NCBI GenBank assembly: GCA_021647205.1
Contig: JAKIVD010000008.1
Location: 62,001-126,000 of the forward strand
Direction: 5' to 3'
DNA from: Bacteroidales bacterium
GTDB lineage: Bacteria; Bacteroidota; Bacteroidia; Bacteroidales; F082
DNA length: 64,000 nucleotides
Shown here: piece by piece, positions 1 to 64,000 of the stretch
Layout of the letters: every line of letters starts with the position of its first letter
How positions within the stretch are numbered: the stretch's first letter is position 1
Program-made: the position numbers and the translations under genes
The notes under the pieces: model-generated
Database searches by the model: none
Told to the model about the DNA's origin: nothing
The model's input: the letters and a program-made list of their open reading frames with translations, nothing else

Positions 1-2
1 AT

Positions 3-2399
3 TTTGAACAACTTAAAAAAAGCCAGCTCACTATTTCCTTCCATCCCGATTCCGCTTACCGGGCAAGCCATCTGCTTTTCCTGTCGAAGATTGCTCAACT
101 GCCCCACAGCGGGGATATAAAAGCGTTCCTCGAACAAAATCTGGATGCGGATTTTGGTCTGGACGAATTCAAGAATAAGGACATCACCGTTTTTCGGATT
201 TCCAATCCGGAAAACGGGCAAAACATCTTCCTTGTTTTTACCGACGGGGTGATGCTTGCTTCTTCCGGTAAAGAAATGATAGAACGGGCCATTGAAACTT
301 TCAGGGACAAACAGCCACACTTCAGCCGTTCAAAAACTTTTGTCCGCCTGAAAGAAACTTCCGGGAACAAAGTGGACGCCAGGCTGTTTATCCATTACAG
401 CCAATTGGGCGGGCTGTTTAAATATTTCAGCAACAGCGAAAACTTTGGCGCACTCGACTGGTTGGATGGTTTTGCGGGCTGGACAGTGACCGACCTGATG
501 TTAAAAAGCAACGAATTACTGTTGAGCGGGTTTACTGATTACGAGCAAACCGGCAGCCAGTTTCTCGCTCAGTTTGCCGGACAGTCGGGCAGCGAAGACC
601 GGACAATTAACCTGTTACCATTTAATACAAGCATCGCACTGCGGCAGGGTTTTTCTGATTTTCAGGCTTATTATGATCAATACGTCAGGGAAAGAACCAG
701 CAGGGCGGACAGGGCATATTCCGACAAAATCAGCAAATATGTGGGCAATGAGGTTGCGCTGGCGACCAATGCATCCAAGGTACAGGAACTTGAAGAAAAA
801 ACATGGGCCATCATCCGCTTGAACGATAAACTAAAAGCCCGGGCACTATTTGACCGTTTTGCGAAAAGGCTGAACGGTAAGTCCACTGTCTTTGAAGGCT
901 ATGCAATCAGGCAGGTCCCTCACAAGGGATTGCTTTCTTCGCTATTTGGCAAGATGTTTTCTGCCATCGAAAAGAACTATTACGTTTTTGTGGGCGATTA
1001 CATTGTTTTCGCCAATTCGGCGCACAGCCTGGTCAGTTTTCTTCAATCTTACAAAACAGGAAAGACACTTGATTTAAGTGAGAGTTACAAATTGTTTTCC
1101 GACAACCTTTCCACAACGTCAAATATTACTTTGTTCTTCAGCCCCGCTGATATTTTGGACTTGCTGCCCCGTTTTTTCAGGGGGGAAGTGGCTGCGGGTT
1201 TCGCTGCGCAAGCCGATGCAGTCAGTCATTTTAAAGGAATGGCATTCCAGTTTTGCAGCAGCGAATCCGCGCTCTTTTACACTAATTTCTATGTGAACCA
1301 TGGAAAACCCTCCCTCACCGAAGACGTGTCGCAGTGGCAGGTCAGCCTGACAGATGAGGTTGTCGGGCAGCCGCAGCTTGTCTGGGACCACCGCACCAAC
1401 AAATACAATGTGGTTGTTTTTGACAAAAGCGCGAATATGTACCTGATTTCTTCCGATGGGCTTATCCTGTGGAAAAAGCGGATTGACAAACTGCCACTCA
1501 GTTCAATTTACGAGGTCGATTTTTTCAGGAACGGGAAAATCCAGTACCTGTTCAACACGGCAGACTTTATTTATTTGATTGACAGGAACGGGGAAATGGT
1601 CACAGATTTCCCTAAAAAGCTTAATCCTTCCGCAACAAATGGTTTGAGCCTTTTCGATTACAACAACAGCCGGGATTATCGTTTGCTGGTTTCGCTTGTT
1701 GATAAGTGGACTTACAATTACGACATTCGCGGAACACAGGTAAAAGGCTGGGCCAAACCCCGCATGGAGTATCCCGTTCGGGAACCGGTAACAAGACTGT
1801 TAATCAATAATAAGGATTACATAATTATTACTGACGAGCGAAACAAAGTAAAGATAGTTAACCGTAGGGGCGAAGTCAGGATCAACTTAAAGAAGAACCC
1901 CGACAAAGCCCGTAACTCCCGCTATTTCAAAAACGAAACCAACAGCAAAGGAATAATCCTGACCACAAACGAAAAGGGGAAACTGGTTTACATCAATACA
2001 AACGGACAATTAAAATACACAGATTTCGGGGACTTCACGCCCGGGCACTTTTTCCTATATGAGGATTTTGACAACAATGGATCGCTTGATTTTATTTTTC
2101 TTGACAACAATGCACTAAAGGTATTCGACCGTTTTAAGAAAGTGATTTTCAGTTTTCAATTCAATTCGGTGATTGGCATCAAGCCCCTTTTCTTCAAACT
2201 TGGAAAAAGCCAAAAAGTTCTGGGCGTGGTGGCCGATCAGGAAAAAACGGTGTACCTGTTCGACAGCAAGGGCAATGTTATGATGAACAAGGGCCTGGTT
2301 GGGGAAACACCCTTTACGGTCGGGAGCTTAAAAAACAACAATGAGGTGAACCTGATTACCGCATCCGGGAACACACTGTTTAATTACCGCCTGAATTAG
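3..2399 (+). CDS. DUF3352-like protein with C-terminal beta-propeller-like region (5' truncated)
   Basis: The reading frame is open from the first bases of the window, so the gene starts upstream; about 799 codons are visible. The N-terminal half resembles the DUF3352 type of Bacteroidota envelope protein, recalled and not searched. From roughly nt 1370 the protein changes to short repeated strands in which a buried hydrophobic stretch is followed by SSDG, DRNGE, DSKGN or NTNGQ turns, as in PQQ/FG-GAP-like propellers. One turn, DFDNNG near nt 2070, looks like a calcium-binding FG-GAP loop. The first in-frame start-like codon (GTG at 249) is not the real start. It converges with the next gene on the minus strand. 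Function unknown; an envelope location is inferred from family resemblance. Confidence 0.6.
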   Translation, partial: FEQLKKSQLTISFHPDSAYRASHLLFLSKIAQLPHSGDIKAFLEQNLDADFGLDEFKNKDITVFRISNPENGQNIFLVFTDGVMLASSGKEMIERAIETFRDKQPHFSRSKTFVRLKETSGNKVDARLFIHYSQLGGLFKYFSNSENFGALDWLDGFAGWTVTDLMLKSNELLLSGFTDYEQTGSQFLAQFAGQSGSEDRTINLLPFNTSIALRQGFSDFQAYYDQYVRERTSRADRAYSDKISKYVGNEVALATNASKVQELEEKTWAIIRLNDKLKARALFDRFAKRLNGKSTVFEGYAIRQVPHKGLLSSLFGKMFSAIEKNYYVFVGDYIVFANSAHSLVSFLQSYKTGKTLDLSESYKLFSDNLSTTSNITLFFSPADILDLLPRFFRGEVAAGFAAQADAVSHFKGMAFQFCSSESALFYTNFYVNHGKPSLTEDVSQWQVSLTDEVVGQPQLVWDHRTNKYNVVVFDKSANMYLISSDGLILWKKRIDKLPLSSIYEVDFFRNGKIQYLFNTADFIYLIDRNGEMVTDFPKKLNPSATNGLSLFDYNNSRDYRLLVSLVDKWTYNYDIRGTQVKGWAKPRMEYPVREPVTRLLINNKDYIIITDERNKVKIVNRRGEVRINLKKNPDKARNSRYFKNETNSKGIILTTNEKGKLVYINTNGQLKYTDFGDFTPGHFFLYEDFDNNGSLDFIFLDNNALKVFDRFKKVIFSFQFNSVIGIKPLFFKLGKSQKVLGVVADQEKTVYLFDSKGNVMMNKGLVGETPFTVGSLKNNNEVNLITASGNTLFNYRLN

Positions 2400-2430
2400 T
2401 TCACCCGCAGCAACGGCCGGGCAACCGGAC

Positions 2431-4215
2431 TTATTTCCTGTCCTTCTTCTTTTTTCGTTTGCTCTTTCTTTTTTCCTTTTTGCCCGCCCCTTTTCGGGCA
2501 CTCTCCTTTTTGGGGGGTTTTGTCCCCCCGAAAGATTGCTTGTGGTCTTTAATTAGTTTTCCGGTTGGCGAAAAAGTATTGACCAGCCCTGTTTGCAATG
2601 ATTTCCAGGCGAGATTGATAAAGCCTTTGTACATGTCCCTGTCGTAGTGCATGGGAACTTTCCGCAGTCTGTCGTTTTTTCCGGGGTTGGATTTATGTGC
2701 AGCCGAATTGGCCAGCCAGCTCATAAATTTATTCACATCCTTGTCATTTTTTTTGATCACTTCGGTCTCCAGCCCATCATACAACAAAAGCATCTCGCCA
2801 TCAATATAATTTCGGTTGGCACGCGTACTGAACACCAGACTGTTAATCGTACCGGTTTTGATTTTCATCCCGATGGCCGGAAACAAGGCGGGGTTAAACA
2901 TCTTCATCCTGGCTTTACCGAGCGAACCCGACATAAAAAAAGTATCGACACGGCTGTTTAAAGGCAACAGAAAATCGACAGACATTTGCGCAGCGTTATA
3001 AACCAAGGCCTTCAAACTGACATTCATGGGTTTGCGTGTGCTGTCCTTCACAGAAGTGACATGCGACATCGTAGCCTTCATGTTGTTAAGGCTTACGGTG
3101 AGGCTGGCGGTCGATTTGTCTGACTCTTCCCAGTATTTTAAATTCCCGTCAACAAGCCTGACCTTTCCGATGTATAGCGGGAAATCCATTGTCCGCAGGG
3201 CTTCGTGGGGGTATTTGGGCCGTTTGTCATAATCCCAGGGTTTGCGCTTGTCTTTAAAAATATCAAGGTCCAGACCGGAAACCAGGATGTGCCCGATAAA
3301 GAGTTGCCCCTGGTGTATGAGCCTGAATGCATCAATTCCCGACACGTTAATTTCACGGACAGCAACATTAAAAATCCCGCTTGTATATTTTAATTTGGCC
3401 GCCATTTTGAAGCGGTCGGCAATTTGTGGTTTTAAAACAAAATCTTTGATGCGCAGGGAAGAATCTGCCAGGTCCAGTCCGAGCTCCCCCAGGCTAAGCT
3501 GATAATTACCACCGGGCAGCTTCAATTCCTCTTCGCTCAATTCGAGTTTTCCATGTTGAAAGTTAAAGGCGAAATAATCTCCTTCGCCCTGAAGTCTTGT
3601 TGTCTCAATACCTGTTAGTTTCAGGTTGAGGTTTTTGTTGCCCGCCATGAGCCTCTTGTCGTTAACATCCACAAATTCCACCTTAATATTATACAGCTCG
3701 ATCTTTCCGATATGAATGCCTTTCAGGCCTTTGATTCGGATCGAATCGATTTTGAATTCGCGCTTCTCTTCACCTTCGGGATGAAGGGTTTTCTGCTGCC
3801 GTTTTTTCCCGACAAGCACCTGAACGCTGGCATTTTTAAAAAGGATTTTCCGAATATCAACATAACCTTCCGTGAGGGCATCGTATAAGCTGAAGCCAGC
3901 TAACCTGAACAAAGGCATCTTCAGCCGCAGCACCATCGACTGCATGAGTTCGCCTTGTTTTAACTTTTCAACAAAAGCACTGTCAGGTTCAACCTGAAGG
4001 CCTCTGAGGTTAATGTTCCCGTTTAGGATGTTCACGCCCACCCTTTCCAGTGTAATCTGATAGTTTTTGTCGGGGTAATTCTCCAGTACATTCGTTATTC
4101 TCTTATTGATTATGTTTGCCAGGACCAGGTTGATTACAATTACAACGAGCGTGAGTACGCCAACGATTATTCCCCCGATAACCGACCAGCGTTTTTGCTT
4201 TGTAGAAAGTGCCAT
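2431..4215 (-). CDS. AsmA-like envelope protein with single N-terminal anchor, hypothetical
   Basis: About 594 residues from the ATG at 4215; the frame extends upstream to 4266 but MALSTKQKRW followed at once by a transmembrane segment (WSVIGGIIVGVLTLVVIV) is the natural N-terminus. The rest is long and beta-rich with many alternating hydrophobic strands and phrases such as GNINLRGLQV and DSLRIKDFVL, the look of AsmA/DUF748-type proteins that hang in the periplasm from an inner-membrane anchor. The C-terminus is a lysine/arginine-rich tail of about 30 residues. A TATCTTTA box lies about 25 nt upstream of the ATG. The family assignment is by appearance only; role in envelope lipid handling is inference. 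It is followed on the same strand by nothing in this window and preceded by the MATE gene 70 nt away. Confidence 0.5.
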   Translation of the reverse strand: MALSTKQKRWSVIGGIIVGVLTLVVIVINLVLANIINKRITNVLENYPDKNYQITLERVGVNILNGNINLRGLQVEPDSAFVEKLKQGELMQSMVLRLKMPLFRLAGFSLYDALTEGYVDIRKILFKNASVQVLVGKKRQQKTLHPEGEEKREFKIDSIRIKGLKGIHIGKIELYNIKVEFVDVNDKRLMAGNKNLNLKLTGIETTRLQGEGDYFAFNFQHGKLELSEEELKLPGGNYQLSLGELGLDLADSSLRIKDFVLKPQIADRFKMAAKLKYTSGIFNVAVREINVSGIDAFRLIHQGQLFIGHILVSGLDLDIFKDKRKPWDYDKRPKYPHEALRTMDFPLYIGKVRLVDGNLKYWEESDKSTASLTVSLNNMKATMSHVTSVKDSTRKPMNVSLKALVYNAAQMSVDFLLPLNSRVDTFFMSGSLGKARMKMFNPALFPAIGMKIKTGTINSLVFSTRANRNYIDGEMLLLYDGLETEVIKKNDKDVNKFMSWLANSAAHKSNPGKNDRLRKVPMHYDRDMYKGFINLAWKSLQTGLVNTFSPTGKLIKDHKQSFGGTKPPKKESARKGAGKKEKRKSKRKKKKDRK

Positions 4216-4285
4216 AGTAAAATGATTTTGAAAGTGTAAAGATATAATTTTCGCCAAAAAAGACAAACCAGCAGACAGGGCGCTG

Positions 4286-5623
4286 CTATGCCATACTTCC
4301 GCCGCGCCACTTATTTGTTTTTAAATAGGCGAAGGAAAACAGGGCGAGCAACGAACCATATAGCAGTTCCGCCGTCCATGCGATGGTAACACCGGCCTTG
4401 AAAACCTGAATGACCGTGTAGGCATAAGTCAGATAAATACCCAAAACGATAATTTCGATAAATAACGAGATTTTCGTTTTTCCGGTTCCCGAAACCCCGT
4501 TGAAAAAGATAAACCCGACCGACAAAAACAAGGCCCCGCCGCTGACAACATATACCAAAGGAACACCCATGGCAATCAGTTTCAGGTCGTTGGTATAAAT
4601 CTCGAGGATGAGCCGCGGGAATGCAAGTCCGAAGCCCACAATCAACAGCACACCGAAGAAACAGAGGGTAACAATTTTGGTGATCAACGACATCACTTCC
4701 TCTTCTTTCCGTTTCCCAATCAGGAAACTGACCAGGGAGTTGGTGGCAGTGGCGAAACCCCAGATGGGTACCATTAAAATGACAAAGAAACTCCTGATAA
4801 TGTTGGAAACAGCCAGCGATGCTTCCCCCAGTTTTTCGATGAAAATGAAGAACACAAACCAAACTGTAAGCGAAATAAAAGACTGCATCATCATCGGGAC
4901 AGAAATGGCGAGAATGGCTTTCATCCGGCTAAAAGAAATGTCATGAAAACGAAAGAGCGCATATTCCGGGAAACGGATAGCGGAAAAAGTGTAAATCACG
5001 AAAAAGAGCAGTGCAAAAGCTTCGGCAATGACCGATGCCAGCGCTGCACCCTGAAGGCCCATTTCGGGAAAACCCCATTCGCCAAAAATCAACGCATAAT
5101 CCAGCACCACATTTACAGCAGCCAGCACAACAGTAGTGTAGGTTATCACTTTTGTTTTGGTAAGGCCTACATAAAATGCACGGAAGGTCATGTTCATAAA
5201 GGCAAAAAATATCCCGAAGGAACGGTATTCCAGAAATTCCATCGTCCCCTGATAAATTCTCTGTGATTGAACAATATGTTCCAGGATGTAAACAGAACCA
5301 TAACGCAACAATAAAAACGAAAATCCGGCCAGCACGATTAAAAACAGGGTGGTATGATCGACGACCGGTCCTACTTCTTTCAGTTTGCTTTCCCCATAAC
5401 GGCGGGCAATAATAATTTGCGCGCCTGTACCAAAACCCAGGCCAAGCATAATGACAGCCAGGTAAAACAAGCCCCCCAGGGCACCTGCGCCCAGTGCAAC
5501 TTCCCCTACCCGGCCCAAAAAAGCGGTATCGGTAAAACTGATCAGGTTTTGGGCAATGCTCCCTAAAATAATGGGATAGGCCACCTGCCAGATGCGGGCG
5601 TATGAAATGGAGGTCTTTGTCAT
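4286..5623 (-). CDS. MATE-family multidrug/sodium antiporter
   Basis: 445 residues from the ATG at 5623 (MTKTSISYARIW). The frame runs on to 5686, but the stretch above 5623 contains the promoter box. The protein has about twelve hydrophobic segments in two similar halves, starting with PIILGSIAQNLISFTDTAFLGR, the usual MATE TM1 region with a polar residue in the helix, and a second half beginning at AILAISVPMMMQSF. Family role: cation-coupled export of drugs or metabolites across the inner membrane. Length is normal for the family (440-460). No substrate can be inferred from the neighbours. It is a single gene with its own promoter. Confidence 0.85.
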   Translation of the reverse strand: MTKTSISYARIWQVAYPIILGSIAQNLISFTDTAFLGRVGEVALGAGALGGLFYLAVIMLGLGFGTGAQIIIARRYGESKLKEVGPVVDHTTLFLIVLAGFSFLLLRYGSVYILEHIVQSQRIYQGTMEFLEYRSFGIFFAFMNMTFRAFYVGLTKTKVITYTTVVLAAVNVVLDYALIFGEWGFPEMGLQGAALASVIAEAFALLFFVIYTFSAIRFPEYALFRFHDISFSRMKAILAISVPMMMQSFISLTVWFVFFIFIEKLGEASLAVSNIIRSFFVILMVPIWGFATATNSLVSFLIGKRKEEEVMSLITKIVTLCFFGVLLIVGFGLAFPRLILEIYTNDLKLIAMGVPLVYVVSGGALFLSVGFIFFNGVSGTGKTKISLFIEIIVLGIYLTYAYTVIQVFKAGVTIAWTAELLYGSLLALFSFAYLKTNKWRGGSMA

Positions 5624-5631
5624 GAAAGGGG

Positions 5632-5639
5632 CAAAGATA
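5632..5639 (-). promoter_or_regulatory. Bacteroidota -7 box (TATCTTTG) for the MATE gene
   Basis: Perfect match to the TAnnTTTG element, 8 nt from the chosen ATG. The expected transcript would begin within a few bases of the start codon, so the mRNA would be almost leaderless. Confidence 0.5.
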
Positions 5640-5724
5640 AGTTTTGCGTTCAATACTATGGGGCTCAGCAGCAAGAGCTGCAGCAATTTTTACAGTTATT
5701 TATTCACAAACAAACATATTTTAT

Positions 5725-5732
5725 TACCTTTG
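5725..5732 (+). promoter_or_regulatory. Bacteroidota -7 box (TACCTTTG) for the outer-membrane protein gene
   Basis: TAnnTTTG match 28 nt upstream of the ATG at 5761. It lies in the intergenic space shared with the divergent MATE gene. Confidence 0.5.
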
Positions 5733-5760
5733 TACTATTGTCTAACTTAAACCTTTGATT

Positions 5761-6489
5761 ATGAAAAGAATACTACTTCTTACAATGGCGGCCCTTCTCC
5801 TCGCTTCATTCCCGGTTCATGCACAATCCAAATGGGAGGTCGGCGGAGAACTCGGGCTAAACGCTTCCACAACCAGTGGCAGATGGGATTCAAATGATGA
5901 AACGAAGAATAAATGGATTGGCACGCCATTGATCGGTATACAATCGGCATACAACTTCAACCCCATGTTTGCTGTAGTCGCCGGATTGTTCATGATCAAA
6001 TCAGGAGCACTTTATGTAAACAGCTATCCCGGCGAAGGTGGCGGTGAATACAGCCAGCGTGAACGCTTTACGACACTTCGCCTCCCTGTTCTGGCGCGTT
6101 TTATGTGGGGTACAACCTGGCAATATTATGGACTGGCAGGGCTTTATCTGAGTAAAAGATTAGGCGGCAGGTATGTTTACAAAACTGCCGCTGGGGATGA
6201 AGAAAGCGGGAAAATCAGGTTCAAGAAAAACCCTGACGAGTCAAACAACAGCGACGATTGGGTTTTGGACACCGAATATTTCCGAAGGTTAAATATCGGC
6301 CTGCAACTCGGTGGTGGTATCCGCCGGGCCATCGGGCCGGGTTACTTGTCATTTAACTTGCTTTTTGGTATGGGTTTCCTCGACTTTTACAAATGGGCAG
6401 ATAAAAACGACAGGCCGGAGGGCTACAAAGCCTATAAAGACCGAAACCTGAGTTTTCAGTTTGGCTACACTTACCCTTTACCGGAATAG
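5761..6489 (+). CDS. Outer-membrane beta-barrel protein (porin-like)
   Basis: 242 residues. The ATG at 5761 starts a clear signal peptide (MKRILLLTMAALLLASFPVHA, cut near AQS). The mature part starts KWEVGGELGLNAS and contains alternating aromatic/hydrophobic strands (FAVVAGLFMIKSG, LNIGLQLGGGIRRAIG, YLSFNLLFGMGF) and ends LSFQFGYTYPLPE, an aromatic-rich final strand as in PorT/OmpX-like Bacteroidota barrels. The family inserts in the outer membrane; function unknown. Single gene with its own promoter and a likely terminator just downstream. Confidence 0.75.
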   Translation: MKRILLLTMAALLLASFPVHAQSKWEVGGELGLNASTTSGRWDSNDETKNKWIGTPLIGIQSAYNFNPMFAVVAGLFMIKSGALYVNSYPGEGGGEYSQRERFTTLRLPVLARFMWGTTWQYYGLAGLYLSKRLGGRYVYKTAAGDEESGKIRFKKNPDESNNSDDWVLDTEYFRRLNIGLQLGGGIRRAIGPGYLSFNLLFGMGFLDFYKWADKNDRPEGYKAYKDRNLSFQFGYTYPLPE

Positions 6490-6514
6490 CAGACTGGCCT
6501 TTAAATGACCACTG

Positions 6515-6538
6515 AACCCGATTGCCGGCAGGTTTTTT
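6515..6538 (+). terminator. Possible rho-independent terminator after the outer-membrane protein gene
   Basis: AACCCG at 6515 can pair with CGG..GGTT (6526-6534), with an imperfect stem, followed by a run of six T. The stem is weak. Confidence 0.4.
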
Positions 6539-6599
6539 ATTTCGCAGTCCGGGTTTAAATTCATAAAAGGTTTTTCAATACTTTTATCAAAACATTTTT

Positions 6600-7829
6600 T
6601 TGATAAAAAAGAACCTCCAATATTATAAATTCTGCCTGTACGGATTTTTCAAGAACCTGCGTTTTTTCGACGCTTTCCTGATTCTTTTCTTTTTGGAGAA
6701 AGGGCTGGACTTCATACAAATAGGCACGTTGTATGCCGTACGTGAAATGGCCATTCTCGTACTCGAAATCCCCAGTGGAGTGCTTGCAGATGCACTTGGC
6801 CGCCGCCGCACACTTATTGCTGCTTTTTTCGTGTACATCCTCTCATTCGTTTTGTTTTACTTTTCTACCGGCTACCTGCTGCTCATTGCTGCAATGCTGC
6901 TTTTTGCCTTCGGCGATGCATTCCGTACCGGTGTTCATAAAGCCATGATTTTTCAGTACCTGAAAGTGCAGGGCCGCGAAGAACAAAAGACAAGCTATTA
7001 CGGGCACACCCGTTCCTGGTCGCAAATGGGCTCGGCCATCTCGGCTTTGGTTGCCGGGCTCATTGTTTTTTTTACCGAAAGCTACCGTGATATTTTCCTG
7101 GTGTCCACCATCCCCTATTTCATTGGCATGTCTTTGATTGCATCCTATCCGAAATACCTCGAAGGGGAACGCAAAATTTTTTCGGCACACCTTGTTTCCA
7201 GCCGGTTTTCGCAGGTACTTCACGCTTTTCTGCTGACTTTAAAACAAATTGTTTTTCTTCGGACACTCACCAACCTGTCACTTTACACCGGTTATTACAG
7301 GGCGGTGAAAGATTACATCCAACTACTGCTAAAGTACTTTGCATTGGGCATTCCGGCTTTTGCCTGGTTGAACGACGACAAGAAGATTGCTGTGATGGTG
7401 GGTGTATTTTACTTTTTTATTTACGGGCTAACGTCGGTGGCCAGCAGAAATTCGGGCAATTTCATGAAACTGTTCCGTGGCCCCGGAACTGCCATGAACC
7501 GCAGCCTGCTCATCGGCTTGACCGCAGGAATAATTACCGGACTCACTTTCTTCGTGCATTTTTACGTGCTGGCCATTCTTGGTTTTCTGGTCGTAGTCAT
7601 CGTTGAGAACCTGCGGAAACCTATTGGTATTGCCTTGATAGCCGACCTCACCGAAGACGGGGCCATGGCCACCGCACTTTCTGCCCAGTCGCAAATAAAA
7701 TCGCTTTTTGCCGCCATCGTTTCCCTTTTACTTGGCTGGCTCGCCGATATTTATGGGCCGGGGATGGCCATACTTGCCATTACTGCCTTTTTAATATTGC
7801 TCTTTCCGCTTTACCGTCTGAAGAAATGA
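6600..7829 (+). CDS. MFS transporter
   Basis: 409 residues if the TTG at 6600 is the start. An in-frame TAA lies at 6564-6566 and no ATG or GTG occurs between it and the first transmembrane region, so TTG is the best start visible. The N-terminal half carries the MFS loop motif as GVLADALGRRRTL between TM2 and TM3, and about twelve hydrophobic helices follow. Family role: secondary transport across the inner membrane; substrate unknown. It lies 77 nt upstream of the ammonia-lyase gene, which has its own promoter, so membership in the pigment cluster is uncertain. Confidence 0.8.
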   Translation: MIKKNLQYYKFCLYGFFKNLRFFDAFLILFFLEKGLDFIQIGTLYAVREMAILVLEIPSGVLADALGRRRTLIAAFFVYILSFVLFYFSTGYLLLIAAMLLFAFGDAFRTGVHKAMIFQYLKVQGREEQKTSYYGHTRSWSQMGSAISALVAGLIVFFTESYRDIFLVSTIPYFIGMSLIASYPKYLEGERKIFSAHLVSSRFSQVLHAFLLTLKQIVFLRTLTNLSLYTGYYRAVKDYIQLLLKYFALGIPAFAWLNDDKKIAVMVGVFYFFIYGLTSVASRNSGNFMKLFRGPGTAMNRSLLIGLTAGIITGLTFFVHFYVLAILGFLVVVIVENLRKPIGIALIADLTEDGAMATALSAQSQIKSLFAAIVSLLLGWLADIYGPGMAILAITAFLILLFPLYRLKK

Positions 7830-7854
7830 AGCCGCAATTTTCAAAGCAAAATTG

Positions 7855-7862
7855 TACATTTG
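7855..7862 (+). promoter_or_regulatory. Bacteroidota -7 box (TACATTTG) for the ammonia-lyase gene
   Basis: TAnnTTTG match 43 nt upstream of the ATG at 7906 and 25 nt after the MFS stop codon. It separates the pigment cluster from the transporter. Confidence 0.5.
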
Positions 7863-7905
7863 CTGCCCATTAATCATTTCCTTACCGGATTAGTTTTTGT
7901 TGCGG

Positions 7906-9447
7906 ATGATCACAATTTCTGAAGAAAACATACGGCTCGAAGATTATTTTAACATCCTTTTTAAAGGTGAAGGGTTAAGCATTTCAGCACGCTCAATTTC
8001 CCGTGTTGAAGAGTCGTTTCGTTTTCTGAAAAGTTTCTCGGTTGACAAAATCATCTACGGGGTAAACACCGGCCTTGGCCCGATGGCGCAATACCGAGTT
8101 GAAGCTGATGACCAGGTTCAATTGCAACTCAACCTTATCCGCAGCCATGCCGCGGGAAGTGGCCGGGCGCTGCCACCGCTTTATGTGAAAGCAACAATGA
8201 TTTCGCGACTGAAAAGCTTGTCGTTGGCCTACTCCGGCATCCACCCCGATGCCCTTACCTTAATTGCCCGTTTGATTAATGAAGATATCTTTCCCTTCAT
8301 ACCCGAACATGGGGGTGTGGGTGCCAGCGGCGACCTTGTCCAGCTGGCACACCTGGCTTTGGTATTAATTGGTGAAGGCGAAGTCTTTTTTAATTCGGAA
8401 AGGCTGCCCACTTCAACAGTGTTTAACAGCCTGGGCATTGAGCCGCTGAAGATATATTTGCGCGAAGGCCTCGGACTCATCAACGGGACTTCGGCCATGA
8501 CGGGAATCGGGATTGTGAATACAATTTACGCAAAAAAACTCATCAACTGGTCGGTGATGGCCTCTGCCATGATCAACGAAATAGTGCGCTCTTTCGACGA
8601 CCATTTTTCCATCGAGCTCAATTCAACCAAAAAACACCGCGGACAACAAAAGGTTGCAGCAGCTATGCGGCTCGCCCTTTCGGACAGCAAGCTGATCGAA
8701 AAACGGGACGACCACCTTTACAACGGAAAAACCGGGGAAAAGGTTTTTAAACAGAAAATACAGGAATACTATTCGTTGCGCTGTGTCCCACAAGTACTGG
8801 GACCTGTTTGCGACAGCATTTATGCAACGGAACAGGTGTTGGTCGATGAGGTCAATTCGGCAAACGACAACCCGATTGTTGACATGAAAAACCGGACTGT
8901 TTATCATGGTGGCAACTTCCACGGCGATTATGTTTCGTTCGAAATGGACAAATTGAAGATTGCCGTTACCAAGCTTTCGATGTTGGCCGAGCGGCAACTG
9001 AACTTTCTAATGAACAACAAACTCAACGAAATATTGCCGCCATTTGTCAACCTTGGCACTTTGGGGCTTAACCTGGGCTTACAGGGGACCCAGTTTGCGG
9101 CCACTTCCACTGTGGCCGAAAACCAAACCCTGTCGAACCCCATGTACATCCACAGCATCCCCAACAACAACGACAACCAGGATATTGTGAGCATGGGGAC
9201 CAATGCTGCCTTGTTGTCAAAAAAGGTGATTGAGAACACCTTCCAGGTACTTGCCGTTGAGTTTCTGGCCATTATCCAGTCTGTAGATTACCTTGAAGTC
9301 AGCAACAAGCTGGCCGGGAGAACACGAAAGGTTTACGGTCAGCTTAGGGAAATTGTCCCGGTCTTCACAGCAGACAAGCCAAAATATGCGGAGTTGGAGA
9401 AAATAACAGCGCACCTTTTGGCTTTTAACCCGGAAATTATTGAGTAA
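7906..9447 (+). CDS. Aromatic amino-acid ammonia-lyase, probably tyrosine ammonia-lyase (flexirubin/aryl-polyene type)
   Basis: 513 residues from the ATG at 7906 (the frame also has TTG at 7897). It belongs to the HAL/PAL/TAL family that deaminates an aromatic amino acid with the self-made MIO group. The Ala140-Ser141-Gly142 triad that forms MIO sits in GGVGASGDLVQL. The family tyrosine loop is present as YGVNTGLGPMAQYR, and the NSANDNPI and NNNDNQD motifs are intact. The substrate-selectivity pair reads Ser-His (RSHAAG). That pair is typical of histidine lyases, but I recall the flexirubin-linked Flavobacterium johnsoniae TAL having the same pair and closely similar sequence throughout. No hutU/hutI/hutG genes are near, and fabG, a ketosynthase and an ACP follow, so coumarate production for a polyene starter is the favoured role. 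Histidine deamination is the alternative. Confidence 0.8.
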   Translation: MITISEENIRLEDYFNILFKGEGLSISARSISRVEESFRFLKSFSVDKIIYGVNTGLGPMAQYRVEADDQVQLQLNLIRSHAAGSGRALPPLYVKATMISRLKSLSLAYSGIHPDALTLIARLINEDIFPFIPEHGGVGASGDLVQLAHLALVLIGEGEVFFNSERLPTSTVFNSLGIEPLKIYLREGLGLINGTSAMTGIGIVNTIYAKKLINWSVMASAMINEIVRSFDDHFSIELNSTKKHRGQQKVAAAMRLALSDSKLIEKRDDHLYNGKTGEKVFKQKIQEYYSLRCVPQVLGPVCDSIYATEQVLVDEVNSANDNPIVDMKNRTVYHGGNFHGDYVSFEMDKLKIAVTKLSMLAERQLNFLMNNKLNEILPPFVNLGTLGLNLGLQGTQFAATSTVAENQTLSNPMYIHSIPNNNDNQDIVSMGTNAALLSKKVIENTFQVLAVEFLAIIQSVDYLEVSNKLAGRTRKVYGQLREIVPVFTADKPKYAELEKITAHLLAFNPEIIE

Positions 9448-9465
9448 GACATCGAATAAAAATTA

Positions 9466-10209
9466 ATGCCGTTAGAAAAGATGAAATATGCACTCATTAC
9501 AGGAGGATCAGGAGGCATTGGAAGTGCCATCTGCATAAAACTGGCCCGGATGGGTTACAAAGTCCTTGTTCATTACCACAGCAACAAATCGGCGGCTGAA
9601 GAAGTCCTTGAAAACATCAGAAATGCAAAGGGGGACGGCGAGATCATTGGATTTGACGTAACGGATTTCGATGCGGTCAAACAGGCACTCACTACCTGGA
9701 AATCCAATCACGGACAGGACTACATTGCCGTACTGGTCAACAATGCCGGCACAACGCGGGATGCCCTCATGTTTTGGATGGAAAAAGAAGACTGGTCCCA
9801 GGTCATCGACACCAACCTGAACAGTTTTTTTTACGTAACCTCCCAATTGGTAAAAGACATGGTCATTCAGAAATTCGGGCGCATTGTCAATGTGGTTTCC
9901 CTGTCGGGACAAAAAGGTTTGCCGGGGCAAAGCAATTATGCCGCTGCCAAAGCGGGTGTGGTCGGCGCCACCAAATCGCTGGCCCAGGAAGTGGGCCGTA
10001 AAAACGTAACTGTCAATGCTGTCTCACCCGGCTACATCCAAACCGAAATGACCAAAGACCTTGACGAGAAACACCTCAGTCGGATGATTCCCGCCAATCG
10101 TTTCGGCACACCCGAAGAAGTCGCTGCGGTTGTCGGCTTCCTCGCTTCAGAAGAGGCCTCTTACGTAACCGGCGAAGTCATCAAGGTGAATGGTGGGCTT
10201 TATACCTAA
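9466..10209 (+). CDS. fabG: 3-oxoacyl-ACP reductase (FabG-like SDR)
   Basis: 247 residues from ATG 9466; a second in-frame ATG at 9481 (MKYALITGG) is equally possible. Short-chain dehydrogenase with the NAD(P) glycine motif TGGSGGIG near the N-terminus, the NNAG motif, and catalytic Tyr158 and Lys162 in SNYAAAKAG, preceded by the catalytic Ser in VVSLSG. It closes PGYIQTEMT and ends in VNGGLYT as FabG proteins do. It reduces the 3-keto group of an ACP-bound chain with NADPH. It starts 18 nt after the ammonia-lyase stop, so the two are co-transcribed. In this context it is the dedicated ketoreductase of the polyene chain and probably not the housekeeping fabG. Confidence 0.85.
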   Translation: MPLEKMKYALITGGSGGIGSAICIKLARMGYKVLVHYHSNKSAAEEVLENIRNAKGDGEIIGFDVTDFDAVKQALTTWKSNHGQDYIAVLVNNAGTTRDALMFWMEKEDWSQVIDTNLNSFFYVTSQLVKDMVIQKFGRIVNVVSLSGQKGLPGQSNYAAAKAGVVGATKSLAQEVGRKNVTVNAVSPGYIQTEMTKDLDEKHLSRMIPANRFGTPEEVAAVVGFLASEEASYVTGEVIKVNGGLYT

Positions 10210-10257
10210 GGCCAAAAGGGCATTCTGAATCCTAATTCACCAAACAGATAAATCTTC

Positions 10258-10265
10258 TATTTTTG
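10258..10265 (+). promoter_or_regulatory. Bacteroidota -7 box (TATTTTTG) for the ketosynthase gene
   Basis: Perfect TAnnTTTG element 38 nt upstream of the ATG at 10304; suggests an internal promoter in the cluster. Confidence 0.45.
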
Positions 10266-10303
10266 CACATTTGATGCAAATTTCAAAACCGTAACTTAAT
10301 TCA

Positions 10304-11527
10304 ATGAACAGGGTTGTCATTACCGGAATGGGTATTTATTCCACTATCGGAAAAAACCTGGAAGAGGTCAGGGATTCTCTTTATCATGGAAAATCGGGAA
10401 TTGTACTTGATCCCTACCGGAAAGAACTGCAATTCCGCTCGGGACTGACCGGTGCAATTGAAAGGCCAGTGCTAAAAGGTGTTTTGCCAAGAAGAATGCG
10501 TGTGGGCTTGCCCGAACAGGGAGAGTACGCCTACCTGGCCACCATGGAAGCCTTGCATCAGGCAAAAATGGATGAAGATTTCCTGACAGCGCATGAGGTA
10601 GGCATTCTTTACGGCAACGATAGTTCGGCTGTTCCCGTGGTTGAGGCCACCGATATTATTCGTGAAAAACAAGGCACTATGCGCATTGGTTCGGGCTCTA
10701 TTTTCCAGTCGATGAACTCAACCGTCACCATGAACCTCTCGGTGATATTAAAATTAAAAGGCATCAATTTTACGGTGAGCGCTGCTTGTGCCAGTGGCTC
10801 ACATTCTATCGGAATGGGTTATATCCTCATCAAACAGGGTATGCAGGATGCAATCATTTGTGGCGGGGCACAGGAAATTAATGCCTTATCCATGGGGAGT
10901 TTCGATGCGCTGAATGCTTTCTCCGTCCGGGAAGATGCGCCCCAAAAAGCATCCCGCCCTTTTGACAGGGACCGCGACGGGCTTGTTCCGAGTGGGGGCG
11001 CAGCAACGATTGTCCTGGAAAATTACGAGACCGCCATCCGAAGGGGTGCCCCAATTTTTGGCGAAGTGCTCGGCTACGGTTTCTCATCAAATGGCGAACA
11101 TATTTCCGTGCCCAATGTTGACGGCCCCAAACGTTCACTGGAAATGGCCCTTAAAGATGCCCGGGTACAGGCCACGGAGATTGATTACCTGAATGCGCAC
11201 GCTACATCAACACCTGTGGGGGACACGAACGAGGCACAAGCCATTTTTACCGTATTTAACCAGGGAAGGGTGCCCGTGAGCTCAACAAAATCGATGACCG
11301 GCCACGAAATGTGGATGGGCGGGACCAGCGAAGTGATATACTCCCTCATCATGGCCCACAATTCGTTCATCGCACCCAACATTAACTTTGAAAACCCTGA
11401 TGAACATTCTAAAAAACTAAATATTATCAGCAAAACAACTGAGCAGAAGATTCACACTTTTCTTTCCAACTCCTTTGGTTTCGGCGGCACGAATTCAACC
11501 CTGATCATCAGGAAACTCAAACGTTGA
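10304..11527 (+). CDS. Beta-ketoacyl-ACP synthase (FabF/KS-II-like)
   Basis: 407 residues, ATG at 10304 (MNRVVITGMG). Thiolase-fold condensing enzyme with the full KS-II triad: Cys162 in SAACASGSH, His299 in NAHATSTPVGD and His334 in SMTGHEMW, with the conserved Lys five residues before the last His. FGFGGTN near the C-terminus is the usual KS-II glycine loop. It extends an acyl-ACP by two carbons using malonyl-ACP. It is the only ketosynthase in the cluster; APE/flexirubin loci usually carry several, often with a chain-length-factor partner lacking the Cys. Placed between fabG and the ACP gene, it should be the polyene-elongating KS. Confidence 0.85.
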   Translation: MNRVVITGMGIYSTIGKNLEEVRDSLYHGKSGIVLDPYRKELQFRSGLTGAIERPVLKGVLPRRMRVGLPEQGEYAYLATMEALHQAKMDEDFLTAHEVGILYGNDSSAVPVVEATDIIREKQGTMRIGSGSIFQSMNSTVTMNLSVILKLKGINFTVSAACASGSHSIGMGYILIKQGMQDAIICGGAQEINALSMGSFDALNAFSVREDAPQKASRPFDRDRDGLVPSGGAATIVLENYETAIRRGAPIFGEVLGYGFSSNGEHISVPNVDGPKRSLEMALKDARVQATEIDYLNAHATSTPVGDTNEAQAIFTVFNQGRVPVSSTKSMTGHEMWMGGTSEVIYSLIMAHNSFIAPNINFENPDEHSKKLNIISKTTEQKIHTFLSNSFGFGGTNSTLIIRKLKR

Positions 11528-11613
11528 TCACAAGCTTTTGTTCTCAAAAGAATCACTGTAATGAACACATCCCGTTTATTCGATATATTGGTTTTTTCAA
11601 TCAATAAATGTGT

Positions 11614-11621
11614 TAATTTTG
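11614..11621 (+). promoter_or_regulatory. Bacteroidota -7 box (TAATTTTG) for the ACP gene
   Basis: TAnnTTTG match 27 nt upstream of the ATG at 11649, in an AT-rich 121-nt gap after the ketosynthase gene. Confidence 0.45.
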
Positions 11622-11648
11622 CAACTTGTTAATTCTGAATTTACGTAA

Positions 11649-11894
11649 ATGAACAAAGATATTGTTGTAGAAAAAGTCAATGATTTTTTAATTGACGAAT
11701 TCGAACTGGAGCAGGAACAACTGGTTCCCGATGCGTTAATGAAAGATGACCTGGATATCGAAAGCCTTGATTTTGTTGACATCGCGGTAATTATCGAGAA
11801 AGAGTTCGGGCTGAAAGTTACCAGTGAGCAAATGATCAAAATCAGAAAACTGGACGACCTGTACAACTTTATTTTAGAGTACTCCAAAAACTAA
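11649..11894 (+). CDS. Acyl carrier protein
   Basis: 81 residues, acidic, four-helix ACP pattern. The phosphopantetheine attachment Ser39 lies in DIESLDFVD, matching the ACP (D/E)SL motif, and helix II continues as IAVIIEKEFGLK. It carries the growing acyl or aryl-polyene chain as a thioester. The stop codon shares a base with the next ATG (TAATG), so it is translationally coupled to the acyltransferase. It is a specialised carrier and not the genome's main acpP, judged from context. Confidence 0.85.
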   Translation: MNKDIVVEKVNDFLIDEFELEQEQLVPDALMKDDLDIESLDFVDIAVIIEKEFGLKVTSEQMIKIRKLDDLYNFILEYSKN

Positions 11895-12805
11895 TGTCTT
11901 CGTGGAAAGGTAAAACCAGGGGCACCCTTGCCGGATACCGGTTTTTCGTTTTTATACTCAGGTATCCCGGGTTAAATTTTGCCTATTTTTTTCTCAGGTT
12001 CGTCGTGCTGTATTTTGTGCTTTTCGCCCCCAAAGCACGAAAACCTATGCTTTTCTATTTCAGGAACATCCATCATTTCAGCTACTTCAAATCCGTCGTT
12101 TTTCTTTTTAGGAATTTCTATCTTTTAGGCCAGGTACTGCTCGACAAAGTGGCGCTGCTGGCCGGCTTCAGCAACCAATTCACTTTCGATTTCGAAGGGG
12201 AATCACATATTCGTGATATGGCTGCCCGTTCAGGCGGGTTGCTGATTGGCGCCCACATGGGCAACTGGGAAATTGCCGGGCAATTGCTGGAGCGCATCGA
12301 AGCACCGGTCCATATTGTAATGGTTGAAGCAGAACACGAAAAAATAAAAGCCCTGCTCGACTCCACAATGGTGAAAAAGCAGATGAACATCATCGTTATC
12401 AGGGACGATTTTTCCCACATCTTTAAAATTAAAGAAGCCCTGCAACGCAACGAACTGGTTGCTATTCATGGCGACCGCTTTTTGCCCGGCAGCAAAACCA
12501 TGCGCTGTCAATTCCTTGGAAAGGATGCCGAATTCCCCACCGGGCCCTTTTACCTCGCTGTAAAATATGCCAAAGCCGTGTCTTTTGTTTCGGCTGTGAA
12601 GAAGACGAAAACACACTATCATTTTTTTGCCACACCGCCCAGGCTTTACAAAGCCGGAAACAACCCGAAATCGAAGGGGCAGCAAAGCGGGAAAATGCTC
12701 CTGGACTATGTGGCACAACTGGAAACTACCGTAAGGGCACATCCGGAGCAGTGGTTTAATTATTACTACTTTTGGGGTGAGCAAGAAACAGCAGAAAGGG
12801 GCTGA
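11894..12805 (+). CDS. LpxL/HtrB-like lipid acyltransferase
   Basis: 303 residues, beginning at the ATG that overlaps the ACP stop by 1 nt. Lysophospholipid-acyltransferase superfamily, lipid A acyltransferase branch: hydrophobic N-terminal segment (residues about 12-45) and the HX4E catalytic motif His121-Glu126 in GAHMGNWE, followed by HGDRFLPG about 80 residues later as the second conserved block. In lipid A synthesis these enzymes transfer an acyl chain from ACP to a lipid acceptor. Directly coupled to the ACP, it likely moves the polyene chain to a membrane lipid or glycerol-type acceptor. Substrate is inferred from context only. Confidence 0.8.
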   Translation: MSSWKGKTRGTLAGYRFFVFILRYPGLNFAYFFLRFVVLYFVLFAPKARKPMLFYFRNIHHFSYFKSVVFLFRNFYLLGQVLLDKVALLAGFSNQFTFDFEGESHIRDMAARSGGLLIGAHMGNWEIAGQLLERIEAPVHIVMVEAEHEKIKALLDSTMVKKQMNIIVIRDDFSHIFKIKEALQRNELVAIHGDRFLPGSKTMRCQFLGKDAEFPTGPFYLAVKYAKAVSFVSAVKKTKTHYHFFATPPRLYKAGNNPKSKGQQSGKMLLDYVAQLETTVRAHPEQWFNYYYFWGEQETAERG

Positions 12806-12881
12806 GAAATTATCAGGCTTTCCGGCCCCTGAACCCCGATCATTAAGGCTTGAGAGCACAGGATTAGAACCAGAAACCAAA

Positions 12882-13964
12882 ATGAAAAAAAGTATCGGAT
12901 CAGATAAAAAACCGGCTTTACAGGCCAAATTTGACGCGCAGAAAATCGCTTTTGCCCCCATCATGTTCCAGGCTGCCATGGCCCTGCGCGATCTCGGCAT
13001 CCTCGAGTACCTGATGAAAAACAGGCGAAAAGGGGCAACTATCGAAGAGACTTCCCGGGCTTTGGAGCTTTCCGTTTATGGGGTCAAGGTACTGCTGGAA
13101 GCGGGTTTGAGCCTGGAAATGGTACTGTTGGAAGACGGCAGGTTTTCGCTCACCAAGACGGGATATTTTATTTTAAGCGATGAGTTGACACGGGTCAATA
13201 TGGATTTTACGCAGGACGTGAATTACCTCGGCATGTTCAAATTACAGGACGCCATCAAAAACGGAAAACCTGAAGGCCTGAAAGTTTTTGGCAATTGGGA
13301 CACCGTTTATGAAGCCCTCGCAGAACTGCCGGCCAAAGTGAGGAAAAGCTGGTTTGCATTCGACCATTTTTATTCTGATTATGCTTTCCCCGAAGTCATG
13401 CCTTTTCTCTTTAGCGATAAACCGGAAACAATTCTCGATGTGGGCGGGAACACGGGGAAGTTTTCCATTTTTTGTGCCAGGCACAATGAAACCGTGAAAA
13501 TAACGATCCTGGACTTACCCGGTCAGGTAAAAGATGCCCTGAAAAACATTCGTGAAGAAGGGCTGGAAGACCGCATCTCAACGCACGCCCTCAACCTGCT
13601 TGACAACGCCATTCCTTTTCCGAAAAGTCACGACGCAATATGGATGAGCCAGTTTCTTGACTGCTTTTCACAGGACGAAATCCGGGGCCTGCTAAAACGT
13701 GCTTTCCATGCCCTGGATGAAAAAGGTTCGCTTTTTATACTGGAAACCTATTGGGACAAACAGGAATTCGAGGCATCTACCTACAGCCTGCACGCCACCT
13801 CCTTGTATTTTACGGCCATCGCCAACGGCAACAGCCAGATGTACCATTCAGACGACATGGTAAGACTGCTTGATCAATCCGGCTTTTATGTGGAAACCGT
13901 TTACGAAAACATCGGCGTAAGCCACACCTTGTTCAAGTGCAAAAGAAAAAATCAGCGGAACTGA
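12882..13964 (+). CDS. SAM-dependent methyltransferase (O-methyltransferase family 2-like)
   Basis: 360 residues from the ATG at 12882. The frame is open from a GTG at 12777 inside the preceding gene, but the extra 35 residues look low-complexity and the ATG is preferred. The N-terminal third is a winged-helix dimerisation domain (MALRDLGILEYL, LEDGRFSLTKTGYFIL), and the SAM-binding motif DVGGNTGKF starts at Asp186, followed by the acidic residue in ILDLPGQ. This is the layout of plant and bacterial small-molecule O-methyltransferases. In the cluster it probably methylates the aryl head group. C-methylation cannot be excluded from sequence. Confidence 0.75.
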   Translation: MKKSIGSDKKPALQAKFDAQKIAFAPIMFQAAMALRDLGILEYLMKNRRKGATIEETSRALELSVYGVKVLLEAGLSLEMVLLEDGRFSLTKTGYFILSDELTRVNMDFTQDVNYLGMFKLQDAIKNGKPEGLKVFGNWDTVYEALAELPAKVRKSWFAFDHFYSDYAFPEVMPFLFSDKPETILDVGGNTGKFSIFCARHNETVKITILDLPGQVKDALKNIREEGLEDRISTHALNLLDNAIPFPKSHDAIWMSQFLDCFSQDEIRGLLKRAFHALDEKGSLFILETYWDKQEFEASTYSLHATSLYFTAIANGNSQMYHSDDMVRLLDQSGFYVETVYENIGVSHTLFKCKRKNQRN

Positions 13965-13975
13965 AAACCAATTAA

Positions 13976-14740
13976 ATGTCGAAATTCCACGTACTGAATA
14001 TCGCCGGTATATTTTTGCTCCTCGTTATTTTTAGCGCCGGGCTTCCCTATTTATGGATTCTTCTTCTTGCCCTGCTTTATCTCGGCGGGCTTGTCGTCGG
14101 GGTGTTTTACATTCAGTTCGATTTCTTCCTGAAATCTTTAAACAAAGGGCAGACCGGAAAAAAGCAGATTGCCCTTACTTTTGATGACGGGCCCGAGGCT
14201 GAAACCACACCGAAAGTTATCGGCATATTGGCGAAACACCGGTTCAAGGCAACATTTTTCTGTGTTGGAAAAAAAGCGGAAAAACACCCTGATTTATTGA
14301 AGAAAATGGATGAGGCAGGCCACCTTGTTGCGAACCACAGCTATTCCCATTCGGTTCTTTTTGGCCTGTTCTCTTCAAAAAGAATGCTTAAAGAACTGAA
14401 ACTGACAACACGGCTTATTGAAAAGAATATCGGGAAGAAACCCAAATTATTCCGTCCGCCTTTTGGCGTAACCAACCCCACCCTTGCAAAAGTGTTGAGG
14501 GAAACACGCCTTATTTCCATTGGCTGGAGCCGGCGTTCACTCGATACGGTCAGCAGCACCGAAAAGGTGATCCGGAAACTTGAGAAGAAACTGGGCGCGG
14601 GGGATGTGGTGTTGTTTCACGACAAGCTCAGTAGCACACCTCAGATGCTCGAAGTTTTTCTTCCCTGGTTGCATGAAAATCATTTTGAAGTGGTTGGCCT
14701 GGATGAACTCTTAAAAATTGAACCCTATGAAAAAACATAG
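13976..14740 (+). CDS. Polysaccharide deacetylase-like (NodB homology, CE4) membrane protein
   Basis: 254 residues, ATG at 13976, 11 nt after the methyltransferase stop. Two hydrophobic segments in the first 45 residues anchor it in the membrane; the NodB domain follows with all CE4 motifs: TFDDGP (Asp70, Asp71), metal-binding His121 and His125 in NHSYSH, RPPFG, and the terminal LFHD. The family removes N- or O-acetyl groups from sugars using a divalent metal. Seen next to a glycosyltransferase in the same run, so deacetylation of a sugar or acyl decoration on the product is possible; this is inference. Confidence 0.8.
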   Translation: MSKFHVLNIAGIFLLLVIFSAGLPYLWILLLALLYLGGLVVGVFYIQFDFFLKSLNKGQTGKKQIALTFDDGPEAETTPKVIGILAKHRFKATFFCVGKKAEKHPDLLKKMDEAGHLVANHSYSHSVLFGLFSSKRMLKELKLTTRLIEKNIGKKPKLFRPPFGVTNPTLAKVLRETRLISIGWSRRSLDTVSSTEKVIRKLEKKLGAGDVVLFHDKLSSTPQMLEVFLPWLHENHFEVVGLDELLKIEPYEKT

Positions 14741-15371
14741 AATTTTTGTATTTTTATTTTGCCTCACAAGCGCCTTGACAGCGCAACAAGCAGGCAGTTT
14801 TACACGGGTACAGGATGCGGAAACCCTCAAAACGGAAATCAAAGATGTTTCGGAAAACACAAGTAGCATCCAGAGCGATTTCATCCAGGAAAAACACCTG
14901 ACCATGCTCAAAGAAGTCCTTATCAGCAATGGACGGTTTTTGTTCCGCAAAGAAAACGATGTGCGCTGGGAATATTTGTCACCCATCGATTATACCATCG
15001 TTATTTACAATGGTAAATTTACCATCCGGGACGGAAAAAAAATCAATGAATTTGATATCAGCTCCAATGCATTGTTTCAGCAAATCAACAAAATGATTGT
15101 TACGGCCATTCGTGGCGACTTTGTGGACAATCCCGAATTTGAGTCCTCCTTCTTTGCCAGTAACAAACAGTACCTTGTCAGGTTGAAGTCCGTAAACGAA
15201 CAGGTGGCCGAAATGCTGACGGGGATAGAAATCTATTTTAACCGTGAAACGCTGGCCGTTGAAGAGGTGAAATTTGTCGAGCCCGGCGAAGATTACACCC
15301 TTATTGTCTTTAAAAACCGGAAGCTGAATATTGAACTAACCGACAAACAATTTGAACTGAATGATGATTAA
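14727..15371 (+). CDS. LolA-like outer-membrane lipid/lipoprotein carrier
   Basis: 214 residues from the ATG at 14727, overlapping the deacetylase end by 14 nt; a TTG at 14718 is less likely. A signal peptide (MKKHRIFVFLFCLTSALTAQ) is followed by a LolA-type half-barrel: SIQSDFIQEKHLTML, then GRFLFRKENDVRWEYLSP, a region very like the LolA FxQ...G...pg...W.Y..P pattern. LolA carries acylated cargo through the periplasm. Aryl-polyene loci commonly hold such a LolA-like gene, thought to move the lipid toward the outer membrane. Here it is translationally coupled to both neighbours. Confidence 0.75.
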   Translation: MKKHRIFVFLFCLTSALTAQQAGSFTRVQDAETLKTEIKDVSENTSSIQSDFIQEKHLTMLKEVLISNGRFLFRKENDVRWEYLSPIDYTIVIYNGKFTIRDGKKINEFDISSNALFQQINKMIVTAIRGDFVDNPEFESSFFASNKQYLVRLKSVNEQVAEMLTGIEIYFNRETLAVEEVKFVEPGEDYTLIVFKNRKLNIELTDKQFELNDD

Positions 15372-15996
15372 AACAAATAACAGGTTGATAAAACCCATAT
15401 TGCTTGTTTACCTGTTGGCGATGGCATTTTCGGCCACTGCCCAGCCAGAAGGCATCAAGTTGTCGCAACCCTGGGTTTTCAGCAACAGTTTCACGAAGGC
15501 CCTTTACAAAGCGGAGCTGACAGCTTACGGCAACGACCTCAGCGGTTTGCTGTTTGTCAAACGGACAGGGGACGGTTTCCGGTTTATCTTCCTTTCAGAA
15601 ATCGGCCTGAAGTATTTTGATGTTGAAATAAACAGGAACAGGCAGGAATCCTACATCGTCCATTCCATGATGACCGCGCTGAAGCGCCAAGCCTTGTTGA
15701 CATTCTTTGAGACAACTTTCAGGATGCTGACGATGAGCTGGGGGGAACACAGGGAAAAATACAGTTTTGTCTGCGAAGGTTCGGGAAACAGGGTGCAGGT
15801 CATCAAAAGCAAAGAACACGGCAAGTTCCGTTTTGATTACCACCCGAATTTTGGTCAGGTGAGCCTGCTGTGGCATTATGGTGTATTCATCAAGAAGCTG
15901 ACCATCGAACCATCGGGTTATGATTACAAGTCGCCGCAGCTGATAGTAGCCGGACAAAAGAAAATTCAATTCCGCCTGGAACAAATCGAACAATAG
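15361..15996 (+). CDS. Secreted hypothetical protein of the pigment-lipid cluster
   Basis: 211 residues, starting at one of two adjacent ATGs (15361 or 15364) and overlapping the LolA-like stop by 11 nt. Signal peptide up to SATAQPEG (about residue 28). The mature part is beta-rich (GLLFVKRTGDGFRFIFLSEIG, YSFVCEGSGNRVQVIKS) with no motif I recognise. Tight coupling to the LolA-like gene suggests a periplasmic or outer-membrane partner, possibly a receptor analogous to LolB, but it has no lipobox cysteine. Function not known. Confidence 0.6.
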   Translation: MMIKTNNRLIKPILLVYLLAMAFSATAQPEGIKLSQPWVFSNSFTKALYKAELTAYGNDLSGLLFVKRTGDGFRFIFLSEIGLKYFDVEINRNRQESYIVHSMMTALKRQALLTFFETTFRMLTMSWGEHREKYSFVCEGSGNRVQVIKSKEHGKFRFDYHPNFGQVSLLWHYGVFIKKLTIEPSGYDYKSPQLIVAGQKKIQFRLEQIEQ

Positions 15997-16019
15997 GATG
16001 CCCCCCTTGCTGCAAGTGT

Positions 16020-16077
16020 CCACGCTTGGAGTATACTTTTTCATGAATCAGGAATGACCGGTTATTGTCAAGCGTGG
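16020..16077. repeat. Inverted repeat inside the cluster's intergenic gap
   Basis: CCACGCTTG at 16020-16028 is matched by its exact reverse complement CAAGCGTGG at 16069-16077, separated by 40 nt, in the 180-nt gap before the glycosyltransferase. No T-run follows. It could be a processing or regulatory hairpin, or chance. Confidence 0.4.
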
Positions 16078-16146
16078 GAGCTTCCAAGGCAGAAGCGGAT
16101 ACATGAAACAAAGCGAACTTTCCCAGAACACAAAACCCAAAAAGAT

Positions 16147-16154
16147 TAACTTTG
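16147..16154 (+). promoter_or_regulatory. Bacteroidota -7 box (TAACTTTG) for the glycosyltransferase gene
   Basis: TAnnTTTG match 22 nt upstream of the ATG at 16177. Confidence 0.45.
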
Positions 16155-16176
16155 CCCCTTTGTGAAAACCGCTTGA

Positions 16177-17409
16177 ATGAGTGAAGCCCCTTACGATAAA
16201 AGTATCTTTTCCGCGCAAAGGATCTGCGTTATTGTGCCCACTTTCAACAACGGCAAAACCATCACCGCTGTCATTCATGGCATTCAACAGTACACCGGCA
16301 ACATCATTGTGGTGAACGATGGTTCCACCGATGACACTTTACAGGTTCTGGCAAAGATGAAAGGGCTTGAAGTTGTTGGCTACGAAAAGAATGCCGGCAA
16401 GGGGTTCGCCATCCGCACCGGCTTTAAACATGCCCTTGAAAGAGGTTTCGACTACGCCATTACCATTGACTCCGACGGGCAGCATTTTCCTGATGACTTA
16501 CCTGTTTTTATCGAAAAACTGAAGACAGCTCCCAAGGCCGTCATTGTTGGTTCGCGGAATATCCAAACCGAAGGGATGCCTGCCAAAAATACCTTTGCCA
16601 ACAAATTTTCCAATTTCTGGTTTTGGGCCGAAACGGGATTGCGGCTGCCCGACACCCAGTCCGGTTTTCGGTTGTACCCCATAAAAGAGTACAGGAACAG
16701 CCGTTTCTACACCCGGAAATATGAATTTGAGGTTGAGGTGCTTGTCCGTTCTGCCTGGAGCAGCATCGATATTGTCCCCATCCCCGTCAGGGTTTACTAC
16801 CCCCCCGAAGGAGAACGCGTCAGCCACTTTCGGCCACTGCCCGATTTTGGCCGGATAAGTATCCTGAACACCGTACTCGTCCTCCTAACTTTTCTTTACA
16901 TTTTACCGCTGAAGGCCATAAAATACCTCGTCAACAACAAACTTACGGATGTGGTGAAGGAGCAGCTTGGCAAGCACAACGAAAACCCCTTCAAGATTGC
17001 ATCGGCGCTGGGTTTTGGGGTTTTCATGGGCATCGTTCCCATTTGGGGGTTTCAAATGCTGGCAGCCGCTTTCCTTGCCCATTTCCTCCGCCTCAACAAG
17101 GTGCTGGTGCTGCTTGCCTCCAACATCAGCATCCCGCCCATGATCCCCTTCATTATTTACTTCAGCTACAAAACCGGCGGACTGTTCGTGAACAACCCGC
17201 AAACATTTAATGCCGATACGCTTGCCCACCTCAAAGAGAAGGTAATGACCGGGCATTTTTATGATACACTGAACGAGTTTGGTTACAGCATTATCCAGTA
17301 CGTGCTTGGCAGTCTCGTATTTGGTTTTGTTCTCGGACTGTGCGTTTGGTTGATTTCTTGTTTAATTTTGAAAATTGCCGGGCTGATGAAAAAGGAACGG
17401 TTTGTTTAA
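16177..17409 (+). CDS. Family 2 glycosyltransferase with C-terminal DUF2062 membrane domain
   Basis: 410 residues. GT-A fold glycosyltransferase in residues about 10-230: IVPTFNNGKT, NDGSTDDT and the DxD-type IDSDGQH (nucleotide-sugar and metal binding). The C-terminal part (about 265-400) is a DUF2062 module with several membrane helices, starting NPFKIASALGFGVFMG and containing GIVPIWGFQ and ISIPPMIP. The family adds a sugar to a lipid or polyprenyl carrier. In this run it may glycosylate the aryl-lipid or prepare its acceptor. The same fusion is common in Bacteroidota pigment-lipid loci as far as I recall. Confidence 0.8.
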   Translation: MSEAPYDKSIFSAQRICVIVPTFNNGKTITAVIHGIQQYTGNIIVVNDGSTDDTLQVLAKMKGLEVVGYEKNAGKGFAIRTGFKHALERGFDYAITIDSDGQHFPDDLPVFIEKLKTAPKAVIVGSRNIQTEGMPAKNTFANKFSNFWFWAETGLRLPDTQSGFRLYPIKEYRNSRFYTRKYEFEVEVLVRSAWSSIDIVPIPVRVYYPPEGERVSHFRPLPDFGRISILNTVLVLLTFLYILPLKAIKYLVNNKLTDVVKEQLGKHNENPFKIASALGFGVFMGIVPIWGFQMLAAAFLAHFLRLNKVLVLLASNISIPPMIPFIIYFSYKTGGLFVNNPQTFNADTLAHLKEKVMTGHFYDTLNEFGYSIIQYVLGSLVFGFVLGLCVWLISCLILKIAGLMKKERFV

Positions 17410-17566
17410 ACCTTCAACCTCAAAGCAATGTTATTTTTCAAAAATAAATATCGTGCCGAGTCCATCCGGTTGAAGAACAGGGATTACGAATGGCATGCGA
17501 ATTAGTAAATACGTCAACAACAACCCCAAATAATTGGGTTGATGATACATTTCATTGACAAAACCG

Positions 17567-20500
17567 ATGGGCAACATATTTTTATACCTGTTCCGTTTAT
17601 TTGAAAAACACAAGATGGCCCTGGTGATTTTGGTCATCACCATTTTGGCGGTCAGCGGCTATTATACTGCCCAATTAAAATTGTCGGAGGACATTACCAA
17701 AGTACTGCCCGACAATACGCAAATCAATCAAATGAGTTTCGTTTACAGTAATTCGAAATTCCTTGACAAAGTAGTTTTCAACATCAGGCTGAAAGACAGT
17801 GCCGCAACGGCAAACCCCGGTCTTCTCGTTGATTTTGCCAACCGTTTCAGCGATTCGCTGGTTGCAGAACACTTCCCCCGGGGCATCCGCTCCATCGACA
17901 AAGCCCCGGGCGAAAGTGCTCTGCTGGACACTTACACCCTGTTGTACGATTACCTTCCGCTTTTCTTAAACGAAGCCGATTACGCCCGGATTGATACGCT
18001 GATTGCCCCGGAACAAATAGGAAAAACGCTGCAGTCGGATTACAAAACACTTATTTCGCCGGCAGGTTTTGCCACCAAAAAGATGATTAAAAAAGACCCC
18101 TTGCACCTGACGCAACTGGCACTCGAAAAGCTCAAATCTTTCGGGATGAGCGACAATTTTGAGCTCTACCAAAATCACTTTCTCTCCAAAGACCACCGCA
18201 ACCTGCTGCTCATTGTTTCGCCGGCCCACACCAACAACACAGCCGTCAACAGTCAACTTTTTGAAGGCATCGACCAACTTATTGCCCAATTGACCACCGG
18301 TGATTTTAGCAAGATTCAGGTCGAATATTTCGGAAATGCCGTGGTGGCGCTGGGGAATGCACAGCGCATTAAAAAAGACATCCTTATTACCGTAAGCCTG
18401 GCCATGCTCCTGCTGATTGTTTTCATCAGCGTATTTTTCAAAAGAAAGCGGGCTTTCTTCCTTGTTTTTCTGCCCGTACTTTTTGGGGCACTGGTGGCAC
18501 TGGCCGTACTTTTCCTTGTACAGGGCGAAGTCTCCGCCATCTCGTTGGGTATTGGTTCGATATTGCTGGGCATTTCGGTGGACTATGCGCTGCACGTATT
18601 TTCGCATTACCGCGAGCACAACAATATCCGCCTGTTGCTCAAGGATATTTCAACCCCGGTGATACTGAGCAGCCTCACGACCGCAGCTGCTTTTTTGAGT
18701 TTGCACTTTATCAATTCGCAGGCGCTGAACGACCTCGGATTGTTTGCTGCTGTGAGTGTGCTCAGTGCAGCACTCTTTTCGCTGCTTGTATTACCGCATC
18801 TGCTGAAAAGCAAGAAACCTAAAGAACCGCTCCACAAGAAAGGCTGGATCGACAGGCTGGCCAATATTCATTTTGAAAAAAGCAAGTGGGTAAAAGCCGC
18901 TATCCTTTTGCTCACCCTGTTGTTTTTCTTTCTCGCACAACAAGTGCAGTTTGATGCGGATATGATGAAAAACAGTTATATGAGCGATGAATTGAAGAAA
19001 GCCGAGCAAAACCTGAATGCGGTAACAAATTTGTCCAAAAAGACCATTTATCTTGTCACACCCGGTAAAACCCTTGACGAAGCACTCGGCAAGAATGAAA
19101 TTGCCCGACAGATAATTGACAGCCTGACGGCCATCGGGCTGATAAAAAATGCCACAGTGGTCAACCGGCTGCTGCAATCAAAGGCCAGTCAGGAAAAAGC
19201 CTTTGGGCGATGGAAAGATTTTTGGGAGAAAAGAAGGCTGCCAACAATTAATGCTACCAAAGAAAAGGGAAGTGAGCTGGGGTTTAAGGCCACTGCTTTT
19301 ACCCGGTTCTACGATTTACTGAACAAGGATTTCTCGACACTTGCACCCGGACAGGCAAACCCGCTCAGCAGCATGTTGTTGGACAACTACCTGATTGATA
19401 CCGACAGCCTTGATGCAGTTATCAATGTAGTGAAGGTGGACAGCAGGACGGAAGACATCGAACGGGTTTATGCTGCATTCGGCAAACAGGAGGATACCTG
19501 GGTAATTGACAAACGGCTTGTTACGAGCGAATTTATGCGCATTCTTAACGACAATTTCAACAAGTTGATATTGGTTTCCCTTTCGCTTGTTTTCCTGATC
19601 TTACTGCTGGCCTATGGCCGTATCGAATTGACCATCCTCACCATGCTCCCGGTTGTTATCAGTTGGATTTGGACTGTGGGGATCATGGGTTTGTTTGGGA
19701 TATCCTTCAATATTTTCAATGTCATCATCCTTACTTTTATTTTCGGGCTGGGCATCGACTACAGCATATTCGTCATGCGCGGACTGCTGCAGAATTACAA
19801 ATACGGAAGTGGTAATTTCTCCACCTACAAAGTTTCCGTCCTGTTGTCGGGCATCACCACTTTGCTGGGGATTGGCGTGCTGATTTTCGCCAAGCACCCG
19901 GCCTTGCGGTCCATCGCCACCATGTCCATCATCGGGATACTGACCGTGATTTTTATTACTTTTTCGCTGCTGCCACCTGTTTTTAAATGGATGGTCAGCT
20001 ATAAAAAAGGGATGCGCAACAGGCCGGTAACCCTGCTTGACTTTTTCTTCTCCATCGCCGCCCTGCTGGTTTTCATGGGAGGCGCCGTATTTATGACCCT
20101 GCTTTCTTTTGTGATGCGCATGCTTCCCGGCAACGGTAAAAAGAAAAAACTGTTCTTCCACACAGTCTTCAGCAAACTGACCTGGTTTCTGATTTATATG
20201 AATTTCCTGTCAAAAAAAACCATCATCAACCCCAGTGGCGAAGATTACAGCAAACCGGCCATCATCATTGCCAACCACCAGTCGCACATTGATTTGATGC
20301 TGATGATGCTGCTCAATCCGCGGGTTGTAATCCTGACCAACGACCGCAATTACAACAACCCCGTTTACGGTCCGGCCTTGCGGTACGCCGGTTTTATCCC
20401 TTCGGATGAGGGTTTTGAAAACATAGTGAATGACGTGCGAAAAAAGGTAAAGGATGGTTATTCCCTCGTGATTTACCCCGAAGGCCACCGCAACGACACG

Positions 20501-21409
20501 GGCAGGATAAAACGCTTTCACAAGGGGGCCTTTTACCTGGCACGTCAACTCGGACTGGACATACTTCCCATCATCATCCACGGGCAGAACCAGTTGTTGA
20601 AAAAAAGTGAATTCTTCCTGAAAAGGGGCGCCATCGTAACGAAATTCCTGCCGCGCATCGATTTGTCACGAAATGAATTCGGACAAGACCTGAAAGAAAC
20701 CACCAGGGGCATCCGCAAGTATTTCAGTAACGAATACGATAAGGTGCGTGAGCAATACGAAACGCCGGAATATTTCAGGGATTTTATTTTGAAAAATTAT
20801 CTGTACAAAGGGCCGGTGCTGGAATGGTACACCAGGATTAAACTGCGCCTCGAAGACAATTACACTTTCTTCAACAACCTCATTCCCAGGCATTGTACCG
20901 TTACCGACCTGGGCTGCGGATACGGCTACCTCGCCTTTGTGCTGAACCTGGTTGCAGAAGACCGGAAAATTACCGGACTTGATTACGACGAAGACAAAAT
21001 TGCCGTTGCCGGCAACTGTGCCATCAGAAGGAGGAATGTCAGTTTTATGGCTGCCGACATCACGCAGGCGGAACCGGACAAAAGCGATGTGTTCATCCTG
21101 CTCGATGTGCTGCATTACCTGCCCGAACCCCTGCAGATTGAGACCATCGAAAAGTGCATCGGGAAACTCAACAAAGGCGGGCTGATCATCATTCGCGATG
21201 CAGACAAAAGCCTTGAAAGAAGGCATAAGGGAACACAGATTACCGAATTCTTTTCTACACGTTCCGGTTTCAATAAAACACGGTACAAACTCGATTTTGT
21301 TGCCCGTTCAATGATTAAAAGAATTGCGGAGAAACACAAATTAAAACTGGAAATTGTTGACAACAGCAAACTGACTTCCAACCTGGTTTACCTGCTGCGG
21401 GCAGATTGA
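17567..21409 (+). CDS. Fused MMPL/RND-type exporter, PlsC-like acyltransferase and methyltransferase
   Basis: 1280 residues from the ATG at 17567 (TTG at 17555 less likely). Residues 1-850 form an MMPL exporter in two repeats, each with an N-terminal TM, a large periplasmic domain and a TM bundle; the repeats end in the paired motifs GISVDYALHVFSHYREH (about 331) and GLGIDYSIFVMRG (about 725). Next comes a PlsC-type acyltransferase with HX4D in NHQSHID (His at about 904) and YPEGHRND. The last 170 residues are a class I SAM methyltransferase with VTDLGCGYGYLAF (about 1110) and ILLDVLHYLPEP. The reading frame is continuous across all three. Likely role: moves the lipid across the inner membrane and completes acylation and methylation. 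The domain calls are strong, the substrate is inferred. Confidence 0.85.
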   Translation: MGNIFLYLFRLFEKHKMALVILVITILAVSGYYTAQLKLSEDITKVLPDNTQINQMSFVYSNSKFLDKVVFNIRLKDSAATANPGLLVDFANRFSDSLVAEHFPRGIRSIDKAPGESALLDTYTLLYDYLPLFLNEADYARIDTLIAPEQIGKTLQSDYKTLISPAGFATKKMIKKDPLHLTQLALEKLKSFGMSDNFELYQNHFLSKDHRNLLLIVSPAHTNNTAVNSQLFEGIDQLIAQLTTGDFSKIQVEYFGNAVVALGNAQRIKKDILITVSLAMLLLIVFISVFFKRKRAFFLVFLPVLFGALVALAVLFLVQGEVSAISLGIGSILLGISVDYALHVFSHYREHNNIRLLLKDISTPVILSSLTTAAAFLSLHFINSQALNDLGLFAAVSVLSAALFSLLVLPHLLKSKKPKEPLHKKGWIDRLANIHFEKSKWVKAAILLLTLLFFFLAQQVQFDADMMKNSYMSDELKKAEQNLNAVTNLSKKTIYLVTPGKTLDEALGKNEIARQIIDSLTAIGLIKNATVVNRLLQSKASQEKAFGRWKDFWEKRRLPTINATKEKGSELGFKATAFTRFYDLLNKDFSTLAPGQANPLSSMLLDNYLIDTDSLDAVINVVKVDSRTEDIERVYAAFGKQEDTWVIDKRLVTSEFMRILNDNFNKLILVSLSLVFLILLLAYGRIELTILTMLPVVISWIWTVGIMGLFGISFNIFNVIILTFIFGLGIDYSIFVMRGLLQNYKYGSGNFSTYKVSVLLSGITTLLGIGVLIFAKHPALRSIATMSIIGILTVIFITFSLLPPVFKWMVSYKKGMRNRPVTLLDFFFSIAALLVFMGGAVFMTLLSFVMRMLPGNGKKKKLFFHTVFSKLTWFLIYMNFLSKKTIINPSGEDYSKPAIIIANHQSHIDLMLMMLLNPRVVILTNDRNYNNPVYGPALRYAGFIPSDEGFENIVNDVRKKVKDGYSLVIYPEGHRNDTGRIKRFHKGAFYLARQLGLDILPIIIHGQNQLLKKSEFFLKRGAIVTKFLPRIDLSRNEFGQDLKETTRGIRKYFSNEYDKVREQYETPEYFRDFILKNYLYKGPVLEWYTRIKLRLEDNYTFFNNLIPRHCTVTDLGCGYGYLAFVLNLVAEDRKITGLDYDEDKIAVAGNCAIRRRNVSFMAADITQAEPDKSDVFILLDVLHYLPEPLQIETIEKCIGKLNKGGLIIIRDADKSLERRHKGTQITEFFSTRSGFNKTRYKLDFVARSMIKRIAEKHKLKLEIVDNSKLTSNLVYLLRAD

Positions 21410-21648
21410 CAAACCTGCCACAAAACCCCTATCTGAAAAAAGTGTATTTTTATGGGCGAATAAAAGACACTACCGGCATGCACACTAAACCCCGGATTTT
21501 ATTTTCCATTCTTTTACTGCATTTACAGCATTCCCAAACATTGGCCATAATGGAAATACAGGGCATTTGGATGCGCATATCCGGCCGGTGGGTGGCATTT
21601 GAAAAAAGATAAAATACAACTTCAATTAAACTGAAATATTAAAAAAAT
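21410..21648. other. Gap between the pigment cluster and the AT-rich CNNM gene
   Basis: 239 nt. It holds only a short frame starting from TTG (21406-21612) that lacks any recognisable feature. Composition turns AT-rich from about 21600 onward, marking the start of a compositionally different segment. No terminator was seen. Confidence 0.4.
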
Positions 21649-22737
21649 ATGATACTTCTCTTTTTTTATTTATTCCTTGCATTAGTCGTTTCGTTCTTAT
21701 GCTCAATAATGGAGGCCGTGTTATTAACAACTCCATTATCTTTTCTTAACGTAAAAGAAAAAGAAGGACATAAATCAGCAACAATATTTATTAAACTTAA
21801 AGATAACATTGAAAGACCATTGTCTGCGATACTTTCTTTGAATACAATTGCACATACTATTGGTGCGGCTGGCGTTGGCGTTCAATCAACAAAAATATTC
21901 GGGGATTATTATTTTGGAATTACTACCGCTGTTCTTACGTTTTTAATATTAATATTCTCAGAAATAATTCCCAAGACCATTGGTGCAAGATACTGGAGAA
22001 GTTTAGCTTTAGTTTCCGGGATAATTATCAATATTATGGTAATTATAACCTATCCGTTAGTAATGTTAATACAATATATGACAAGTTTGTTTTCTATGAA
22101 AGAGAACGAACTGTCTCTAAGTAGAGAAGAAATATCCGCAATGGCTGACATCGGAACAGAAGAAGGGGTTTTTGATGAAAAAGAAAATAAAATCATTCAA
22201 AATATAATCCGCCTGAGAAATGTCAAGGTTTCCGAAATTATGACACCAAGAGTTGTTGTTACTATTGCAGATGAGAATATGTTATTAGAAGAATTTCTTG
22301 CAAATAAGGATTTTCTATACTTTTCACGCATTCCTGTTTATTCGGAAAACGAAGACAACATTACCGGCTATGTCTTTCGTCAGGCTGTATTTGAAAAACT
22401 GGCAGAAGATAAAACAAATTTAAAACTTCGGGATATTCGAAGAGAAGCTATTTTTGTTCCGGAACCTCAAACAATTATGAACTTATGGGATATTATGCTT
22501 CAAAAAAAGGAACATATTGCAATAGTTGTTGATGAATATGGCGGAATGGATGGGATTGTAACAATGGAGGATATAATTGAAACATTACTGGGATTGGAAA
22601 TTTTAGATGAAAAAGATAAAATAACAGATATGCAAAAGTATGCCCGTGAAAGGTGGCATAAGAGAAAAGCAAAATATGATATTATTGATAGATTAGATAA
22701 AAACACCACACAATCAAGTAGACGGCTCCGCCAGTAA
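21649..22737 (+). CDS. CNNM/HlyC-type membrane protein with CBS domain pair (hemolysin family)
   Basis: 362 residues, ATG at 21649. N-terminal CNNM (DUF21) domain with four hydrophobic segments and IFSEIIPKTIGARYW, followed by EEGVFDEKENKIIQNI and a CBS pair (VSEIMTPRVVV; VVDEYGGMDGIVTMEDIIETLLG). The family is linked to divalent cation (Mg/Co) efflux at the inner membrane. There is no C-terminal CorC_HlyC domain, which is a normal variant. The last few codons (SSRRLRQ) lie in the intron-like sequence on the other strand, so the original C-terminus may have been replaced. The gene is visibly richer in A and T than all neighbours, suggesting acquisition. Confidence 0.8.
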   Translation: MILLFFYLFLALVVSFLCSIMEAVLLTTPLSFLNVKEKEGHKSATIFIKLKDNIERPLSAILSLNTIAHTIGAAGVGVQSTKIFGDYYFGITTAVLTFLILIFSEIIPKTIGARYWRSLALVSGIIINIMVIITYPLVMLIQYMTSLFSMKENELSLSREEISAMADIGTEEGVFDEKENKIIQNIIRLRNVKVSEIMTPRVVVTIADENMLLEEFLANKDFLYFSRIPVYSENEDNITGYVFRQAVFEKLAEDKTNLKLRDIRREAIFVPEPQTIMNLWDIMLQKKEHIAIVVDEYGGMDGIVTMEDIIETLLGLEILDEKDKITDMQKYARERWHKRKAKYDIIDRLDKNTTQSSRRLRQ

Positions 22738-23197
22738 AGACTGACGGAGTGCGCCTCTCACACCACTGCACCCTTCGGCTGTGCTCTGGGAAAACCAGGC
22801 GGGTCTCGCCTGCCGGCCAGGCAGGTATACAGTCCCTAAGTTTCGGAATTAAGTTGTGGGGAGATCTTCCTGTAGATTTCCAGCAGTGAGGCATCAGCAC
22901 GCTTCGTCAATTTGTCTATTGTAATGGTAGTCCCTAAAATCGGGCTTTGCAATGATGTGCTTGCGTAGCCGGATAAACCTGCCTCGTATCCCGTTCCTGT
23001 TCGTCAGTTCAGGCTTATGCAGTCTCGCTTACTTCAGTGTATGGCTCGCCCCAAACCACCTTGCGGCTTGCTAATGCTTCTCCCGAAAGCTTTCAGGATT
23101 ACCCCGGCGCATAAGGGACTGGCACCCCCCGGACTTTCTTTGAATTATTTTCCTTCTTATTCAAAGAAGTTTAATATATTTACTATTCAAGGCACAC
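22712..23197 (-). ncRNA. Candidate ORF-less group II intron (or remnant)
   Basis: The 600-nt stretch between the CNNM and HD genes codes for nothing convincing. Read on the minus strand it begins GTGTGCC (23197) as group II introns do. It contains many hairpins typical of domain I: a 12-bp stem at 23134-23170, CCTGAA-AGCT-TTCGGG near 23085-23098, a GCAA tetraloop hairpin near 23060-23066, and CCTG..CAGG near 22996-23013. It ends with GGTGTGAGAGG, then a strong CTCCGTCAGT/ACTGGCGGAG hairpin and CTACTTGATT, which I recognise as the domain V-VI end of many bacterial group II introns. No reverse transcriptase is encoded. Boundaries are approximate and the identification is from memory. Confidence 0.5.
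23134..23170. repeat. Strong inverted repeat inside the intron-like region
   Basis: ACTTTCTTTGAAT and ATTCAAAGAAGT pair over 12 bp with one bulged T, around an 12-nt loop. Consistent with an RNA stem of the candidate intron. Confidence 0.6.
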
Positions 23198-23339
23198 ACA
23201 GTAAATCATACGCCATAGCCGGGTTACTGCTTCCTTAGAAATGCGAATCAAGGGTAGAGCTTAATCCTTGTGAATTAGCCTGTTTATCATGTCAGCAACA
23301 AGCCCGGCCTGGCTCATTTTTCTTTTTTAGTATTGTGAA

Positions 23340-24590
23340 TTATACAAACGAAACAACCCCCTTCGGATAACACAAGAAATACTTGGTTACCGGTTTGGAG
23401 AGCAACGAAATATTCAACTCGTCCGAAGCCTCGGTAATGTCCACAATACTGCCGTCTTTAAACAGGATGTTGATGTTGTCGTGCCCGGACTGGTAGGTAC
23501 AATTGGAGGTTTCGTTATGAAACACAAAATAATCCAGTTCCTGATCCGTCAGGCTGAATTGTTGCTGTATTTTTGCACTTAGCTTTTTCAGATAATCAGG
23601 TTCGAAAGGCGTGTTTTGCAGTTCGATGCGGAACAAACGGCGGTTCACCAGGCTTTTGCTCAGGGTAGAGAGTATTTTGTCGGGATGGCCTGTCCAGACC
23701 TTCATGCCCGTAAAAATGTCAAAATCGTCGAGTCTTGAAAAATGTTCCAGTACCGATGGGTCTTCGAGAAACTGCTTTTCAGAAATATCCCGTTTCAGGA
23801 AAAAATCGAGGGCGGGGGTGGCAAATAGTTTTTCACCCGCCATCCGCAGTTGTTTGGCCCGCTTCAACAGGCGCATCAGCATAAATTCAGAAACCAGCAC
23901 CGTTTTGTGCAGGTACACCTGCCAGTACATCAGGCGGCGGGCTGTGATGAACTTCTCGGCTGAATAAATACCTTTCGATTCAATCACCAGGTTGTCGTCG
24001 TGAACATCAATCATGTTCAGCAGCCTTTCATAATTGATAATGCCTTCGGAAACGCCGGTAAAGAAGCTGTCGCGTTTCAGGTAATCCAGCCTGTCCATGT
24101 CAAATTGTCCTGAAACCAGTTTGTGCAAAAAGCCTTTTGGATATTTATTTTGAAAAATGTGCAGGGCCAATTCCAGTTTGCCGTCGAACATTTTATTCAG
24201 ACGGTGCATAAATATCAACGAAATAGTTTCGTGGCTGATTCCTGTTACAATCGAGTTCTCAAGCGTATGCGAAAACGGGCCGTGGCCGATGTCGTGCAAC
24301 AACATGGCAGTGGCAACCCCCCTTGCTTCTTCCGTTGAAATATCGTGCCCTTTCAGCCGGAGTTCGTTCACCGCTTTCGTGGTCAGGTGCATGGCGCCCA
24401 GCGAATGGTGAAAACGGGTGTGCAAAGCGCCCGGATAAACCAGGTGGGTGAGCCCCAGTTGCTTGATGCGCCGCAGACGCTGAAACCAGGGGTGTTCGAT
24501 CAGGTCAAAAACCAGCTCGTCGGGAATGGTGATAAAACCGTAAACCGGATCGTTGAATATTTTCCTTTTGTTGATTTGGGTTCCCCTCAT
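23340..24590 (-). CDS. HD-superfamily phosphohydrolase (dNTPase/YdhJ-like)
   Basis: 416 residues, ATG at 24590. The N-terminus has the family signature (DPVYGFITIP, HPWFQRLRRIKQLGL, LVYPGALHTRFHHSLGAMHL) and the metal-binding HD motif in MLLHDIGHGPFSHTLE. A further conserved block, GQFDMDRLDYLKRDS, follows near residue 160. Relatives hydrolyse deoxynucleoside triphosphates or other phosphoesters in the cytosol; the exact substrate is unknown for this branch. It stands alone between the intron-like region and divergently oriented porX. Confidence 0.85.
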   Translation of the reverse strand: MRGTQINKRKIFNDPVYGFITIPDELVFDLIEHPWFQRLRRIKQLGLTHLVYPGALHTRFHHSLGAMHLTTKAVNELRLKGHDISTEEARGVATAMLLHDIGHGPFSHTLENSIVTGISHETISLIFMHRLNKMFDGKLELALHIFQNKYPKGFLHKLVSGQFDMDRLDYLKRDSFFTGVSEGIINYERLLNMIDVHDDNLVIESKGIYSAEKFITARRLMYWQVYLHKTVLVSEFMLMRLLKRAKQLRMAGEKLFATPALDFFLKRDISEKQFLEDPSVLEHFSRLDDFDIFTGMKVWTGHPDKILSTLSKSLVNRRLFRIELQNTPFEPDYLKKLSAKIQQQFSLTDQELDYFVFHNETSNCTYQSGHDNINILFKDGSIVDITEASDELNISLLSKPVTKYFLCYPKGVVSFV

Positions 24591-24746
24591 AAATTATGTT
24601 AAATTTGTAAATGCTGATGCAAGTGGTACAATAATAGCTGGAAAATCACATTAATCAGACAAAGTTAACAATTACTGAAGACCGGCGCTGAATTTGTATT
24701 ATCCATTTTCTGTTCCTTGTTTCACCTTATCCTTTAAAAAATTATT

Positions 24747-26300
24747 ATGAGCAAAATTAGAATCCTTTGGGCCGACGACGAGATAGAGATGCTGAAACCA
24801 CACCTTATTTACTTGGAAGAAAAAGGCTACCATGTGGATGCCGTGAACAGCGGTGACGAAGCCCTCGACCTCTTGAAAGAGAATTATTACGACATCGTTT
24901 TCCTTGATGAACAAATGCCAGGCCTCAGCGGTATCGAAACCCTGGAAAAGATGAAATCCGATTTTCCGAACCTGCCCATCGTGATGATAACCAAAAGCGA
25001 GGAAGAAGCCATCATGGAAGATGCCATCGGCTCCAATATTGCCGACTATTTAATCAAGCCGGTGAAACCCAGCCAGATTTTACTCTCGCTAAAACGAAAC
25101 CTCGAACACCGGCAACTGGCCGGGGAAAAAGCGACCATGACTTACCAGCAGCAGTTCCGCGAACTGAGCATGCGCATCATGGACAGGATGGATTCCAAAG
25201 AGTGGGCCGAGGTGTACAAAAAACTGGTGGGTTACGAACTGAGCCTCGAAAAATCGGATGACAGCGGAATACTCGAAGTGCTGAGCATGCAGAAAAATGA
25301 AGCCAACAATGCGTTTGCCAGGTTTTACGAAGACAACTACAAAGACTGGCTTTACGGACAGGGAGATGACAAACCCACCCAGTCGCATACCCTGATGAAG
25401 GACAAGGTTTTTCCGGCACTCAGCCAAAATAAAAAGGTCTTCTTCCTGCTTATCGACAATTTGCGCTATGACCAGTGGAAGGCAATCCAGCCAATGATTT
25501 CACGCTATTTCAGGGTTGAAAGCGACGATATTTTCTACAGCATCTTGCCGACCACAACACAATATTCGCGCAACGCGATTTTCTCGGGGATGATGCCCAA
25601 TGACATCAGGAAACGCTATCCCAGGTTCTGGGTGGAAGAAAGCGAGGAAGGCACGAAAAATCAGTTTGAAAAAGATCTGCTGGAAGAGCAATTGAAACGT
25701 TACGGCATCAACAAGCGCATGTCGTACAACAAAATCCTCAACCTGAATGCCGGAAAAAAGCTGTACGACAATATTTCGAACCTGATGAACAACGATTTTA
25801 ATGTGATTGTTTATAATTTCGTGGACATGCTCTCGCATGCGCGGACGGAAATGGAAATTATCCGCGAACTTGCCGACGACGAACCGGCCTACCGTTCGCT
25901 CATGGTTTCGTGGTTTGAGCATTCGTCCTTGTTCGACATTATTAAATATTTGTCCGACAAAGACATCACCCTCTTTATTTCAACCGACCACGGCTCGGTA
26001 AAAGTGAGCAATCCGGTAAAAATTGTCGGCGACCGTAACGTCAACACCAACCTGCGTTATAAATTCGGAAAGAGCCTGGCTTACAATTCCAAAGAGGTTT
26101 TTGAGATCAAGAACCCTGAAGATTATTTCCTCCCGAAAGTTAACGTGAGTACGGCTTACGTTTTTGGGCGGGCTTACGACTTCTTTGCGTATCCGAACAA
26201 TTACAACTATTACGCCAAATATTACCGCAACACCTTCCAGCATGGTGGCCTCTCACTCGAGGAAGTGTTGATCCCCATCATTTCACTGACATCAAAATAA
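24747..26300 (+). CDS. porX: PorX: response regulator with PglZ phosphatase domain, T9SS regulator
   Basis: 517 residues, ATG at 24747. Residues 1-120 are a receiver domain with the acidic pair Asp10/Asp11, phospho-acceptor Asp54 in VFLDEQMPG, and the switch Lys in DYLIKPVKP. A helical linker follows, and from about 215 a PglZ alkaline-phosphatase-fold domain with FLLIDNLRYDQW, the Thr269-271 metal/nucleophile region in PTTTQYSRNAIFSG, VDMLSHAR and STDHGS. This is the domain order of PorX, which with the PorY kinase controls type IX secretion in Porphyromonas and Flavobacterium and hydrolyses cyclic oligonucleotides. T9SS cargo genes lie 6-8 kb downstream. Its kinase partner is not in the window. 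Confidence 0.93.
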   Translation: MSKIRILWADDEIEMLKPHLIYLEEKGYHVDAVNSGDEALDLLKENYYDIVFLDEQMPGLSGIETLEKMKSDFPNLPIVMITKSEEEAIMEDAIGSNIADYLIKPVKPSQILLSLKRNLEHRQLAGEKATMTYQQQFRELSMRIMDRMDSKEWAEVYKKLVGYELSLEKSDDSGILEVLSMQKNEANNAFARFYEDNYKDWLYGQGDDKPTQSHTLMKDKVFPALSQNKKVFFLLIDNLRYDQWKAIQPMISRYFRVESDDIFYSILPTTTQYSRNAIFSGMMPNDIRKRYPRFWVEESEEGTKNQFEKDLLEEQLKRYGINKRMSYNKILNLNAGKKLYDNISNLMNNDFNVIVYNFVDMLSHARTEMEIIRELADDEPAYRSLMVSWFEHSSLFDIIKYLSDKDITLFISTDHGSVKVSNPVKIVGDRNVNTNLRYKFGKSLAYNSKEVFEIKNPEDYFLPKVNVSTAYVFGRAYDFFAYPNNYNYYAKYYRNTFQHGGLSLEEVLIPIISLTSK

Positions 26301-26307
26301 AGCACAG

Positions 26308-26736
26308 TTGAAAAAAAAGACAGCACGGACGCCCAAAGAACTTCTACCCCTTGCCAGGAACATTCTGTCCGACAACAAAGACGACCGGATATTTGCCCTC
26401 GCAGGGAAAATGGGCGCCGGAAAAACAACCCTGATCAAAAGTTTTTGCAAAGCGCTGGGTGTAAAAGAAACCGTGAGCAGCCCGACCTTCTCGCTGGTCA
26501 ATGAGTACGAAACCGGCAGCGGCCAACCGGTTTTTCATTTCGACTTTTACCGGATAATAAAAATTGAAGAAGTATTCGATATTGGTTATGAAGAATATTT
26601 CTTTGGCGGTGAATATTGTTTTGTCGAATGGCCCGAAATGGTTTTGGAACTTTTGCCCGAATCCTACGTATATGTCAGCATTGAGGTAAACGAAAATGAC
26701 GAACGGGTAATTGCCTGGAAAACTGTCCGGAACTGA
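26308..26736 (+). CDS. tsaE: TsaE, tRNA threonylcarbamoyladenosine biosynthesis ATPase
   Basis: 142 residues. The only start available is TTG at 26308, since a stop at 26287 precedes it without ATG or GTG. It follows porX by 7 nt. Walker A is AGKMGAGKTTLIKSF (about residue 30), switch region VSSPTFSLVNEY, and HFDFYRI and VEWPEM complete the TsaE signature. With TsaB and TsaD it makes the t6A modification of ANN-decoding tRNAs; an essential function in most bacteria. Normal length. Confidence 0.92.
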   Translation: MKKKTARTPKELLPLARNILSDNKDDRIFALAGKMGAGKTTLIKSFCKALGVKETVSSPTFSLVNEYETGSGQPVFHFDFYRIIKIEEVFDIGYEEYFFGGEYCFVEWPEMVLELLPESYVYVSIEVNENDERVIAWKTVRN

Positions 26737-26786
26737 CGTTCCAGTCCGGGATACCTGCCGGTAATACCTCTCAGCAATGCTAAACA

Positions 26787-28010
26787 ATGAACGAAGAAAC
26801 CAAAAGTTTTCTCAGGTTTTCGCAAAAAGAACAGTTGCTTCCCCAGGAAGAAACACTGGCAACCTTAACGGAAAAACGCAGCCTGAGCATTGGTGTTCCC
26901 AAAGAAATTTCGGAAAACGAACACCGGGTGGCACTGGTTCCCGAAGCGGCAAACCTGCTGGTTGAAAACGGCCACCGGCTTCTTGTCGAAGAGCAGGCCG
27001 GCGTATCAGCCCATTTTACCGACGAGCAGTTTTCCGAAGCCGGTGCCGAAATCGTTTCCTCTTCCGATGCGGTTTTCAAGGCTGACCTCATCATTAAAAT
27101 TGCACCACCGACCCCTGCCGAGATTGAAAAAATTGAACAACACAAGACCCTGTTCTCCACAGTTAATTTAGCCGAAAGCAGCAAAGCCTTCTTTCAGCAA
27201 TTGATGGCAAAGAAAGTAACAGCGGTAGCCTATGATTACATACAGGACAAATCAGGTGCTTTTCCTGTGATTAAATCCATGAGCGAGATCATCGGAAACA
27301 TGTCGGTCATGGTCGGGGCCGAATATTTGAGCAACCCTAATTACGGAAAGGGTGTCATGCTGGGCGGCTTCCCGGGGATTAAACCAACCGAAGTCGTCAT
27401 TATCGGAGCAGGCACTGTTGCAGAATATGCTGCCCGGACTGCGCTGGGGATGGGTGCGCTGGTCAAACTTTTCGACAACTCAATCTACAAATTGCGCGAC
27501 ATCCAAAAGAACCTGGGTGCGCGGGTTTTCACTTCCATCCTTCAGCCCAAAGTGCTGTTGCGGGCCTTAAAGGAAGCCGATGTGGTAATTGCCGCAAAAC
27601 ATTCGGCTTCGGGTGTGGCGCCCTGTTTTATTTCGGAAGAGGTTGTCAGGCAAATGAAACAGGGGTCGGTTATCGTGGATGTGAGCATCGACCACGGGGG
27701 CTGTTTCGAGACTTCCCGGGCTACCACCCATCAGGACCCGGTTTTTACCATGCACGGCGTTACCCATTATTGTGTACCCAACATTGCCTCTCGCGTTCCG
27801 CGGACGGCCTCCCTGTCGATGAGCAATTTCTTAACCCCTACTTTGTTAAATATTTCTGAAGCCGGGGGCATCGAAAAAATGCTGAAACAGGACATGGCCT
27901 TCTGCCAGGGCGTTTACATCTACAACGGCATCCTTACCAACAAACACATCGGTGAATTGTACGGCCTGCCTTCGCAAAACCTTGAATTGTTGATGGCCGC
28001 ATTCCGGTAG
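26787..28010 (+). CDS. ald: Alanine dehydrogenase
   Basis: 407 residues, ATG at 26787, 50 nt after tsaE. The N-terminal extension of about 30 residues is typical of Bacteroidota Ald. Then IGVPKEISENEHRVALVPEA (pyruvate/alanine site), EEQAG, and the NAD-binding glycine motif in VVIIGAGTVAEYAARTA near residue 210. PRTASLSMSNFLTP near the end matches the family. It interconverts L-alanine with pyruvate and ammonia using NAD. The related transhydrogenase alpha subunit is excluded by length and lack of a membrane domain. Confidence 0.88.
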   Translation: MNEETKSFLRFSQKEQLLPQEETLATLTEKRSLSIGVPKEISENEHRVALVPEAANLLVENGHRLLVEEQAGVSAHFTDEQFSEAGAEIVSSSDAVFKADLIIKIAPPTPAEIEKIEQHKTLFSTVNLAESSKAFFQQLMAKKVTAVAYDYIQDKSGAFPVIKSMSEIIGNMSVMVGAEYLSNPNYGKGVMLGGFPGIKPTEVVIIGAGTVAEYAARTALGMGALVKLFDNSIYKLRDIQKNLGARVFTSILQPKVLLRALKEADVVIAAKHSASGVAPCFISEEVVRQMKQGSVIVDVSIDHGGCFETSRATTHQDPVFTMHGVTHYCVPNIASRVPRTASLSMSNFLTPTLLNISEAGGIEKMLKQDMAFCQGVYIYNGILTNKHIGELYGLPSQNLELLMAAFR

Positions 28011-28105
28011 TTAACCACCGGCCATTTATACTGTGCAGCTCATTGGTTGTTATTCGGCACCGGCGTCACGCTTTGTGCTTTGCACTTTGTGTTTAGAGTG
28101 CTCTG

Positions 28106-28735
28106 TCACCCCAACCCTTCTAAATACCCCTGTGTCTCCGGCCCCAGGTTAAACAGCAAATCGATGATGCTCAGGTTGGGAAGAAATCTGTGCCTGTCGG
28201 AAAATACCTGGGTGTATGCAGGGAAACCATCGAGGGCAGCAGGCTGTTTGGGGGAGATGGCTGCGCGCAGGTCGGTGCAAGTGGCGCAATCTTTCCTGTA
28301 AGATGCCGACAATGAAATATCGGCTTCAAAGCCAATCATCAGGCAAAGGGCCCGGGTCAGTTCGAGGTTAAATTGCAGGAGGCTTTCAAACCTTTCCCTG
28401 AAAAAGATTTCCAGTCCATCTACATAATACATAAAAAAGGGGGAAGCACGATAAGCCGCTTCAATGGCCCGCCGGTGCTTCAACTGCCATTTTTCTTCGT
28501 TGAGTATGGCAACGTCTTTGACGAGGGTATGGTTTCCGTTGACTTTTATTACAGGAATTGACAGGGAATGCTTTCCGTTGGCGCTTAAAATCTCACAGCG
28601 GTTGCGGAAAGTTTGTTTCGGATAGGTTTCGAACTGCTCAATCACCACCTTTTCCGCCTTCAGCAAATAATGAAAATAGGCAAGCGGGGGAAGATAAGCA
28701 GTTGAAAGCAGAACGGTTTGGGTTTCACTGGCCAT
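28106..28735 (-). CDS. WbqC-family protein
   Basis: 209 residues from the ATG at 28735; the frame extends to 28762 but includes the promoter box. It starts LLSTAYLPPLAYFHYL, then QTFRNRCEILSANGKHSLSIPV, the WbqC pattern (related to DUF6625/WbmP). The family is found in O-antigen loci and in Bacteroidota core genomes; proposed roles in polysaccharide or amino-sugar metabolism are unproven. It converges with ald. Confidence 0.75.
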   Translation of the reverse strand: MASETQTVLLSTAYLPPLAYFHYLLKAEKVVIEQFETYPKQTFRNRCEILSANGKHSLSIPVIKVNGNHTLVKDVAILNEEKWQLKHRRAIEAAYRASPFFMYYVDGLEIFFRERFESLLQFNLELTRALCLMIGFEADISLSASYRKDCATCTDLRAAISPKQPAALDGFPAYTQVFSDRHRFLPNLSIIDLLFNLGPETQGYLEGLG

Positions 28736-28742
28736 GGTACTG

Positions 28743-28750
28743 CAAAAATA
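28743..28750 (-). promoter_or_regulatory. Bacteroidota -7 box (TATTTTTG) for the WbqC-family gene
   Basis: Perfect TAnnTTTG element 7 nt from the ATG at 28735, overlapping the downstream end of the thioredoxin terminator. Near-leaderless arrangement. Confidence 0.5.
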
Positions 28751-28784
28751 AAAAAGCCGCAAACATTGCTGTGCACGGCTTTTT
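28751..28784 (-). terminator. Intrinsic terminator of the cytosolic thioredoxin gene
   Basis: AAAAAGCCG (28751-28759) and CGGCTTTTT (28776-28784) form a 9-bp stem with a 16-nt loop. On the minus strand it ends in a T-run that continues into the next gene's promoter. It may work in both directions. Confidence 0.65.
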
Positions 28785-28803
28785 CCGGTTTTGGTTGTTT
28801 AGG

Positions 28804-29172
28804 CTATTTGGCCGCTACCGGCTCTTTCAACAGCACATCGTTGATGGCACTCACCAATTGTTCTTTTGGCAGGGCACCCATCGCCATTTGCGGCTGGCCG
28901 TCAGCAGGGCAGAAAAGCAGTGAAGGAATGCTGCGGATGCCAAAAGCGGCAGCCAGCTCGGTTTGCTCTTCGGTGTTTACTTTGTAAATATTGATTTTCC
29001 CTTGGTATTCTTTTGAGAGTTCTTCCAGAATAGGGGCAACAATTTTACAAGGCTGGCACCAATCGGCATAAAAGTCGATCAAACAGGGCAGTTCACCTTC
29101 AAATGTCCATTCTTTATTTTTTTCGTAGTTAAATACCTTTTCCAAAAAGGTTTCTTTTGTTAAATGTTCCAT
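28804..29172 (-). CDS. Thioredoxin (CQPC)
   Basis: 122 residues, ATG at 29172. Thioredoxin fold with the active-site FYADWCQPCK and the cis-proline region GIRSIPSLLFC. No signal peptide, so cytosolic. The N-terminal 25 residues (EKVFNYEKNKEWTFEGELPC) are nearly the same as in the lipoprotein thioredoxin just upstream, showing a recent tandem duplication. The Gln in CxPC is unusual compared with CGPC. Ends in a clear terminator. Confidence 0.85.
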   Translation of the reverse strand: MEHLTKETFLEKVFNYEKNKEWTFEGELPCLIDFYADWCQPCKIVAPILEELSKEYQGKINIYKVNTEEQTELAAAFGIRSIPSLLFCPADGQPQMAMGALPKEQLVSAINDVLLKEPVAAK

Positions 29173-29207
29173 TTTTTTATTTTTATTTTGATTGGGTAAA
29201 TAAAGGG

Positions 29208-29720
29208 TTACTTAATATTTTCTTTTTTGTCCAATAATTCGGTTTCAATAATCTGGATGTACTGGTCTTTGGGTAAAGCACCAACCTGCATCATTGGTTT
29301 GCCTTTCATGGGCACAAACAAAACCGCAGGAATGCTCCTAATGGCAAAGGCGCTTGCCAGTTGCCGCTCTTTGTCGGTATTGATTTTATATATCTTTACT
29401 TTTCCATTGTATTTTTCCGCCAGGTGGTCCATTATCGGGGCCACCCTTTTGCAGGGGCCGCACCAGTCGGCGTAAAAGTCAATGACACAGGGGACATCAC
29501 CTTCGTAAATCCACTCCTGGCTGTTGTCTTCGAAATTCCACACTTTGGCCAGAAAGTCATCGTAGGTCAGGTATTCAACTTCACCCCGGGTTCCGGAAGC
29601 CGTGTTTTCTGAACCATCGCCAAGTGTCAGTTTTGTTTCTTCACGGTTGCCCTGGATGTTGCTGCAACTGAAAAATGCGAAAGAGAACACCATCAGCATT
29701 ATTGCACTTAATCTCTTCAT
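29208..29720 (-). CDS. Thioredoxin-fold lipoprotein (CGPC)
   Basis: 170 residues from the ATG at 29720 (MKRLSAIML). A lipoprotein signal ends in FAFFSC, so the protein should be acylated and face the periplasm. It keeps FYADWCGPCK and AIRSIPAVLFVP. The C-terminal 120 residues parallel the cytosolic thioredoxin encoded 35 nt downstream. Family role: periplasmic disulfide reduction or thiol transfer. Its promoter (29756-29763) is divergent from that of the zinc-ribbon gene. Confidence 0.82.
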   Translation of the reverse strand: MKRLSAIMLMVFSFAFFSCSNIQGNREETKLTLGDGSENTASGTRGEVEYLTYDDFLAKVWNFEDNSQEWIYEGDVPCVIDFYADWCGPCKRVAPIMDHLAEKYNGKVKIYKINTDKERQLASAFAIRSIPAVLFVPMKGKPMMQVGALPKDQYIQIIETELLDKKENIK

Positions 29721-29755
29721 TGTATTCTTTTTGATTTTGTTTTTAAAACGCGCTG

Positions 29756-29763
29756 CAAAAATA
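29756..29763 (-). promoter_or_regulatory. Bacteroidota -7 box (TATTTTTG) for the thioredoxin pair
   Basis: Perfect TAnnTTTG element 35 nt upstream of the lipoprotein thioredoxin ATG; 39 nt from the divergent box at 29803. Confidence 0.55.
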
Positions 29764-29802
29764 GTAATTATTTTATATCGCTTTAATATCACTTAAATTT
29801 TT

Positions 29803-29810
29803 TATTTTTG
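29803..29810 (+). promoter_or_regulatory. Bacteroidota -7 box (TATTTTTG) for the zinc-ribbon gene
   Basis: Perfect TAnnTTTG element 41 nt upstream of the ATG at 29852. Confidence 0.55.
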
Positions 29811-29821
29811 CAGTCAAAATC

Positions 29822-29838
29822 TGTTCCATTCAGGAACA
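29822..29838. promoter_or_regulatory. Palindrome in the zinc-ribbon gene leader, possible operator
   Basis: TGTTCC-ATTCA-GGAACA is a perfect 6-bp inverted repeat with a 5-nt spacer, placed between the -7 box (29803-29810) and the start codon. The position suits an operator or a small leader hairpin. Confidence 0.4.
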
Positions 29839-29851
29839 TAAAGAAAAAGTG

Positions 29852-30373
29852 ATGCCTGCGACATTAAAGTCACCTAGAAAAAAGACCTGGCAAATTGCCG
29901 GAAGGCTGAGTCATTTCAAAAAAGTTTTTCCGGATGATGCGGCCTGTTTGAGTTTACTTGCAACGCATAAATGGAAGACGGGATACGTTTGTTCAAAATG
30001 CGGCGGCACCAACTACTGCAAGGGAAAGTCTCCCATGTCGAGACGCTGCACCAAATGTAAAACTGAAGAATCTGCTACGGCACACACGCTTTTTCACCGC
30101 TGCAAAATCCCCCTTGTCAAAGCTTTTGAAATTGCTTTTATGGTATGTAATATGGATGACATTTCGTCATACGAGATGAGCCGGCAGCTTAGCTTGAGGC
30201 ACATGACCTGTTACGGTTTCAGAAAAAAAGTAAAAGCTTGCATAAACGGTGAAAAAAGAGATCCCGTATTCGAAAGCATGGTGCTTGAGGTGAATGCAAA
30301 GGTGAATAAACGAGTAAAACTTGAAAGTAAAAAGTTAAAAGTTGACAAACCCACACGCTTAGCGCATGCCTGA
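29852..30373 (+). CDS. Stand-alone IS1595-type zinc-ribbon protein (no DDE domain)
   Basis: 173 residues from the ATG at 29852 (GTG at 29849 also possible). The N-terminal half matches the zinc-ribbon N-terminus of IS1595/ISXO2-family transposases: FPDDAACLSLLATHKW, then Cys47-x2-Cys50 and Cys66-x2-Cys69 (VCSKCGG; RCTKCK) and TLFHRCKIPLVKAFEIAFMV. The DDE nuclease domain that should follow is absent; instead there is a helical stretch and a basic tail (KRVKLESKKLKV). No terminal inverted repeats or target duplications are evident. It has its own promoter and leader. It may be a domesticated DNA-binding protein or a truncated remnant; the intact frame and promoter favour the first. Confidence 0.6.
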   Translation: MPATLKSPRKKTWQIAGRLSHFKKVFPDDAACLSLLATHKWKTGYVCSKCGGTNYCKGKSPMSRRCTKCKTEESATAHTLFHRCKIPLVKAFEIAFMVCNMDDISSYEMSRQLSLRHMTCYGFRKKVKACINGEKRDPVFESMVLEVNAKVNKRVKLESKKLKVDKPTRLAHA

Positions 30374-30563
30374 ATTTTCCTTTTGGTGTGCCTGCCCGAC
30401 TTTATAGTTCAGACGGGGAAACCCGCAGGACAGAGAGGTCATCTCAAAACCCTTAACCCACAATCACCCAAGCCTTCATCCTGAACAGGGACATTTTGTC
30501 ACCTCCCCACCCGTGGCACAGGCTTTGATATTTGCCTGGCCGAAACATTTAACTTATTGAACC

Positions 30564-32471
30564 ATGCAAAAAGGAACAATTGACATTAAAACGGAAAATA
30601 TTTTTCCAATCATTAAAAAATTCCTGTACTCAGACCATGAAATCTTTCTGAGGGAATTGATATCCAATGCAACCGACGCTACACAGAAACTCAAAACCCT
30701 CGCATCGCTTGGTAAATTCAAGGGCGAGTTGGGCGACCTGACCATTCAGGTTGAAGTGGACAAGAAAAACAAAACCATCACCGTCCGCGACCGCGGCATT
30801 GGTATGACAGCAGATGAAGTTGAAAAATACATCAACCAGATTGCTTTTTCAAGTGCCGAAGAGTTTGTCAAAAAGTTCAAAACCAAAAGCGAGGCAGAGC
30901 GGAATGCCATCATCGGCCATTTCGGGCTTGGTTTTTACTCTTCGTTCATGGTGGCCGAGAAAGTGGAAATCAAAACCAAAACCTACAAAAAAGGCGGCCA
31001 GACCAAAGCCGTCAGATGGGAATGCGACGGCAGTCCTGAGTATTTGCTCGAAGACATTGAAAAAGAAGAGCGCGGAACTGAAATTGTCCTGCACATCGAC
31101 AAAGAAAATACAGTGTTTCTTGAAGATTACAAAATCAACGAACTGCTCAATAAATATTGCAAATTCCTTCCCGTACCCATACAGTTTGGGATGGAAACCG
31201 TGCAGGAACCCGTTGCGGGCAAAAAGGACAAGGATGGCAACCCCAAAACAAAAGAGGTGGAAAAGCCCAAGATCATCAACAACACCAACCCGCTCTGGAA
31301 GAAAAAACCTGCCGATGTTACTGAGGAAGAATACAAAAGCTTTTACCGCGAGTTGTACCCTCTTACCTTTGATGACCCGCTCTTTCATATCCACCTGAAC
31401 GTTGACTACCCCTTTAACCTGACAGGGATTTTGTATTTCCCGAAGGCGAAAAAGGAGTACGAAATGCAGAAAAATAAAATCCAGTTGTACAGCAACCAGG
31501 TGTTTGTCACCGATTCGGTCGAAAGCATCGTGCCTGAGTTCTTGACACTTTTGCATGGGGTCATCGACTCACCGGACATTCCGCTGAATGTAAGCCGTTC
31601 CTACCTGCAAAGCGACCAGAATGTGAAAAAGATTTCCAACTACATCACGCGCAAAGTTGCTGATAAACTGGCCGAACTCTTTAAAAACGACCGCGAAACA
31701 TTCGAGAAAAAATGGGACGACATCAAAGTGTTCATCGAATACGGAATGGTGTCTGAACCCAAATTCTATGAAAAAGCCGAGAAATTTGCCCTGCTCAAAA
31801 ATACCGAAGGGAAGTTTTTCACTTTCGAAGAATACAAAAAACACATCGAAAAGACGCAAAAGGACAAGGACAAAAAACTGGTTTACCTGTATGCCACTGA
31901 TGCAGATGCACAACACAGTTACATCGAAACTGCCAAAGTGCACGGTTACGATGTGTTGCTGATGGACGGCATACTCGACAGCCATTTCATCCAGAATATC
32001 GAACAGAAATTTGAAAATTCCGCTTTTGCACGTGTCGACTCCAACACCATCGAAAAGCTGATTCAAAAAGAAGAAGAAGCCCCTTCAAAACTTGACGACA
32101 AAGAAAAAGAAAGCGTGAAGGCTGCTTTCGAACGGAACATCGACAAACAGAAATTCAACGTAGTATTTGAAAACCTCAGCGAAACCGACCTGCCGGTAAT
32201 GGTAGTTCAAAATGAGTTCATGCGCCGGATGAAAGACATGGAAGCCCTGGGCGGTGGCGGCATGATGGGTATGGGCGGGTTACCCGAAACCTACGAACTG
32301 GTAGTGAATGCGAACCATCCGCTGACTGGAAAAATACGCCGGGAAAAAGATGAAAAAGTACAGGATGAACTGGTTCGCCAATTATACGATTTGGCCCGCC
32401 TCTCAAAAAACCTGTTGAAAGGAAAAGAAATGAGTGACTTTGTCAAACGCAGTGTGGGCATTATCGAGTAA
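30564..32471 (+). CDS. htpG: HtpG, Hsp90-family chaperone
   Basis: 635 residues, ATG at 30564. The N-terminal GHKL ATPase domain has FLRELISNATDA, RDRGIGMT and IGHFGLGFYS; the middle domain has SNQVFVTD and GVIDSPDIPLNVSRS; the C-terminal dimerisation domain ends near LLKGKEMSDFVKRS. A glycine/methionine-rich patch (GGGGMMGMGGLP) sits near residue 570. No MEEVD tail, as expected in bacteria. Cytosolic ATP-dependent folding and remodelling with DnaK/DnaJ. Followed by a clear terminator. Confidence 0.95.
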   Translation: MQKGTIDIKTENIFPIIKKFLYSDHEIFLRELISNATDATQKLKTLASLGKFKGELGDLTIQVEVDKKNKTITVRDRGIGMTADEVEKYINQIAFSSAEEFVKKFKTKSEAERNAIIGHFGLGFYSSFMVAEKVEIKTKTYKKGGQTKAVRWECDGSPEYLLEDIEKEERGTEIVLHIDKENTVFLEDYKINELLNKYCKFLPVPIQFGMETVQEPVAGKKDKDGNPKTKEVEKPKIINNTNPLWKKKPADVTEEEYKSFYRELYPLTFDDPLFHIHLNVDYPFNLTGILYFPKAKKEYEMQKNKIQLYSNQVFVTDSVESIVPEFLTLLHGVIDSPDIPLNVSRSYLQSDQNVKKISNYITRKVADKLAELFKNDRETFEKKWDDIKVFIEYGMVSEPKFYEKAEKFALLKNTEGKFFTFEEYKKHIEKTQKDKDKKLVYLYATDADAQHSYIETAKVHGYDVLLMDGILDSHFIQNIEQKFENSAFARVDSNTIEKLIQKEEEAPSKLDDKEKESVKAAFERNIDKQKFNVVFENLSETDLPVMVVQNEFMRRMKDMEALGGGGMMGMGGLPETYELVVNANHPLTGKIRREKDEKVQDELVRQLYDLARLSKNLLKGKEMSDFVKRSVGIIE

Positions 32472-32504
32472 GTAAAAACAGCTTATTTTTTAACGAAGAA
32501 AAAG

Positions 32505-32536
32505 GAGTGTTGGCTAAAAGCCGGCACTCTTTTTTT
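32505..32536 (+). terminator. Rho-independent terminator after htpG
   Basis: GAGTGTTGGCT (32505-32515), loop AAA, AGCCGGCACTC (32519-32529) and seven T. Strong stem followed by T-run. Confidence 0.85.
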
Positions 32537-32684
32537 AGGATTGCGGGTAACAGAACAGGTACAGTATAGCACGATACTCATCTTTTTCTGGATAATCTTT
32601 TACAGAAAGATGGTGAATTCAAGCTGCATTTATTCGAAATATTTCTACTTTCGAAGTTTTTTAATTAAACTAATCTCCAGAGAT

Positions 32685-34190
32685 ATGAAAAATCCGTATT
32701 CAATTTTTATCATGATTTTAGTCCTCCCCTTAAGCTCCTTTGGACAGGATTCTCTTGGCTATTGGGGCAGCTATAATGATGGGGAATTTGCCAGAATGGA
32801 GCTCACCGATGCAAGCAAGACAGTTCTTGGCATTACGCTGTCAAACTTTGTCGGTTCAGATTTTGGGACTAACAATGTGCTTTACGCAATTCGCCTGAAC
32901 AATCATGGTTTTTACAAAATTGATACGGCTAGCGGTAATGCAATCCATCTGGGGACGAATCCCCCGCCCGCGGGACAACTCTGGATGGGACTGGCTTACG
33001 ACGAAGATACAGGAATCATGTACGGACTAAGTGCACAGGGCACTACTGTCGGCAAAAGTTCCATTTACACCATCGACGAGTCGAATGGCTCTTACACCCT
33101 GATCGGGAGCCAGTGGGTTGCTCCAGCCCTCACCTGCATCGCCATCGACGGTAAAGGAAAAATGTACGGTTTAAATGTAAACGACGACAAAATTTATGAA
33201 ATTGACAAAACCGACGGTTCGGTAACGGAAGTGGGCCCGATAGGTCAGTCTTCATCAGGATTTGGCCATGCCATGGATTTCGACAAAGAGTCGGAAACCA
33301 TGTATTTATCAACTTTCAGCCCCTCCAATTCCCAAAACACACTGCGGATAGTTGATCTTACGGATGGAAGCACAATAGAAGTCGGGGATGTTGGCACAGA
33401 GACTGGAATATTTGCGGTAAAACCCCTATCAACACTGACTTCGGATTTTAGTGTTAATGACAGCACGCCCTGTGAAACCACAGCAGTACAATTCACTGAC
33501 CTGTCCGTGGATGCTGCTTCCTGGTCATGGGTGTTTGAAGGTGGTCTGCCTCCAACCTCAAATTATCAGAACCCCACGGTCATTTATAACACACCGGGCA
33601 GTTACGACGTAGAGCTGACAGTAACTGACAGTTCAGGAGGAGTTTCTGCTACAGAATTAAAAAAAGACTTTATCACTGTTATTGAAGAGCCGTCCCCCCA
33701 AATAATTGGTGATTCGATGGCTTGCAAAAACGATGTTGTCGGTTATTTTACCGTTGAAGATACGGGTAGCATTTACCTGTGGAAGATAACCGGGGGTGAA
33801 ATCATATCGGGCGACAGCACAAGTCAAATCACCGTTTTATGGGGACCGATCGGCGATGGAACACTTGACCTGACAGAGACTACTGCCGACTCCTGCTCCG
33901 GTAATGCCGAGACTCTTGAAATAACGATTGGGGACTGTGTCGGTATTGAAGAAAATGAATCCGGCAGTCTTCATATCTACCCCAATCCGGCTACTGACAG
34001 GCTTTACATTTCATCAGCCAATGTGATCAAATCAGTTGCGGTTTTTGATTTTACCGGGAAACTGCTGACCCTACTAAACCCAAGCAGTACGAGTTATCTG
34101 CTTGATACTTCCGGGTACAAAGCCGGTATTTATTTACTTGTTATCGAAACAGACAATGCCAAATTCCAAAAGCGGGTAGTAATCAAATAA
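32685..34190 (+). CDS. T9SS-secreted protein with propeller-like N-terminus and PKD domain
   Basis: 501 residues from the ATG at 32685 (signal peptide MKNPYSIFIMILVLPLSSFG then QDS); the frame extends upstream to a TTG at 32541 without support. Residues about 30-245 are a propeller-like domain with repeated GxxYxID-type turns (SSIYTIDESNG, KIYEIDKTDG, GKMYGL). A PKD domain follows at about 255-325 (PGSYDVELTVTDSSG), then a PKD-like region and a T9SS type A sorting domain at the C-terminus (YPNPATDRLYI, GYKAGIYLLV, KRVVIK). It is exported by Sec, passes the outer membrane by type IX secretion and has its sorting domain removed by PorU. Ligand unknown. Confidence 0.8.
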   Translation: MKNPYSIFIMILVLPLSSFGQDSLGYWGSYNDGEFARMELTDASKTVLGITLSNFVGSDFGTNNVLYAIRLNNHGFYKIDTASGNAIHLGTNPPPAGQLWMGLAYDEDTGIMYGLSAQGTTVGKSSIYTIDESNGSYTLIGSQWVAPALTCIAIDGKGKMYGLNVNDDKIYEIDKTDGSVTEVGPIGQSSSGFGHAMDFDKESETMYLSTFSPSNSQNTLRIVDLTDGSTIEVGDVGTETGIFAVKPLSTLTSDFSVNDSTPCETTAVQFTDLSVDAASWSWVFEGGLPPTSNYQNPTVIYNTPGSYDVELTVTDSSGGVSATELKKDFITVIEEPSPQIIGDSMACKNDVVGYFTVEDTGSIYLWKITGGEIISGDSTSQITVLWGPIGDGTLDLTETTADSCSGNAETLEITIGDCVGIEENESGSLHIYPNPATDRLYISSANVIKSVAVFDFTGKLLTLLNPSSTSYLLDTSGYKAGIYLLVIETDNAKFQKRVVIK

Positions 34191-34248
34191 TTCTTTTACC
34201 ATCAATATTAAATGCCATTGGTGGCGCCTCACCCTCAAGTATTTTACA

Positions 34249-34280
34249 CCCCGTTGAAGCAAAGATTTTCCTCAACGGGG
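34249..34280. terminator. Hairpin downstream of the first T9SS cargo gene
   Basis: CCCCGTTGA (34249-34257) and TCAACGGGG (34272-34280) form a perfect 9-bp stem with a 14-nt loop, 59 nt after the stop. There is no T-run, so it may act as an mRNA-stabilising or rho-dependent element. Confidence 0.5.
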
Positions 34281-34394
34281 AAAATTCGTATATTGCGCAA
34301 ACAATAACCGTTCTTCTTTCATACTAAGTTTTTAGCGACAAACATTTAACTCTGTCGTTAAGCTGTTCATCAATACTTCATTGATACAAACCTA

Positions 34395-37300
34395 ATGAAA
34401 AGCCCTATGAAAAAGTCGACACACAAACCAAACTGTCAAATCGTTCTATTCCTGATTGTCTCTGTTATTTCTTTTTCAAACATCTCGGCCCAAGAATCAT
34501 TACAAAAAAAAGACCGTGACATTCCGACCTATTTTTATGGAACACTAAGCGATTGTTACACCGGCGAACCACTAAACAACATCAGGGTTTCCGCAATGAC
34601 AACCGATACGCTTTTTACTACAGAAACCAATTCAGCCGGTTACTACAAAATGCGGGTACAGGCCGATACCTTCGATGTGGTTTTTACCAAGCCCGGCTTA
34701 CATCCCGATACTGTTTTCGGTAAAATTGCACCACGGGGAGTGAGGACCGAGATTAGCAGGTCGATGTGCAAAATACCTTATCCGCCCGGCTGGGTATTTT
34801 TAAACCCTAACGAAGCCGACACCGAAGCCGTGATTAGCTGGACATGGCCCTGTCCCGACTATGAAATTATTTATGACGATGGGACTGCCGAGGACTACGC
34901 CTTGTGGATACAGGCCGGGGGAAGGTCGGCGGTCCGCTTCACCCCTGCCGGTTATCCAGCCACCGTAAAAGGCGGACGCATTTATGTGGGCGATGGCAGT
35001 TTTCCTGAAGGTTCCGATTTTATCGGTACCGATTTCGCGGTTGGGATACTGGATGACGACGGTCCGGACGGCATGCCCGGAACAGTACTCGATTCTGTTG
35101 TTGTTACTGTAAACAATTACGAATGGGTCGTTTTCGATGACATTTTTAACCGCACTTTTGAGGAGGGCGATTTTTACCTTGTCATGTGGCAGTTGGGCCT
35201 TCCGCCCGAAGCGGCGCCACTGGGCATCGACACCGATGTGCCGACGGTGTACCGTTCCTATGTGGCCATGGCCGGAACCGACTGGATTGTCTCCCCTTAC
35301 CAGGATTTTATGATGCGTGCCACGGTCAGCAGTCCCGGAAGCAGTTTGAAGGCAGATTTGAGCCCGGGGAGATTTATCGTCCCGCCCCGTCCGCCCTTGC
35401 CCGTATACATCGCCACCGGTCCGCCCGAAAGCACCGCCGGAACGGTGAAAAACGGCACTTTCAAGCCCCTTGCAAACAAAACCCGGAACCGTGAAATTGT
35501 GAGCTACGAGCTGGCATGGGTTGACAGTTTTATCCCCGACAGCAGCGAAAGGCCGGCTGACGGAACCCTGCACCCGTTTCCCGGCAACGAAACCAGCCCG
35601 TTTTACGACAGCAACTGGGGCACGCGCCCTCCCGGCTTTTATGCCTACGCGGTAAGGACAAATTACGAAAACGATACTTCGCCCTGGACTTACTCCAACG
35701 TGGCGGCCCACCTGCTGGACAACACGGTGGAAATAACCGCCGGCTTGTGCGACGACAGCCTTGCCGAAAACATTGAAGTCCTGCTGGTGGGGAAAAATTA
35801 CCCCTACCAACTGCTGGAAGGCATCGCCACTTTGGATACGGCGCTTAACCGGGCAGTGATGGTTTTCGACAGCGTGATCAACGGCCTCTACGACCTGACG
35901 GTTTATAAAATCGGCTACCACGGATATTTTCATTTCGACCTTGAGATTGATGACGATTACATCGAATTTGTTACCTTGCAGGAAAACACTTTCCCTGCCA
36001 ATAACCTCTACGTTGATTCGCTGACTTCCGTTGCCACCTGGGAACCCGCTTGGATTACACAATTGGCATTGGAAGATTTTGAAGGTGAACAATTCCCGCC
36101 CGAAGGCTGGCAGAAAAAGAAGGGTATGGGCGAAATTGGCTGGTACCGGGCCAGCTCAGCCAATTTTGGCTTTACAGTCCCACCCGGCGATGGCTACTAT
36201 GCCGTTGTTAATTCATATATGATTGGAAGTGGCCCTTATGAAACAGATAATTATCTGATCATGCCTGAAATGGACCTGCGCCAAAGCCCTGATTATAAAT
36301 TGTACTTCGACCACTTTTTCAATGGGGGATATGGCGAAACAGCACAGATTAAGTACAGTACGGACACAGGAAATACCTGGGAAACCTATTTTGAAATAAC
36401 ACCTGTAAGCAATTGGTCCTGGAACCGGGTGGAGGTGGATCTGTCACCAATTTCGGGCCCGGAAGGACTTCGCAAAGTTTGGCTGGCCTTATATTACAGC
36501 GACAACAGAAACTGGGCACAAGGCTGGACAGTTGACAACGTGACTGTTCACAACGGCCCGGCACCCGTTCTGGGCTACTACGTTTACCTGAACGATTCGC
36601 TGGTGGCCGAAACACCACCGGATGTCACCACGTACACTTACACCGACATCATTTACGGACGGCAGTACAAAGCAACTGTCAGGGCTAACTACAATTGTGG
36701 ATTGTCCGATCCCGTTGATTATTACTGGACTTCGGGCCTGCTTTTCCTGCCGCGCGGATTTGGGAACAACTATACCACTGAATCCGATGAGGTTCCGCTC
36801 TACTGGCTGCCGCCGCTCAACCAGGAAGGATTCATCCCCGAAGGGCTGCTCCGGTTCAATGTTTACCGGGATGGACAGTGGGTATCGGAAGTGGACTACA
36901 ACGGCGAAGGAAGCGAAGACACCATCCGGTTTACCGTTGATGGACTCGACCCCGACTGTTACGCGCTTGGGCTGACGGCAGTTTACGACCTGGAAGTCTT
37001 TGGCTTTCCGGGCCAGGAAGGCGAAACAATTCCTGTTCCTGACAGCGCCTGCGTGTACTGGGGCTTCCGCCTCCCCTTTGCAGAAGACTGGAACGAAGGC
37101 GGTTTCGCTTTCAACGGCTGGCGGCTGGACAATAAGGGCTGGACGGTCAACAGCAGCCAGGGCTTTCCGGAACCCTCGGCAACATTCAATTCTGACGAGA
37201 TGATCGGCAAAAACGATTACAGCTCATCGCTGGTTTCCAATCCATTCATGGGAAACGAGTTGACCGAAGGGGATATTTTCGTGGATTTCAACCTGAGGCT

Positions 37301-38696
37301 GGATGACGTAAGCCCCACCGGCGACGAACAGCTGCTGCTCGAAATAAGTACCGATGCAGGAAAAACCTGGGATTCCATCGCCGGGTTTGACAATGCCGGC
37401 GGTAGCTTCGGTTTTGAAGACGGTTTCAACCACCTGAACATTACCCTTCCCGCAAAGGGAAGTATTTTCCACCTTAGGTTTCGTGCAAAAGGCAAAAACG
37501 CCGACAACATCCAAAGCTGGTTTGTTGACAACATCCACATTTACCGGCTTTGCGACCCGCCAAAAGATTTGGAAGGCACTTATTTCTGGGAAGCCGGCAA
37601 CTGGGGTGTGCGTGTGGACTGGCGGATTCCGGAGGTGATCGATTCAGCCGTTCAATGGATTTTCTGGGACGATGAGAGTTATACCGGAGGCTTTGGTTTC
37701 GGGAGCAATACAAACTGGGCGGTTGCACAACGCTGGGACGCCGGGCAGTTAAAGGACTGGAACGGGGTGGACTTAAGCAGTTTCAAAATCACTAAGATTT
37801 CACTCATCTTGAACGACAGTGCCTTCGGCTCGGTTTATGTTAAAATTTGGAGTGGCCAAAACGCAGGAACACTTTTGTATCAGCAAAAAGTGGAAAACCC
37901 TGTGATTGGACAATGGATGGGAGTTCACCTGGAGGAAGCCGTTGCCTTTGACATTGATTCGGAATTGTGGGTCGGTTACGCTGTTTACGGGCAGCCCTAT
38001 GGCATCAAACCGGCTGCATACGACCAGGGGCCGGCGGTTTCGGGCTACGGAGACTTGTTTTACACCCAGGGGAAATGGTGGTTGTCCGAACAGCTTGGAC
38101 TTGACAACAACTGGGCAATTCATACCTTTCTGGAAAAATTGCCGGACACCTCCGCGATACCTGCTTCGGTAACTGAAATCAGCGCGGGCAGGGACTTTGG
38201 TGTTTTTAAACTTTACCGCCAGCAAATCGGAGTAGATGACGACTATGTTTTATACGACCTAATCCCCTTGCAGCAAGGCCAGTTGGCGTACAGCTACTTT
38301 GACTACGCACCTGCCGTCAGCAGCGGGAACACCTACAACTACAAGCTTACGGCCAACTGGCAAAGCGACATCGACGAATGTGAATCGGAACCTGCTTTGA
38401 GTGTTTCGGGTACCGAAGATTACGTTACCATCCTCGTGACGGACTTGCAAGAACCGGAGACAACACCTTTTATATTGTACCCCAACCCGGCAAGAGAAAG
38501 GGTTACCATCCGCTCAGCCGGTCAGATCAACAGGGTAACGGTTTTCAACATTTACGGACAAAGGGTGATGGATAAAAGTCTGATGAACGAAAACACCGTC
38601 GAACTGAATCTGGCTACGCTGGAAGCCGGTATTTACCTGGTGCGTGTCAAAACCGCAAACGCTTTTCTTTTCAAGCGTCTGATCATCTCCAACTGA
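34395..38696 (+). CDS. Large T9SS-secreted multidomain protein (carboxypeptidase-like and choice-of-anchor-J domains)
   Basis: 1433 residues, ATG at 34395 (another at 34407). Signal peptide ends about SNISAQES. Residues about 45-110 are a CarboxypepD_reg-like domain (GEPLNNIRVSAM, YYKMRV). Two MAM/choice-of-anchor-J domains follow, beginning LEDFEGEQFPPEGW (about 555) and LPFAEDWNEGGF (about 890), each ending in the WTVDNVTVH or WFVDNIHIY strand. Between them are fibronectin-like spacers. The end is a T9SS type A sorting domain (YPNPARERVTIRS, ATLEAGIYLVRV, KRLIISN). Likely a large surface or secreted adhesin or enzyme; no catalytic motif recognised. The gene's minus strand also carries a long shadow frame. 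Confidence 0.8.
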   Translation: MKSPMKKSTHKPNCQIVLFLIVSVISFSNISAQESLQKKDRDIPTYFYGTLSDCYTGEPLNNIRVSAMTTDTLFTTETNSAGYYKMRVQADTFDVVFTKPGLHPDTVFGKIAPRGVRTEISRSMCKIPYPPGWVFLNPNEADTEAVISWTWPCPDYEIIYDDGTAEDYALWIQAGGRSAVRFTPAGYPATVKGGRIYVGDGSFPEGSDFIGTDFAVGILDDDGPDGMPGTVLDSVVVTVNNYEWVVFDDIFNRTFEEGDFYLVMWQLGLPPEAAPLGIDTDVPTVYRSYVAMAGTDWIVSPYQDFMMRATVSSPGSSLKADLSPGRFIVPPRPPLPVYIATGPPESTAGTVKNGTFKPLANKTRNREIVSYELAWVDSFIPDSSERPADGTLHPFPGNETSPFYDSNWGTRPPGFYAYAVRTNYENDTSPWTYSNVAAHLLDNTVEITAGLCDDSLAENIEVLLVGKNYPYQLLEGIATLDTALNRAVMVFDSVINGLYDLTVYKIGYHGYFHFDLEIDDDYIEFVTLQENTFPANNLYVDSLTSVATWEPAWITQLALEDFEGEQFPPEGWQKKKGMGEIGWYRASSANFGFTVPPGDGYYAVVNSYMIGSGPYETDNYLIMPEMDLRQSPDYKLYFDHFFNGGYGETAQIKYSTDTGNTWETYFEITPVSNWSWNRVEVDLSPISGPEGLRKVWLALYYSDNRNWAQGWTVDNVTVHNGPAPVLGYYVYLNDSLVAETPPDVTTYTYTDIIYGRQYKATVRANYNCGLSDPVDYYWTSGLLFLPRGFGNNYTTESDEVPLYWLPPLNQEGFIPEGLLRFNVYRDGQWVSEVDYNGEGSEDTIRFTVDGLDPDCYALGLTAVYDLEVFGFPGQEGETIPVPDSACVYWGFRLPFAEDWNEGGFAFNGWRLDNKGWTVNSSQGFPEPSATFNSDEMIGKNDYSSSLVSNPFMGNELTEGDIFVDFNLRLDDVSPTGDEQLLLEISTDAGKTWDSIAGFDNAGGSFGFEDGFNHLNITLPAKGSIFHLRFRAKGKNADNIQSWFVDNIHIYRLCDPPKDLEGTYFWEAGNWGVRVDWRIPEVIDSAVQWIFWDDESYTGGFGFGSNTNWAVAQRWDAGQLKDWNGVDLSSFKITKISLILNDSAFGSVYVKIWSGQNAGTLLYQQKVENPVIGQWMGVHLEEAVAFDIDSELWVGYAVYGQPYGIKPAAYDQGPAVSGYGDLFYTQGKWWLSEQLGLDNNWAIHTFLEKLPDTSAIPASVTEISAGRDFGVFKLYRQQIGVDDDYVLYDLIPLQQGQLAYSYFDYAPAVSSGNTYNYKLTANWQSDIDECESEPALSVSGTEDYVTILVTDLQEPETTPFILYPNPARERVTIRSAGQINRVTVFNIYGQRVMDKSLMNENTVELNLATLEAGIYLVRVKTANAFLFKRLIISN

Positions 38697-38822
38697 CCGG
38701 ATTTCTGCACGGAACACCGGGCCTGACACCAATAACATTCTGTTGTAAAATCATCCTGAATAAATTTAATTTATCTCATTATTCAAATATTCTTTACATT
38801 CGCCTTTTAAAAAAAGTTCTTT

Positions 38823-39413
38823 ATGAAGAAATCCTGGATTATTATTATTGTCATCGTTGTGCTTGGCTTCATTCTGTACAGTTCATTCAAGGGAAGTTAC
38901 AACGAAATGGTAACTCAATCCGAAGCCGTTGATGCCCAATGGGCGCAGGTGGAAAATGTGTACCAGCGCAGGGCCGACCTCATTCCCAACCTTGTCAATA
39001 CCGTAAAAGGTTACGCCGGACACGAAAAGGAAACCCTCGAAGGCGTTGTCGAGGCCAGGGCAAAAGCCACCCAAACCACCATCAATGCCGGGGGACTGAC
39101 ACCTGAAAAACTGGCCGCTTTTCAACAGGCTCAGGACGGCTTAAGTTCTGCCTTGTCGCGTTTGATGGTTGTGGTTGAAAAATATCCTGACCTGAAAGCC
39201 AACCAAAACTTTCTGGAATTACAGGCACAATTGGAAGGAACGGAAAACCGCATTGCCGTCGAACGCATGAAGTTCAACGAAATCACCCGCAATTACAACA
39301 CCCTGATCAAACGATTCCCCAGGAACCTGCTTGCAGGCATGTTTGGCTTTGAGGCCAAACCCTACTTTGCGGCTCAGCAGGGCGCCGAAAAAGCCCCTGA
39401 AGTAAAGTTTTAG
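38823..39413 (+). CDS. lemA: LemA family protein
   Basis: 196 residues, ATG at 38823. A single N-terminal membrane helix (IIIIVIVVLGFILY) is followed by the LemA coiled-coil domain with VDAQWAQVENVYQRRADLIPNLVNTVKGYA, split here as VDAQWAQVE and RRADLIPNLV. RFPRNLLAGMFGFEAKPYF near the C-terminus is the family signature. Membrane-attached helical-bundle protein, function unclear. It starts a three-gene run with two TPM proteins, a common grouping in Bacteroidota. A TACATTCG sequence (one mismatch to TAnnTTTG) lies about 20 nt upstream. Confidence 0.92.
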   Translation: MKKSWIIIIVIVVLGFILYSSFKGSYNEMVTQSEAVDAQWAQVENVYQRRADLIPNLVNTVKGYAGHEKETLEGVVEARAKATQTTINAGGLTPEKLAAFQQAQDGLSSALSRLMVVVEKYPDLKANQNFLELQAQLEGTENRIAVERMKFNEITRNYNTLIKRFPRNLLAGMFGFEAKPYFAAQQGAEKAPEVKF

Positions 39414-39445
39414 TCTTTCTTTTTGAGAACCCAAATCCAACCAAG

Positions 39446-39889
39446 ATGAATCAGAATGCCCGTAAATTTTTCAATAAAGAAGAAAAGGAATCTATTAAAA
39501 AGGCCATCCTGAACGCGGAGCTCGACACTTCCGGGGAAATCAGGGTGCACATTGAAAGTAAATGCGACAAAGATGTACTCGACAGGGCTGCTTTCCTGTT
39601 TGACAAGCTGGGGATGCATAAAACAGAACTGCGCAACGGCGTACTTGTTTATCTTGCGGTAAACAGCCAAAAATTTGCCATTATCGGCGACAAAGGCATC
39701 AACGCTGTTGTACCCAAAGATTTCTGGGCAGACATCAAAGAAAAAATGGCCGAAAGGTTTAACAAAGGGGAGTTTACCGAAGGCCTGGCTGAGGGCATTA
39801 CCGAAACCGGCAAACACCTCAAAAAGCATTTTCCCCGCCATATTGACGACATCAACGAACTGCCCGATGAGATTTCCTTTGGCGATTGA
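39446..39889 (+). CDS. TPM (TLP18.3/Psb32) domain protein without signal peptide
   Basis: 147 residues, ATG at 39446, 32 nt after lemA. A short TPM domain fills the protein: FFNKEEKESIKKAILNAE, TSGEIRVHIESK, GVLVYLAVNSQKFAIIGDKGI and LAEGITETGKHL. No signal peptide or membrane segment, so cytosolic, unlike the next gene. The domain is a small acid-phosphatase-like/photosystem-associated fold; the role here is unknown. The trio lemA-TPM-TPM suggests one complex at the membrane. Confidence 0.8.
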   Translation: MNQNARKFFNKEEKESIKKAILNAELDTSGEIRVHIESKCDKDVLDRAAFLFDKLGMHKTELRNGVLVYLAVNSQKFAIIGDKGINAVVPKDFWADIKEKMAERFNKGEFTEGLAEGITETGKHLKKHFPRHIDDINELPDEISFGD

Positions 39890-39973
39890 CACAATTAATT
39901 GCACCTCCACAGCGTTTCATTGACAGTGCAACAAGACTTCAAAAAAAACCAGGGGAGAAGAAGAAAAGGAAGG

Positions 39974-40831
39974 ATGAAAAACAAAATAAGTGCCGAACAA
40001 CAAATGAAACAACAAATCGCCCGTAGCCTGAGCATACTGGTTTTGCTCTTCAGTTTTTCGCTCCACCTGTCAGCTGACATACCACCACGACCACAGCCGC
40101 CACGCCTGGTCAACGACATGGCAGACCTGCTGAGCCAGAAGCAGGAGGAAGCGCTGGAATATAAATTGCGCTATTTTAACGACACTACTTCTAACCAGAT
40201 TGTTGTTCTCACTGTAAAATCAATTGATGGCAACGACCCGGCATTTTATGCTTACGAGGTGGGTGAGAAATGGAAAGTGGGACAGCGGGAATTTGACAAC
40301 GGAATTGTCATCCTCATCAAACCAAAATACGGAAACAGCGACCGGGGTCAGGCCTACATCGCTATTGGCTACGGGCTGGAACCTGCCATCCCTGATGCCA
40401 TTGCCAAGCGGATCATGGAAAATGAAATGATCCCTGAATTCAGGAACAACAATTATTACAAGGGAATTAACAAAGCAGCTGATGTGCTCATGGCCATGGC
40501 CTCCGGTGAAATTTCTGCCAAAGGTTACAACAAGCAAACCAAGTCTTCGCCCATCTTCGCCTTTCTTCCGTTTATTATTTTTATCATTATCTTTTTATTG
40601 ATCCGTGGGAGTCGTTCAAGTGCCTACAGTGTCGGTGGAAAGCGTGGCAGAATCTCGCCCTGGACAGCCCTGTGGCTTGGCAGCGCTTTGGGTGGATCGC
40701 ATTCAGGGAGTTGGGGGAACTTCAGCGGTGGCAGCGGTGGTTTTGGTGGCGGCGGTGGCGGGTTCGGAGGTGGGTTCGGCGGATTCGGGGGTGGCAGCTT
40801 TGGCGGTGGCGGCGCCGGGGGAAGCTGGTGA
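39974..40831 (+). CDS. TPM-domain membrane protein with glycine-rich C-terminus (YgcG-like)
   Basis: 285 residues from the ATG at 39974, which follows a purine-rich GGAAGG; TTG at 39899 is less likely and ATG 40004 would leave the same signal sequence. Signal helix ARSLSILVLLFSFSLHLSA, TPM domain from about 30 to 185 (RLVNDMADLLSQKQ, DNGIVILIKP, YGLEPAIPDAIAKRI), a membrane helix (FAFLPFIIFIIIFLLI), and a C-terminal tail made almost only of glycine, serine and phenylalanine ending GAGGSW. The layout is that of YgcG/DUF2207-neighbour proteins in LemA operons. Confidence 0.85.
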   Translation: MKNKISAEQQMKQQIARSLSILVLLFSFSLHLSADIPPRPQPPRLVNDMADLLSQKQEEALEYKLRYFNDTTSNQIVVLTVKSIDGNDPAFYAYEVGEKWKVGQREFDNGIVILIKPKYGNSDRGQAYIAIGYGLEPAIPDAIAKRIMENEMIPEFRNNNYYKGINKAADVLMAMASGEISAKGYNKQTKSSPIFAFLPFIIFIIIFLLIRGSRSSAYSVGGKRGRISPWTALWLGSALGGSHSGSWGNFSGGSGGFGGGGGGFGGGFGGFGGGSFGGGGAGGSW

Positions 40832-41115
40832 GCGGTTAATGATGAATGCTGATACTGACCACTGAATTCCAATCCTTTTCCCTGCCCCTCAATACTCCTG
40901 ATGGAAATTACCAAAAGGTCATTTTTACCATTTCCTGTCCTTCCCTTATATTTATTCACATTATATCTAACTGAATTTCAAGCCGTTTTCAAACACCGGT
41001 TTGACAAGTCCTGAAAATATTTCTTCACAAAGCGGGTAGCATTTAGATTTTTAGCATATTTTTAACGCCCGATTATTTACCGGAAAACGACTTCATTTTT
41101 GATAATATTTACAAC

Positions 41116-42306
41116 ATGATCAATACGGGTATTGTATTTAAGAAACCTTTGGCGCTCAATGCGTTTCTTAAAAATGGATTGCTGATCCTCCTCTTGTTAT
41201 TTAGCTCACTTTCTTTTGGACAGACTGCCGAAGCAGAAGCAAACTTTGCCGTTTGTAAGGCATGCCATACCATTGGGGGTGGCAAGTTGGTCGGTCCCGA
41301 CCTGAAAGGGGTAACCGAAAGAAGGGAGGAAGCATGGATTTTAAGGTTTGTCAAAAACTCCACAGAATTTATCCAGTCGGGCGACCCGGTGGCCAAACAG
41401 GTATTCGAGGAGAACAACAGCATTCCCATGCCCCCAAACAACCTGACAGATGAGCAGATAAAAGATATTTTGCTGTACATCGAAAATGGTGGAAAAGTTG
41501 CCGGGGCAAGCGAGGCCGTGGTTGAGCAGACCCCCAAACCGGCACAGGACGAATTGGAAAGCACCATGATCCTGGCCGAAAAGAAACAGGCCGAAGCCCA
41601 AAACCTCTACATCACTTTTATCATTTTATCCGTACTGATTGTCATCAGCATTTTCGACCTGTTAGTTAGCAAAATCCTTAAAGCACGCTGGATTCATGTT
41701 GTAATTATGCTGATTTCAGTGGTGGTTATCGGCGAAATTGTTTTTCTGGAATCAGCCGCACTCGGTCGCCAGCAGTACTATCAGCCCGAGCAGCCCATTA
41801 TGTTTTCGCATAAAGTGCATGCCGGGCAGAACAAGATTGATTGTAAGTATTGCCACTTTACTGCGGATGAAAGTATGCACGCCGGCATTCCACCCGTGAA
41901 TGTTTGCATGAACTGCCACAGCCAGGTGAAACAGGGCAAACTGACAGGCACCAAAGAAATCGACAAGATTTACAGCGCAATTGAGCGGAACAAACCAATT
42001 GAATGGATAAAAGTGCACAACCTTCCCGACCATGTTTATTTCAACCACGCACAACACGTGAACGTGGGAAAAGTGGCTTGTGCCGAATGTCATGGCCCGG
42101 TAGAAAAAATGGACCAGATCATCCAGGTAGAAGACTTGAGCATGGGCTGGTGCATACAGTGCCACCGCGAGAAAGAAGTGCAATTTGCTGACAATAAGTT
42201 TTACGATCAGTACACTAAACTCCATCAACAAATCAAGAGCGGCAAAATCAGTAAGGTTACCGTACAGATGATTGGGGGCGACGAATGTCAAAAGTGTCAT
42301 TATTAA
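41116..42306 (+). CDS. actA: Alternative complex III subunit A: hexaheme cytochrome c
   Basis: 396 residues, ATG at 41116, with an N-terminal membrane/signal segment (LLILLLLFSSLSFG). Six CxxCH heme sites: CKACH in an N-terminal mono-heme domain, then after a second membrane helix (VVIMLISVVVIGEIVF) CKYCH, CMNCH, CAECH, CIQCH and CQKCH. The latter five match the pentaheme ActA; the extra N-terminal heme is a fused cytochrome c domain. ActA is the periplasmic electron path of the quinol oxidoreductase. First gene of a six-gene operon. Confidence 0.88.
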   Translation: MINTGIVFKKPLALNAFLKNGLLILLLLFSSLSFGQTAEAEANFAVCKACHTIGGGKLVGPDLKGVTERREEAWILRFVKNSTEFIQSGDPVAKQVFEENNSIPMPPNNLTDEQIKDILLYIENGGKVAGASEAVVEQTPKPAQDELESTMILAEKKQAEAQNLYITFIILSVLIVISIFDLLVSKILKARWIHVVIMLISVVVIGEIVFLESAALGRQQYYQPEQPIMFSHKVHAGQNKIDCKYCHFTADESMHAGIPPVNVCMNCHSQVKQGKLTGTKEIDKIYSAIERNKPIEWIKVHNLPDHVYFNHAQHVNVGKVACAECHGPVEKMDQIIQVEDLSMGWCIQCHREKEVQFADNKFYDQYTKLHQQIKSGKISKVTVQMIGGDECQKCHY

Positions 42307-42342
42307 TTTTGAATATTTTATTATTCCCTATATTTTTAGACC

Positions 42343-45279
42343 ATGGAAAAAAAATACTGGCAAAGTCTTGAAGCTTACAAGGAACTGAAGAAAAGCGAAC
42401 TTCCACAAGGCAATGAGCCACACGCTGAATTTTCAATTGAAGGATTGGACGAATCAGAAATCAAGGGAAAATCGAGCCGGAGGGATTTTTTAAAAATGCT
42501 GGGTTTCTCGGTAAGCGCCGTTGCCCTGGCATCCAGTTGCCAAACACCAATCAGAAAGGCCATCCCTTTGCTGAACCAACCCGAAGACCTGATTCCCGGT
42601 GTCCCCAATTTCTACGCTTCAACCTTTTTTGATGGTATTGATTACTGTAGCATCCTGGTCAAAACAAGGGAAAACAGGCCCATCAAGATTGAAGGCAACG
42701 ATTTATCACCGCTGACCAAAAGCGGCACCTCCGCCAGGGTGCAGGCATCAGTGCTCAATTTATACGACGATGCACGGCTCCGCAAGCCTTTTAACAATGG
42801 TAATGAATCAGACTGGGAAACCATCGACCGGGAAATCAGCCAGCAGTTGGGCGGATTGGCACAGGAAGGAAAAAGTGTGGTGTTGCTGACCTCAACCATC
42901 ATCAGCCCGACAACCAGAAAATTAATCAAAGAATTCAGGGAAATTTACCCCAACATTACCTGGACAACTTACGACGAAGTGAGCGCTTCTGCTATCAGGA
43001 AAGCCAATGAACAAAATTTCGGGCGCGCTGTCATTCCATTTTATCACTTCGACAAAGCCACTGTAATCGTAAGTTTCAATGCCGACTTTTTGGGAAACTG
43101 GCTGCTGCCGGTTACCTTCTCCAAGCAGTTCTCGGGCAGAAGAAAACTGTCAAACGGAAATACCGACATGTCGCGTTTGTATATGTTCGAGTCCGCCATG
43201 TCGCTTACCGGTTCCAACGCCGATTACCGCATCCCCATCAAACCCTCCGAAGAAGGCCTGGTGCTGATGAGCCTTTACAACGAAATTGCAGGCATATCGG
43301 GCGCCACAACCTATCCGGTTCCAAGTCACGGATTTGATGTGAAACAGGCCGCGATGGACTTGCTCGACAACAAAGGTAAATCACTGGTGGTTTCAGGAAC
43401 CAACAATGTAAATATTCAACTCATCGTTAATGCCATCAACCAATTGTTGGGCAACTATGCATCGACCATTGACCTCAATAAAACCGTCAACCTGAAACAG
43501 GGTGATGATGAACGCATGCGGCAATTGGTTGCCAAAATGAACCAGGGACAGGTTGCCGGCCTGTTGATGTACAATGTCAACCCGGCCTACAACTACCCCC
43601 AGACCGACGTATTTATTAGCGGGCTCAAAAAAGTCGGGCTCAAAGTTTCCTTTGCCGAAACCATGGACGAAACCGCCCTGCTTTGCGATTATGTTTGTCC
43701 TGACAACAACTACCTTGAATCGTGGAACGATGCCGAAGCAGTAAAAGGATATTTAAGTATTACGCAGCCGACCATCCAACCTATTTTCAACACCCGACAG
43801 TTCCAGGACAGTTTGATGGCATGGGGCAGTTTCGGGGGAGATTTCTCCACCTATCTCGAAGCCAACTGGAAGGGACTGCTTTCGTCAGGGAACCCGGATG
43901 GGAAAAGCTGGGCAAAAGTCAAGCACGATGGTGTTTACACACGCAAAGCGGATGCCGGTGAAACGCCCGGGTTTATCCCGCAGGGATTAAAACTTCCCGA
44001 GGCTAACAGTTCGGGGGTCGAACTGGCTTTGTACGAGAAAATCGGAATCGGAACGGGCAAATACAGCAACAACCCATGGCTGCTCGAAATGCCAGATCCC
44101 ATCACCACAGCAACATGGGACAATTACGCTTGCGTGTCCCCCAAATTTGCAGAAGAGCACCAGCTTCAATTTGAAGATGTGGTTAAAATAAACGGACAAA
44201 TTGAGCTGCCCGTCCTCGTGCAGCCCGGCCAGGCTTATGGAACAGTTTCCATCGCCCTGGGTTTTGGGCGAACAGCGGCAGGAAAAGCCGGCAACAATGT
44301 GGGACAAAATGTTTACCGCCTGATGAATGGAAAAAACAGCACTTTTCAACTTTCGGGCGAAGTAGTTTCCCTCGAAAAAGTAATCGGGAAAACCTACCCG
44401 CTGGCGCTGACACAAATGCACCACACCATGGAAGGCCGGCCAATCGCCCGCGAAACTACTTTGAGGGATTTTATCAAGAACCCTTCTTCCGGAAATGAAA
44501 AAGAACGCTTTAATGAAGAAAACAACACTACCCTCTATCAAAAAGTAAACTTTGACGGAATTCAGTGGGGAATGAGCATCGACCTGTCAAGCTGCACGGG
44601 CTGTGCCAATTGTGTGATTGCCTGCCAGGCTGAAAACAATGTTGCCGTCATTGGAAAAGAACAGGTGAAAAACCGCCGGATTATGCACTGGATGCGCATT
44701 GACAGATACTATTCCGAAGACGTTGAAAACCCGGAAGTATTTCACATGCCTACCATGTGCCAGCACTGCGACAATGCACCCTGTGAAAACGTTTGTCCGG
44801 TTGCCGCTACTAACCACAGCACCGAAGGCCTTAACCAAATGGCCTATAACCGCTGTATCGGCACACGTTACTGCATCAACAACTGCCCATACAAGGTCAG
44901 ACGTTTTAACTGGTTTGAATTTACTAACAACAACCAATTCGATTACAACATGAACAGTGAGCTGGGCAAGATGGTGCTCAATCCTGACGTGATTGTCCGT
45001 CAACGTGGTGTGGTCGAAAAATGTTCATTATGCATCCAGCGAATTCAGGAGAAGAAACTGCTTGCCAAGATGGAAAACAGGCCATTAAAGGAAGGTGAAG
45101 TAGTAGTTGCCTGTCAGCAATCGTGCCCGACCGATGCCATTGGCTTTGGGAATTTACAAAACCCATCAAGCAAGGTAAGTAAAGAACGAAAAGAAAAACG
45201 TACCTACCACTTGCTTGGCCATTTACACACCTTACCGTCTACTACTTATATGACCAAAGTCAGAAATAAAGAATCTTAG
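42343..45279 (+). CDS. actB: Alternative complex III subunit B: molybdopterin-oxidoreductase-like plus iron-sulfur domain
   Basis: 978 residues, ATG at 42343. A twin-arginine-like signal SSRRDFLKMLGFSVSAVALASSC starts about residue 45. Residues about 60-740 resemble a molybdopterin oxidoreductase (ActB1), known in ACIII to have lost the cofactor. Residues about 745-950 form a ferredoxin-like domain (ActB2) with four cysteine groups: CTGCANCVIAC, CQHCDNAPCENVC, CIGTRYCINNCPY and CSLC with CQQSCPTDA; these hold the FeS clusters. It transfers electrons from quinol to the heme subunits. Normal fusion for Bacteroidota. Confidence 0.9.
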   Translation: MEKKYWQSLEAYKELKKSELPQGNEPHAEFSIEGLDESEIKGKSSRRDFLKMLGFSVSAVALASSCQTPIRKAIPLLNQPEDLIPGVPNFYASTFFDGIDYCSILVKTRENRPIKIEGNDLSPLTKSGTSARVQASVLNLYDDARLRKPFNNGNESDWETIDREISQQLGGLAQEGKSVVLLTSTIISPTTRKLIKEFREIYPNITWTTYDEVSASAIRKANEQNFGRAVIPFYHFDKATVIVSFNADFLGNWLLPVTFSKQFSGRRKLSNGNTDMSRLYMFESAMSLTGSNADYRIPIKPSEEGLVLMSLYNEIAGISGATTYPVPSHGFDVKQAAMDLLDNKGKSLVVSGTNNVNIQLIVNAINQLLGNYASTIDLNKTVNLKQGDDERMRQLVAKMNQGQVAGLLMYNVNPAYNYPQTDVFISGLKKVGLKVSFAETMDETALLCDYVCPDNNYLESWNDAEAVKGYLSITQPTIQPIFNTRQFQDSLMAWGSFGGDFSTYLEANWKGLLSSGNPDGKSWAKVKHDGVYTRKADAGETPGFIPQGLKLPEANSSGVELALYEKIGIGTGKYSNNPWLLEMPDPITTATWDNYACVSPKFAEEHQLQFEDVVKINGQIELPVLVQPGQAYGTVSIALGFGRTAAGKAGNNVGQNVYRLMNGKNSTFQLSGEVVSLEKVIGKTYPLALTQMHHTMEGRPIARETTLRDFIKNPSSGNEKERFNEENNTTLYQKVNFDGIQWGMSIDLSSCTGCANCVIACQAENNVAVIGKEQVKNRRIMHWMRIDRYYSEDVENPEVFHMPTMCQHCDNAPCENVCPVAATNHSTEGLNQMAYNRCIGTRYCINNCPYKVRRFNWFEFTNNNQFDYNMNSELGKMVLNPDVIVRQRGVVEKCSLCIQRIQEKKLLAKMENRPLKEGEVVVACQQSCPTDAIGFGNLQNPSSKVSKERKEKRTYHLLGHLHTLPSTTYMTKVRNKES

Positions 45280-45311
45280 AAATTAATTGACAAGGATAAA
45301 AATCAGCAACG

Positions 45312-46688
45312 ATGTATAATACCAGAGTCAGAGGAATATTAATTAAAGGGAATAAGAGTTTTAGTGATGTTAGCAGGGACATCATCAAGCCCATGGACGA
45401 CAAAACACCCATGTGGTGGTGGGTTACGGCTTTTCTTGCTACAGGCGCTTTGTTTTGGGGGGTCTGGGGTTTTTATAATACCATTTCCACGGGCATTGGC
45501 ACCTGGGGCCTCAACAACAATGTAGCCTGGGGATGGGCCATCATCAATTTTGTCTGGTGGATTGGTATCGGCCATGCCGGGACAGCTTTTTCCATTTTCC
45601 TGCTTATTGTCAGGCAAAAGTGGCGGACTTCCATCAACAGGGCCGCTGAGGCCATGACCATTTTTGCCGTGATGGCAGCCGGACTGTTCCCATTGATTCA
45701 CATGGGACGTATCTGGGACGGTTTTTTCATTTTTCCGTATTGGAATACCCGTGGTCCGGTTTGGGACAACTTTAACTCGCCCCTGTTTTGGGACGTTGTG
45801 GCCATCAGCACTTACTTCATGGCCTCTTTCGTGTTCTGGTACATGGGCATGATTCCCGACTTTGCCACCATCCGCGAACGGACAACTTCGGCCATCAAAA
45901 AGAAAATCTACGGCGCACTGAGCTTTGGTTGGATTGGTAACGCAAAGGGTTGGTTGCGCTTCGAAACAGCTGCAATCCTGCTTGGGGGTATGGCAGCCCC
46001 GCTTGTAGTGTCAGTGCACTCCATTGTTTCCATGGACTTTTCGGTATCGGTGGTTCCTGGATGGCATACCACTATTTTCCCACCGTATTTTGTTGTGGGT
46101 GCCATCTTCTCGGGATTTGGTATGGTGCTCACACTGATGATTGTGATGCGCAAACTGTACAAATTTAAAGATTACGTTACCGACGGACACCTCGATGCCA
46201 TCACCAGGATACTTACATTTATGTCGTTGATTATGGGAACAGCTTACCTTACCGAATTGTTCATGGCCTGGTATTCCGGTTCAGAATATGAATTGTTTAC
46301 CTTTATGAAAAACAGGGTAACGGGTGATTATAAATTTGCCTACTGGACCATGTTAATTTGTAACGGGATGATCCCGCAACTGTTCTGGTTTAAGGCGGTC
46401 AGAAAAAACATCACCATTGTATTTATTATTTCCCTTTTCATTAACCTCGGCATGTGGTTCGAGCGTTACGTCATCGTGGTAACTTCACTTTCCAAAGATT
46501 TTCTGCCTGCCACCTGGGCTACTTACGAACCGACCATCACCGAAATCGCCGTTTATTCCGGTACCATTGGTTTATTTGTGCTGGGGGTACTGATGTTCTT
46601 CCGCTTTGTCCCGACCATCGCCATTAGCGAAGTAAAAGGGGTGTTAAAAGAAACTTCAACATTAAAATCGTTTACCGATGAAAACTAA
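45312..46688 (+). CDS. actC: Alternative complex III subunit C: NrfD/PsrC-like quinol-binding membrane protein
   Basis: 458 residues, ATG at 45312. Ten or so hydrophobic helices, beginning near WWWVTAFLATGALFWGVWGF, with WWIGIGHAGTAFS and HMGRIWDGFF, the polar helix positions expected at the quinone site of NrfD/PsrC proteins. It is the main inner-membrane subunit of alternative complex III and is thought to oxidise menaquinol and contribute to proton translocation. The last 11 nt overlap actD. Confidence 0.9.
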   Translation: MYNTRVRGILIKGNKSFSDVSRDIIKPMDDKTPMWWWVTAFLATGALFWGVWGFYNTISTGIGTWGLNNNVAWGWAIINFVWWIGIGHAGTAFSIFLLIVRQKWRTSINRAAEAMTIFAVMAAGLFPLIHMGRIWDGFFIFPYWNTRGPVWDNFNSPLFWDVVAISTYFMASFVFWYMGMIPDFATIRERTTSAIKKKIYGALSFGWIGNAKGWLRFETAAILLGGMAAPLVVSVHSIVSMDFSVSVVPGWHTTIFPPYFVVGAIFSGFGMVLTLMIVMRKLYKFKDYVTDGHLDAITRILTFMSLIMGTAYLTELFMAWYSGSEYELFTFMKNRVTGDYKFAYWTMLICNGMIPQLFWFKAVRKNITIVFIISLFINLGMWFERYVIVVTSLSKDFLPATWATYEPTITEIAVYSGTIGLFVLGVLMFFRFVPTIAISEVKGVLKETSTLKSFTDEN

Positions 46689-47193
46689 TATTCTGGGTAT
46701 ATACGAGGATGAGAAAGTCCTTACTGATGCTGTTGACAAGCTTCAGGCGCAAGGTGTAACAATCAGCGATGTGTTTTCGCCCATCCCCCTGCACGGGATT
46801 TGGGAAAAACTGAACCTGACCACCAGGCTCCCGCTCGCAACATTTCTTTATGGCGCCTTCGGTGCTGCCCTTACCTTTGCCTTTCTGTTCTGGACTTCGG
46901 TAGTAAGCTACCCCTTAAAATTCGGGGGCAAACCACTGAACACTTTGTCTTTTATCATCATTATGTTTGTGTTGACAATAAATATTGGTACGCTTTTTAC
47001 CTTTATCACTTATTTTGTCAGGGAAAAAATGTTTCCCGGCAAACAGGTTAAGCTTGATGTTCCCCGGACAACCGACGACCAGTTTACCATCGTCATCGAA
47101 AGGCCGCTTGACATGAGCCTGGATGAAGAGAAGAAAATCAACGCCCTTTTGAAAGAAACCGGCGCTGTTGAGGTGATAGAAACGAATAATTAA
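46678..47193 (+). CDS. actD: Alternative complex III subunit D (DUF3341)
   Basis: 171 residues, ATG at 46678 inside the end of actC. Small membrane protein of the DUF3341 type: KTNILGIYEDEKVLTDAVDKL at the start, split as NILGIYEDEK, then two membrane helices (ATFLYGAFGAALTFAFLF; NTLSFIIIMFVLTINIGTLF) and a soluble ferredoxin-like tail. It accompanies ActC in the membrane part; its exact role is unknown. Confidence 0.88.
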   Translation: MKTNILGIYEDEKVLTDAVDKLQAQGVTISDVFSPIPLHGIWEKLNLTTRLPLATFLYGAFGAALTFAFLFWTSVVSYPLKFGGKPLNTLSFIIIMFVLTINIGTLFTFITYFVREKMFPGKQVKLDVPRTTDDQFTIVIERPLDMSLDEEKKINALLKETGAVEVIETNN

Positions 47194-47215
47194 AACCGAT
47201 TTAATACTGTACAAA

Positions 47216-47794
47216 ATGAAATATTCGCGACTGCTTTTTTTATTCCTGGTTCCGTTACTGATGATGGGTTGTAAAAAAGACAAGAACAACCCGGGTTACA
47301 ATTATATGGGCAAGCACGACATGTATTACACCAAGTTCTACAAAGCTTATTCGCCCAACCCGTTACTGCCCAACGGGATGACGAACCAAATGCCCGCCGA
47401 AGGCGCCGTTGCCAGGGGAAAGATGCCGTTTCCATACAAAGGTTCCACCATCACCGACAGGGCACAAAACCAAAGCCTGGCCGGGCTGGAATTGGCCAAC
47501 CCCATCACGTCAAACGACGCTATTGTGCAGGAAGGCAAAGAGCAGTTCAGGATTTTCTGTAGTAATTGCCATGGCCTGCAAGCCAGAGGCGACGGCAACC
47601 TTTACACCAGTAAATTATTTCCGGCCAAGCCGACTTCACTGGTCGAGAGTTATGTGCAGAACAAGCCCGACGGGGAAATTTACTACGTCATAACCATGGG
47701 TTCCATCTCCGGTTTAATGGGGCCGCACGGAAGCCAGATAACGCCCGAAAACAGGTGGAAGATTATTCATTATTTAAGACATCTTGCAAAATAG
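47216..47794 (+). CDS. actE: Alternative complex III subunit E: mono-heme cytochrome c lipoprotein
   Basis: 192 residues, ATG at 47216. A lipoprotein signal (LFLVPLLMMGC) puts it on the periplasmic side of a membrane. One heme site, CSNCH, within FRIFCSNCHGLQARGDG, with a distal methionine in YVITMGSISGLM. It is the electron exit or docking heme of alternative complex III. Normal position and size. Confidence 0.88.
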   Translation: MKYSRLLFLFLVPLLMMGCKKDKNNPGYNYMGKHDMYYTKFYKAYSPNPLLPNGMTNQMPAEGAVARGKMPFPYKGSTITDRAQNQSLAGLELANPITSNDAIVQEGKEQFRIFCSNCHGLQARGDGNLYTSKLFPAKPTSLVESYVQNKPDGEIYYVITMGSISGLMGPHGSQITPENRWKIIHYLRHLAK

Positions 47795-47826
47795 GATTGT
47801 AGTTTCAACATCAAAAACAGTATCTC

Positions 47827-48990
47827 ATGGATAATAAATTACAGATCGGCAGCAAATTTAAAATGGCCATGTTTGCTTTAATTGCAGTGGGGGTCATTAC
47901 GGTTATCGCCGGTTTTTTAACGGGCGAGGCAACACGCACATGGGCCAACCTCCTGCTGAACAATTATTACTTCCTCGCAGTTGCCCTTGGCGCCACTTTC
48001 TGGCTGGCCATCCAGGCCATTACCCAGTCGGGTTGGTCGGCAGCCTTCGTACGGGTTCCGCAAGCCATGGGCAATTACCTCATCGTCTCCTTTTTTCTGT
48101 TTTTGATTTTGTTCCTCGGGATACACAACCTTTACCACTGGACACACCACGATGCAGTACTTCAGGATGCCATTCTTTTGCACAAAGCACCCTATTTGAA
48201 CCTGCCCTTCTTTGCCATACGCTACGTCATTTTCTTTGCCCTGTGGATATTCCTGACCCAACGCATCAAAAAGCTTTCGCTGAAAGAGGATCAATTAGGG
48301 GGCACTGTCTTTTTTGAAAAAATCGAGTTCACTTCGAAGGTGTATATTTTTGTCCTTGCCATTTCTTTTTCACTGTTTTCGATCGACTGGCTGATGTCGC
48401 TGGACGCGCACTGGTACAGTACGATTTATGCCGTTAAGAAGTTTGTCATGGCCTTCTATCATGGAACTGCTATTGTTCTCGCCATCATTATTATCCTGAA
48501 TAAACTTGGTCAATTCCCCATGCTCAACAAAACCCATCTCGGCGACTTTAGCCGATGGCTGTTTGTTCTAAGCATGATTTGGGGATATATGTGGCTATCG
48601 CAATACCTGCTTATCTGGTATGCCAACATCCCCGAAGAAACAGTATATTACGTTCCGCGTATCATGGGCGAATACAAGAATTATTTTTATTCCGAATTGA
48701 TTATCAACTGGCTCTTCCCCTTTCTGTTCCTGATGTGGAACCGGGTTGGAAAAAATGCCAATGCCCTGCTGTTTGTAATTTTCGTGTTAATCGTTGGCCA
48801 GTGGGTTGAATTGTATATGTCCATTATGCCAAATACCATCGAATCGCATTCCATCACCTATGTGGAGATTGGGACTTTCCTTGGTTTTGCCGGAGTGTTT
48901 GCCCTGGTAATTGCCTGGTCGCTGACAAAAGCACCGCTGGTCCCGAGGAACCATCCTTACCTGCAGGAAAGTATCGAGGACGGGCATTAG
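47827..48990 (+). CDS. actF: Alternative complex III subunit F: membrane protein
   Basis: 387 residues, ATG at 47827. About ten hydrophobic helices starting MAMFALIAVGVITVIAGFL; contains IDWLMSLDAHWYSTIYAVKKF and FLMWNRVGK, characteristic of ActF, which resembles a NrfD-like protein. It completes the complex. It is the last act gene; no caa3 or cbb3 oxidase genes follow, so the electron acceptor for this complex is encoded elsewhere. Confidence 0.9.
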   Translation: MDNKLQIGSKFKMAMFALIAVGVITVIAGFLTGEATRTWANLLLNNYYFLAVALGATFWLAIQAITQSGWSAAFVRVPQAMGNYLIVSFFLFLILFLGIHNLYHWTHHDAVLQDAILLHKAPYLNLPFFAIRYVIFFALWIFLTQRIKKLSLKEDQLGGTVFFEKIEFTSKVYIFVLAISFSLFSIDWLMSLDAHWYSTIYAVKKFVMAFYHGTAIVLAIIIILNKLGQFPMLNKTHLGDFSRWLFVLSMIWGYMWLSQYLLIWYANIPEETVYYVPRIMGEYKNYFYSELIINWLFPFLFLMWNRVGKNANALLFVIFVLIVGQWVELYMSIMPNTIESHSITYVEIGTFLGFAGVFALVIAWSLTKAPLVPRNHPYLQESIEDGH

Positions 48991-49084
48991 ATTTAAAAAC
49001 CACATCTGGATCAGCATGCTCAGATTCGCATAGCGGAGAGGCTGAAAGTGAATTTCCTGTGGGTCGCATCTCATCAACAACAAA

Positions 49085-49945
49085 ATGAAGACTTTTGCGC
49101 GCCGGCTTCAATTGTTTTATTCGGGCATTCAGCTTTTAAGTTTAGATGTTGTTGCAGGGGCCATGGCTGTTGGTTACTTTGCCATCCGTTTGCTCCATCC
49201 CGTGGCAAACCCGTTTTGGTGGTTCATCCTTCCATTCGCCGTCTGGTCCTTTTACACCCTCGACCATTTATTCGATGGTTTCAGGCTAAAAGGGGAAGCA
49301 CAAATTAAAAGACATCGTTTTCATTATGAGAACCGGCGGGTTTTAGGTTCATTTTCCGTTTTCTTTGGTTTGACGGCTTTTGTATTCAGCCTGGTTTTTC
49401 TTGAAAAGCAAATCATCCGGGCAGGCCTGGTTGCAGGCAGCCTTGTCCTGCTTTATTTTCTTGTTTTGTCCCGCTCCGGCAGTAAAAATAATTTCTTGTT
49501 TCAAAAAGAACTAATGATCGCCCTGGTATATGTTTCCGGAATCTGGCTGGCACCCCTGGTTTGGTATGGGCATTTACCCGAAACGGTATTGGTGCTCATC
49601 ATTTTCGTGCTGTTTTTATTGGCCTGGGCCGAAGGTATCATGGCCTCCCGTTTCGATTACGAAAATGATGTGCACGACGGGCACAGTAGCTTTACGGTGC
49701 TTTTCGGTAAACGGTTCACCAGGCAGTTTCTCATTATCTTGCACATCCTGATTTTCCTGCTCATTAAACTTTCTGTCTTCTTTATCTCCACCAAACTTCA
49801 GTTTGCTGCCTTAATAATTCTGGCAATCATGAACCTTTCGCTTCTCATTATCACACTGTACCCGGATTGGTTTCAAAAATATGAAAGGTACCGCATTGCC
49901 GGAGAAAGTGTTTTTTTATTGCCGGTTCTGATTGCATTTTTCTGA
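49085..49945 (+). CDS. UbiA-like polytopic membrane protein
   Basis: 286 residues, ATG at 49085. Seven to nine membrane helices. The two aspartate-rich loops of UbiA prenyltransferases appear in degenerate form: LDHLFDGFRLK near residue 60 and SRFDYENDVHDG near residue 195. In UbiA family enzymes these bind the prenyl diphosphate through magnesium. The first loop is not the normal NDxxDxxxD, so activity is uncertain. It follows the alternative complex III operon by 94 nt. A role in quinone synthesis is tempting but only inferred. Confidence 0.55.
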   Translation: MKTFARRLQLFYSGIQLLSLDVVAGAMAVGYFAIRLLHPVANPFWWFILPFAVWSFYTLDHLFDGFRLKGEAQIKRHRFHYENRRVLGSFSVFFGLTAFVFSLVFLEKQIIRAGLVAGSLVLLYFLVLSRSGSKNNFLFQKELMIALVYVSGIWLAPLVWYGHLPETVLVLIIFVLFLLAWAEGIMASRFDYENDVHDGHSSFTVLFGKRFTRQFLIILHILIFLLIKLSVFFISTKLQFAALIILAIMNLSLLIITLYPDWFQKYERYRIAGESVFLLPVLIAFF

Positions 49946-50114
49946 AAGACCAAGCCCCTTCATTCTGAAAAAAACTACCGCTGTTTAGGAGGTACAGTTG
50001 CTCAGGACCTGCCATCGCGAACCAAAAAACTTTGGATTTATTGCAACAGTTGTTTGACCAATATCTTGAGCCCGTGTTGTAGTGTTCTGATGATGAAACG
50101 GGCCTTTTAAAAAC

Positions 50115-50144
50115 CTGCTGAGTGGGGCCTTTTGCTCTCAGCAG
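50115..50144. repeat. Inverted repeat (8-bp stem)
   Basis: CTGCTGAG at 50115-50122 is the reverse complement of CTCAGCAG at 50137-50144. Part of the hairpin run upstream of the FKBP gene. Confidence 0.55.
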
Positions 50145-50169
50145 ATTGAATGCACCTTCCGAAACCTTC

Positions 50170-50202
50170 AACCCGCTATGTCCGGAAGCGACATAGCGGG
50201 TT
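50170..50202. repeat. Strong 13-bp inverted repeat
   Basis: AACCCGCTATGTC (50170-50182) and GACATAGCGGGTT (50190-50202) are perfect reverse complements with a 7-nt loop CGGAAGC. This is among the strongest hairpins in the window. No T-run follows, so it is not a simple terminator in either direction. Confidence 0.7.
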
Positions 50203-50258
50203 TGGGGAAACCCCGACCAATGGGTTAGAAAAAACCCGTCGGGTCTTACACATTGTTT

Positions 50259-50266
50259 TATTTTTG
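50259..50266 (+). promoter_or_regulatory. Bacteroidota -7 box (TATTTTTG) for the FKBP gene
   Basis: Perfect TAnnTTTG element 12 nt upstream of the ATG at 50279. Confidence 0.5.
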
Positions 50267-50278
50267 CCAAAAAAAATC

Positions 50279-50722
50279 ATGAAAATCGCCCCCAATACAA
50301 CAGCCAAACTCATCTACACCTTAACAGCCGTTGCAGATGGGAAAATCATTGAAAAAGTAAATGAAGAAAAACCGGCGGCCTTTCAATTCGGCATCGGGCA
50401 ATTGTTACCGGCTTTCGAAAAAAACCTTGACGGTTTAAAAGCAGAAGATGAATTTAGCTTTATCCTCAAAGCAGAAGATGCTTACGGGGAAGCGGACCCT
50501 TACGCCGTTTTCGACATTCCCATCGACACTTTTGAGGTAGATGGAAAAACCGATGAGAAAATGTTGCAGGTTGGCAATACCATTCCCATGACCGACAACG
50601 ATGGCAACAAGCACATGGGTCGGATTACCAAGGTAATGGAGCAAGCAGTTACCATGGATTTTAATCACCCATTGGCAGGTAAAGATTTACAGTTTTCGGG
50701 TAAAGTACTTGAAGTGATTTGA
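50279..50722 (+). CDS. FKBP-type peptidyl-prolyl isomerase (SlyD-like)
   Basis: 147 residues from the ATG at 50279; the frame runs back to 50150 through the hairpin region but that part is not protein-like. SlyD/FKBP layout: Y-x-L in LIYTLTAVADGKIIE, then FQFGIGQLLPAFEKNLDGL (FKBP active region), a flap insert (YAVFDIPIDTF) and FNHPLAGKDLQFSGKV at the end. It catalyses prolyl cis-trans isomerisation and acts as a chaperone in the cytosol. The metal-binding His-rich tail of E. coli SlyD is absent. Confidence 0.88.
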   Translation: MKIAPNTTAKLIYTLTAVADGKIIEKVNEEKPAAFQFGIGQLLPAFEKNLDGLKAEDEFSFILKAEDAYGEADPYAVFDIPIDTFEVDGKTDEKMLQVGNTIPMTDNDGNKHMGRITKVMEQAVTMDFNHPLAGKDLQFSGKVLEVI

Positions 50723-50729
50723 TTCCTTT

Positions 50730-51575
50730 CTATTCATCCAGCGGAACCAAACGGTCGTCTGTGGCCGGGAAGAACGACTTGTTGTATGGGTCGAAACGCC
50801 AGTATTTGTCCGTTCGTTCTTTCGCCGGAACGTTTTTATCAAGATAGTTGTTCAATAAATAATCGAAGGTGTAACCGGCGTATGTCCGCCCCAGCTGAAA
50901 AGCACCTTCGTACAGCCTTGCAGGTTCGAGCGAATCGATATTATAAACGTAGTTGATGTTACCCGTAAAAATATCATAGGTAAACTCCCCTTCCATATCG
51001 TCAGCAATCATTCCGGTGGCAAAATACACATTTGGTTTGTCGGAGTTTTCGTTTACTTTGCTGATTTCGATCCACGCGTTGACATAAACAGCTTCCAAAT
51101 CCTGATCGTGAAAATAATAAGTATCGTAAATGGCGGCTTCATCATGGTGGGTGTAAATACTTTCTTCCAGTTCAATCTGGGCTACATTAATCACAAAAGC
51201 GTTGGTATCCACCTCCATGAAATCTACCAACTGCCCCTCCCTGAAAACAGTGAAACCAAAGGACGAAAGCTCCTTTGTAAAGCCAAAAATATAATTCGCC
51301 ATAAAGAGTGAATCGTTGAGTTGCTTCAGGTATTTGGAGTGATCGAGCAAGGCCGAATCAAACAAAGACTCATCCGTAATACCCAGCGAGTCAAGGATAA
51401 AGGTTTTCTGGTTGGTTTTAAAGATGAAATCCGGAAAAAACACCAGGGCCGCCCGCTGCCTGCTGTTATCGACAAAAGCCGTGGCAAATTTACGCTCTGT
51501 ACTGCACGAGAACAACAAAGCCGCAACGAACATTACCGTTACAAAAAGAATACCTTGTTTGTTAAAACTTCTCAT
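50730..51575 (-). CDS. Hypothetical lipoprotein
   Basis: 281 residues, ATG at 51575. Lipoprotein signal VTVMFVAALLFSCSTE, so it is acylated on the Cys at about 24. The mature part is mixed alpha/beta with no motif I recognise; it mentions repeated Tyr- and Asp-rich stretches near the C-terminus (LDKNVPAKERTDKYWRFDPY). Possibly a Bacteroidota-specific envelope protein. It converges with the FKBP gene 8 nt away. Confidence 0.65.
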   Translation of the reverse strand: MRSFNKQGILFVTVMFVAALLFSCSTERKFATAFVDNSRQRAALVFFPDFIFKTNQKTFILDSLGITDESLFDSALLDHSKYLKQLNDSLFMANYIFGFTKELSSFGFTVFREGQLVDFMEVDTNAFVINVAQIELEESIYTHHDEAAIYDTYYFHDQDLEAVYVNAWIEISKVNENSDKPNVYFATGMIADDMEGEFTYDIFTGNINYVYNIDSLEPARLYEGAFQLGRTYAGYTFDYLLNNYLDKNVPAKERTDKYWRFDPYNKSFFPATDDRLVPLDE

Positions 51576-51582
51576 TCAGCAA

Positions 51583-51590
51583 CAAAAATA
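51583..51590 (-). promoter_or_regulatory. Bacteroidota -7 box (TATTTTTG) for the hypothetical lipoprotein
   Basis: Perfect TAnnTTTG element 7 nt from the ATG at 51575; near-leaderless arrangement. Confidence 0.5.
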
Positions 51591-51732
51591 AAAAAATCCC
51601 CCCGTCAAATGAGAACGTTTTTTATACGGGTTTCTTGCCAAGCCAAACCTGAAGTTTTCACCAGGCCTTCCCCGGGACGGGAAAGTTGCCGGTTAAACAG
51701 GCACCGGTATTACCGCCTCTTCCGAAAGCCAG

Positions 51733-52179
51733 TTATTGCTGCGGCGCAGGATAAATCATCCGGATAACAATCAGGGTGTCGTTATTCGGACTGAAAACAG
51801 CATCTTCAAACCTCGGTATCTTCAGCTTTCCCGACGGGCTGCCCGAAACACCCACGCCTTCTGCCGGAATCTTCATTGACCTGGTATTGAGCACTCCATC
51901 CCCATTGGCATCATGATAGACGGCAACAGCATAATTTCCCGGTGGTACCTTCTTAAAACGGTAAGAAACAGTGTGGTTTTCGATTTCCAATTCAGCAGCC
52001 CTGAACGGATTGGTCTTGCTTTTAAAGCCGGAAGGGTTATCGAAAAGGGCAATCATTATCCGGCCTGCCGTTCCTTTAATGTCGTCCACAACTATCCTGA
52101 CATCTGCCGTTTGCCCATTGACCCCGGTAAAGACAAAGAGAAATAGTAAAACAATTGCTGTATTTTTTTTACTTCGCAT
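51733..52179 (-). CDS. DUF2141-domain secreted protein
   Basis: 148 residues from the ATG at 52179 (a TTG at 52188 is not needed). Signal peptide ends FVFTGVNGQTA. The domain has VDDIKGTAGRIMIALFDNPSGF, split here as KGTAGRIMIALFD, followed by VSYRFKKVPPGNYAVAVYHDANGDG and EGVGVSGSPSG, the DUF2141 signature. Predicted periplasmic or outer-membrane beta-sandwich; function unknown. Its promoter sits directly before the start. Confidence 0.85.
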   Translation of the reverse strand: MRSKKNTAIVLLFLFVFTGVNGQTADVRIVVDDIKGTAGRIMIALFDNPSGFKSKTNPFRAAELEIENHTVSYRFKKVPPGNYAVAVYHDANGDGVLNTRSMKIPAEGVGVSGSPSGKLKIPRFEDAVFSPNNDTLIVIRMIYPAPQQ

Positions 52180-52185
52180 GGAAGA

Positions 52186-52193
52186 CAAAAGTA
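52186..52193 (-). promoter_or_regulatory. Bacteroidota -7 box (TACTTTTG) for the DUF2141 gene
   Basis: TAnnTTTG match 6 nt from the ATG at 52179; the shortest spacing seen in this window. Confidence 0.5.
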
Positions 52194-52260
52194 AAACAAA
52201 ATAGATGAGACCGGGAAGCCCGAGATTGCCAGGCTTAAAAGAGATGTAAATGTTTTATCG

Positions 52261-52332
52261 CAACTTCAACTTTCAACCTCAACTTTCAACTTTTAACTTT
52301 CAACTTTCAACTTTTAACTTTCAACTTATAAC
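52261..52332. repeat. AT-rich tandem repeat of the type (AACTTTC)n
   Basis: About 72 nt of direct repeats of CAACTTTCAACTTT-like units with T-rich variants (AACTTTTAACTTTC). Located in the gap between the DUF2141 gene and the convergent small membrane-protein gene. Slippage-prone. Not a CRISPR: units are contiguous with no spacers. Confidence 0.85.
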
Positions 52333-52338
52333 TCCCCC

Positions 52339-52806
52339 CTATCCTTCCTTCCTGCTTTCAGCTTCTTCGAGTGCCAGGTCGAGGAAGTTCCGCAACCGGG
52401 CCATTTGCCTGTTGGCTTGTTTTTGTCCGAATTTGGCGGCAAGAAACACCATCAGCCACAAAAGAGCAGCAACAGGGACACTCCACAGCCAGGGGGCTTC
52501 CATGCCGAGCATCCACTGAGAAACACCGAGGGCACCACCAAAAATAAATATGATAATAATGCCCATATAAAAAAACATGAACATGGTCCAGATTTTTGGT
52601 TTAGGGCCCACAACACCATTCACCAGCGAACCGCCTTTGACTTGTTCAACGCTCACATGAAGTTCAGGTGACCAATAATCCTGCTCGTCTTCGGGAATCT
52701 TCAGGTAAGCATGGTTCAACAGGGTATTTCCGGATACTTTTTCTTTGTTTTCCCTGAGTTTTCCCACAATCGAATCCATGATTTCCTCAGTGGTCAAAGT
52801 TGTCAT
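52339..52806 (-). CDS. Hypothetical two-TM membrane protein
   Basis: 155 residues from the ATG at 52806 (MTTLTTEEIMDSIV); an in-frame ATG at 52842 would add 12 residues. A soluble N-terminal half is followed by two membrane helices (WTMFMFFYMGIIIIFIFGGALG; WLWSVPVAALLWLMVFLAA) and a C-terminal amphipathic helix (RLRNFLDLALEEAES). No family recognised. Confidence 0.6.
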   Translation of the reverse strand: MTTLTTEEIMDSIVGKLRENKEKVSGNTLLNHAYLKIPEDEQDYWSPELHVSVEQVKGGSLVNGVVGPKPKIWTMFMFFYMGIIIIFIFGGALGVSQWMLGMEAPWLWSVPVAALLWLMVFLAAKFGQKQANRQMARLRNFLDLALEEAESRKEG

Positions 52807-53000
52807 CAAGCTACACCTCGGTCGAATGGCTAACGGTTTCATCGAAATAAATTAATTGGGTGTTTGCTTTGGTGCTGCGAAGATAAGAAAATATCCGGTC
52901 GGTAACACATTTAGGGTTGCAGCCCGCAGAAAGCTGACAGCCAAATTGAAAAAAGACCGGAAGGAATCGATCTAATCCAAACCGAAATCCATTTATTTCC

Positions 53001-53008
53001 TAATTTTG
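53001..53008 (+). promoter_or_regulatory. Bacteroidota -7 box (TAATTTTG) for purB
   Basis: TAnnTTTG match 17 nt upstream of the ATG at 53026. Confidence 0.5.
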
Positions 53009-53025
53009 ACAAAAAAAACAGCCTC

Positions 53026-54378
53026 ATGGAACTTTCCCCATTAACTGCTACTTCACCGGTTGACGGACGATACAGAAACAAGACCGACGAACTCTCCGAT
53101 TTCTTTTCGGAATATGCCTTGTTCAAATACCGGGTACAAGTCGAGATTGAATATTTCATCGCCTTGTGCACGTTGCCGCTTCCAGGACTGGAAGGATTTG
53201 ACAGTAAGTATTTTGACCGGCTGAGAAACATCTACAAGAACTTTACACCCGATGATGCGGCGGCAGTTAAAACCATCGAACAGACAACCAACCACGACGT
53301 GAAAGCGGTGGAATATTTCATCAAAGAATGCTTTGACGAATTGGGGCTGACAGCATTTAAGGAGTTTGTGCATTTTGGGCTGACCTCGCAGGACATTAAC
53401 AATACCGCCCAGCCCCTGGCCCTGAAAGATGCCCACAACCTGGTGCTTAACCCTTTGATTGAGAAGCTCGTCAATAAAATCAACCTGTCGGCTTTTGCAT
53501 GGAAAGATATCTCGTTACTGGCACGCACACACGGACAGCCGGCCTCGCCGACCAAACTGGGCAAAGAGTTTTATGTATTTGTAGAACGCCTCGAAAACCA
53601 ATTGGACCTTTTGCACACCATTCCTTTCTCGGGAAAATTTGGCGGGGCTACCGGAAACATGAATGCACATGTAGTGGCTTACCCCCAAATTGACTGGGAG
53701 AAATTTGCCTGCGATTTTCTCAAAAACGAACTTAAAATCCATCGGCAGAAAACCACAACCCAAATTGAGCATTACGATTTCCTGGCGGCTTATTTTCAGG
53801 CTCTTTCACGTATCAACACCATCCTCATTGACCTATGCAGGGACATCTGGACTTACATTTCCATGGACTATTTCAAACAAAAAATAAAAACGGGTGAAAT
53901 TGGTTCTTCGGCCATGCCCCATAAGGTGAACCCCATCGACTTTGAAAATGCAGAAGGCAACCTGGGAATCGCCAACGCAATGCTGCACCACCTGGCAGAG
54001 AAATTGCCGGTATCGCGCCTGCAACGTGATTTGACCGACTCCACGGTCATGCGGAACATCGGGGTGCCCCTTGCCCACATGCTCATCGCCATTAAATCGC
54101 TGCTGAAGGGCTTTGACAAATTATTGCTGAACGAAGCCAAAATCGCTGCCGAGCTCGAAGACAACTGGGCAGTGGTCGCCGAGGCCATTCAGACCATCCT
54201 GCGACGCGAAAACTACCCCAATCCCTACGAAGCACTTAAGAGCCTTACACGCACCAACGAAAAAATCACCGGCGAATCCATCCGCAACTTCATCCTCGGG
54301 CTGGATGTTTCGGAGGAGCTGAAAAACGAACTGCTGACAATCAGCCCGTCGAATTATACGGGAATGGAATTGATTTAG
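53026..54378 (+). CDS. purB: Adenylosuccinate lyase
   Basis: 450 residues, ATG at 53026 (MELSPLTATSPVDGRY). Fumarase/aspartase superfamily with the signature GSSAMPHKVNPIDFENAEGN (split as SSAMPHKVNP), TSQDINNTAQ and HGQPASPTKLGKEF. It catalyses two steps of purine synthesis: release of fumarate from SAICAR and from adenylosuccinate. Cytosolic tetramer. Full length. Its stop codon is followed by the repeat elements at 54397-54479. Confidence 0.95.
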   Translation: MELSPLTATSPVDGRYRNKTDELSDFFSEYALFKYRVQVEIEYFIALCTLPLPGLEGFDSKYFDRLRNIYKNFTPDDAAAVKTIEQTTNHDVKAVEYFIKECFDELGLTAFKEFVHFGLTSQDINNTAQPLALKDAHNLVLNPLIEKLVNKINLSAFAWKDISLLARTHGQPASPTKLGKEFYVFVERLENQLDLLHTIPFSGKFGGATGNMNAHVVAYPQIDWEKFACDFLKNELKIHRQKTTTQIEHYDFLAAYFQALSRINTILIDLCRDIWTYISMDYFKQKIKTGEIGSSAMPHKVNPIDFENAEGNLGIANAMLHHLAEKLPVSRLQRDLTDSTVMRNIGVPLAHMLIAIKSLLKGFDKLLLNEAKIAAELEDNWAVVAEAIQTILRRENYPNPYEALKSLTRTNEKITGESIRNFILGLDVSEELKNELLTISPSNYTGMELI

Positions 54379-54396
54379 GATTTGTTAAAGCAACCC

Positions 54397-54419
54397 AATC
54401 CCGTTAGGGATTAAATATT
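54397..54419. repeat. Short Bacteroidota interspersed repeat, copy 1
   Basis: Contains TCCC-GTTA-GGGA and ATTAAATATT. I recall similar CCCGTAGGGACGAAATATTTATAG elements scattered in Bacteroidota genomes, recognised from memory and unverified. Confidence 0.5.
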
Positions 54420-54445
54420 CCCAGAAAAAAACAGAAATCAAACAG

Positions 54446-54479
54446 AGTCCCGTAAGGACGAAATATTTATAGCCCCGTT
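54446..54479. repeat. Short Bacteroidota interspersed repeat, copy 2
   Basis: AGTCC-CGTA-AGGACGAAATATTTATAGCCCC region: same layout as copy 1 (hairpin then AAATATT), 27 nt further on, ending next to the ABC transporter ATG. Confidence 0.55.
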
Positions 54480-54481
54480 AA

Positions 54482-56302
54482 ATGAAAAAATTCTATCGTG
54501 TCCTTGTTTACATCAAACCCTACCTCGGTTATGCGGGGTTAAATGTGGTTTTCAATATTTTCACCATTATTTTCTCATTGTTTTCATTTGCCTTGTTGAT
54601 TCCTTTCCTGAACCTGCTGTTTGGCATCAACGAACTGGTAACCGTAAAACCGGAATTGGGGTTTTCAACCGGTGCTTTTCTCGATTACCTCAATTACGAA
54701 ATTAGCAACGTCATCCTGTCAGAAGGTAAAATACAAGCCCTGGTGTACATTTGCCTGATCCTTATCGGTGCTTTCTTTTTCCGCAACCTTGCACGTTTTT
54801 TTGCCATGTATTACATGGCAAATGTCCGCATCGGTGCGGTTAAAGGTATCCGCAACGACATCTACAAAAAACTGCTTATCCTCCCGCTGTCATTTTTCTC
54901 GCGGCACAAAAAGGGCGACATCATTGCACGCGTAACCACCGATGTTCAGGAAGTCGAGTTTTCCATCATGAACTACCTTGAAATGCTTGTTCGCGACCCC
55001 ATTACCATCATCGCCTACCTGGCATTTATGATCAGCATGAGTCCCGGGCTTACCTTGTTCGTTTTGATTATCCTGCCTGTCACAGGACTCCTGATCGGGC
55101 GTATCGGGAAGAGCCTCCGCAAGCAGTCAAAAATCGGGCAGACCCGTTTTGCAGGATTACTTTCAATAATTGAAGAAAGCATTTCGGGCCTGCGGATAAT
55201 TAAAGCTTTCAATGCCATTGATTATTCCGATGAAAAGTTTAAAGGACAGAACACCAGCTACGCCAAAATCCTGCTGTGGATTTACCGCCGCCGCGATTTG
55301 TCGTCACCGCTGAGCGAATTTCTGTCATCGGTGGTAATTGTCGTTGTTTTGTGGTTCGGCGGACAAATGGTGCTTTCCGATTCACCAACCATCCAGGCAG
55401 CAGACTTCATCACTTACATCGTGGTGTTTTCACAGATTATCCCCCCGGCCAAAACCTTTGCACAGGGTTTTTACAGCATCCAGAAAGGTATTGCTTCTGC
55501 CGAACGCATCTTCGAAATACTGGATGCCGAGGAAGTCATAGAGGAAAAACCCGACGCCCTGCCCATTCAGTCTTTCGAGAAAGCCATCGAATACCGCCAT
55601 GTGCATTTTAAATATGAACAGGAGCCGGTTCTCAAAGACATTAACCTGAAAATAAGCAGGGGAAAACTGATTGCCCTTGTGGGCGAATCGGGTGGCGGGA
55701 AATCAACAATGGTTGACCTGTTGCCGCGCTTTTACGATGTGGATGAGGGCGGCTTGTTTATTGACGGGAAAAACATCAAAGACTACAAAATCAACGACCT
55801 GCGCGGGCTGATGGGCATCGTCTCGCAGGAAAGTATTTTGTTTAACGACAGTATTTTTAACAACATTGCCTTTGGTGAAAAAGGGGTGACAGAAGAAGAA
55901 GTGATTGCCGCAGCCAAAGTGGCCAACGCCCACCAGTTTATTGTTGAAACCGAATATGGCTACCAGACAAACATTGGTGACAGGGGAACAAAGCTTTCCG
56001 GCGGGCAACGGCAGCGCTTGAGCATTGCCCGTGCCGTACTGGCCAACCCGCCCATCCTCATTCTTGATGAAGCCACTTCCTCCCTTGACACCGAATCGGA
56101 AAAACTGGTACAGAGCGCCCTCGCCAACGTGATGAAAGACCGCACTTCGGTGGTGATTGCCCACCGCCTGTCAACCATCCAGCATGCCGATGAAATCATC
56201 GTCCTGAAAAAAGGTGAAATCGTCGAGCGTGGTACTCATGAAGAGCTTGTAATTAAAAATGGTGTTTACAAGCGCTTGCAGGACATGCAGTCGTTTGAAT
56301 AG
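54482..56302 (+). CDS. MsbA-like ABC exporter (fused permease/ATPase)
   Basis: 606 residues, ATG at 54482. Residues 1-330 are a six-helix ABC transmembrane domain; from about 360 an ATPase domain with Walker A GESGGGKST, signature LSGGQRQRLS, Walker B ILILDEATSSLD and the switch His in IAHRLST. Half-transporter that dimerises. MsbA relatives flip lipid A or lipids across the inner membrane; other substrates (drugs, peptides) are possible. Followed by a C10 tract. Confidence 0.88.
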   Translation: MKKFYRVLVYIKPYLGYAGLNVVFNIFTIIFSLFSFALLIPFLNLLFGINELVTVKPELGFSTGAFLDYLNYEISNVILSEGKIQALVYICLILIGAFFFRNLARFFAMYYMANVRIGAVKGIRNDIYKKLLILPLSFFSRHKKGDIIARVTTDVQEVEFSIMNYLEMLVRDPITIIAYLAFMISMSPGLTLFVLIILPVTGLLIGRIGKSLRKQSKIGQTRFAGLLSIIEESISGLRIIKAFNAIDYSDEKFKGQNTSYAKILLWIYRRRDLSSPLSEFLSSVVIVVVLWFGGQMVLSDSPTIQAADFITYIVVFSQIIPPAKTFAQGFYSIQKGIASAERIFEILDAEEVIEEKPDALPIQSFEKAIEYRHVHFKYEQEPVLKDINLKISRGKLIALVGESGGGKSTMVDLLPRFYDVDEGGLFIDGKNIKDYKINDLRGLMGIVSQESILFNDSIFNNIAFGEKGVTEEEVIAAAKVANAHQFIVETEYGYQTNIGDRGTKLSGGQRQRLSIARAVLANPPILILDEATSSLDTESEKLVQSALANVMKDRTSVVIAHRLSTIQHADEIIVLKKGEIVERGTHEELVIKNGVYKRLQDMQSFE

Positions 56303-56311
56303 TAAAAAGCG

Positions 56312-56321
56312 CCCCCCCCCC
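56312..56321. repeat. Homopolymer tract C10
   Basis: Ten consecutive C, 10 nt after the ABC transporter stop codon, outside any recognised gene. Prone to slippage and sequencing error; no reading frame depends on it. Confidence 0.8.
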
Positions 56322-56458
56322 TGACTTTCTTTTGGGTATCCATCTTGAGCCCGCTTTCTTTTTTTCATAAACATAAGCTGTTCATCCGGTTAAAGATTTA
56401 TTTTAGTAATTTGTAATAAATTTGAGTCCAACACTACTATATAAGAAACAGCTTTGCC

Positions 56459-56965
56459 ATGCCTCCCCTGAAGGAAGAATTTCTTGAAGTACTGTCGAAA
56501 TACCAGGGTATCCTTCACAAGGTCAACCTGATATATTTTCGGAACAAGGCCGACCGGGAAGATAACTTTCAGGAAATTGTATACCAACTCTGGAAGTCGT
56601 TTCCGGGCCTGAAAAACAAAAACAGCATGGGTTCCTGGATTTATGCTGTCGCGATAAACACCTCCATTTCGAGAATCAGAAAAACGATGCGGGTCGAATA
56701 CCGCGAGAAACTTCCCGAAGCCACCGACAAGATGGATATTGCAGAAGAAATGTCGCGCAACGAATCTTTTCAGCACCTGCTCCAGGCCATTTACAAACTT
56801 AACGAGACCGATAAGTCAATCATCCTGTTGTACCTCGAAGAAAAAAGCTACGGGGAAATTTCCGAAATCACCGGAATCTCAAAATCCAATGTTGGCGTAC
56901 GCATCAAACGGGCTAAAGAAAAATTAAAGCAAAAATTAATACATTTAGATCATGGAAACGAATGA
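56459..56965 (+). CDS. ECF-type RNA polymerase sigma factor
   Basis: 168 residues, ATG at 56459. Sigma region 2 (DNFQEIVYQLWKSFPGLKN, SWIYAVAINTSISRIRK) and sigma region 4 (LNETDKSIILLYLEEKSYGEISEITG, SNVGVRIKRAKEKLKQKL) with a helix-turn-helix. No region 1 or 3, so group IV. It directs transcription in response to an unknown signal. The next gene overlaps it by 14 nt, the usual sigma-antisigma pairing. Confidence 0.9.
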   Translation: MPPLKEEFLEVLSKYQGILHKVNLIYFRNKADREDNFQEIVYQLWKSFPGLKNKNSMGSWIYAVAINTSISRIRKTMRVEYREKLPEATDKMDIAEEMSRNESFQHLLQAIYKLNETDKSIILLYLEEKSYGEISEITGISKSNVGVRIKRAKEKLKQKLIHLDHGNE

Positions 56966-57569
56966 ACTGCAAAACACCTGGAAAGAACTAAATATGAGTA
57001 CAAAGCTGAAGACCAAAGAAGAATTGGAACAGGTGCTCACCAGGAAGTCTAGACAAACATTGAATCAGTTTGTGGTTGTGGTTGGCATGGCAAGCCTGGT
57101 TTGTGCGGTGCTGGTCACCTTTCTGTTCTTCACGGCAATGAACCGCCCGGATGATAAAATATACCAACTCAACAACCTTGTACTCGGGCTGGTAACTGTA
57201 ATTGCCCTGATTTCGTCCCTGTACTCATGGCATCGTTTACAACACAACAAATACGAACTGTCAGTAAAAGTCTGGCTGGAAAACAACATCAATCTTTTGT
57301 CCGGTTGGCTAAGCGGAATCCATAGCAGATTGTATCTTTTCCTCATTCCTTTCATCTACATTTTAACTGTTTTGTCCATTCATGTTTATTTTGAAAACAA
57401 ACCGTTTACAGAAGTCTTCCGGTCAGCCGAAACAGTTATTGGACTGCTCGTTGCTGCACCGGTCGGGCTCTTTGTTTCGTATTATGTTGCCAGGAAAATT
57501 CGCAAACAGTACTCGGAAAAGCTGGAATATCTAAAATACCTGTACAATTGCCTTTGCAGGACGGACTAA
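56952..57569 (+). CDS. Putative membrane anti-sigma factor / hypothetical membrane protein
   Basis: 205 residues, ATG at 56952 inside the end of the sigma gene. An N-terminal cytosolic part (NELQNTWKELNMS) is followed by four membrane helices (FVVVVGMASLVCAVLVTFLFF; LVLGLVTVIALISSLYSW; LFLIPFIYILTVLSIHVYF; VIGLLVAAPVGLFVSYYVA). The zinc-binding ZAS motif is not present. Anti-sigma function is inferred only from overlap with the sigma factor. Confidence 0.6.
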   Translation: METNELQNTWKELNMSTKLKTKEELEQVLTRKSRQTLNQFVVVVGMASLVCAVLVTFLFFTAMNRPDDKIYQLNNLVLGLVTVIALISSLYSWHRLQHNKYELSVKVWLENNINLLSGWLSGIHSRLYLFLIPFIYILTVLSIHVYFENKPFTEVFRSAETVIGLLVAAPVGLFVSYYVARKIRKQYSEKLEYLKYLYNCLCRTD

Positions 57570-57784
57570 GGTTCTTTAGCAAACTCGTTCATAAAAAGAT
57601 TTCGCCTTTCCCATATCCGTCAACACCTGCTCTTGTCCGCAAATAATGGCAGGCAGACTAAAAAGGTCAACATCCTGATAATTCCCGGGTGATTGCCAAC
57701 AGAAACATCCCGCTTGAATATTCTTAATCCATTACGCAAAACCAAACCAATCTAAATACTATTTTTGTCAAAAAAAATTACAGC
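57570..57784. other. Gap between the putative anti-sigma and DUF5606 genes
   Basis: 215 nt. No gene or strong hairpin seen, except the promoter box at 57760. Confidence 0.4.
57760..57767 (+). promoter_or_regulatory. Bacteroidota -7 box (TATTTTTG) for the DUF5606 gene
   Basis: Perfect TAnnTTTG element 17 nt upstream of the ATG at 57785. Confidence 0.5.
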
Positions 57785-58306
57785 ATGGATTTAAGTAAGA
57801 TTTTATCAATCTCCGGAAAGCCGGGATTGTACAAAAAAGTCGGCGAATCGAAGAACGGGTTGATTGTTGAGTCATTTATTGACGGGAAAAAAATTCCTGC
57901 TTTTCCGCATGAGCGAATCAGTTCACTGAAGGAAATCAGTATTTATACTGAAAGCGACGACATTGCCTTGTGGAAGGTGCTCAAAAAACTGCAGGAAGTG
58001 CAGGAAGGCAAGCCCATTGAAAACCCGAAAAAGGCAAGCGCCGATGACCTGAAGGCATTGTTTGAACAAATCATTCCCGATTACGACAAAGATTCGGTTT
58101 ACGCTTCCGACATGAAAAAAGTGTTCAGTTGGTACAACCAGTTGCTGGAGAAAGATATGCTGGATTTTAGCGAACAGGAAGCAGAAGAAAAGGGGATGGA
58201 GGAAGCTGAAGACGGAAGTCAGGAGACGGAAGACGGAAGTCAGGAGACGGAAGACGGGAGTCAGGGGACGGAAGACGGGAGTCAGGGGACGGAAGACGGG
58301 AAGTGA
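57785..58306 (+). CDS. DUF5606 protein with repetitive acidic C-terminal tail
   Basis: 173 residues, ATG at 57785. Residues 1-130 match the DUF5606 family of Bacteroidota (LSKILSISGKPGLYK, IVESFIDGKKIPAFP, FEQIIPDYDKDSVY), function unknown. The last 35 residues are four copies of TEDGSQE/TEDGSQG encoded by a 21-bp direct repeat, in frame to the stop, so the tail length can vary by 7 residues. The domain itself ends about residue 135. Cytosolic. Confidence 0.8.
   Translation: MDLSKILSISGKPGLYKKVGESKNGLIVESFIDGKKIPAFPHERISSLKEISIYTESDDIALWKVLKKLQEVQEGKPIENPKKASADDLKALFEQIIPDYDKDSVYASDMKKVFSWYNQLLEKDMLDFSEQEAEEKGMEEAEDGSQETEDGSQETEDGSQGTEDGSQGTEDGK
58208..58303 (+). repeat. 21-bp minisatellite in the DUF5606 coding sequence
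   Basis: Four consecutive 21-bp units (GAAGACGGAAGTCAGGAGACG and the variant with GGG) at 58208-58228, 58229-58249, 58250-58270 and 58271-58291, plus 12 nt partial. Units 1-2 and 3-4 form two identical pairs differing by A-to-G changes. Length is a multiple of three, so copy number changes keep the frame. Confidence 0.9.
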
Positions 58307-58407
58307 TAAAACTGACAACGAACAACAGGAAAGACCTTCCAGCGTCCTTTTTGGACCTGGAAGCGTCTGGGTGGCGGCTCAGGCAACAGTAAACTGTCAA
58401 CAACCCC

Positions 58408-59172
58408 ATGAAACACATACAGGATTTTAAGGTAAAAGGTTACCGCCGGCTCAACCCGGAAAACTACATCCTGACTTTGCAGGGTGAAAGTTTGGAGACA
58501 GCTATTTATCCTGGCAACTTCGCTGAAATTGCTGTACCCGGCGCACCCGGTATTTTTCTGCGCAGGCCCATTTCCATTCTTGATTTTAATCCTGTTCAAA
58601 ACACCATCGGTTTCTACATCAAAGCCATCGGAAAGGGCACCCGCCAACTGGGCAGGCTGGCCGAAGGCGAAACTGTCAACCTTGTTTACCCCCTGGGGAA
58701 TTCTTTTTCTGCAATTGAAAATGGAAAAGCCCTGATTGTTGGCGGCGGTTCGGGAATAGCTCCCTTTATCCAACTGGGCAGGGCACTGCAGCACAACAAT
58801 ATCCAAACGACTTTTCTTATCGGGGGACGCACAAAAAATGATGTGTTTTTAACAGACGAATTCCGTGAATCTGGAGAGGTTCTGGTAACGACCGAAGATG
58901 GCAGCCTGGGCGAAAAAGGAATGGTGACCGACCATTCCGTCTTTAAGGGAGAATTTAATTTCGACAAAATCTACACCTGCGGCCCTGATCCCATGATGAA
59001 AGCCATCGCAAGCATTGCCACCGAAAATAATATTGACTGCGAAGCTTCCCTCGAAAATATGATGGCCTGTGGCATCGGCGCCTGCCTCTGCTGTGTTACG
59101 CCAACCGTCAACGGCAACAAAGTGGTCTGTACCGAAGGCCCCGTTTTTAACACAAAAGTACTGGGATGGTAG
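58408..59172 (+). CDS. pyrK: Dihydroorotate dehydrogenase electron-transfer subunit
   Basis: 254 residues, ATG at 58408. FAD/NAD ferredoxin-reductase fold: FLRRPISI (FAD), [16 protein letters not shown] (NAD), and near the C-terminus [19 protein letters not shown], split as CGIGACLCC, which gives the cysteines of the [2Fe-2S] cluster. With PyrD type 1B it links dihydroorotate oxidation to NAD. Its stop overlaps pyrD by 7 nt. Confidence 0.92.
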
Positions 59173-60077
59173 ATTTAAAAGTACAAATGGGCCCTCTCCA
59201 ATTAAAAAACCCCGTTTGCACGGCATCGGGAACCTTTGGCTTTGGCAGCGAGTTTGAAGATTTCTTCGACCTCAACCGCCTGGGCGGAATCTTCGTCAAA
59301 GGCCTTACCCTGAAACACCGCGAAGGCAACGACTATCCGCGCATGGCTGAAACCGCTTCGGGGATGCTGAATGCCGTTGGCCTGCAAAACAAGGGTGTCG
59401 ATTATTTCATTAATTCCATTTATCCCGAAATCAGGCATTACAACACCGAGATTATTCCCAATGTCAATGGGTCAACTGTTGAAGATTACATTGCCGTAAC
59501 TGAAAAACTCAACGAAGTGGAAGGCATCAACGCCATCGAACTGAACATTTCCTGTCCCAACGTAAAAGAGGGCGGAATGGCCTTTGGGGTGAGCTGCCCT
59601 TCTGCCATTGCCGTAACAGAAGCTGTACGAAAGGCTTACGACAAAACACTCATTGTCAAACTCTCACCCAATGTTACCGACATTACGGAAATTGCCAAAG
59701 GGGTGGAAGGCGCCGGCGCCGATGCTGTTTCACTCGTCAACACTTTTTTGGGTATGGCCATCGATGCCCAAAGCAGGAAACCTTTGCTTTCCACCATCAC
59801 CGGAGGCCTTTCGGGACCGGCCATCAAACCCATCGCCCTGCGCATGGTCTGGCAGGTTTACCAGGCCGTTAAAATCCCCATTTCGGGGATGGGCGGCATC
59901 ATGAACGCCACCGACGCCATCGAATTTATGCTTGCCGGCGCCACTTCCATTCAGGTTGGCACTGCCAATTTCATCGACCCACAGGTATCCGTTAAAATTA
60001 TCGAAGGTATTGAAGACTATTGTGAAAACAATGGCTTCAACAAAGCAAGCAATTTAGTGGGTGCCATCCAGGCCTGA
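59166..60077 (+). CDS. pyrD: Dihydroorotate dehydrogenase, class 1B catalytic subunit
   Basis: 303 residues, ATG at 59166 (MVDLKVQMG), overlapping pyrK. TIM-barrel FMN enzyme with [21 protein letters not shown] (the loop that bears the class 1B active-site cysteine), [23 protein letters not shown] and GMGGI. It oxidises dihydroorotate to orotate in pyrimidine synthesis. Partner PyrK is upstream. Confidence 0.93.
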
Positions 60078-60195
60078 AGGAAGACGGCTAAGACATGAGA
60101 TCAGACAGGAGAATGGAAGGTGCAAAAACCGAACAAGCCTGACAGATGACTTCCGGCTTCTGCCAACTAATCGTCTCACCCATTAAAATAATCCC

Positions 60196-60203
60196 TACTT
60201 TTG
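60196..60203 (+). promoter_or_regulatory. Bacteroidota -7 box (TACTTTTG) for the DUF4290-murA unit
   Basis: TAnnTTTG match 46 nt upstream of the ATG at 60250. Confidence 0.5.
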
Positions 60204-60249
60204 CACAAAATTTACAGCCTGTATTTTATCATTTCTTAAAACATTACAA

Positions 60250-60876
60250 ATGGAATACAACTCGCAACGCGAAAAAATGATCATCCCCGAATACGGCAGA
60301 AACGTCCAAAAGATGATTGAATACGCCAAAACCATTGAAGACAAGGAAAAGCGTACAAAATCAGCCGAAGTAATTGTACGTGTTATGGCCGGTATGAACC
60401 CACAGATTAAAGAATCGAGCGACTACCTGCACACACTTTGGGACCACCTGTATTTTATTTCCAACTTCGACCTCGACGTTGACAGCCCTTTTCCCATGCC
60501 CGCAAAAGAAATTTTATTTCGCAAACCGGACAAGGTAGAATACAGCAACAAGAACTTTAAAGTCAAACACTACGGAAAATATATCGAAAAAATTATTGCG
60601 CGCACCATCGAGTTGGAAGAAGGCCCTGAAAAAGAAGCGCTGATCCTCATCATTGCCAACCACCTGAAGAAATCTTACCTGAACTGGAACCGTGATTCGG
60701 TGAACGATGAAACAATCCTGAAACACCTCGAAGAACTTTCCAATGGAAAGCTGTCCATTACCGACACCCAATTCCTTTCGTCAACCGGCGACATTCTTGC
60801 ACGAAACAAAATAAAAAAGAAAAAGTTTGTGCAAAGAAACAAAGACAACAAAAGAAAAGGAAAAAAGAGCTATTAA
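60250..60876 (+). CDS. DUF4290 protein
   Basis: 208 residues, ATG at 60250. Conserved start MEYNSQREKMIIPEYGRNVQKMIEYA, split as PEYGRNVQKMIEYA, and NPQIKESSDYLHTLWDHL, the DUF4290 pattern found across Bacteroidota, directly upstream of murA. The tail is strongly basic (KIKKKKFVQRNKDNKRKGKK). Cytosolic; function unknown. Conserved linkage to murA suggests an envelope-related role. Confidence 0.88.
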   Translation: MEYNSQREKMIIPEYGRNVQKMIEYAKTIEDKEKRTKSAEVIVRVMAGMNPQIKESSDYLHTLWDHLYFISNFDLDVDSPFPMPAKEILFRKPDKVEYSNKNFKVKHYGKYIEKIIARTIELEEGPEKEALILIIANHLKKSYLNWNRDSVNDETILKHLEELSNGKLSITDTQFLSSTGDILARNKIKKKKFVQRNKDNKRKGKKSY

Positions 60877-60936
60877 TAATTTCTCATCACCCTGAGCGTT
60901 CAACTTAAGGTAAGTTAACAAAGACAACCTTTAAAG

Positions 60937-62241
60937 ATGGGATCATTTAAAATTAGAGGCGGAACACCCCTTTCGGGGAGCATCACACCCCAGGGTGCAA
61001 AAAACGAAGCGCTGCAAGTGATTTGTGCCGTCCTCCTGACACCGGAAGAAGTTAGTATTCAAAACGTGCCCGACATCCTTGATGTGCAGCGCCTCATCGA
61101 ACTGCTCGAAGGGCTTGGTGTGGTAATTACAAAAAAAAGTGCAGAACACTACACCTTCAACGCGGCCAACATTGATTTATCCTTTCTGAAAACCGATACC
61201 TTTTACAAAAAAGCAACTGCCATCCGCGGAAGCGTCATGATACTCGGGCCGCTGCTGGCACGCTTTGGCAAGGGCTACCTGCCCCAACCCGGAGGCGACA
61301 AAATCGGCCGCCGCCGTCTCGATACCCATTTTATCGGACTGCAAAAACTGGGAGCTACATTTCAATACGATGAAATCAAAAAAAGCTACCGCGTGAACGC
61401 CCCACACCTGAAGGGAAATTTTATGCTGCTGGAAGAAGCCTCGGTAACGGGAACGGCAAATATCTTAATGGCTGCCGTGCTGGCCAAAGGCAAGACGACT
61501 ATTTTTAATGCGGCTTGCGAGCCCTATATAATCCAACTAAGTAAAATGTTGAACAGGATGGGGGCAAAAATCAACGGGATTGGCTCCAACCTGCTGACCA
61601 TCGAAGGTGTTGGGGAATTGGGCGGCACTGCACACACACTGCTGGCCGACATGATTGAAGTGGGCAGCTTTATCGGCCTGGCGGGAATGACCCAATCCGA
61701 ACTGACCATTAAAAACGTATCAATGGCAGACCTGGGTCTGATTCCCGAAGTATTCCGCCGCCTTGGCATCAGCACTCAACAGAAAGGCGATGATATCCTC
61801 GTTCCGCAGCATGAGCAATACGCCATCGAGACTTTTATCGATGGCTCCATCATGAGCATTTCCGATGCCCCCTGGCCCGGTTTCACCCCCGACCTTATCA
61901 GCATCGTGCTGGTTACGGCCATCCAGGCAAAAGGCAGTGTACTCGTCCACCAGAAAATGTTCGAGAGCCGCTTGTTTTTTGTTGACAAGCTCATCGACAT
62001 GGGCGCCCGCATTATCCTCTGCGACCCCCACCGCGCCACCGTCATCGGCCTCAACCACGAGTACCCGCTCAGGGGCATCAAAATGAGTTCCCCCGACATC
62101 CGGGCTGGTGTCGCCCTGCTCATCGCAGCCCTTTCGGCTCAAGGCACCAGCGTTATCGACAATATCGAACAAATCGACCGGGGTTACCAGAACATTGACC
62201 TGCGGCTGAAAAAACTGGGCGCCGATATTCAGCGGGTTTAG
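60937..62241 (+). CDS. murA: UDP-N-acetylglucosamine 1-carboxyvinyltransferase (Asp-type MurA)
   Basis: 434 residues, ATG at 60937. EPSP-synthase fold with the MurA features GGTPLSGSITPQGAKNEAL, split as SGSITPQGAKNEAL, and RGSVMILGPLLARFG. The catalytic loop reads PGGDKIGRRRLDTH: Asp121 replaces the Cys115 of E. coli. It adds enolpyruvate to UDP-GlcNAc, the first step of peptidoglycan synthesis. The Asp form is known to be active but not alkylated by fosfomycin. Next to the DUF4290 gene. Confidence 0.93.
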   Translation: MGSFKIRGGTPLSGSITPQGAKNEALQVICAVLLTPEEVSIQNVPDILDVQRLIELLEGLGVVITKKSAEHYTFNAANIDLSFLKTDTFYKKATAIRGSVMILGPLLARFGKGYLPQPGGDKIGRRRLDTHFIGLQKLGATFQYDEIKKSYRVNAPHLKGNFMLLEEASVTGTANILMAAVLAKGKTTIFNAACEPYIIQLSKMLNRMGAKINGIGSNLLTIEGVGELGGTAHTLLADMIEVGSFIGLAGMTQSELTIKNVSMADLGLIPEVFRRLGISTQQKGDDILVPQHEQYAIETFIDGSIMSISDAPWPGFTPDLISIVLVTAIQAKGSVLVHQKMFESRLFFVDKLIDMGARIILCDPHRATVIGLNHEYPLRGIKMSSPDIRAGVALLIAALSAQGTSVIDNIEQIDRGYQNIDLRLKKLGADIQRV

Positions 62242-62355
62242 TTCGTAGATTGCAAGCCCCGCTCCAACACACACGTTCTTCTGCCAATTTGACCGTTTTT
62301 GTTCGTTGGCAAATAATTTGCTTTGGGCTTTTGTTAAACATCAGAAGATTTACAA

Positions 62356-62946
62356 ATGAAAAAGAAAGAGAAAACCGACAAACAACAGGACGGGCACAGC
62401 AGCAAACAGAAAAATGTTTCCCCCGAAGAAACACGGCATAAAAAAGATGGCAGTACCCGTGGAAGGCCCAAAAAAACAAAGAAGGACAACTGTGAAGAAA
62501 AGATGACCGACCTGCAAACAAAATATGACGAACTGAATGACAAATACCTGCGTTTATATTCCGATTTCGACAACTTCAGAAAGCGCAAAGCGAAAGAGTT
62601 TACCGAAATTGTAATGACGGCAAACAAAGAGCTCGTTGTTGATTTGTTGCCGGTACTGGATGATTTTGAAAGGGCCATGCAAGCAATGAAGGAGCACCAG
62701 GTTGACGAAGAATCGCTTAAGGGAACAGAACTGATCTACAACAAACTGTATAATTTATTAAAACAAAAAGGATTGAGCCCGATGGATTCGATGGGCAAGG
62801 AATTTGATACCGACTGGCACGAAGCCATCACCAATATACCCGCTCCTTCAAAAGAGCAAAAAGGTAAAGTAGTGGACGTCATCCAGAAAGGATATTTATT
62901 AAACGATACAATTATCCGCTACGCAAAAGTTGTAGTGGGCAACTAA
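62356..62946 (+). CDS. grpE: GrpE nucleotide exchange factor
   Basis: 196 residues, ATG at 62356. A lysine-rich and charged N-terminal 50 residues, a coiled coil (TKYDELNDKYLRLYSDFDNFRKRKAKE, split as LNDKYLRLYSDFDNFRKR), and the GrpE beta domain (GKEFDTDWHEAI, GKVVDVIQKGYLLNDTIIRYAKVVV). It promotes ADP release from DnaK. dnaJ follows after 24 nt. Confidence 0.93.
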   Translation: MKKKEKTDKQQDGHSSKQKNVSPEETRHKKDGSTRGRPKKTKKDNCEEKMTDLQTKYDELNDKYLRLYSDFDNFRKRKAKEFTEIVMTANKELVVDLLPVLDDFERAMQAMKEHQVDEESLKGTELIYNKLYNLLKQKGLSPMDSMGKEFDTDWHEAITNIPAPSKEQKGKVVDVIQKGYLLNDTIIRYAKVVVGN

Positions 62947-62970
62947 CAATATTTAGGGACAGGAAGAACA

Positions 62971-64000
62971 ATGGCGAAAAGAGATTATTATGATGTGCTC
63001 GGGGTCTCGAAAGATGCATCGGAAGCAGAACTGAAGAAGGCCTACCGCAAAATGGCTTTGAAATACCATCCAGATAAAAACCCGGACAACAAAGAAGCTG
63101 AAGAAAAATTCAAGGAAGCTGCCGAAGCCTACGAAGTACTGAGAGACCCGCAGAAAAGGGGCCGTTACGACCAGTTTGGCCACCAGGGTGTTGGCGGGGC
63201 CGGCGGTTTCAGCGGACAGGGCATGTCAATGGATGACATCTTCAGCCATTTCGGCGATATCTTTGGCGGCGCTTTTGGCGGGGGGTTTAGCAGTAGCGGG
63301 TTCAGCAGCAGTGGTTTTAGCGGGCACAGTTCTGGAAGGAGAAGGATGAGCAAAGGCAGCAACCTTCGTGTAAAAGTCAGGCTCTCACTCAAAGAAATAG
63401 CCCATGGTGTCGAGAAGAAAATAAAGCTGAACAAGTACCTCCCATGCAATTCCTGTCATGGAACCGGTGCCGAAAAGGGCAGTTCCAAATCAAGCTGCCC
63501 TACTTGTCATGGACGGGGTCAGGTTTCGCGCATTACCAATACTTTTCTGGGACAAATGCAGACATCTTCCACATGCCCGCAATGTGGTGGAGAAGGTGAA
63601 ATCATCACCAACAAATGCAATGTTTGTCATGGAAACGGGATTGTTAAAGGCGAGGAAGTCGTCAGTTTCAAAGTGCCGGCCGGCGTTGCCGAAGGCATGC
63701 AACTGGCCATCAGCGGAAAGGGAAATGCCGCTGCCAGGGGTGGTGTTCCGGGTGATTTGCTGGTCGTTATCGAAGAAGAAAACCACCCTGATTTAATCCG
63801 TGACGGGAACAACTTGTTGTTCGACCTTTACATTAGCTTTGCCGATGCCGCCCTTGGCAGTACTGCCGAAGTGCCTACCATAGACGGAAAAGCCAAAATA
63901 AAAATCAGCCCCGGAACCCAGGGCGGAAAAGTACTGCGCCTCAAAGGAAAAGGACTACCTGATGTAAATGGTTACGGCCGTGGCGACCTCTTGATTAATG
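62971..64000 (+). CDS. dnaJ: DnaJ chaperone (3' truncated by window end)
   Basis: ATG at 62971, frame open to the last base; 343 codons are visible of a usual 380-390. J domain with the HPD motif in KYHPDKNP, a Gly/Phe-rich segment ([14 protein letters not shown]), four zinc-finger CxxCxGxG repeats ([32 protein letters not shown]) and the start of the C-terminal substrate-binding domain. It delivers substrates to DnaK. The GrpE gene is immediately upstream. Confidence 0.95.

Follow-up and report, generated by a model that had tools for sequence, protein, structure and literature searches.

The locus at positions 7906-21409 of the window, as the whole 64,000-nucleotide stretch of DNA analysed here is called, raises the question of whether a gene set with one ketosynthase is a complete route to an aryl lipid or a part of something larger. 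A preliminary description had read it as a compact aryl polyene/flexirubin-like locus organised around that single ketosynthase. The analysis indicates that it very probably encodes the starter, tailoring and export steps, one half of a flexirubin-type pathway with its genes dispersed in the genome (Table 1). All of the genes previously named are present here, on one strand and with open frames, as are the overlaps reported for the middle of the locus: ACP1 and the LpxL-like gene have base 11894 in common, CE4 runs into LolA2 at about 14727-14740, and LolA2 into LolB2 at 15361-15371. The longest LolA2 frame begins at TTG 14718. The proposed flexirubin/aryl polyene kinship and the ammonia-lyase starter gene are borne out by the NCBIfam models for FlxA, FlxB and LolA2, all matched over cutoff. 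The locus is not a chance set, given that five of its genes match flexirubin-specific models (three above the cutoff and two below) and that relatives show the same order of genes.

Table 1. Features of the window locus and of the second locus on contig C7 of the same genome.
Feature	Position	Strand	Assignment	Model match
FlxA	7906-9447	+	MIO-type tyrosine ammonia-lyase	NCBIfam NF053541, 836.1 bits (cutoff 700)
FlxB	9466-10209	+	SDR ketoreductase	NCBIfam NF053542, 377.5 bits (cutoff 340)
KS1	10304-11527	+	FabB-like ketosynthase, Cys-His-His	Pfam PF00109 and PF02801
ACP1	11649-11894	+	Acyl carrier protein	Pfam PP-binding, 30.4 bits (cutoff 20.8)
LpxL-like	11894-12805	+	Acyltransferase	Pfam PF03279, 56 bits (cutoff 22.3)
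FlxJ family	12882-13964	+	Methyltransferase	NCBIfam NF053543, 511.6 bits (below cutoff 560)
CE4	13976-14740	+	Polysaccharide-deacetylase family protein	Pfam PF01522, 123.1 bits
LolA2	14727-15371	+	LolA-like periplasmic carrier	NCBIfam NF053544, 206.2 bits (cutoff 125)
LolB2	15361-15996	+	LolB-like protein	NCBIfam NF053540, 58.5 bits (cutoff 60)
GT2	16177-17409	+	Glycosyltransferase with DUF2062	Pfam PF00535, 78.9 bits; PF09835, 78.1 bits
MMPL	17555-21409	+	Exporter, PlsC-type acyltransferase and class I methyltransferase in one chain	Pfam
FlxY	C7:31272-32558		Acyl-CoA ligase	NCBIfam NF053551, 680.7 bits (cutoff 520)
DarB	C7		Dialkylresorcinol synthase	NCBIfam, 566.5 (cutoff 550)
DarH	C7			NCBIfam, 462.5 (cutoff 300)
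DarG	C7			DarG family, 156.2 (cutoff 70); flexirubin DarG, 163.4 (below cutoff 170)
Thioesterase	C7			TIGR00051, 76.7 (cutoff 68.7)

FlxA features the Ala-Ser-Gly (MIO) motif at residue 140, matches Pfam Lyase_aromatic with 518 bits and is 61% identical to a homologue from Flavobacterium aquariorum (locus L035); we infer that it converts tyrosine to 4-coumarate, the starter. The Cys-His-His set ascribed to KS1 was located in the motifs ACASG (161), NAHA (297) and TGHE (332). The best solved relatives of KS1 are FabB enzymes, and it is probably an initiating ketosynthase of the ApeR type, grouping with E. coli ApeR at moderate support (88/70) in a ketosynthase tree that holds duplicate rows for five loci under two names (L035, L217, L018, L218, and L135) and leaves out rows below 29% identity or 251 residues. 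The ApeO grouping in this tree has likewise moderate support only. Among 40 non-enterobacterial FlxJ loci (L004-L043), ACP1 finds a match in 31, each with an adjoining LpxL gene.

Although the longest FlxJ frame begins at GTG 12777, ATG 12882 is the likelier start, since the family model and most relatives match only the downstream part, starting at residue 42 and at residues 32-43, respectively. The protein is 44-50% identical to methyltransferases of enterobacterial loci (L044-L083), and CE4 starts 11 bases past its end. What had been described as an unknown secreted protein is indeed encoded and resembles LolB2: its NCBIfam score falls just below cutoff and its predicted fold (pLDDT 87.5) is LolB/LolA-like, with LolB 8cm1 and 1iwm as best Foldseek matches and VIA Z scores of 13.1 to a LolA-like protein (3bk5) and 10.8 to LolB 1iwm (142 residues, 3.5 A). 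The supposed MMPL exporter does have an MMPL domain (best stretch 203-417) and is more than an exporter, as the same 1284-aa frame, starting at TTG 17555 or ATG 17567, also matches Acyltransferase (899-1008) and Methyltransf_31 (1113-1217); locus L013 encodes the same trio in one 1284-aa frame. The LpxL, MMPL, LolA and LolB homologues would fit the membrane-bound nature proposed for the aryl lipid product.

The picture of a compact locus around a single ketosynthase did not survive a survey of the rest of the genome. At 31-50 kb on contig C7 lie the FlxY ligase, a DarA-like protein, DarB, a dehydratase, DarG, DarH and an ABC transporter, along with a thioesterase, ACP2 and two ketosynthase/chain-length-factor (KS-CLF) pairs. 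The gene order is darB-fabZ-darG-darH-ABC transporter, then the elongation block, with KS2/mini-CLF, KS3/CLF and ACP2 at C7:45-50 kb. DarB and the DarA-like protein are found at C7:37.6-39.7 kb; the latter, a 306-aa flavodoxin-like protein with weak Pfam/NCBIfam matches only, is assigned as DarA by its position directly 5' of DarB and by weak flavodoxin matches. The FabZ-like dehydratase scores 37.3, far under the FabZ cutoff of 113, and has no Pfam match at E 0.001, and a second dehydratase (43% match) is solitary at C7:152 kb. ACP2 was named by eye and from matches to relatives, with no profile behind the name. Both loci are inside long contigs: the window locus occupies about 70-83 kb on C28, the window's contig, which is at least 126 kb long, and the second locus 31-50 kb on C7, which has 190 kb. 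The split is therefore not a contig break.

FlxY was located by protein search; it is absent from the eight PF00501 matches in the genome, yet reaches 37.3 bits against a cutoff of 29.9 in a scan of its own. Three of the eight were rejected by eye as the pathway ligase, namely a MenE-like gene beside a MenC-like gene (L131), a partial AMP-binding ORF (L132) and a FadD-like ORF (L126), and the other five were viewed as ORFs only. In six genomes with other cluster arrangements, the PF00501 search placed no ligase.

Relatives tie the two loci together. Rather than occurring as scattered housekeeping genes, the outcome that the preliminary description had set against itself, FlxA and FlxY share one set of 33 genomes among the 60 of the family, with neither over threshold in the other 27. 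KS3-CLF, scored as present on any match at E 1e-60 or better, was also found in 33, in 31 together with FlxA, and 25 genomes have neither (Fisher p 2e-12, uncorrected for relatedness). In some of the genomes scored as having KS3-CLF (G022, G031, G057, and G076), identity of the best match is no higher than 42-50%. DarB is present in 25 genomes, all with FlxA. FlxA and KS3 are on one contig in 5 of 31 genomes (less than 10 kb apart in four), and DarB and KS3 in 12 of 23. Among the 40 FlxJ loci, CE4 directly follows FlxJ in 12, including two from the window's genus, while the elongation block sits between the two genes in 11; the remainder comprises one locus cut within the block and 16 in which the arrangement differs or no neighbour lies within reach. 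In ten of the 12 genomes with direct FlxJ-CE4 adjacency, KS3-CLF is located, whole or in pieces, on other contigs, and in the other two (L008 and L013) it was not found.

These distributions bear directly on whether the window locus could be self-sufficient, with KS1 and one ACP extending coumaroyl once or twice into a small aryl lipid independently of C7. One ketosynthase, one ketoreductase and one ACP beside acyltransferases and an exporter would suit such a route, but it is very improbable given that the locus genes include no activating ligase or dehydratase, that FlxY always and KS3-CLF in 31 of 33 genomes accompany FlxA in the family, and that 11 relatives have the same genes as one cluster with the elongation block inside. 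A self-contained pathway with one ketosynthase was dropped after the ketosynthase search of the genome and the annotation of C7. It is just as hard to credit that a flexirubin cluster is decaying here and has lost its function: the dispersed genes, the tandem repeats in the KS2 frame and the solitary second dehydratase might be taken for decay, yet frames are open at both loci, in the window and in the C7 block, and the block genes are retained at 65-92% identity in two genomes from the same genus.

Somewhat less remote, though still unlikely, is an aryl polyene lipid of the E. coli type without dialkylresorcinol, the dar genes on C7 making a separate compound. GT2, LpxL and PlsC would suit a glycerolipid-type anchor such as that proposed for the E. 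coli aryl polyene (in the account of PMC8253772). DarB was not found in 8 of the 33 FlxA genomes, and in four of these (G022, G031, G057, and G076) FlxA and KS-CLF lie within 10 kb; because of this closeness and the lack of DarB, an aryl polyene without resorcinol is the likelier product of those four, judging from gene content. In the window's genome, however, the elongation block comes after the dar genes and transporter, and FlxA accompanies every DarB in the family.

In the favoured flexirubin-type pathway, FlxY would activate the 4-coumarate made by FlxA; both activities of the Chitinophaga pinensis enzymes are reported in vitro (PMC3992019). Chain building would begin with KS1 and ACP1 and continue with ACP2 and the two pairs KS2/mini-CLF and KS3/CLF, FlxB would carry out the reduction step, and FabZ-like dehydratases on C7 would introduce the double bonds. 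FlxJ may methylate the ring. The dialkylresorcinol would come from DarB and the DarA-like protein, and the ester may be formed by DarH, an acyltransferase related to BtrH. Attaching the pigment and transporting it to the outer membrane could then fall to the LpxL-like and PlsC acyltransferases, GT2, CE4, MMPL, LolA2 and LolB2. A single ancestral cluster was presumably broken up within the family, with the elongation block leaving the FlxJ-CE4 gap and coming to lie beside the dar genes in the window's genome. The family would offer a worked case of pigment cluster break-up. Cluster-finding tools would see two fragments, one with a single ketosynthase and the other a dar locus, and neither might be called correctly.

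The closest likeness is to the flexirubin pathway of C. pinensis (flxA-flxY, Cpin_1853-1877; darB/darA, Cpin_6850-6851) and Flavobacterium johnsoniae, which as described in PMC3992019 shares the tyrosine ammonia-lyase FlxA, the reductase FlxB, the ligase FlxY, several ketosynthases, dehydratases, thioesterases, LolA, a glycosyltransferase, a polysaccharide deacetylase, an acyltransferase, an exporter, DarB and, putatively, DarA. According to the same source, F. johnsoniae has the whole set in one 37-kb cluster, and C. pinensis keeps the polyene genes together with the dar genes alone apart; in the window's genome, by contrast, the division runs through the polyene genes, with the elongation block next to the dar genes. 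FlxA and FlxY activities that were measured there (PMC3992019) we infer here. Aryl polyene clusters (E. coli ape and Xenorhabdus) share a related methyltransferase (44-50%), ACPs, LolA, MMPL, an LpxL-like acyltransferase and GT2; a ketosynthase paired with a short CLF, which in X. doucetiae has 211 residues (as given in PMC12664062), is a putative further likeness. The ape pathway starts from 4-hydroxybenzoate through ApeH (as outlined in PMC8253772), whereas the window's genome has a tyrosine ammonia-lyase, a PaaK-like FlxY and dar genes. Instead of the ape pattern of hydroxybenzoate starter, in-cluster ligase and no ammonia-lyase, FlxA is present, the locus lacks a ligase, and the ligase tied to FlxA by co-occurrence is FlxY on C7. 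The arcuflavin genes of Azoarcus sp. BH72 are likewise split, with polyene genes in two unlinked loci and dar genes in a further cluster, but the set is cut differently and the starter gene is a chorismatase/XanB2 (both as presented in PMC3949708).

Alongside gene dispersal, fusion of both KS-CLF pairs is the less expected feature of this genome. In type II synthases, KS and CLF normally form a heterodimer. Here both pairs are single chains, one of 682 and one of 780 aa. KS2 is fused with a roughly 200-aa mini-CLF, and KS3 with a longer CLF. One fusion is joined through a tandem-repeat linker, with the repeats within the KS2 frame. Of the four genomes in which a KS2 fusion was seen, three show a repeat-like linker, such as would result if a minisatellite had bridged two adjacent genes. 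KS3-CLF fusion requires at least four state changes on a tree from which 5 of 42 rows, with no CLF seen in them, were dropped. The predicted model of a KS2 partner homologue has a ketosynthase/CLF fold (6qsp_B, ApeC, Foldseek E 9.7e-6), with CLFs and ordinary ketosynthases tying within 1 Z unit; comparison with an ApeC profile (39 ApeC rows, local setting) gave a probability of 0.1%, and an earlier global-setting run also gave no support. It is plausible, if not quite probable, that the flexirubin synthase is partly single-chain, in the genus as far as seen, and that cluster break-up and partner fusion go together, with fusion holding the stoichiometry once a shared operon has ceased to secure it. 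Our literature search found no report of fused KS-CLF in aryl polyene or flexirubin synthases, although this does not prove that none exists. Such natural fusions could serve directly as single-chain constructs of a type II synthase.

Aryl polyenes are known for a role in oxidative stress. Because the window's genome gave three matches to the COX1 family and none to cytochrome bd subunit I, such a role is conceivable for this pigment. Promoter-like sites are at chance level (17 found against 16.7 expected), and terminator-like sites number 31 against 19.1 expected (sd 4.5).

The window, bases 62001-126000 of contig C28, belongs to a genome of 3.53 Mb in 46 contigs that is 98.5% complete. Eleven genes occupy window 7906-21409, all on the + strand. 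Judged by its marker genes, the pathway is of the flexirubin type, and the predicted structure of LolB2 (pLDDT 87.5) resembles LolB and LolA-like folds in structure comparison. A ketosynthase search of the same genome revealed further ketosynthases on a second contig, C7. Both main loci lie far from contig ends.

Pathway genes on contigs C28 (window) and C7. Scores are bits/cutoff of flexirubin-specific NCBIfam models; L091 is a stretch of C7.
Gene	Location	Order or size	Score or remark
FlxA	window 7906-21409 (+)	1	836.1/700, over cutoff
FlxB	same	2	377.5/340, over cutoff
KS1 (ketosynthase)	same	3	
ACP1	same	4	
LpxL-like acyltransferase	same	5	
FlxJ-family methyltransferase	same	6	511.6/560, below cutoff
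CE4 protein	same	7	
LolA2	same	8	206.2/125, over cutoff
LolB2	same	9	58.5/60, below cutoff
GT2-DUF2062	same	10	
MMPL-PlsC-methyltransferase protein	same	11	
FlxY	C7:31272-32558		over its model cutoff
DarA-like flavodoxin protein, DarB, FabZ-like dehydratase, DarG, DarH	C7:37.6-49.7 kb (L091 7595-19653)	first	
ABC ATPase + permease, then 4HBT-type thioesterase	same	3' of DarH	
KS2 fused to C-terminal domain	same	after thioesterase; 682 aa	
ACP2	same	between KS2 and KS3 fusions	named by eye
KS3 fused to chain-length factor (CLF)	same	last; 780 aa	
Second dehydratase	C7:152290		isolated from other pathway genes

Gene order was compared across 40 non-enterobacterial FlxJ loci (L004-L043). In 11 of these, FlxJ is separated from CE4 by FabZ, thioesterase, KS2, the C-terminal domain, ACP2, KS3 and CLF, with ACP2 lacking a match in L039; the arrangement occurs both in Marinilabiliaceae and in a Cytophagales MAG. 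One further locus (L034) is cut by a contig end inside this elongation block. CE4 directly follows FlxJ in 12/40, including L004 and L007 from the window's genus (assigned through identical coordinates, G001 with G040 and G003 with G026), and the remaining 16 show another arrangement or have the neighbor out of reach. Since the names attached to the 11 loci span different orders, the ancestral state was probably the single cluster. Among the 12 genomes with adjacent FlxJ and CE4, KS3-CLF was found on other contigs, whole or in pieces, in 10 and was not found in two (L008, L013). Five loci of genera g7 and g15 (L229-L232, L234) have no CE4 or LolA2 match 3' of FlxJ within the fetched stretch, and the export genes therefore seem to have split off there as well; in locus L145, CLF is adjoined by LolB2, LolA2 and CE4. 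Precedents for dispersal are described in two reports. The dar genes of C. pinensis lie apart from the rest (PMC3992019); in Azoarcus BH72 the polyene genes occupy two unlinked loci, and there is a dar cluster besides (PMC3949708).

A census of 60 genomes of the family (E thresholds: FlxA 1e-100, FlxY 1e-30, KS3-CLF and DarB 1e-60) found FlxA and FlxY in an identical set of 33, KS3-CLF in 33 and DarB in 25. FlxA and KS3 occur together in 31 genomes, KS3 only in two (G018, G038), FlxA only in two (G059, G063) and neither in 25 (Fisher p 2e-12, with genomes counted as independent despite their relatedness). The two share a contig in 5/31, four times within 10 kb (genera g6 and g14) and once, in G029, 61 kb apart on a 921-kb contig. 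Contigs are shared by DarB and KS3 in 12/23, by FlxY and DarB in 15/25, and by DarB and FlxA in 1/25. Since many of these genomes are fragmented, separate contigs are no proof of distance; the firm cases of distant loci are the window's own genome and that of G029.

In a tree of 48 ketosynthase rows, some of them duplicates, KS1 clusters with E. coli ApeR (branch support 88/70) and KS2 with ApeO (85/53), and the CLF rows form a group of their own. In vitro, initiation needs ApeR, and ApeC acts with ApeO as its chain-length factor, according to work cited in PMC8253772. The C-terminal domain fused to KS2 spans about 200 aa and has almost no sequence matches; one homologue matches PF00109 at E 0.0017, below cutoff, and another has no PF00109 match. 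The L018 homologue has a predicted fold (pLDDT 88) that matches the ishigamide CLF (6kxf_B; Z 15.3, rmsd 3.3, 192 residues), tied with FabF (4ddo, Z 15.1), and also matches ApeC (6qsp_B, E 9.7e-6). As the domain is half as long as a KS and adjoins one, it is read as a putative mini-CLF, a distinction from KS that the fold alone cannot make. The aryl-polyene CLF of Xenorhabdus doucetiae is given as 211 residues in a review (PMC12664062).

Of 42 loci, 36 could be scored for fusion of KS2 to the mini-CLF: the two form a single frame in 4 and are separate genes in 32. The four comprise all three genomes surveyed from the window's genus (682, 624 and 649 aa) and one other MAG (635 aa). The linker in the window's genome consists of tandem repeats with 24- and 7-base units (L091 16149-16426), and a 24-base minisatellite lies 5' of the KS2 gene (L091 14384-14506); two of the other three linkers consist of serine/glutamine stretches with a repeat-like pattern, and the third shows no clear repetition. 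KS3 and CLF are fused in 18/37 scored loci, in the window's genome through a linker without visible repeats. On the KS3 tree the fusion state changed at least four times, three changes being forced by well supported branches; gains and losses are indistinguishable in this count, and rows of one genus are non-independent. Neither a fused KS-CLF in a flexirubin-type pathway nor the split of this genome was met in the literature searched. PUFA synthases carry KS and CLF on a single chain.

For C. pinensis, PMC3992019 reports that FlxA favors tyrosine about 1000-fold over phenylalanine, that FlxY yields 4-coumaroyl-CoA, and that in feeding experiments the methyl comes from methionine and one ring deuterium is lost, which fits ring methylation. 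For the window's organism we infer from gene content that FlxA and FlxY would supply the starter, KS1 would initiate the chain and the two KS-CLF pairs would elongate it; FlxB would carry out the reduction, the C7 dehydratases the dehydration and FlxJ the ring methylation. DarH would perhaps form the ester to the resorcinol, and LpxL, PlsC, GT2, MMPL, LolA2 and LolB2 would last attach acyl and sugar groups and transport the product.

Several further features were observed. A gene for an autoproteolytic acyltransferase of the C45 family (L091 1-1223 and the end of L094; 184.4 bits against a cutoff of 85) lies directly 5' of FlxY and precedes it in the five genomes looked at (own, G022, G026, G029, L143; loci L218, L224, L227, L143); it is a possible unrecognized pathway member. 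A protein of about 200-220 aa without Pfam match (L091 2580-3182, L020 11573-12217, also L038, L039, L218, L223, L227) neighbors FlxY or sits within clusters in several genera. L148, L150, L151 and L152 (G011, G003, G008, G001) hold a second KS-CLF pair that has 48-50% identity to KS3, is accompanied by distant FlxJ-like, DarG-like and DarH-like genes and possibly serves a different aryl or resorcinol lipid; the window's genome has a single KS3-CLF match at E 1e-60. That genome has three COX1-family matches (C29, C41, C37), and cytochrome bd subunit I gave none. Two more aromatic amino acid lyases, with about 33% identity to FlxA and some 0.7 kb between them, lie at C22:146351-149921 (L093) of the same genome and might, as a guess, be histidine ammonia-lyase and a paralogue. 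The MMPL, PlsC and methyltransferase domains form a single chain at window 17555-21409, as in L013 (from 7796) and G022; in G057 a common frame holds MMPL and PlsC, and a methyltransferase match was not seen. The comparison includes loci L224 and L219. A 21-base tandem repeat lies at window 58208-58304.
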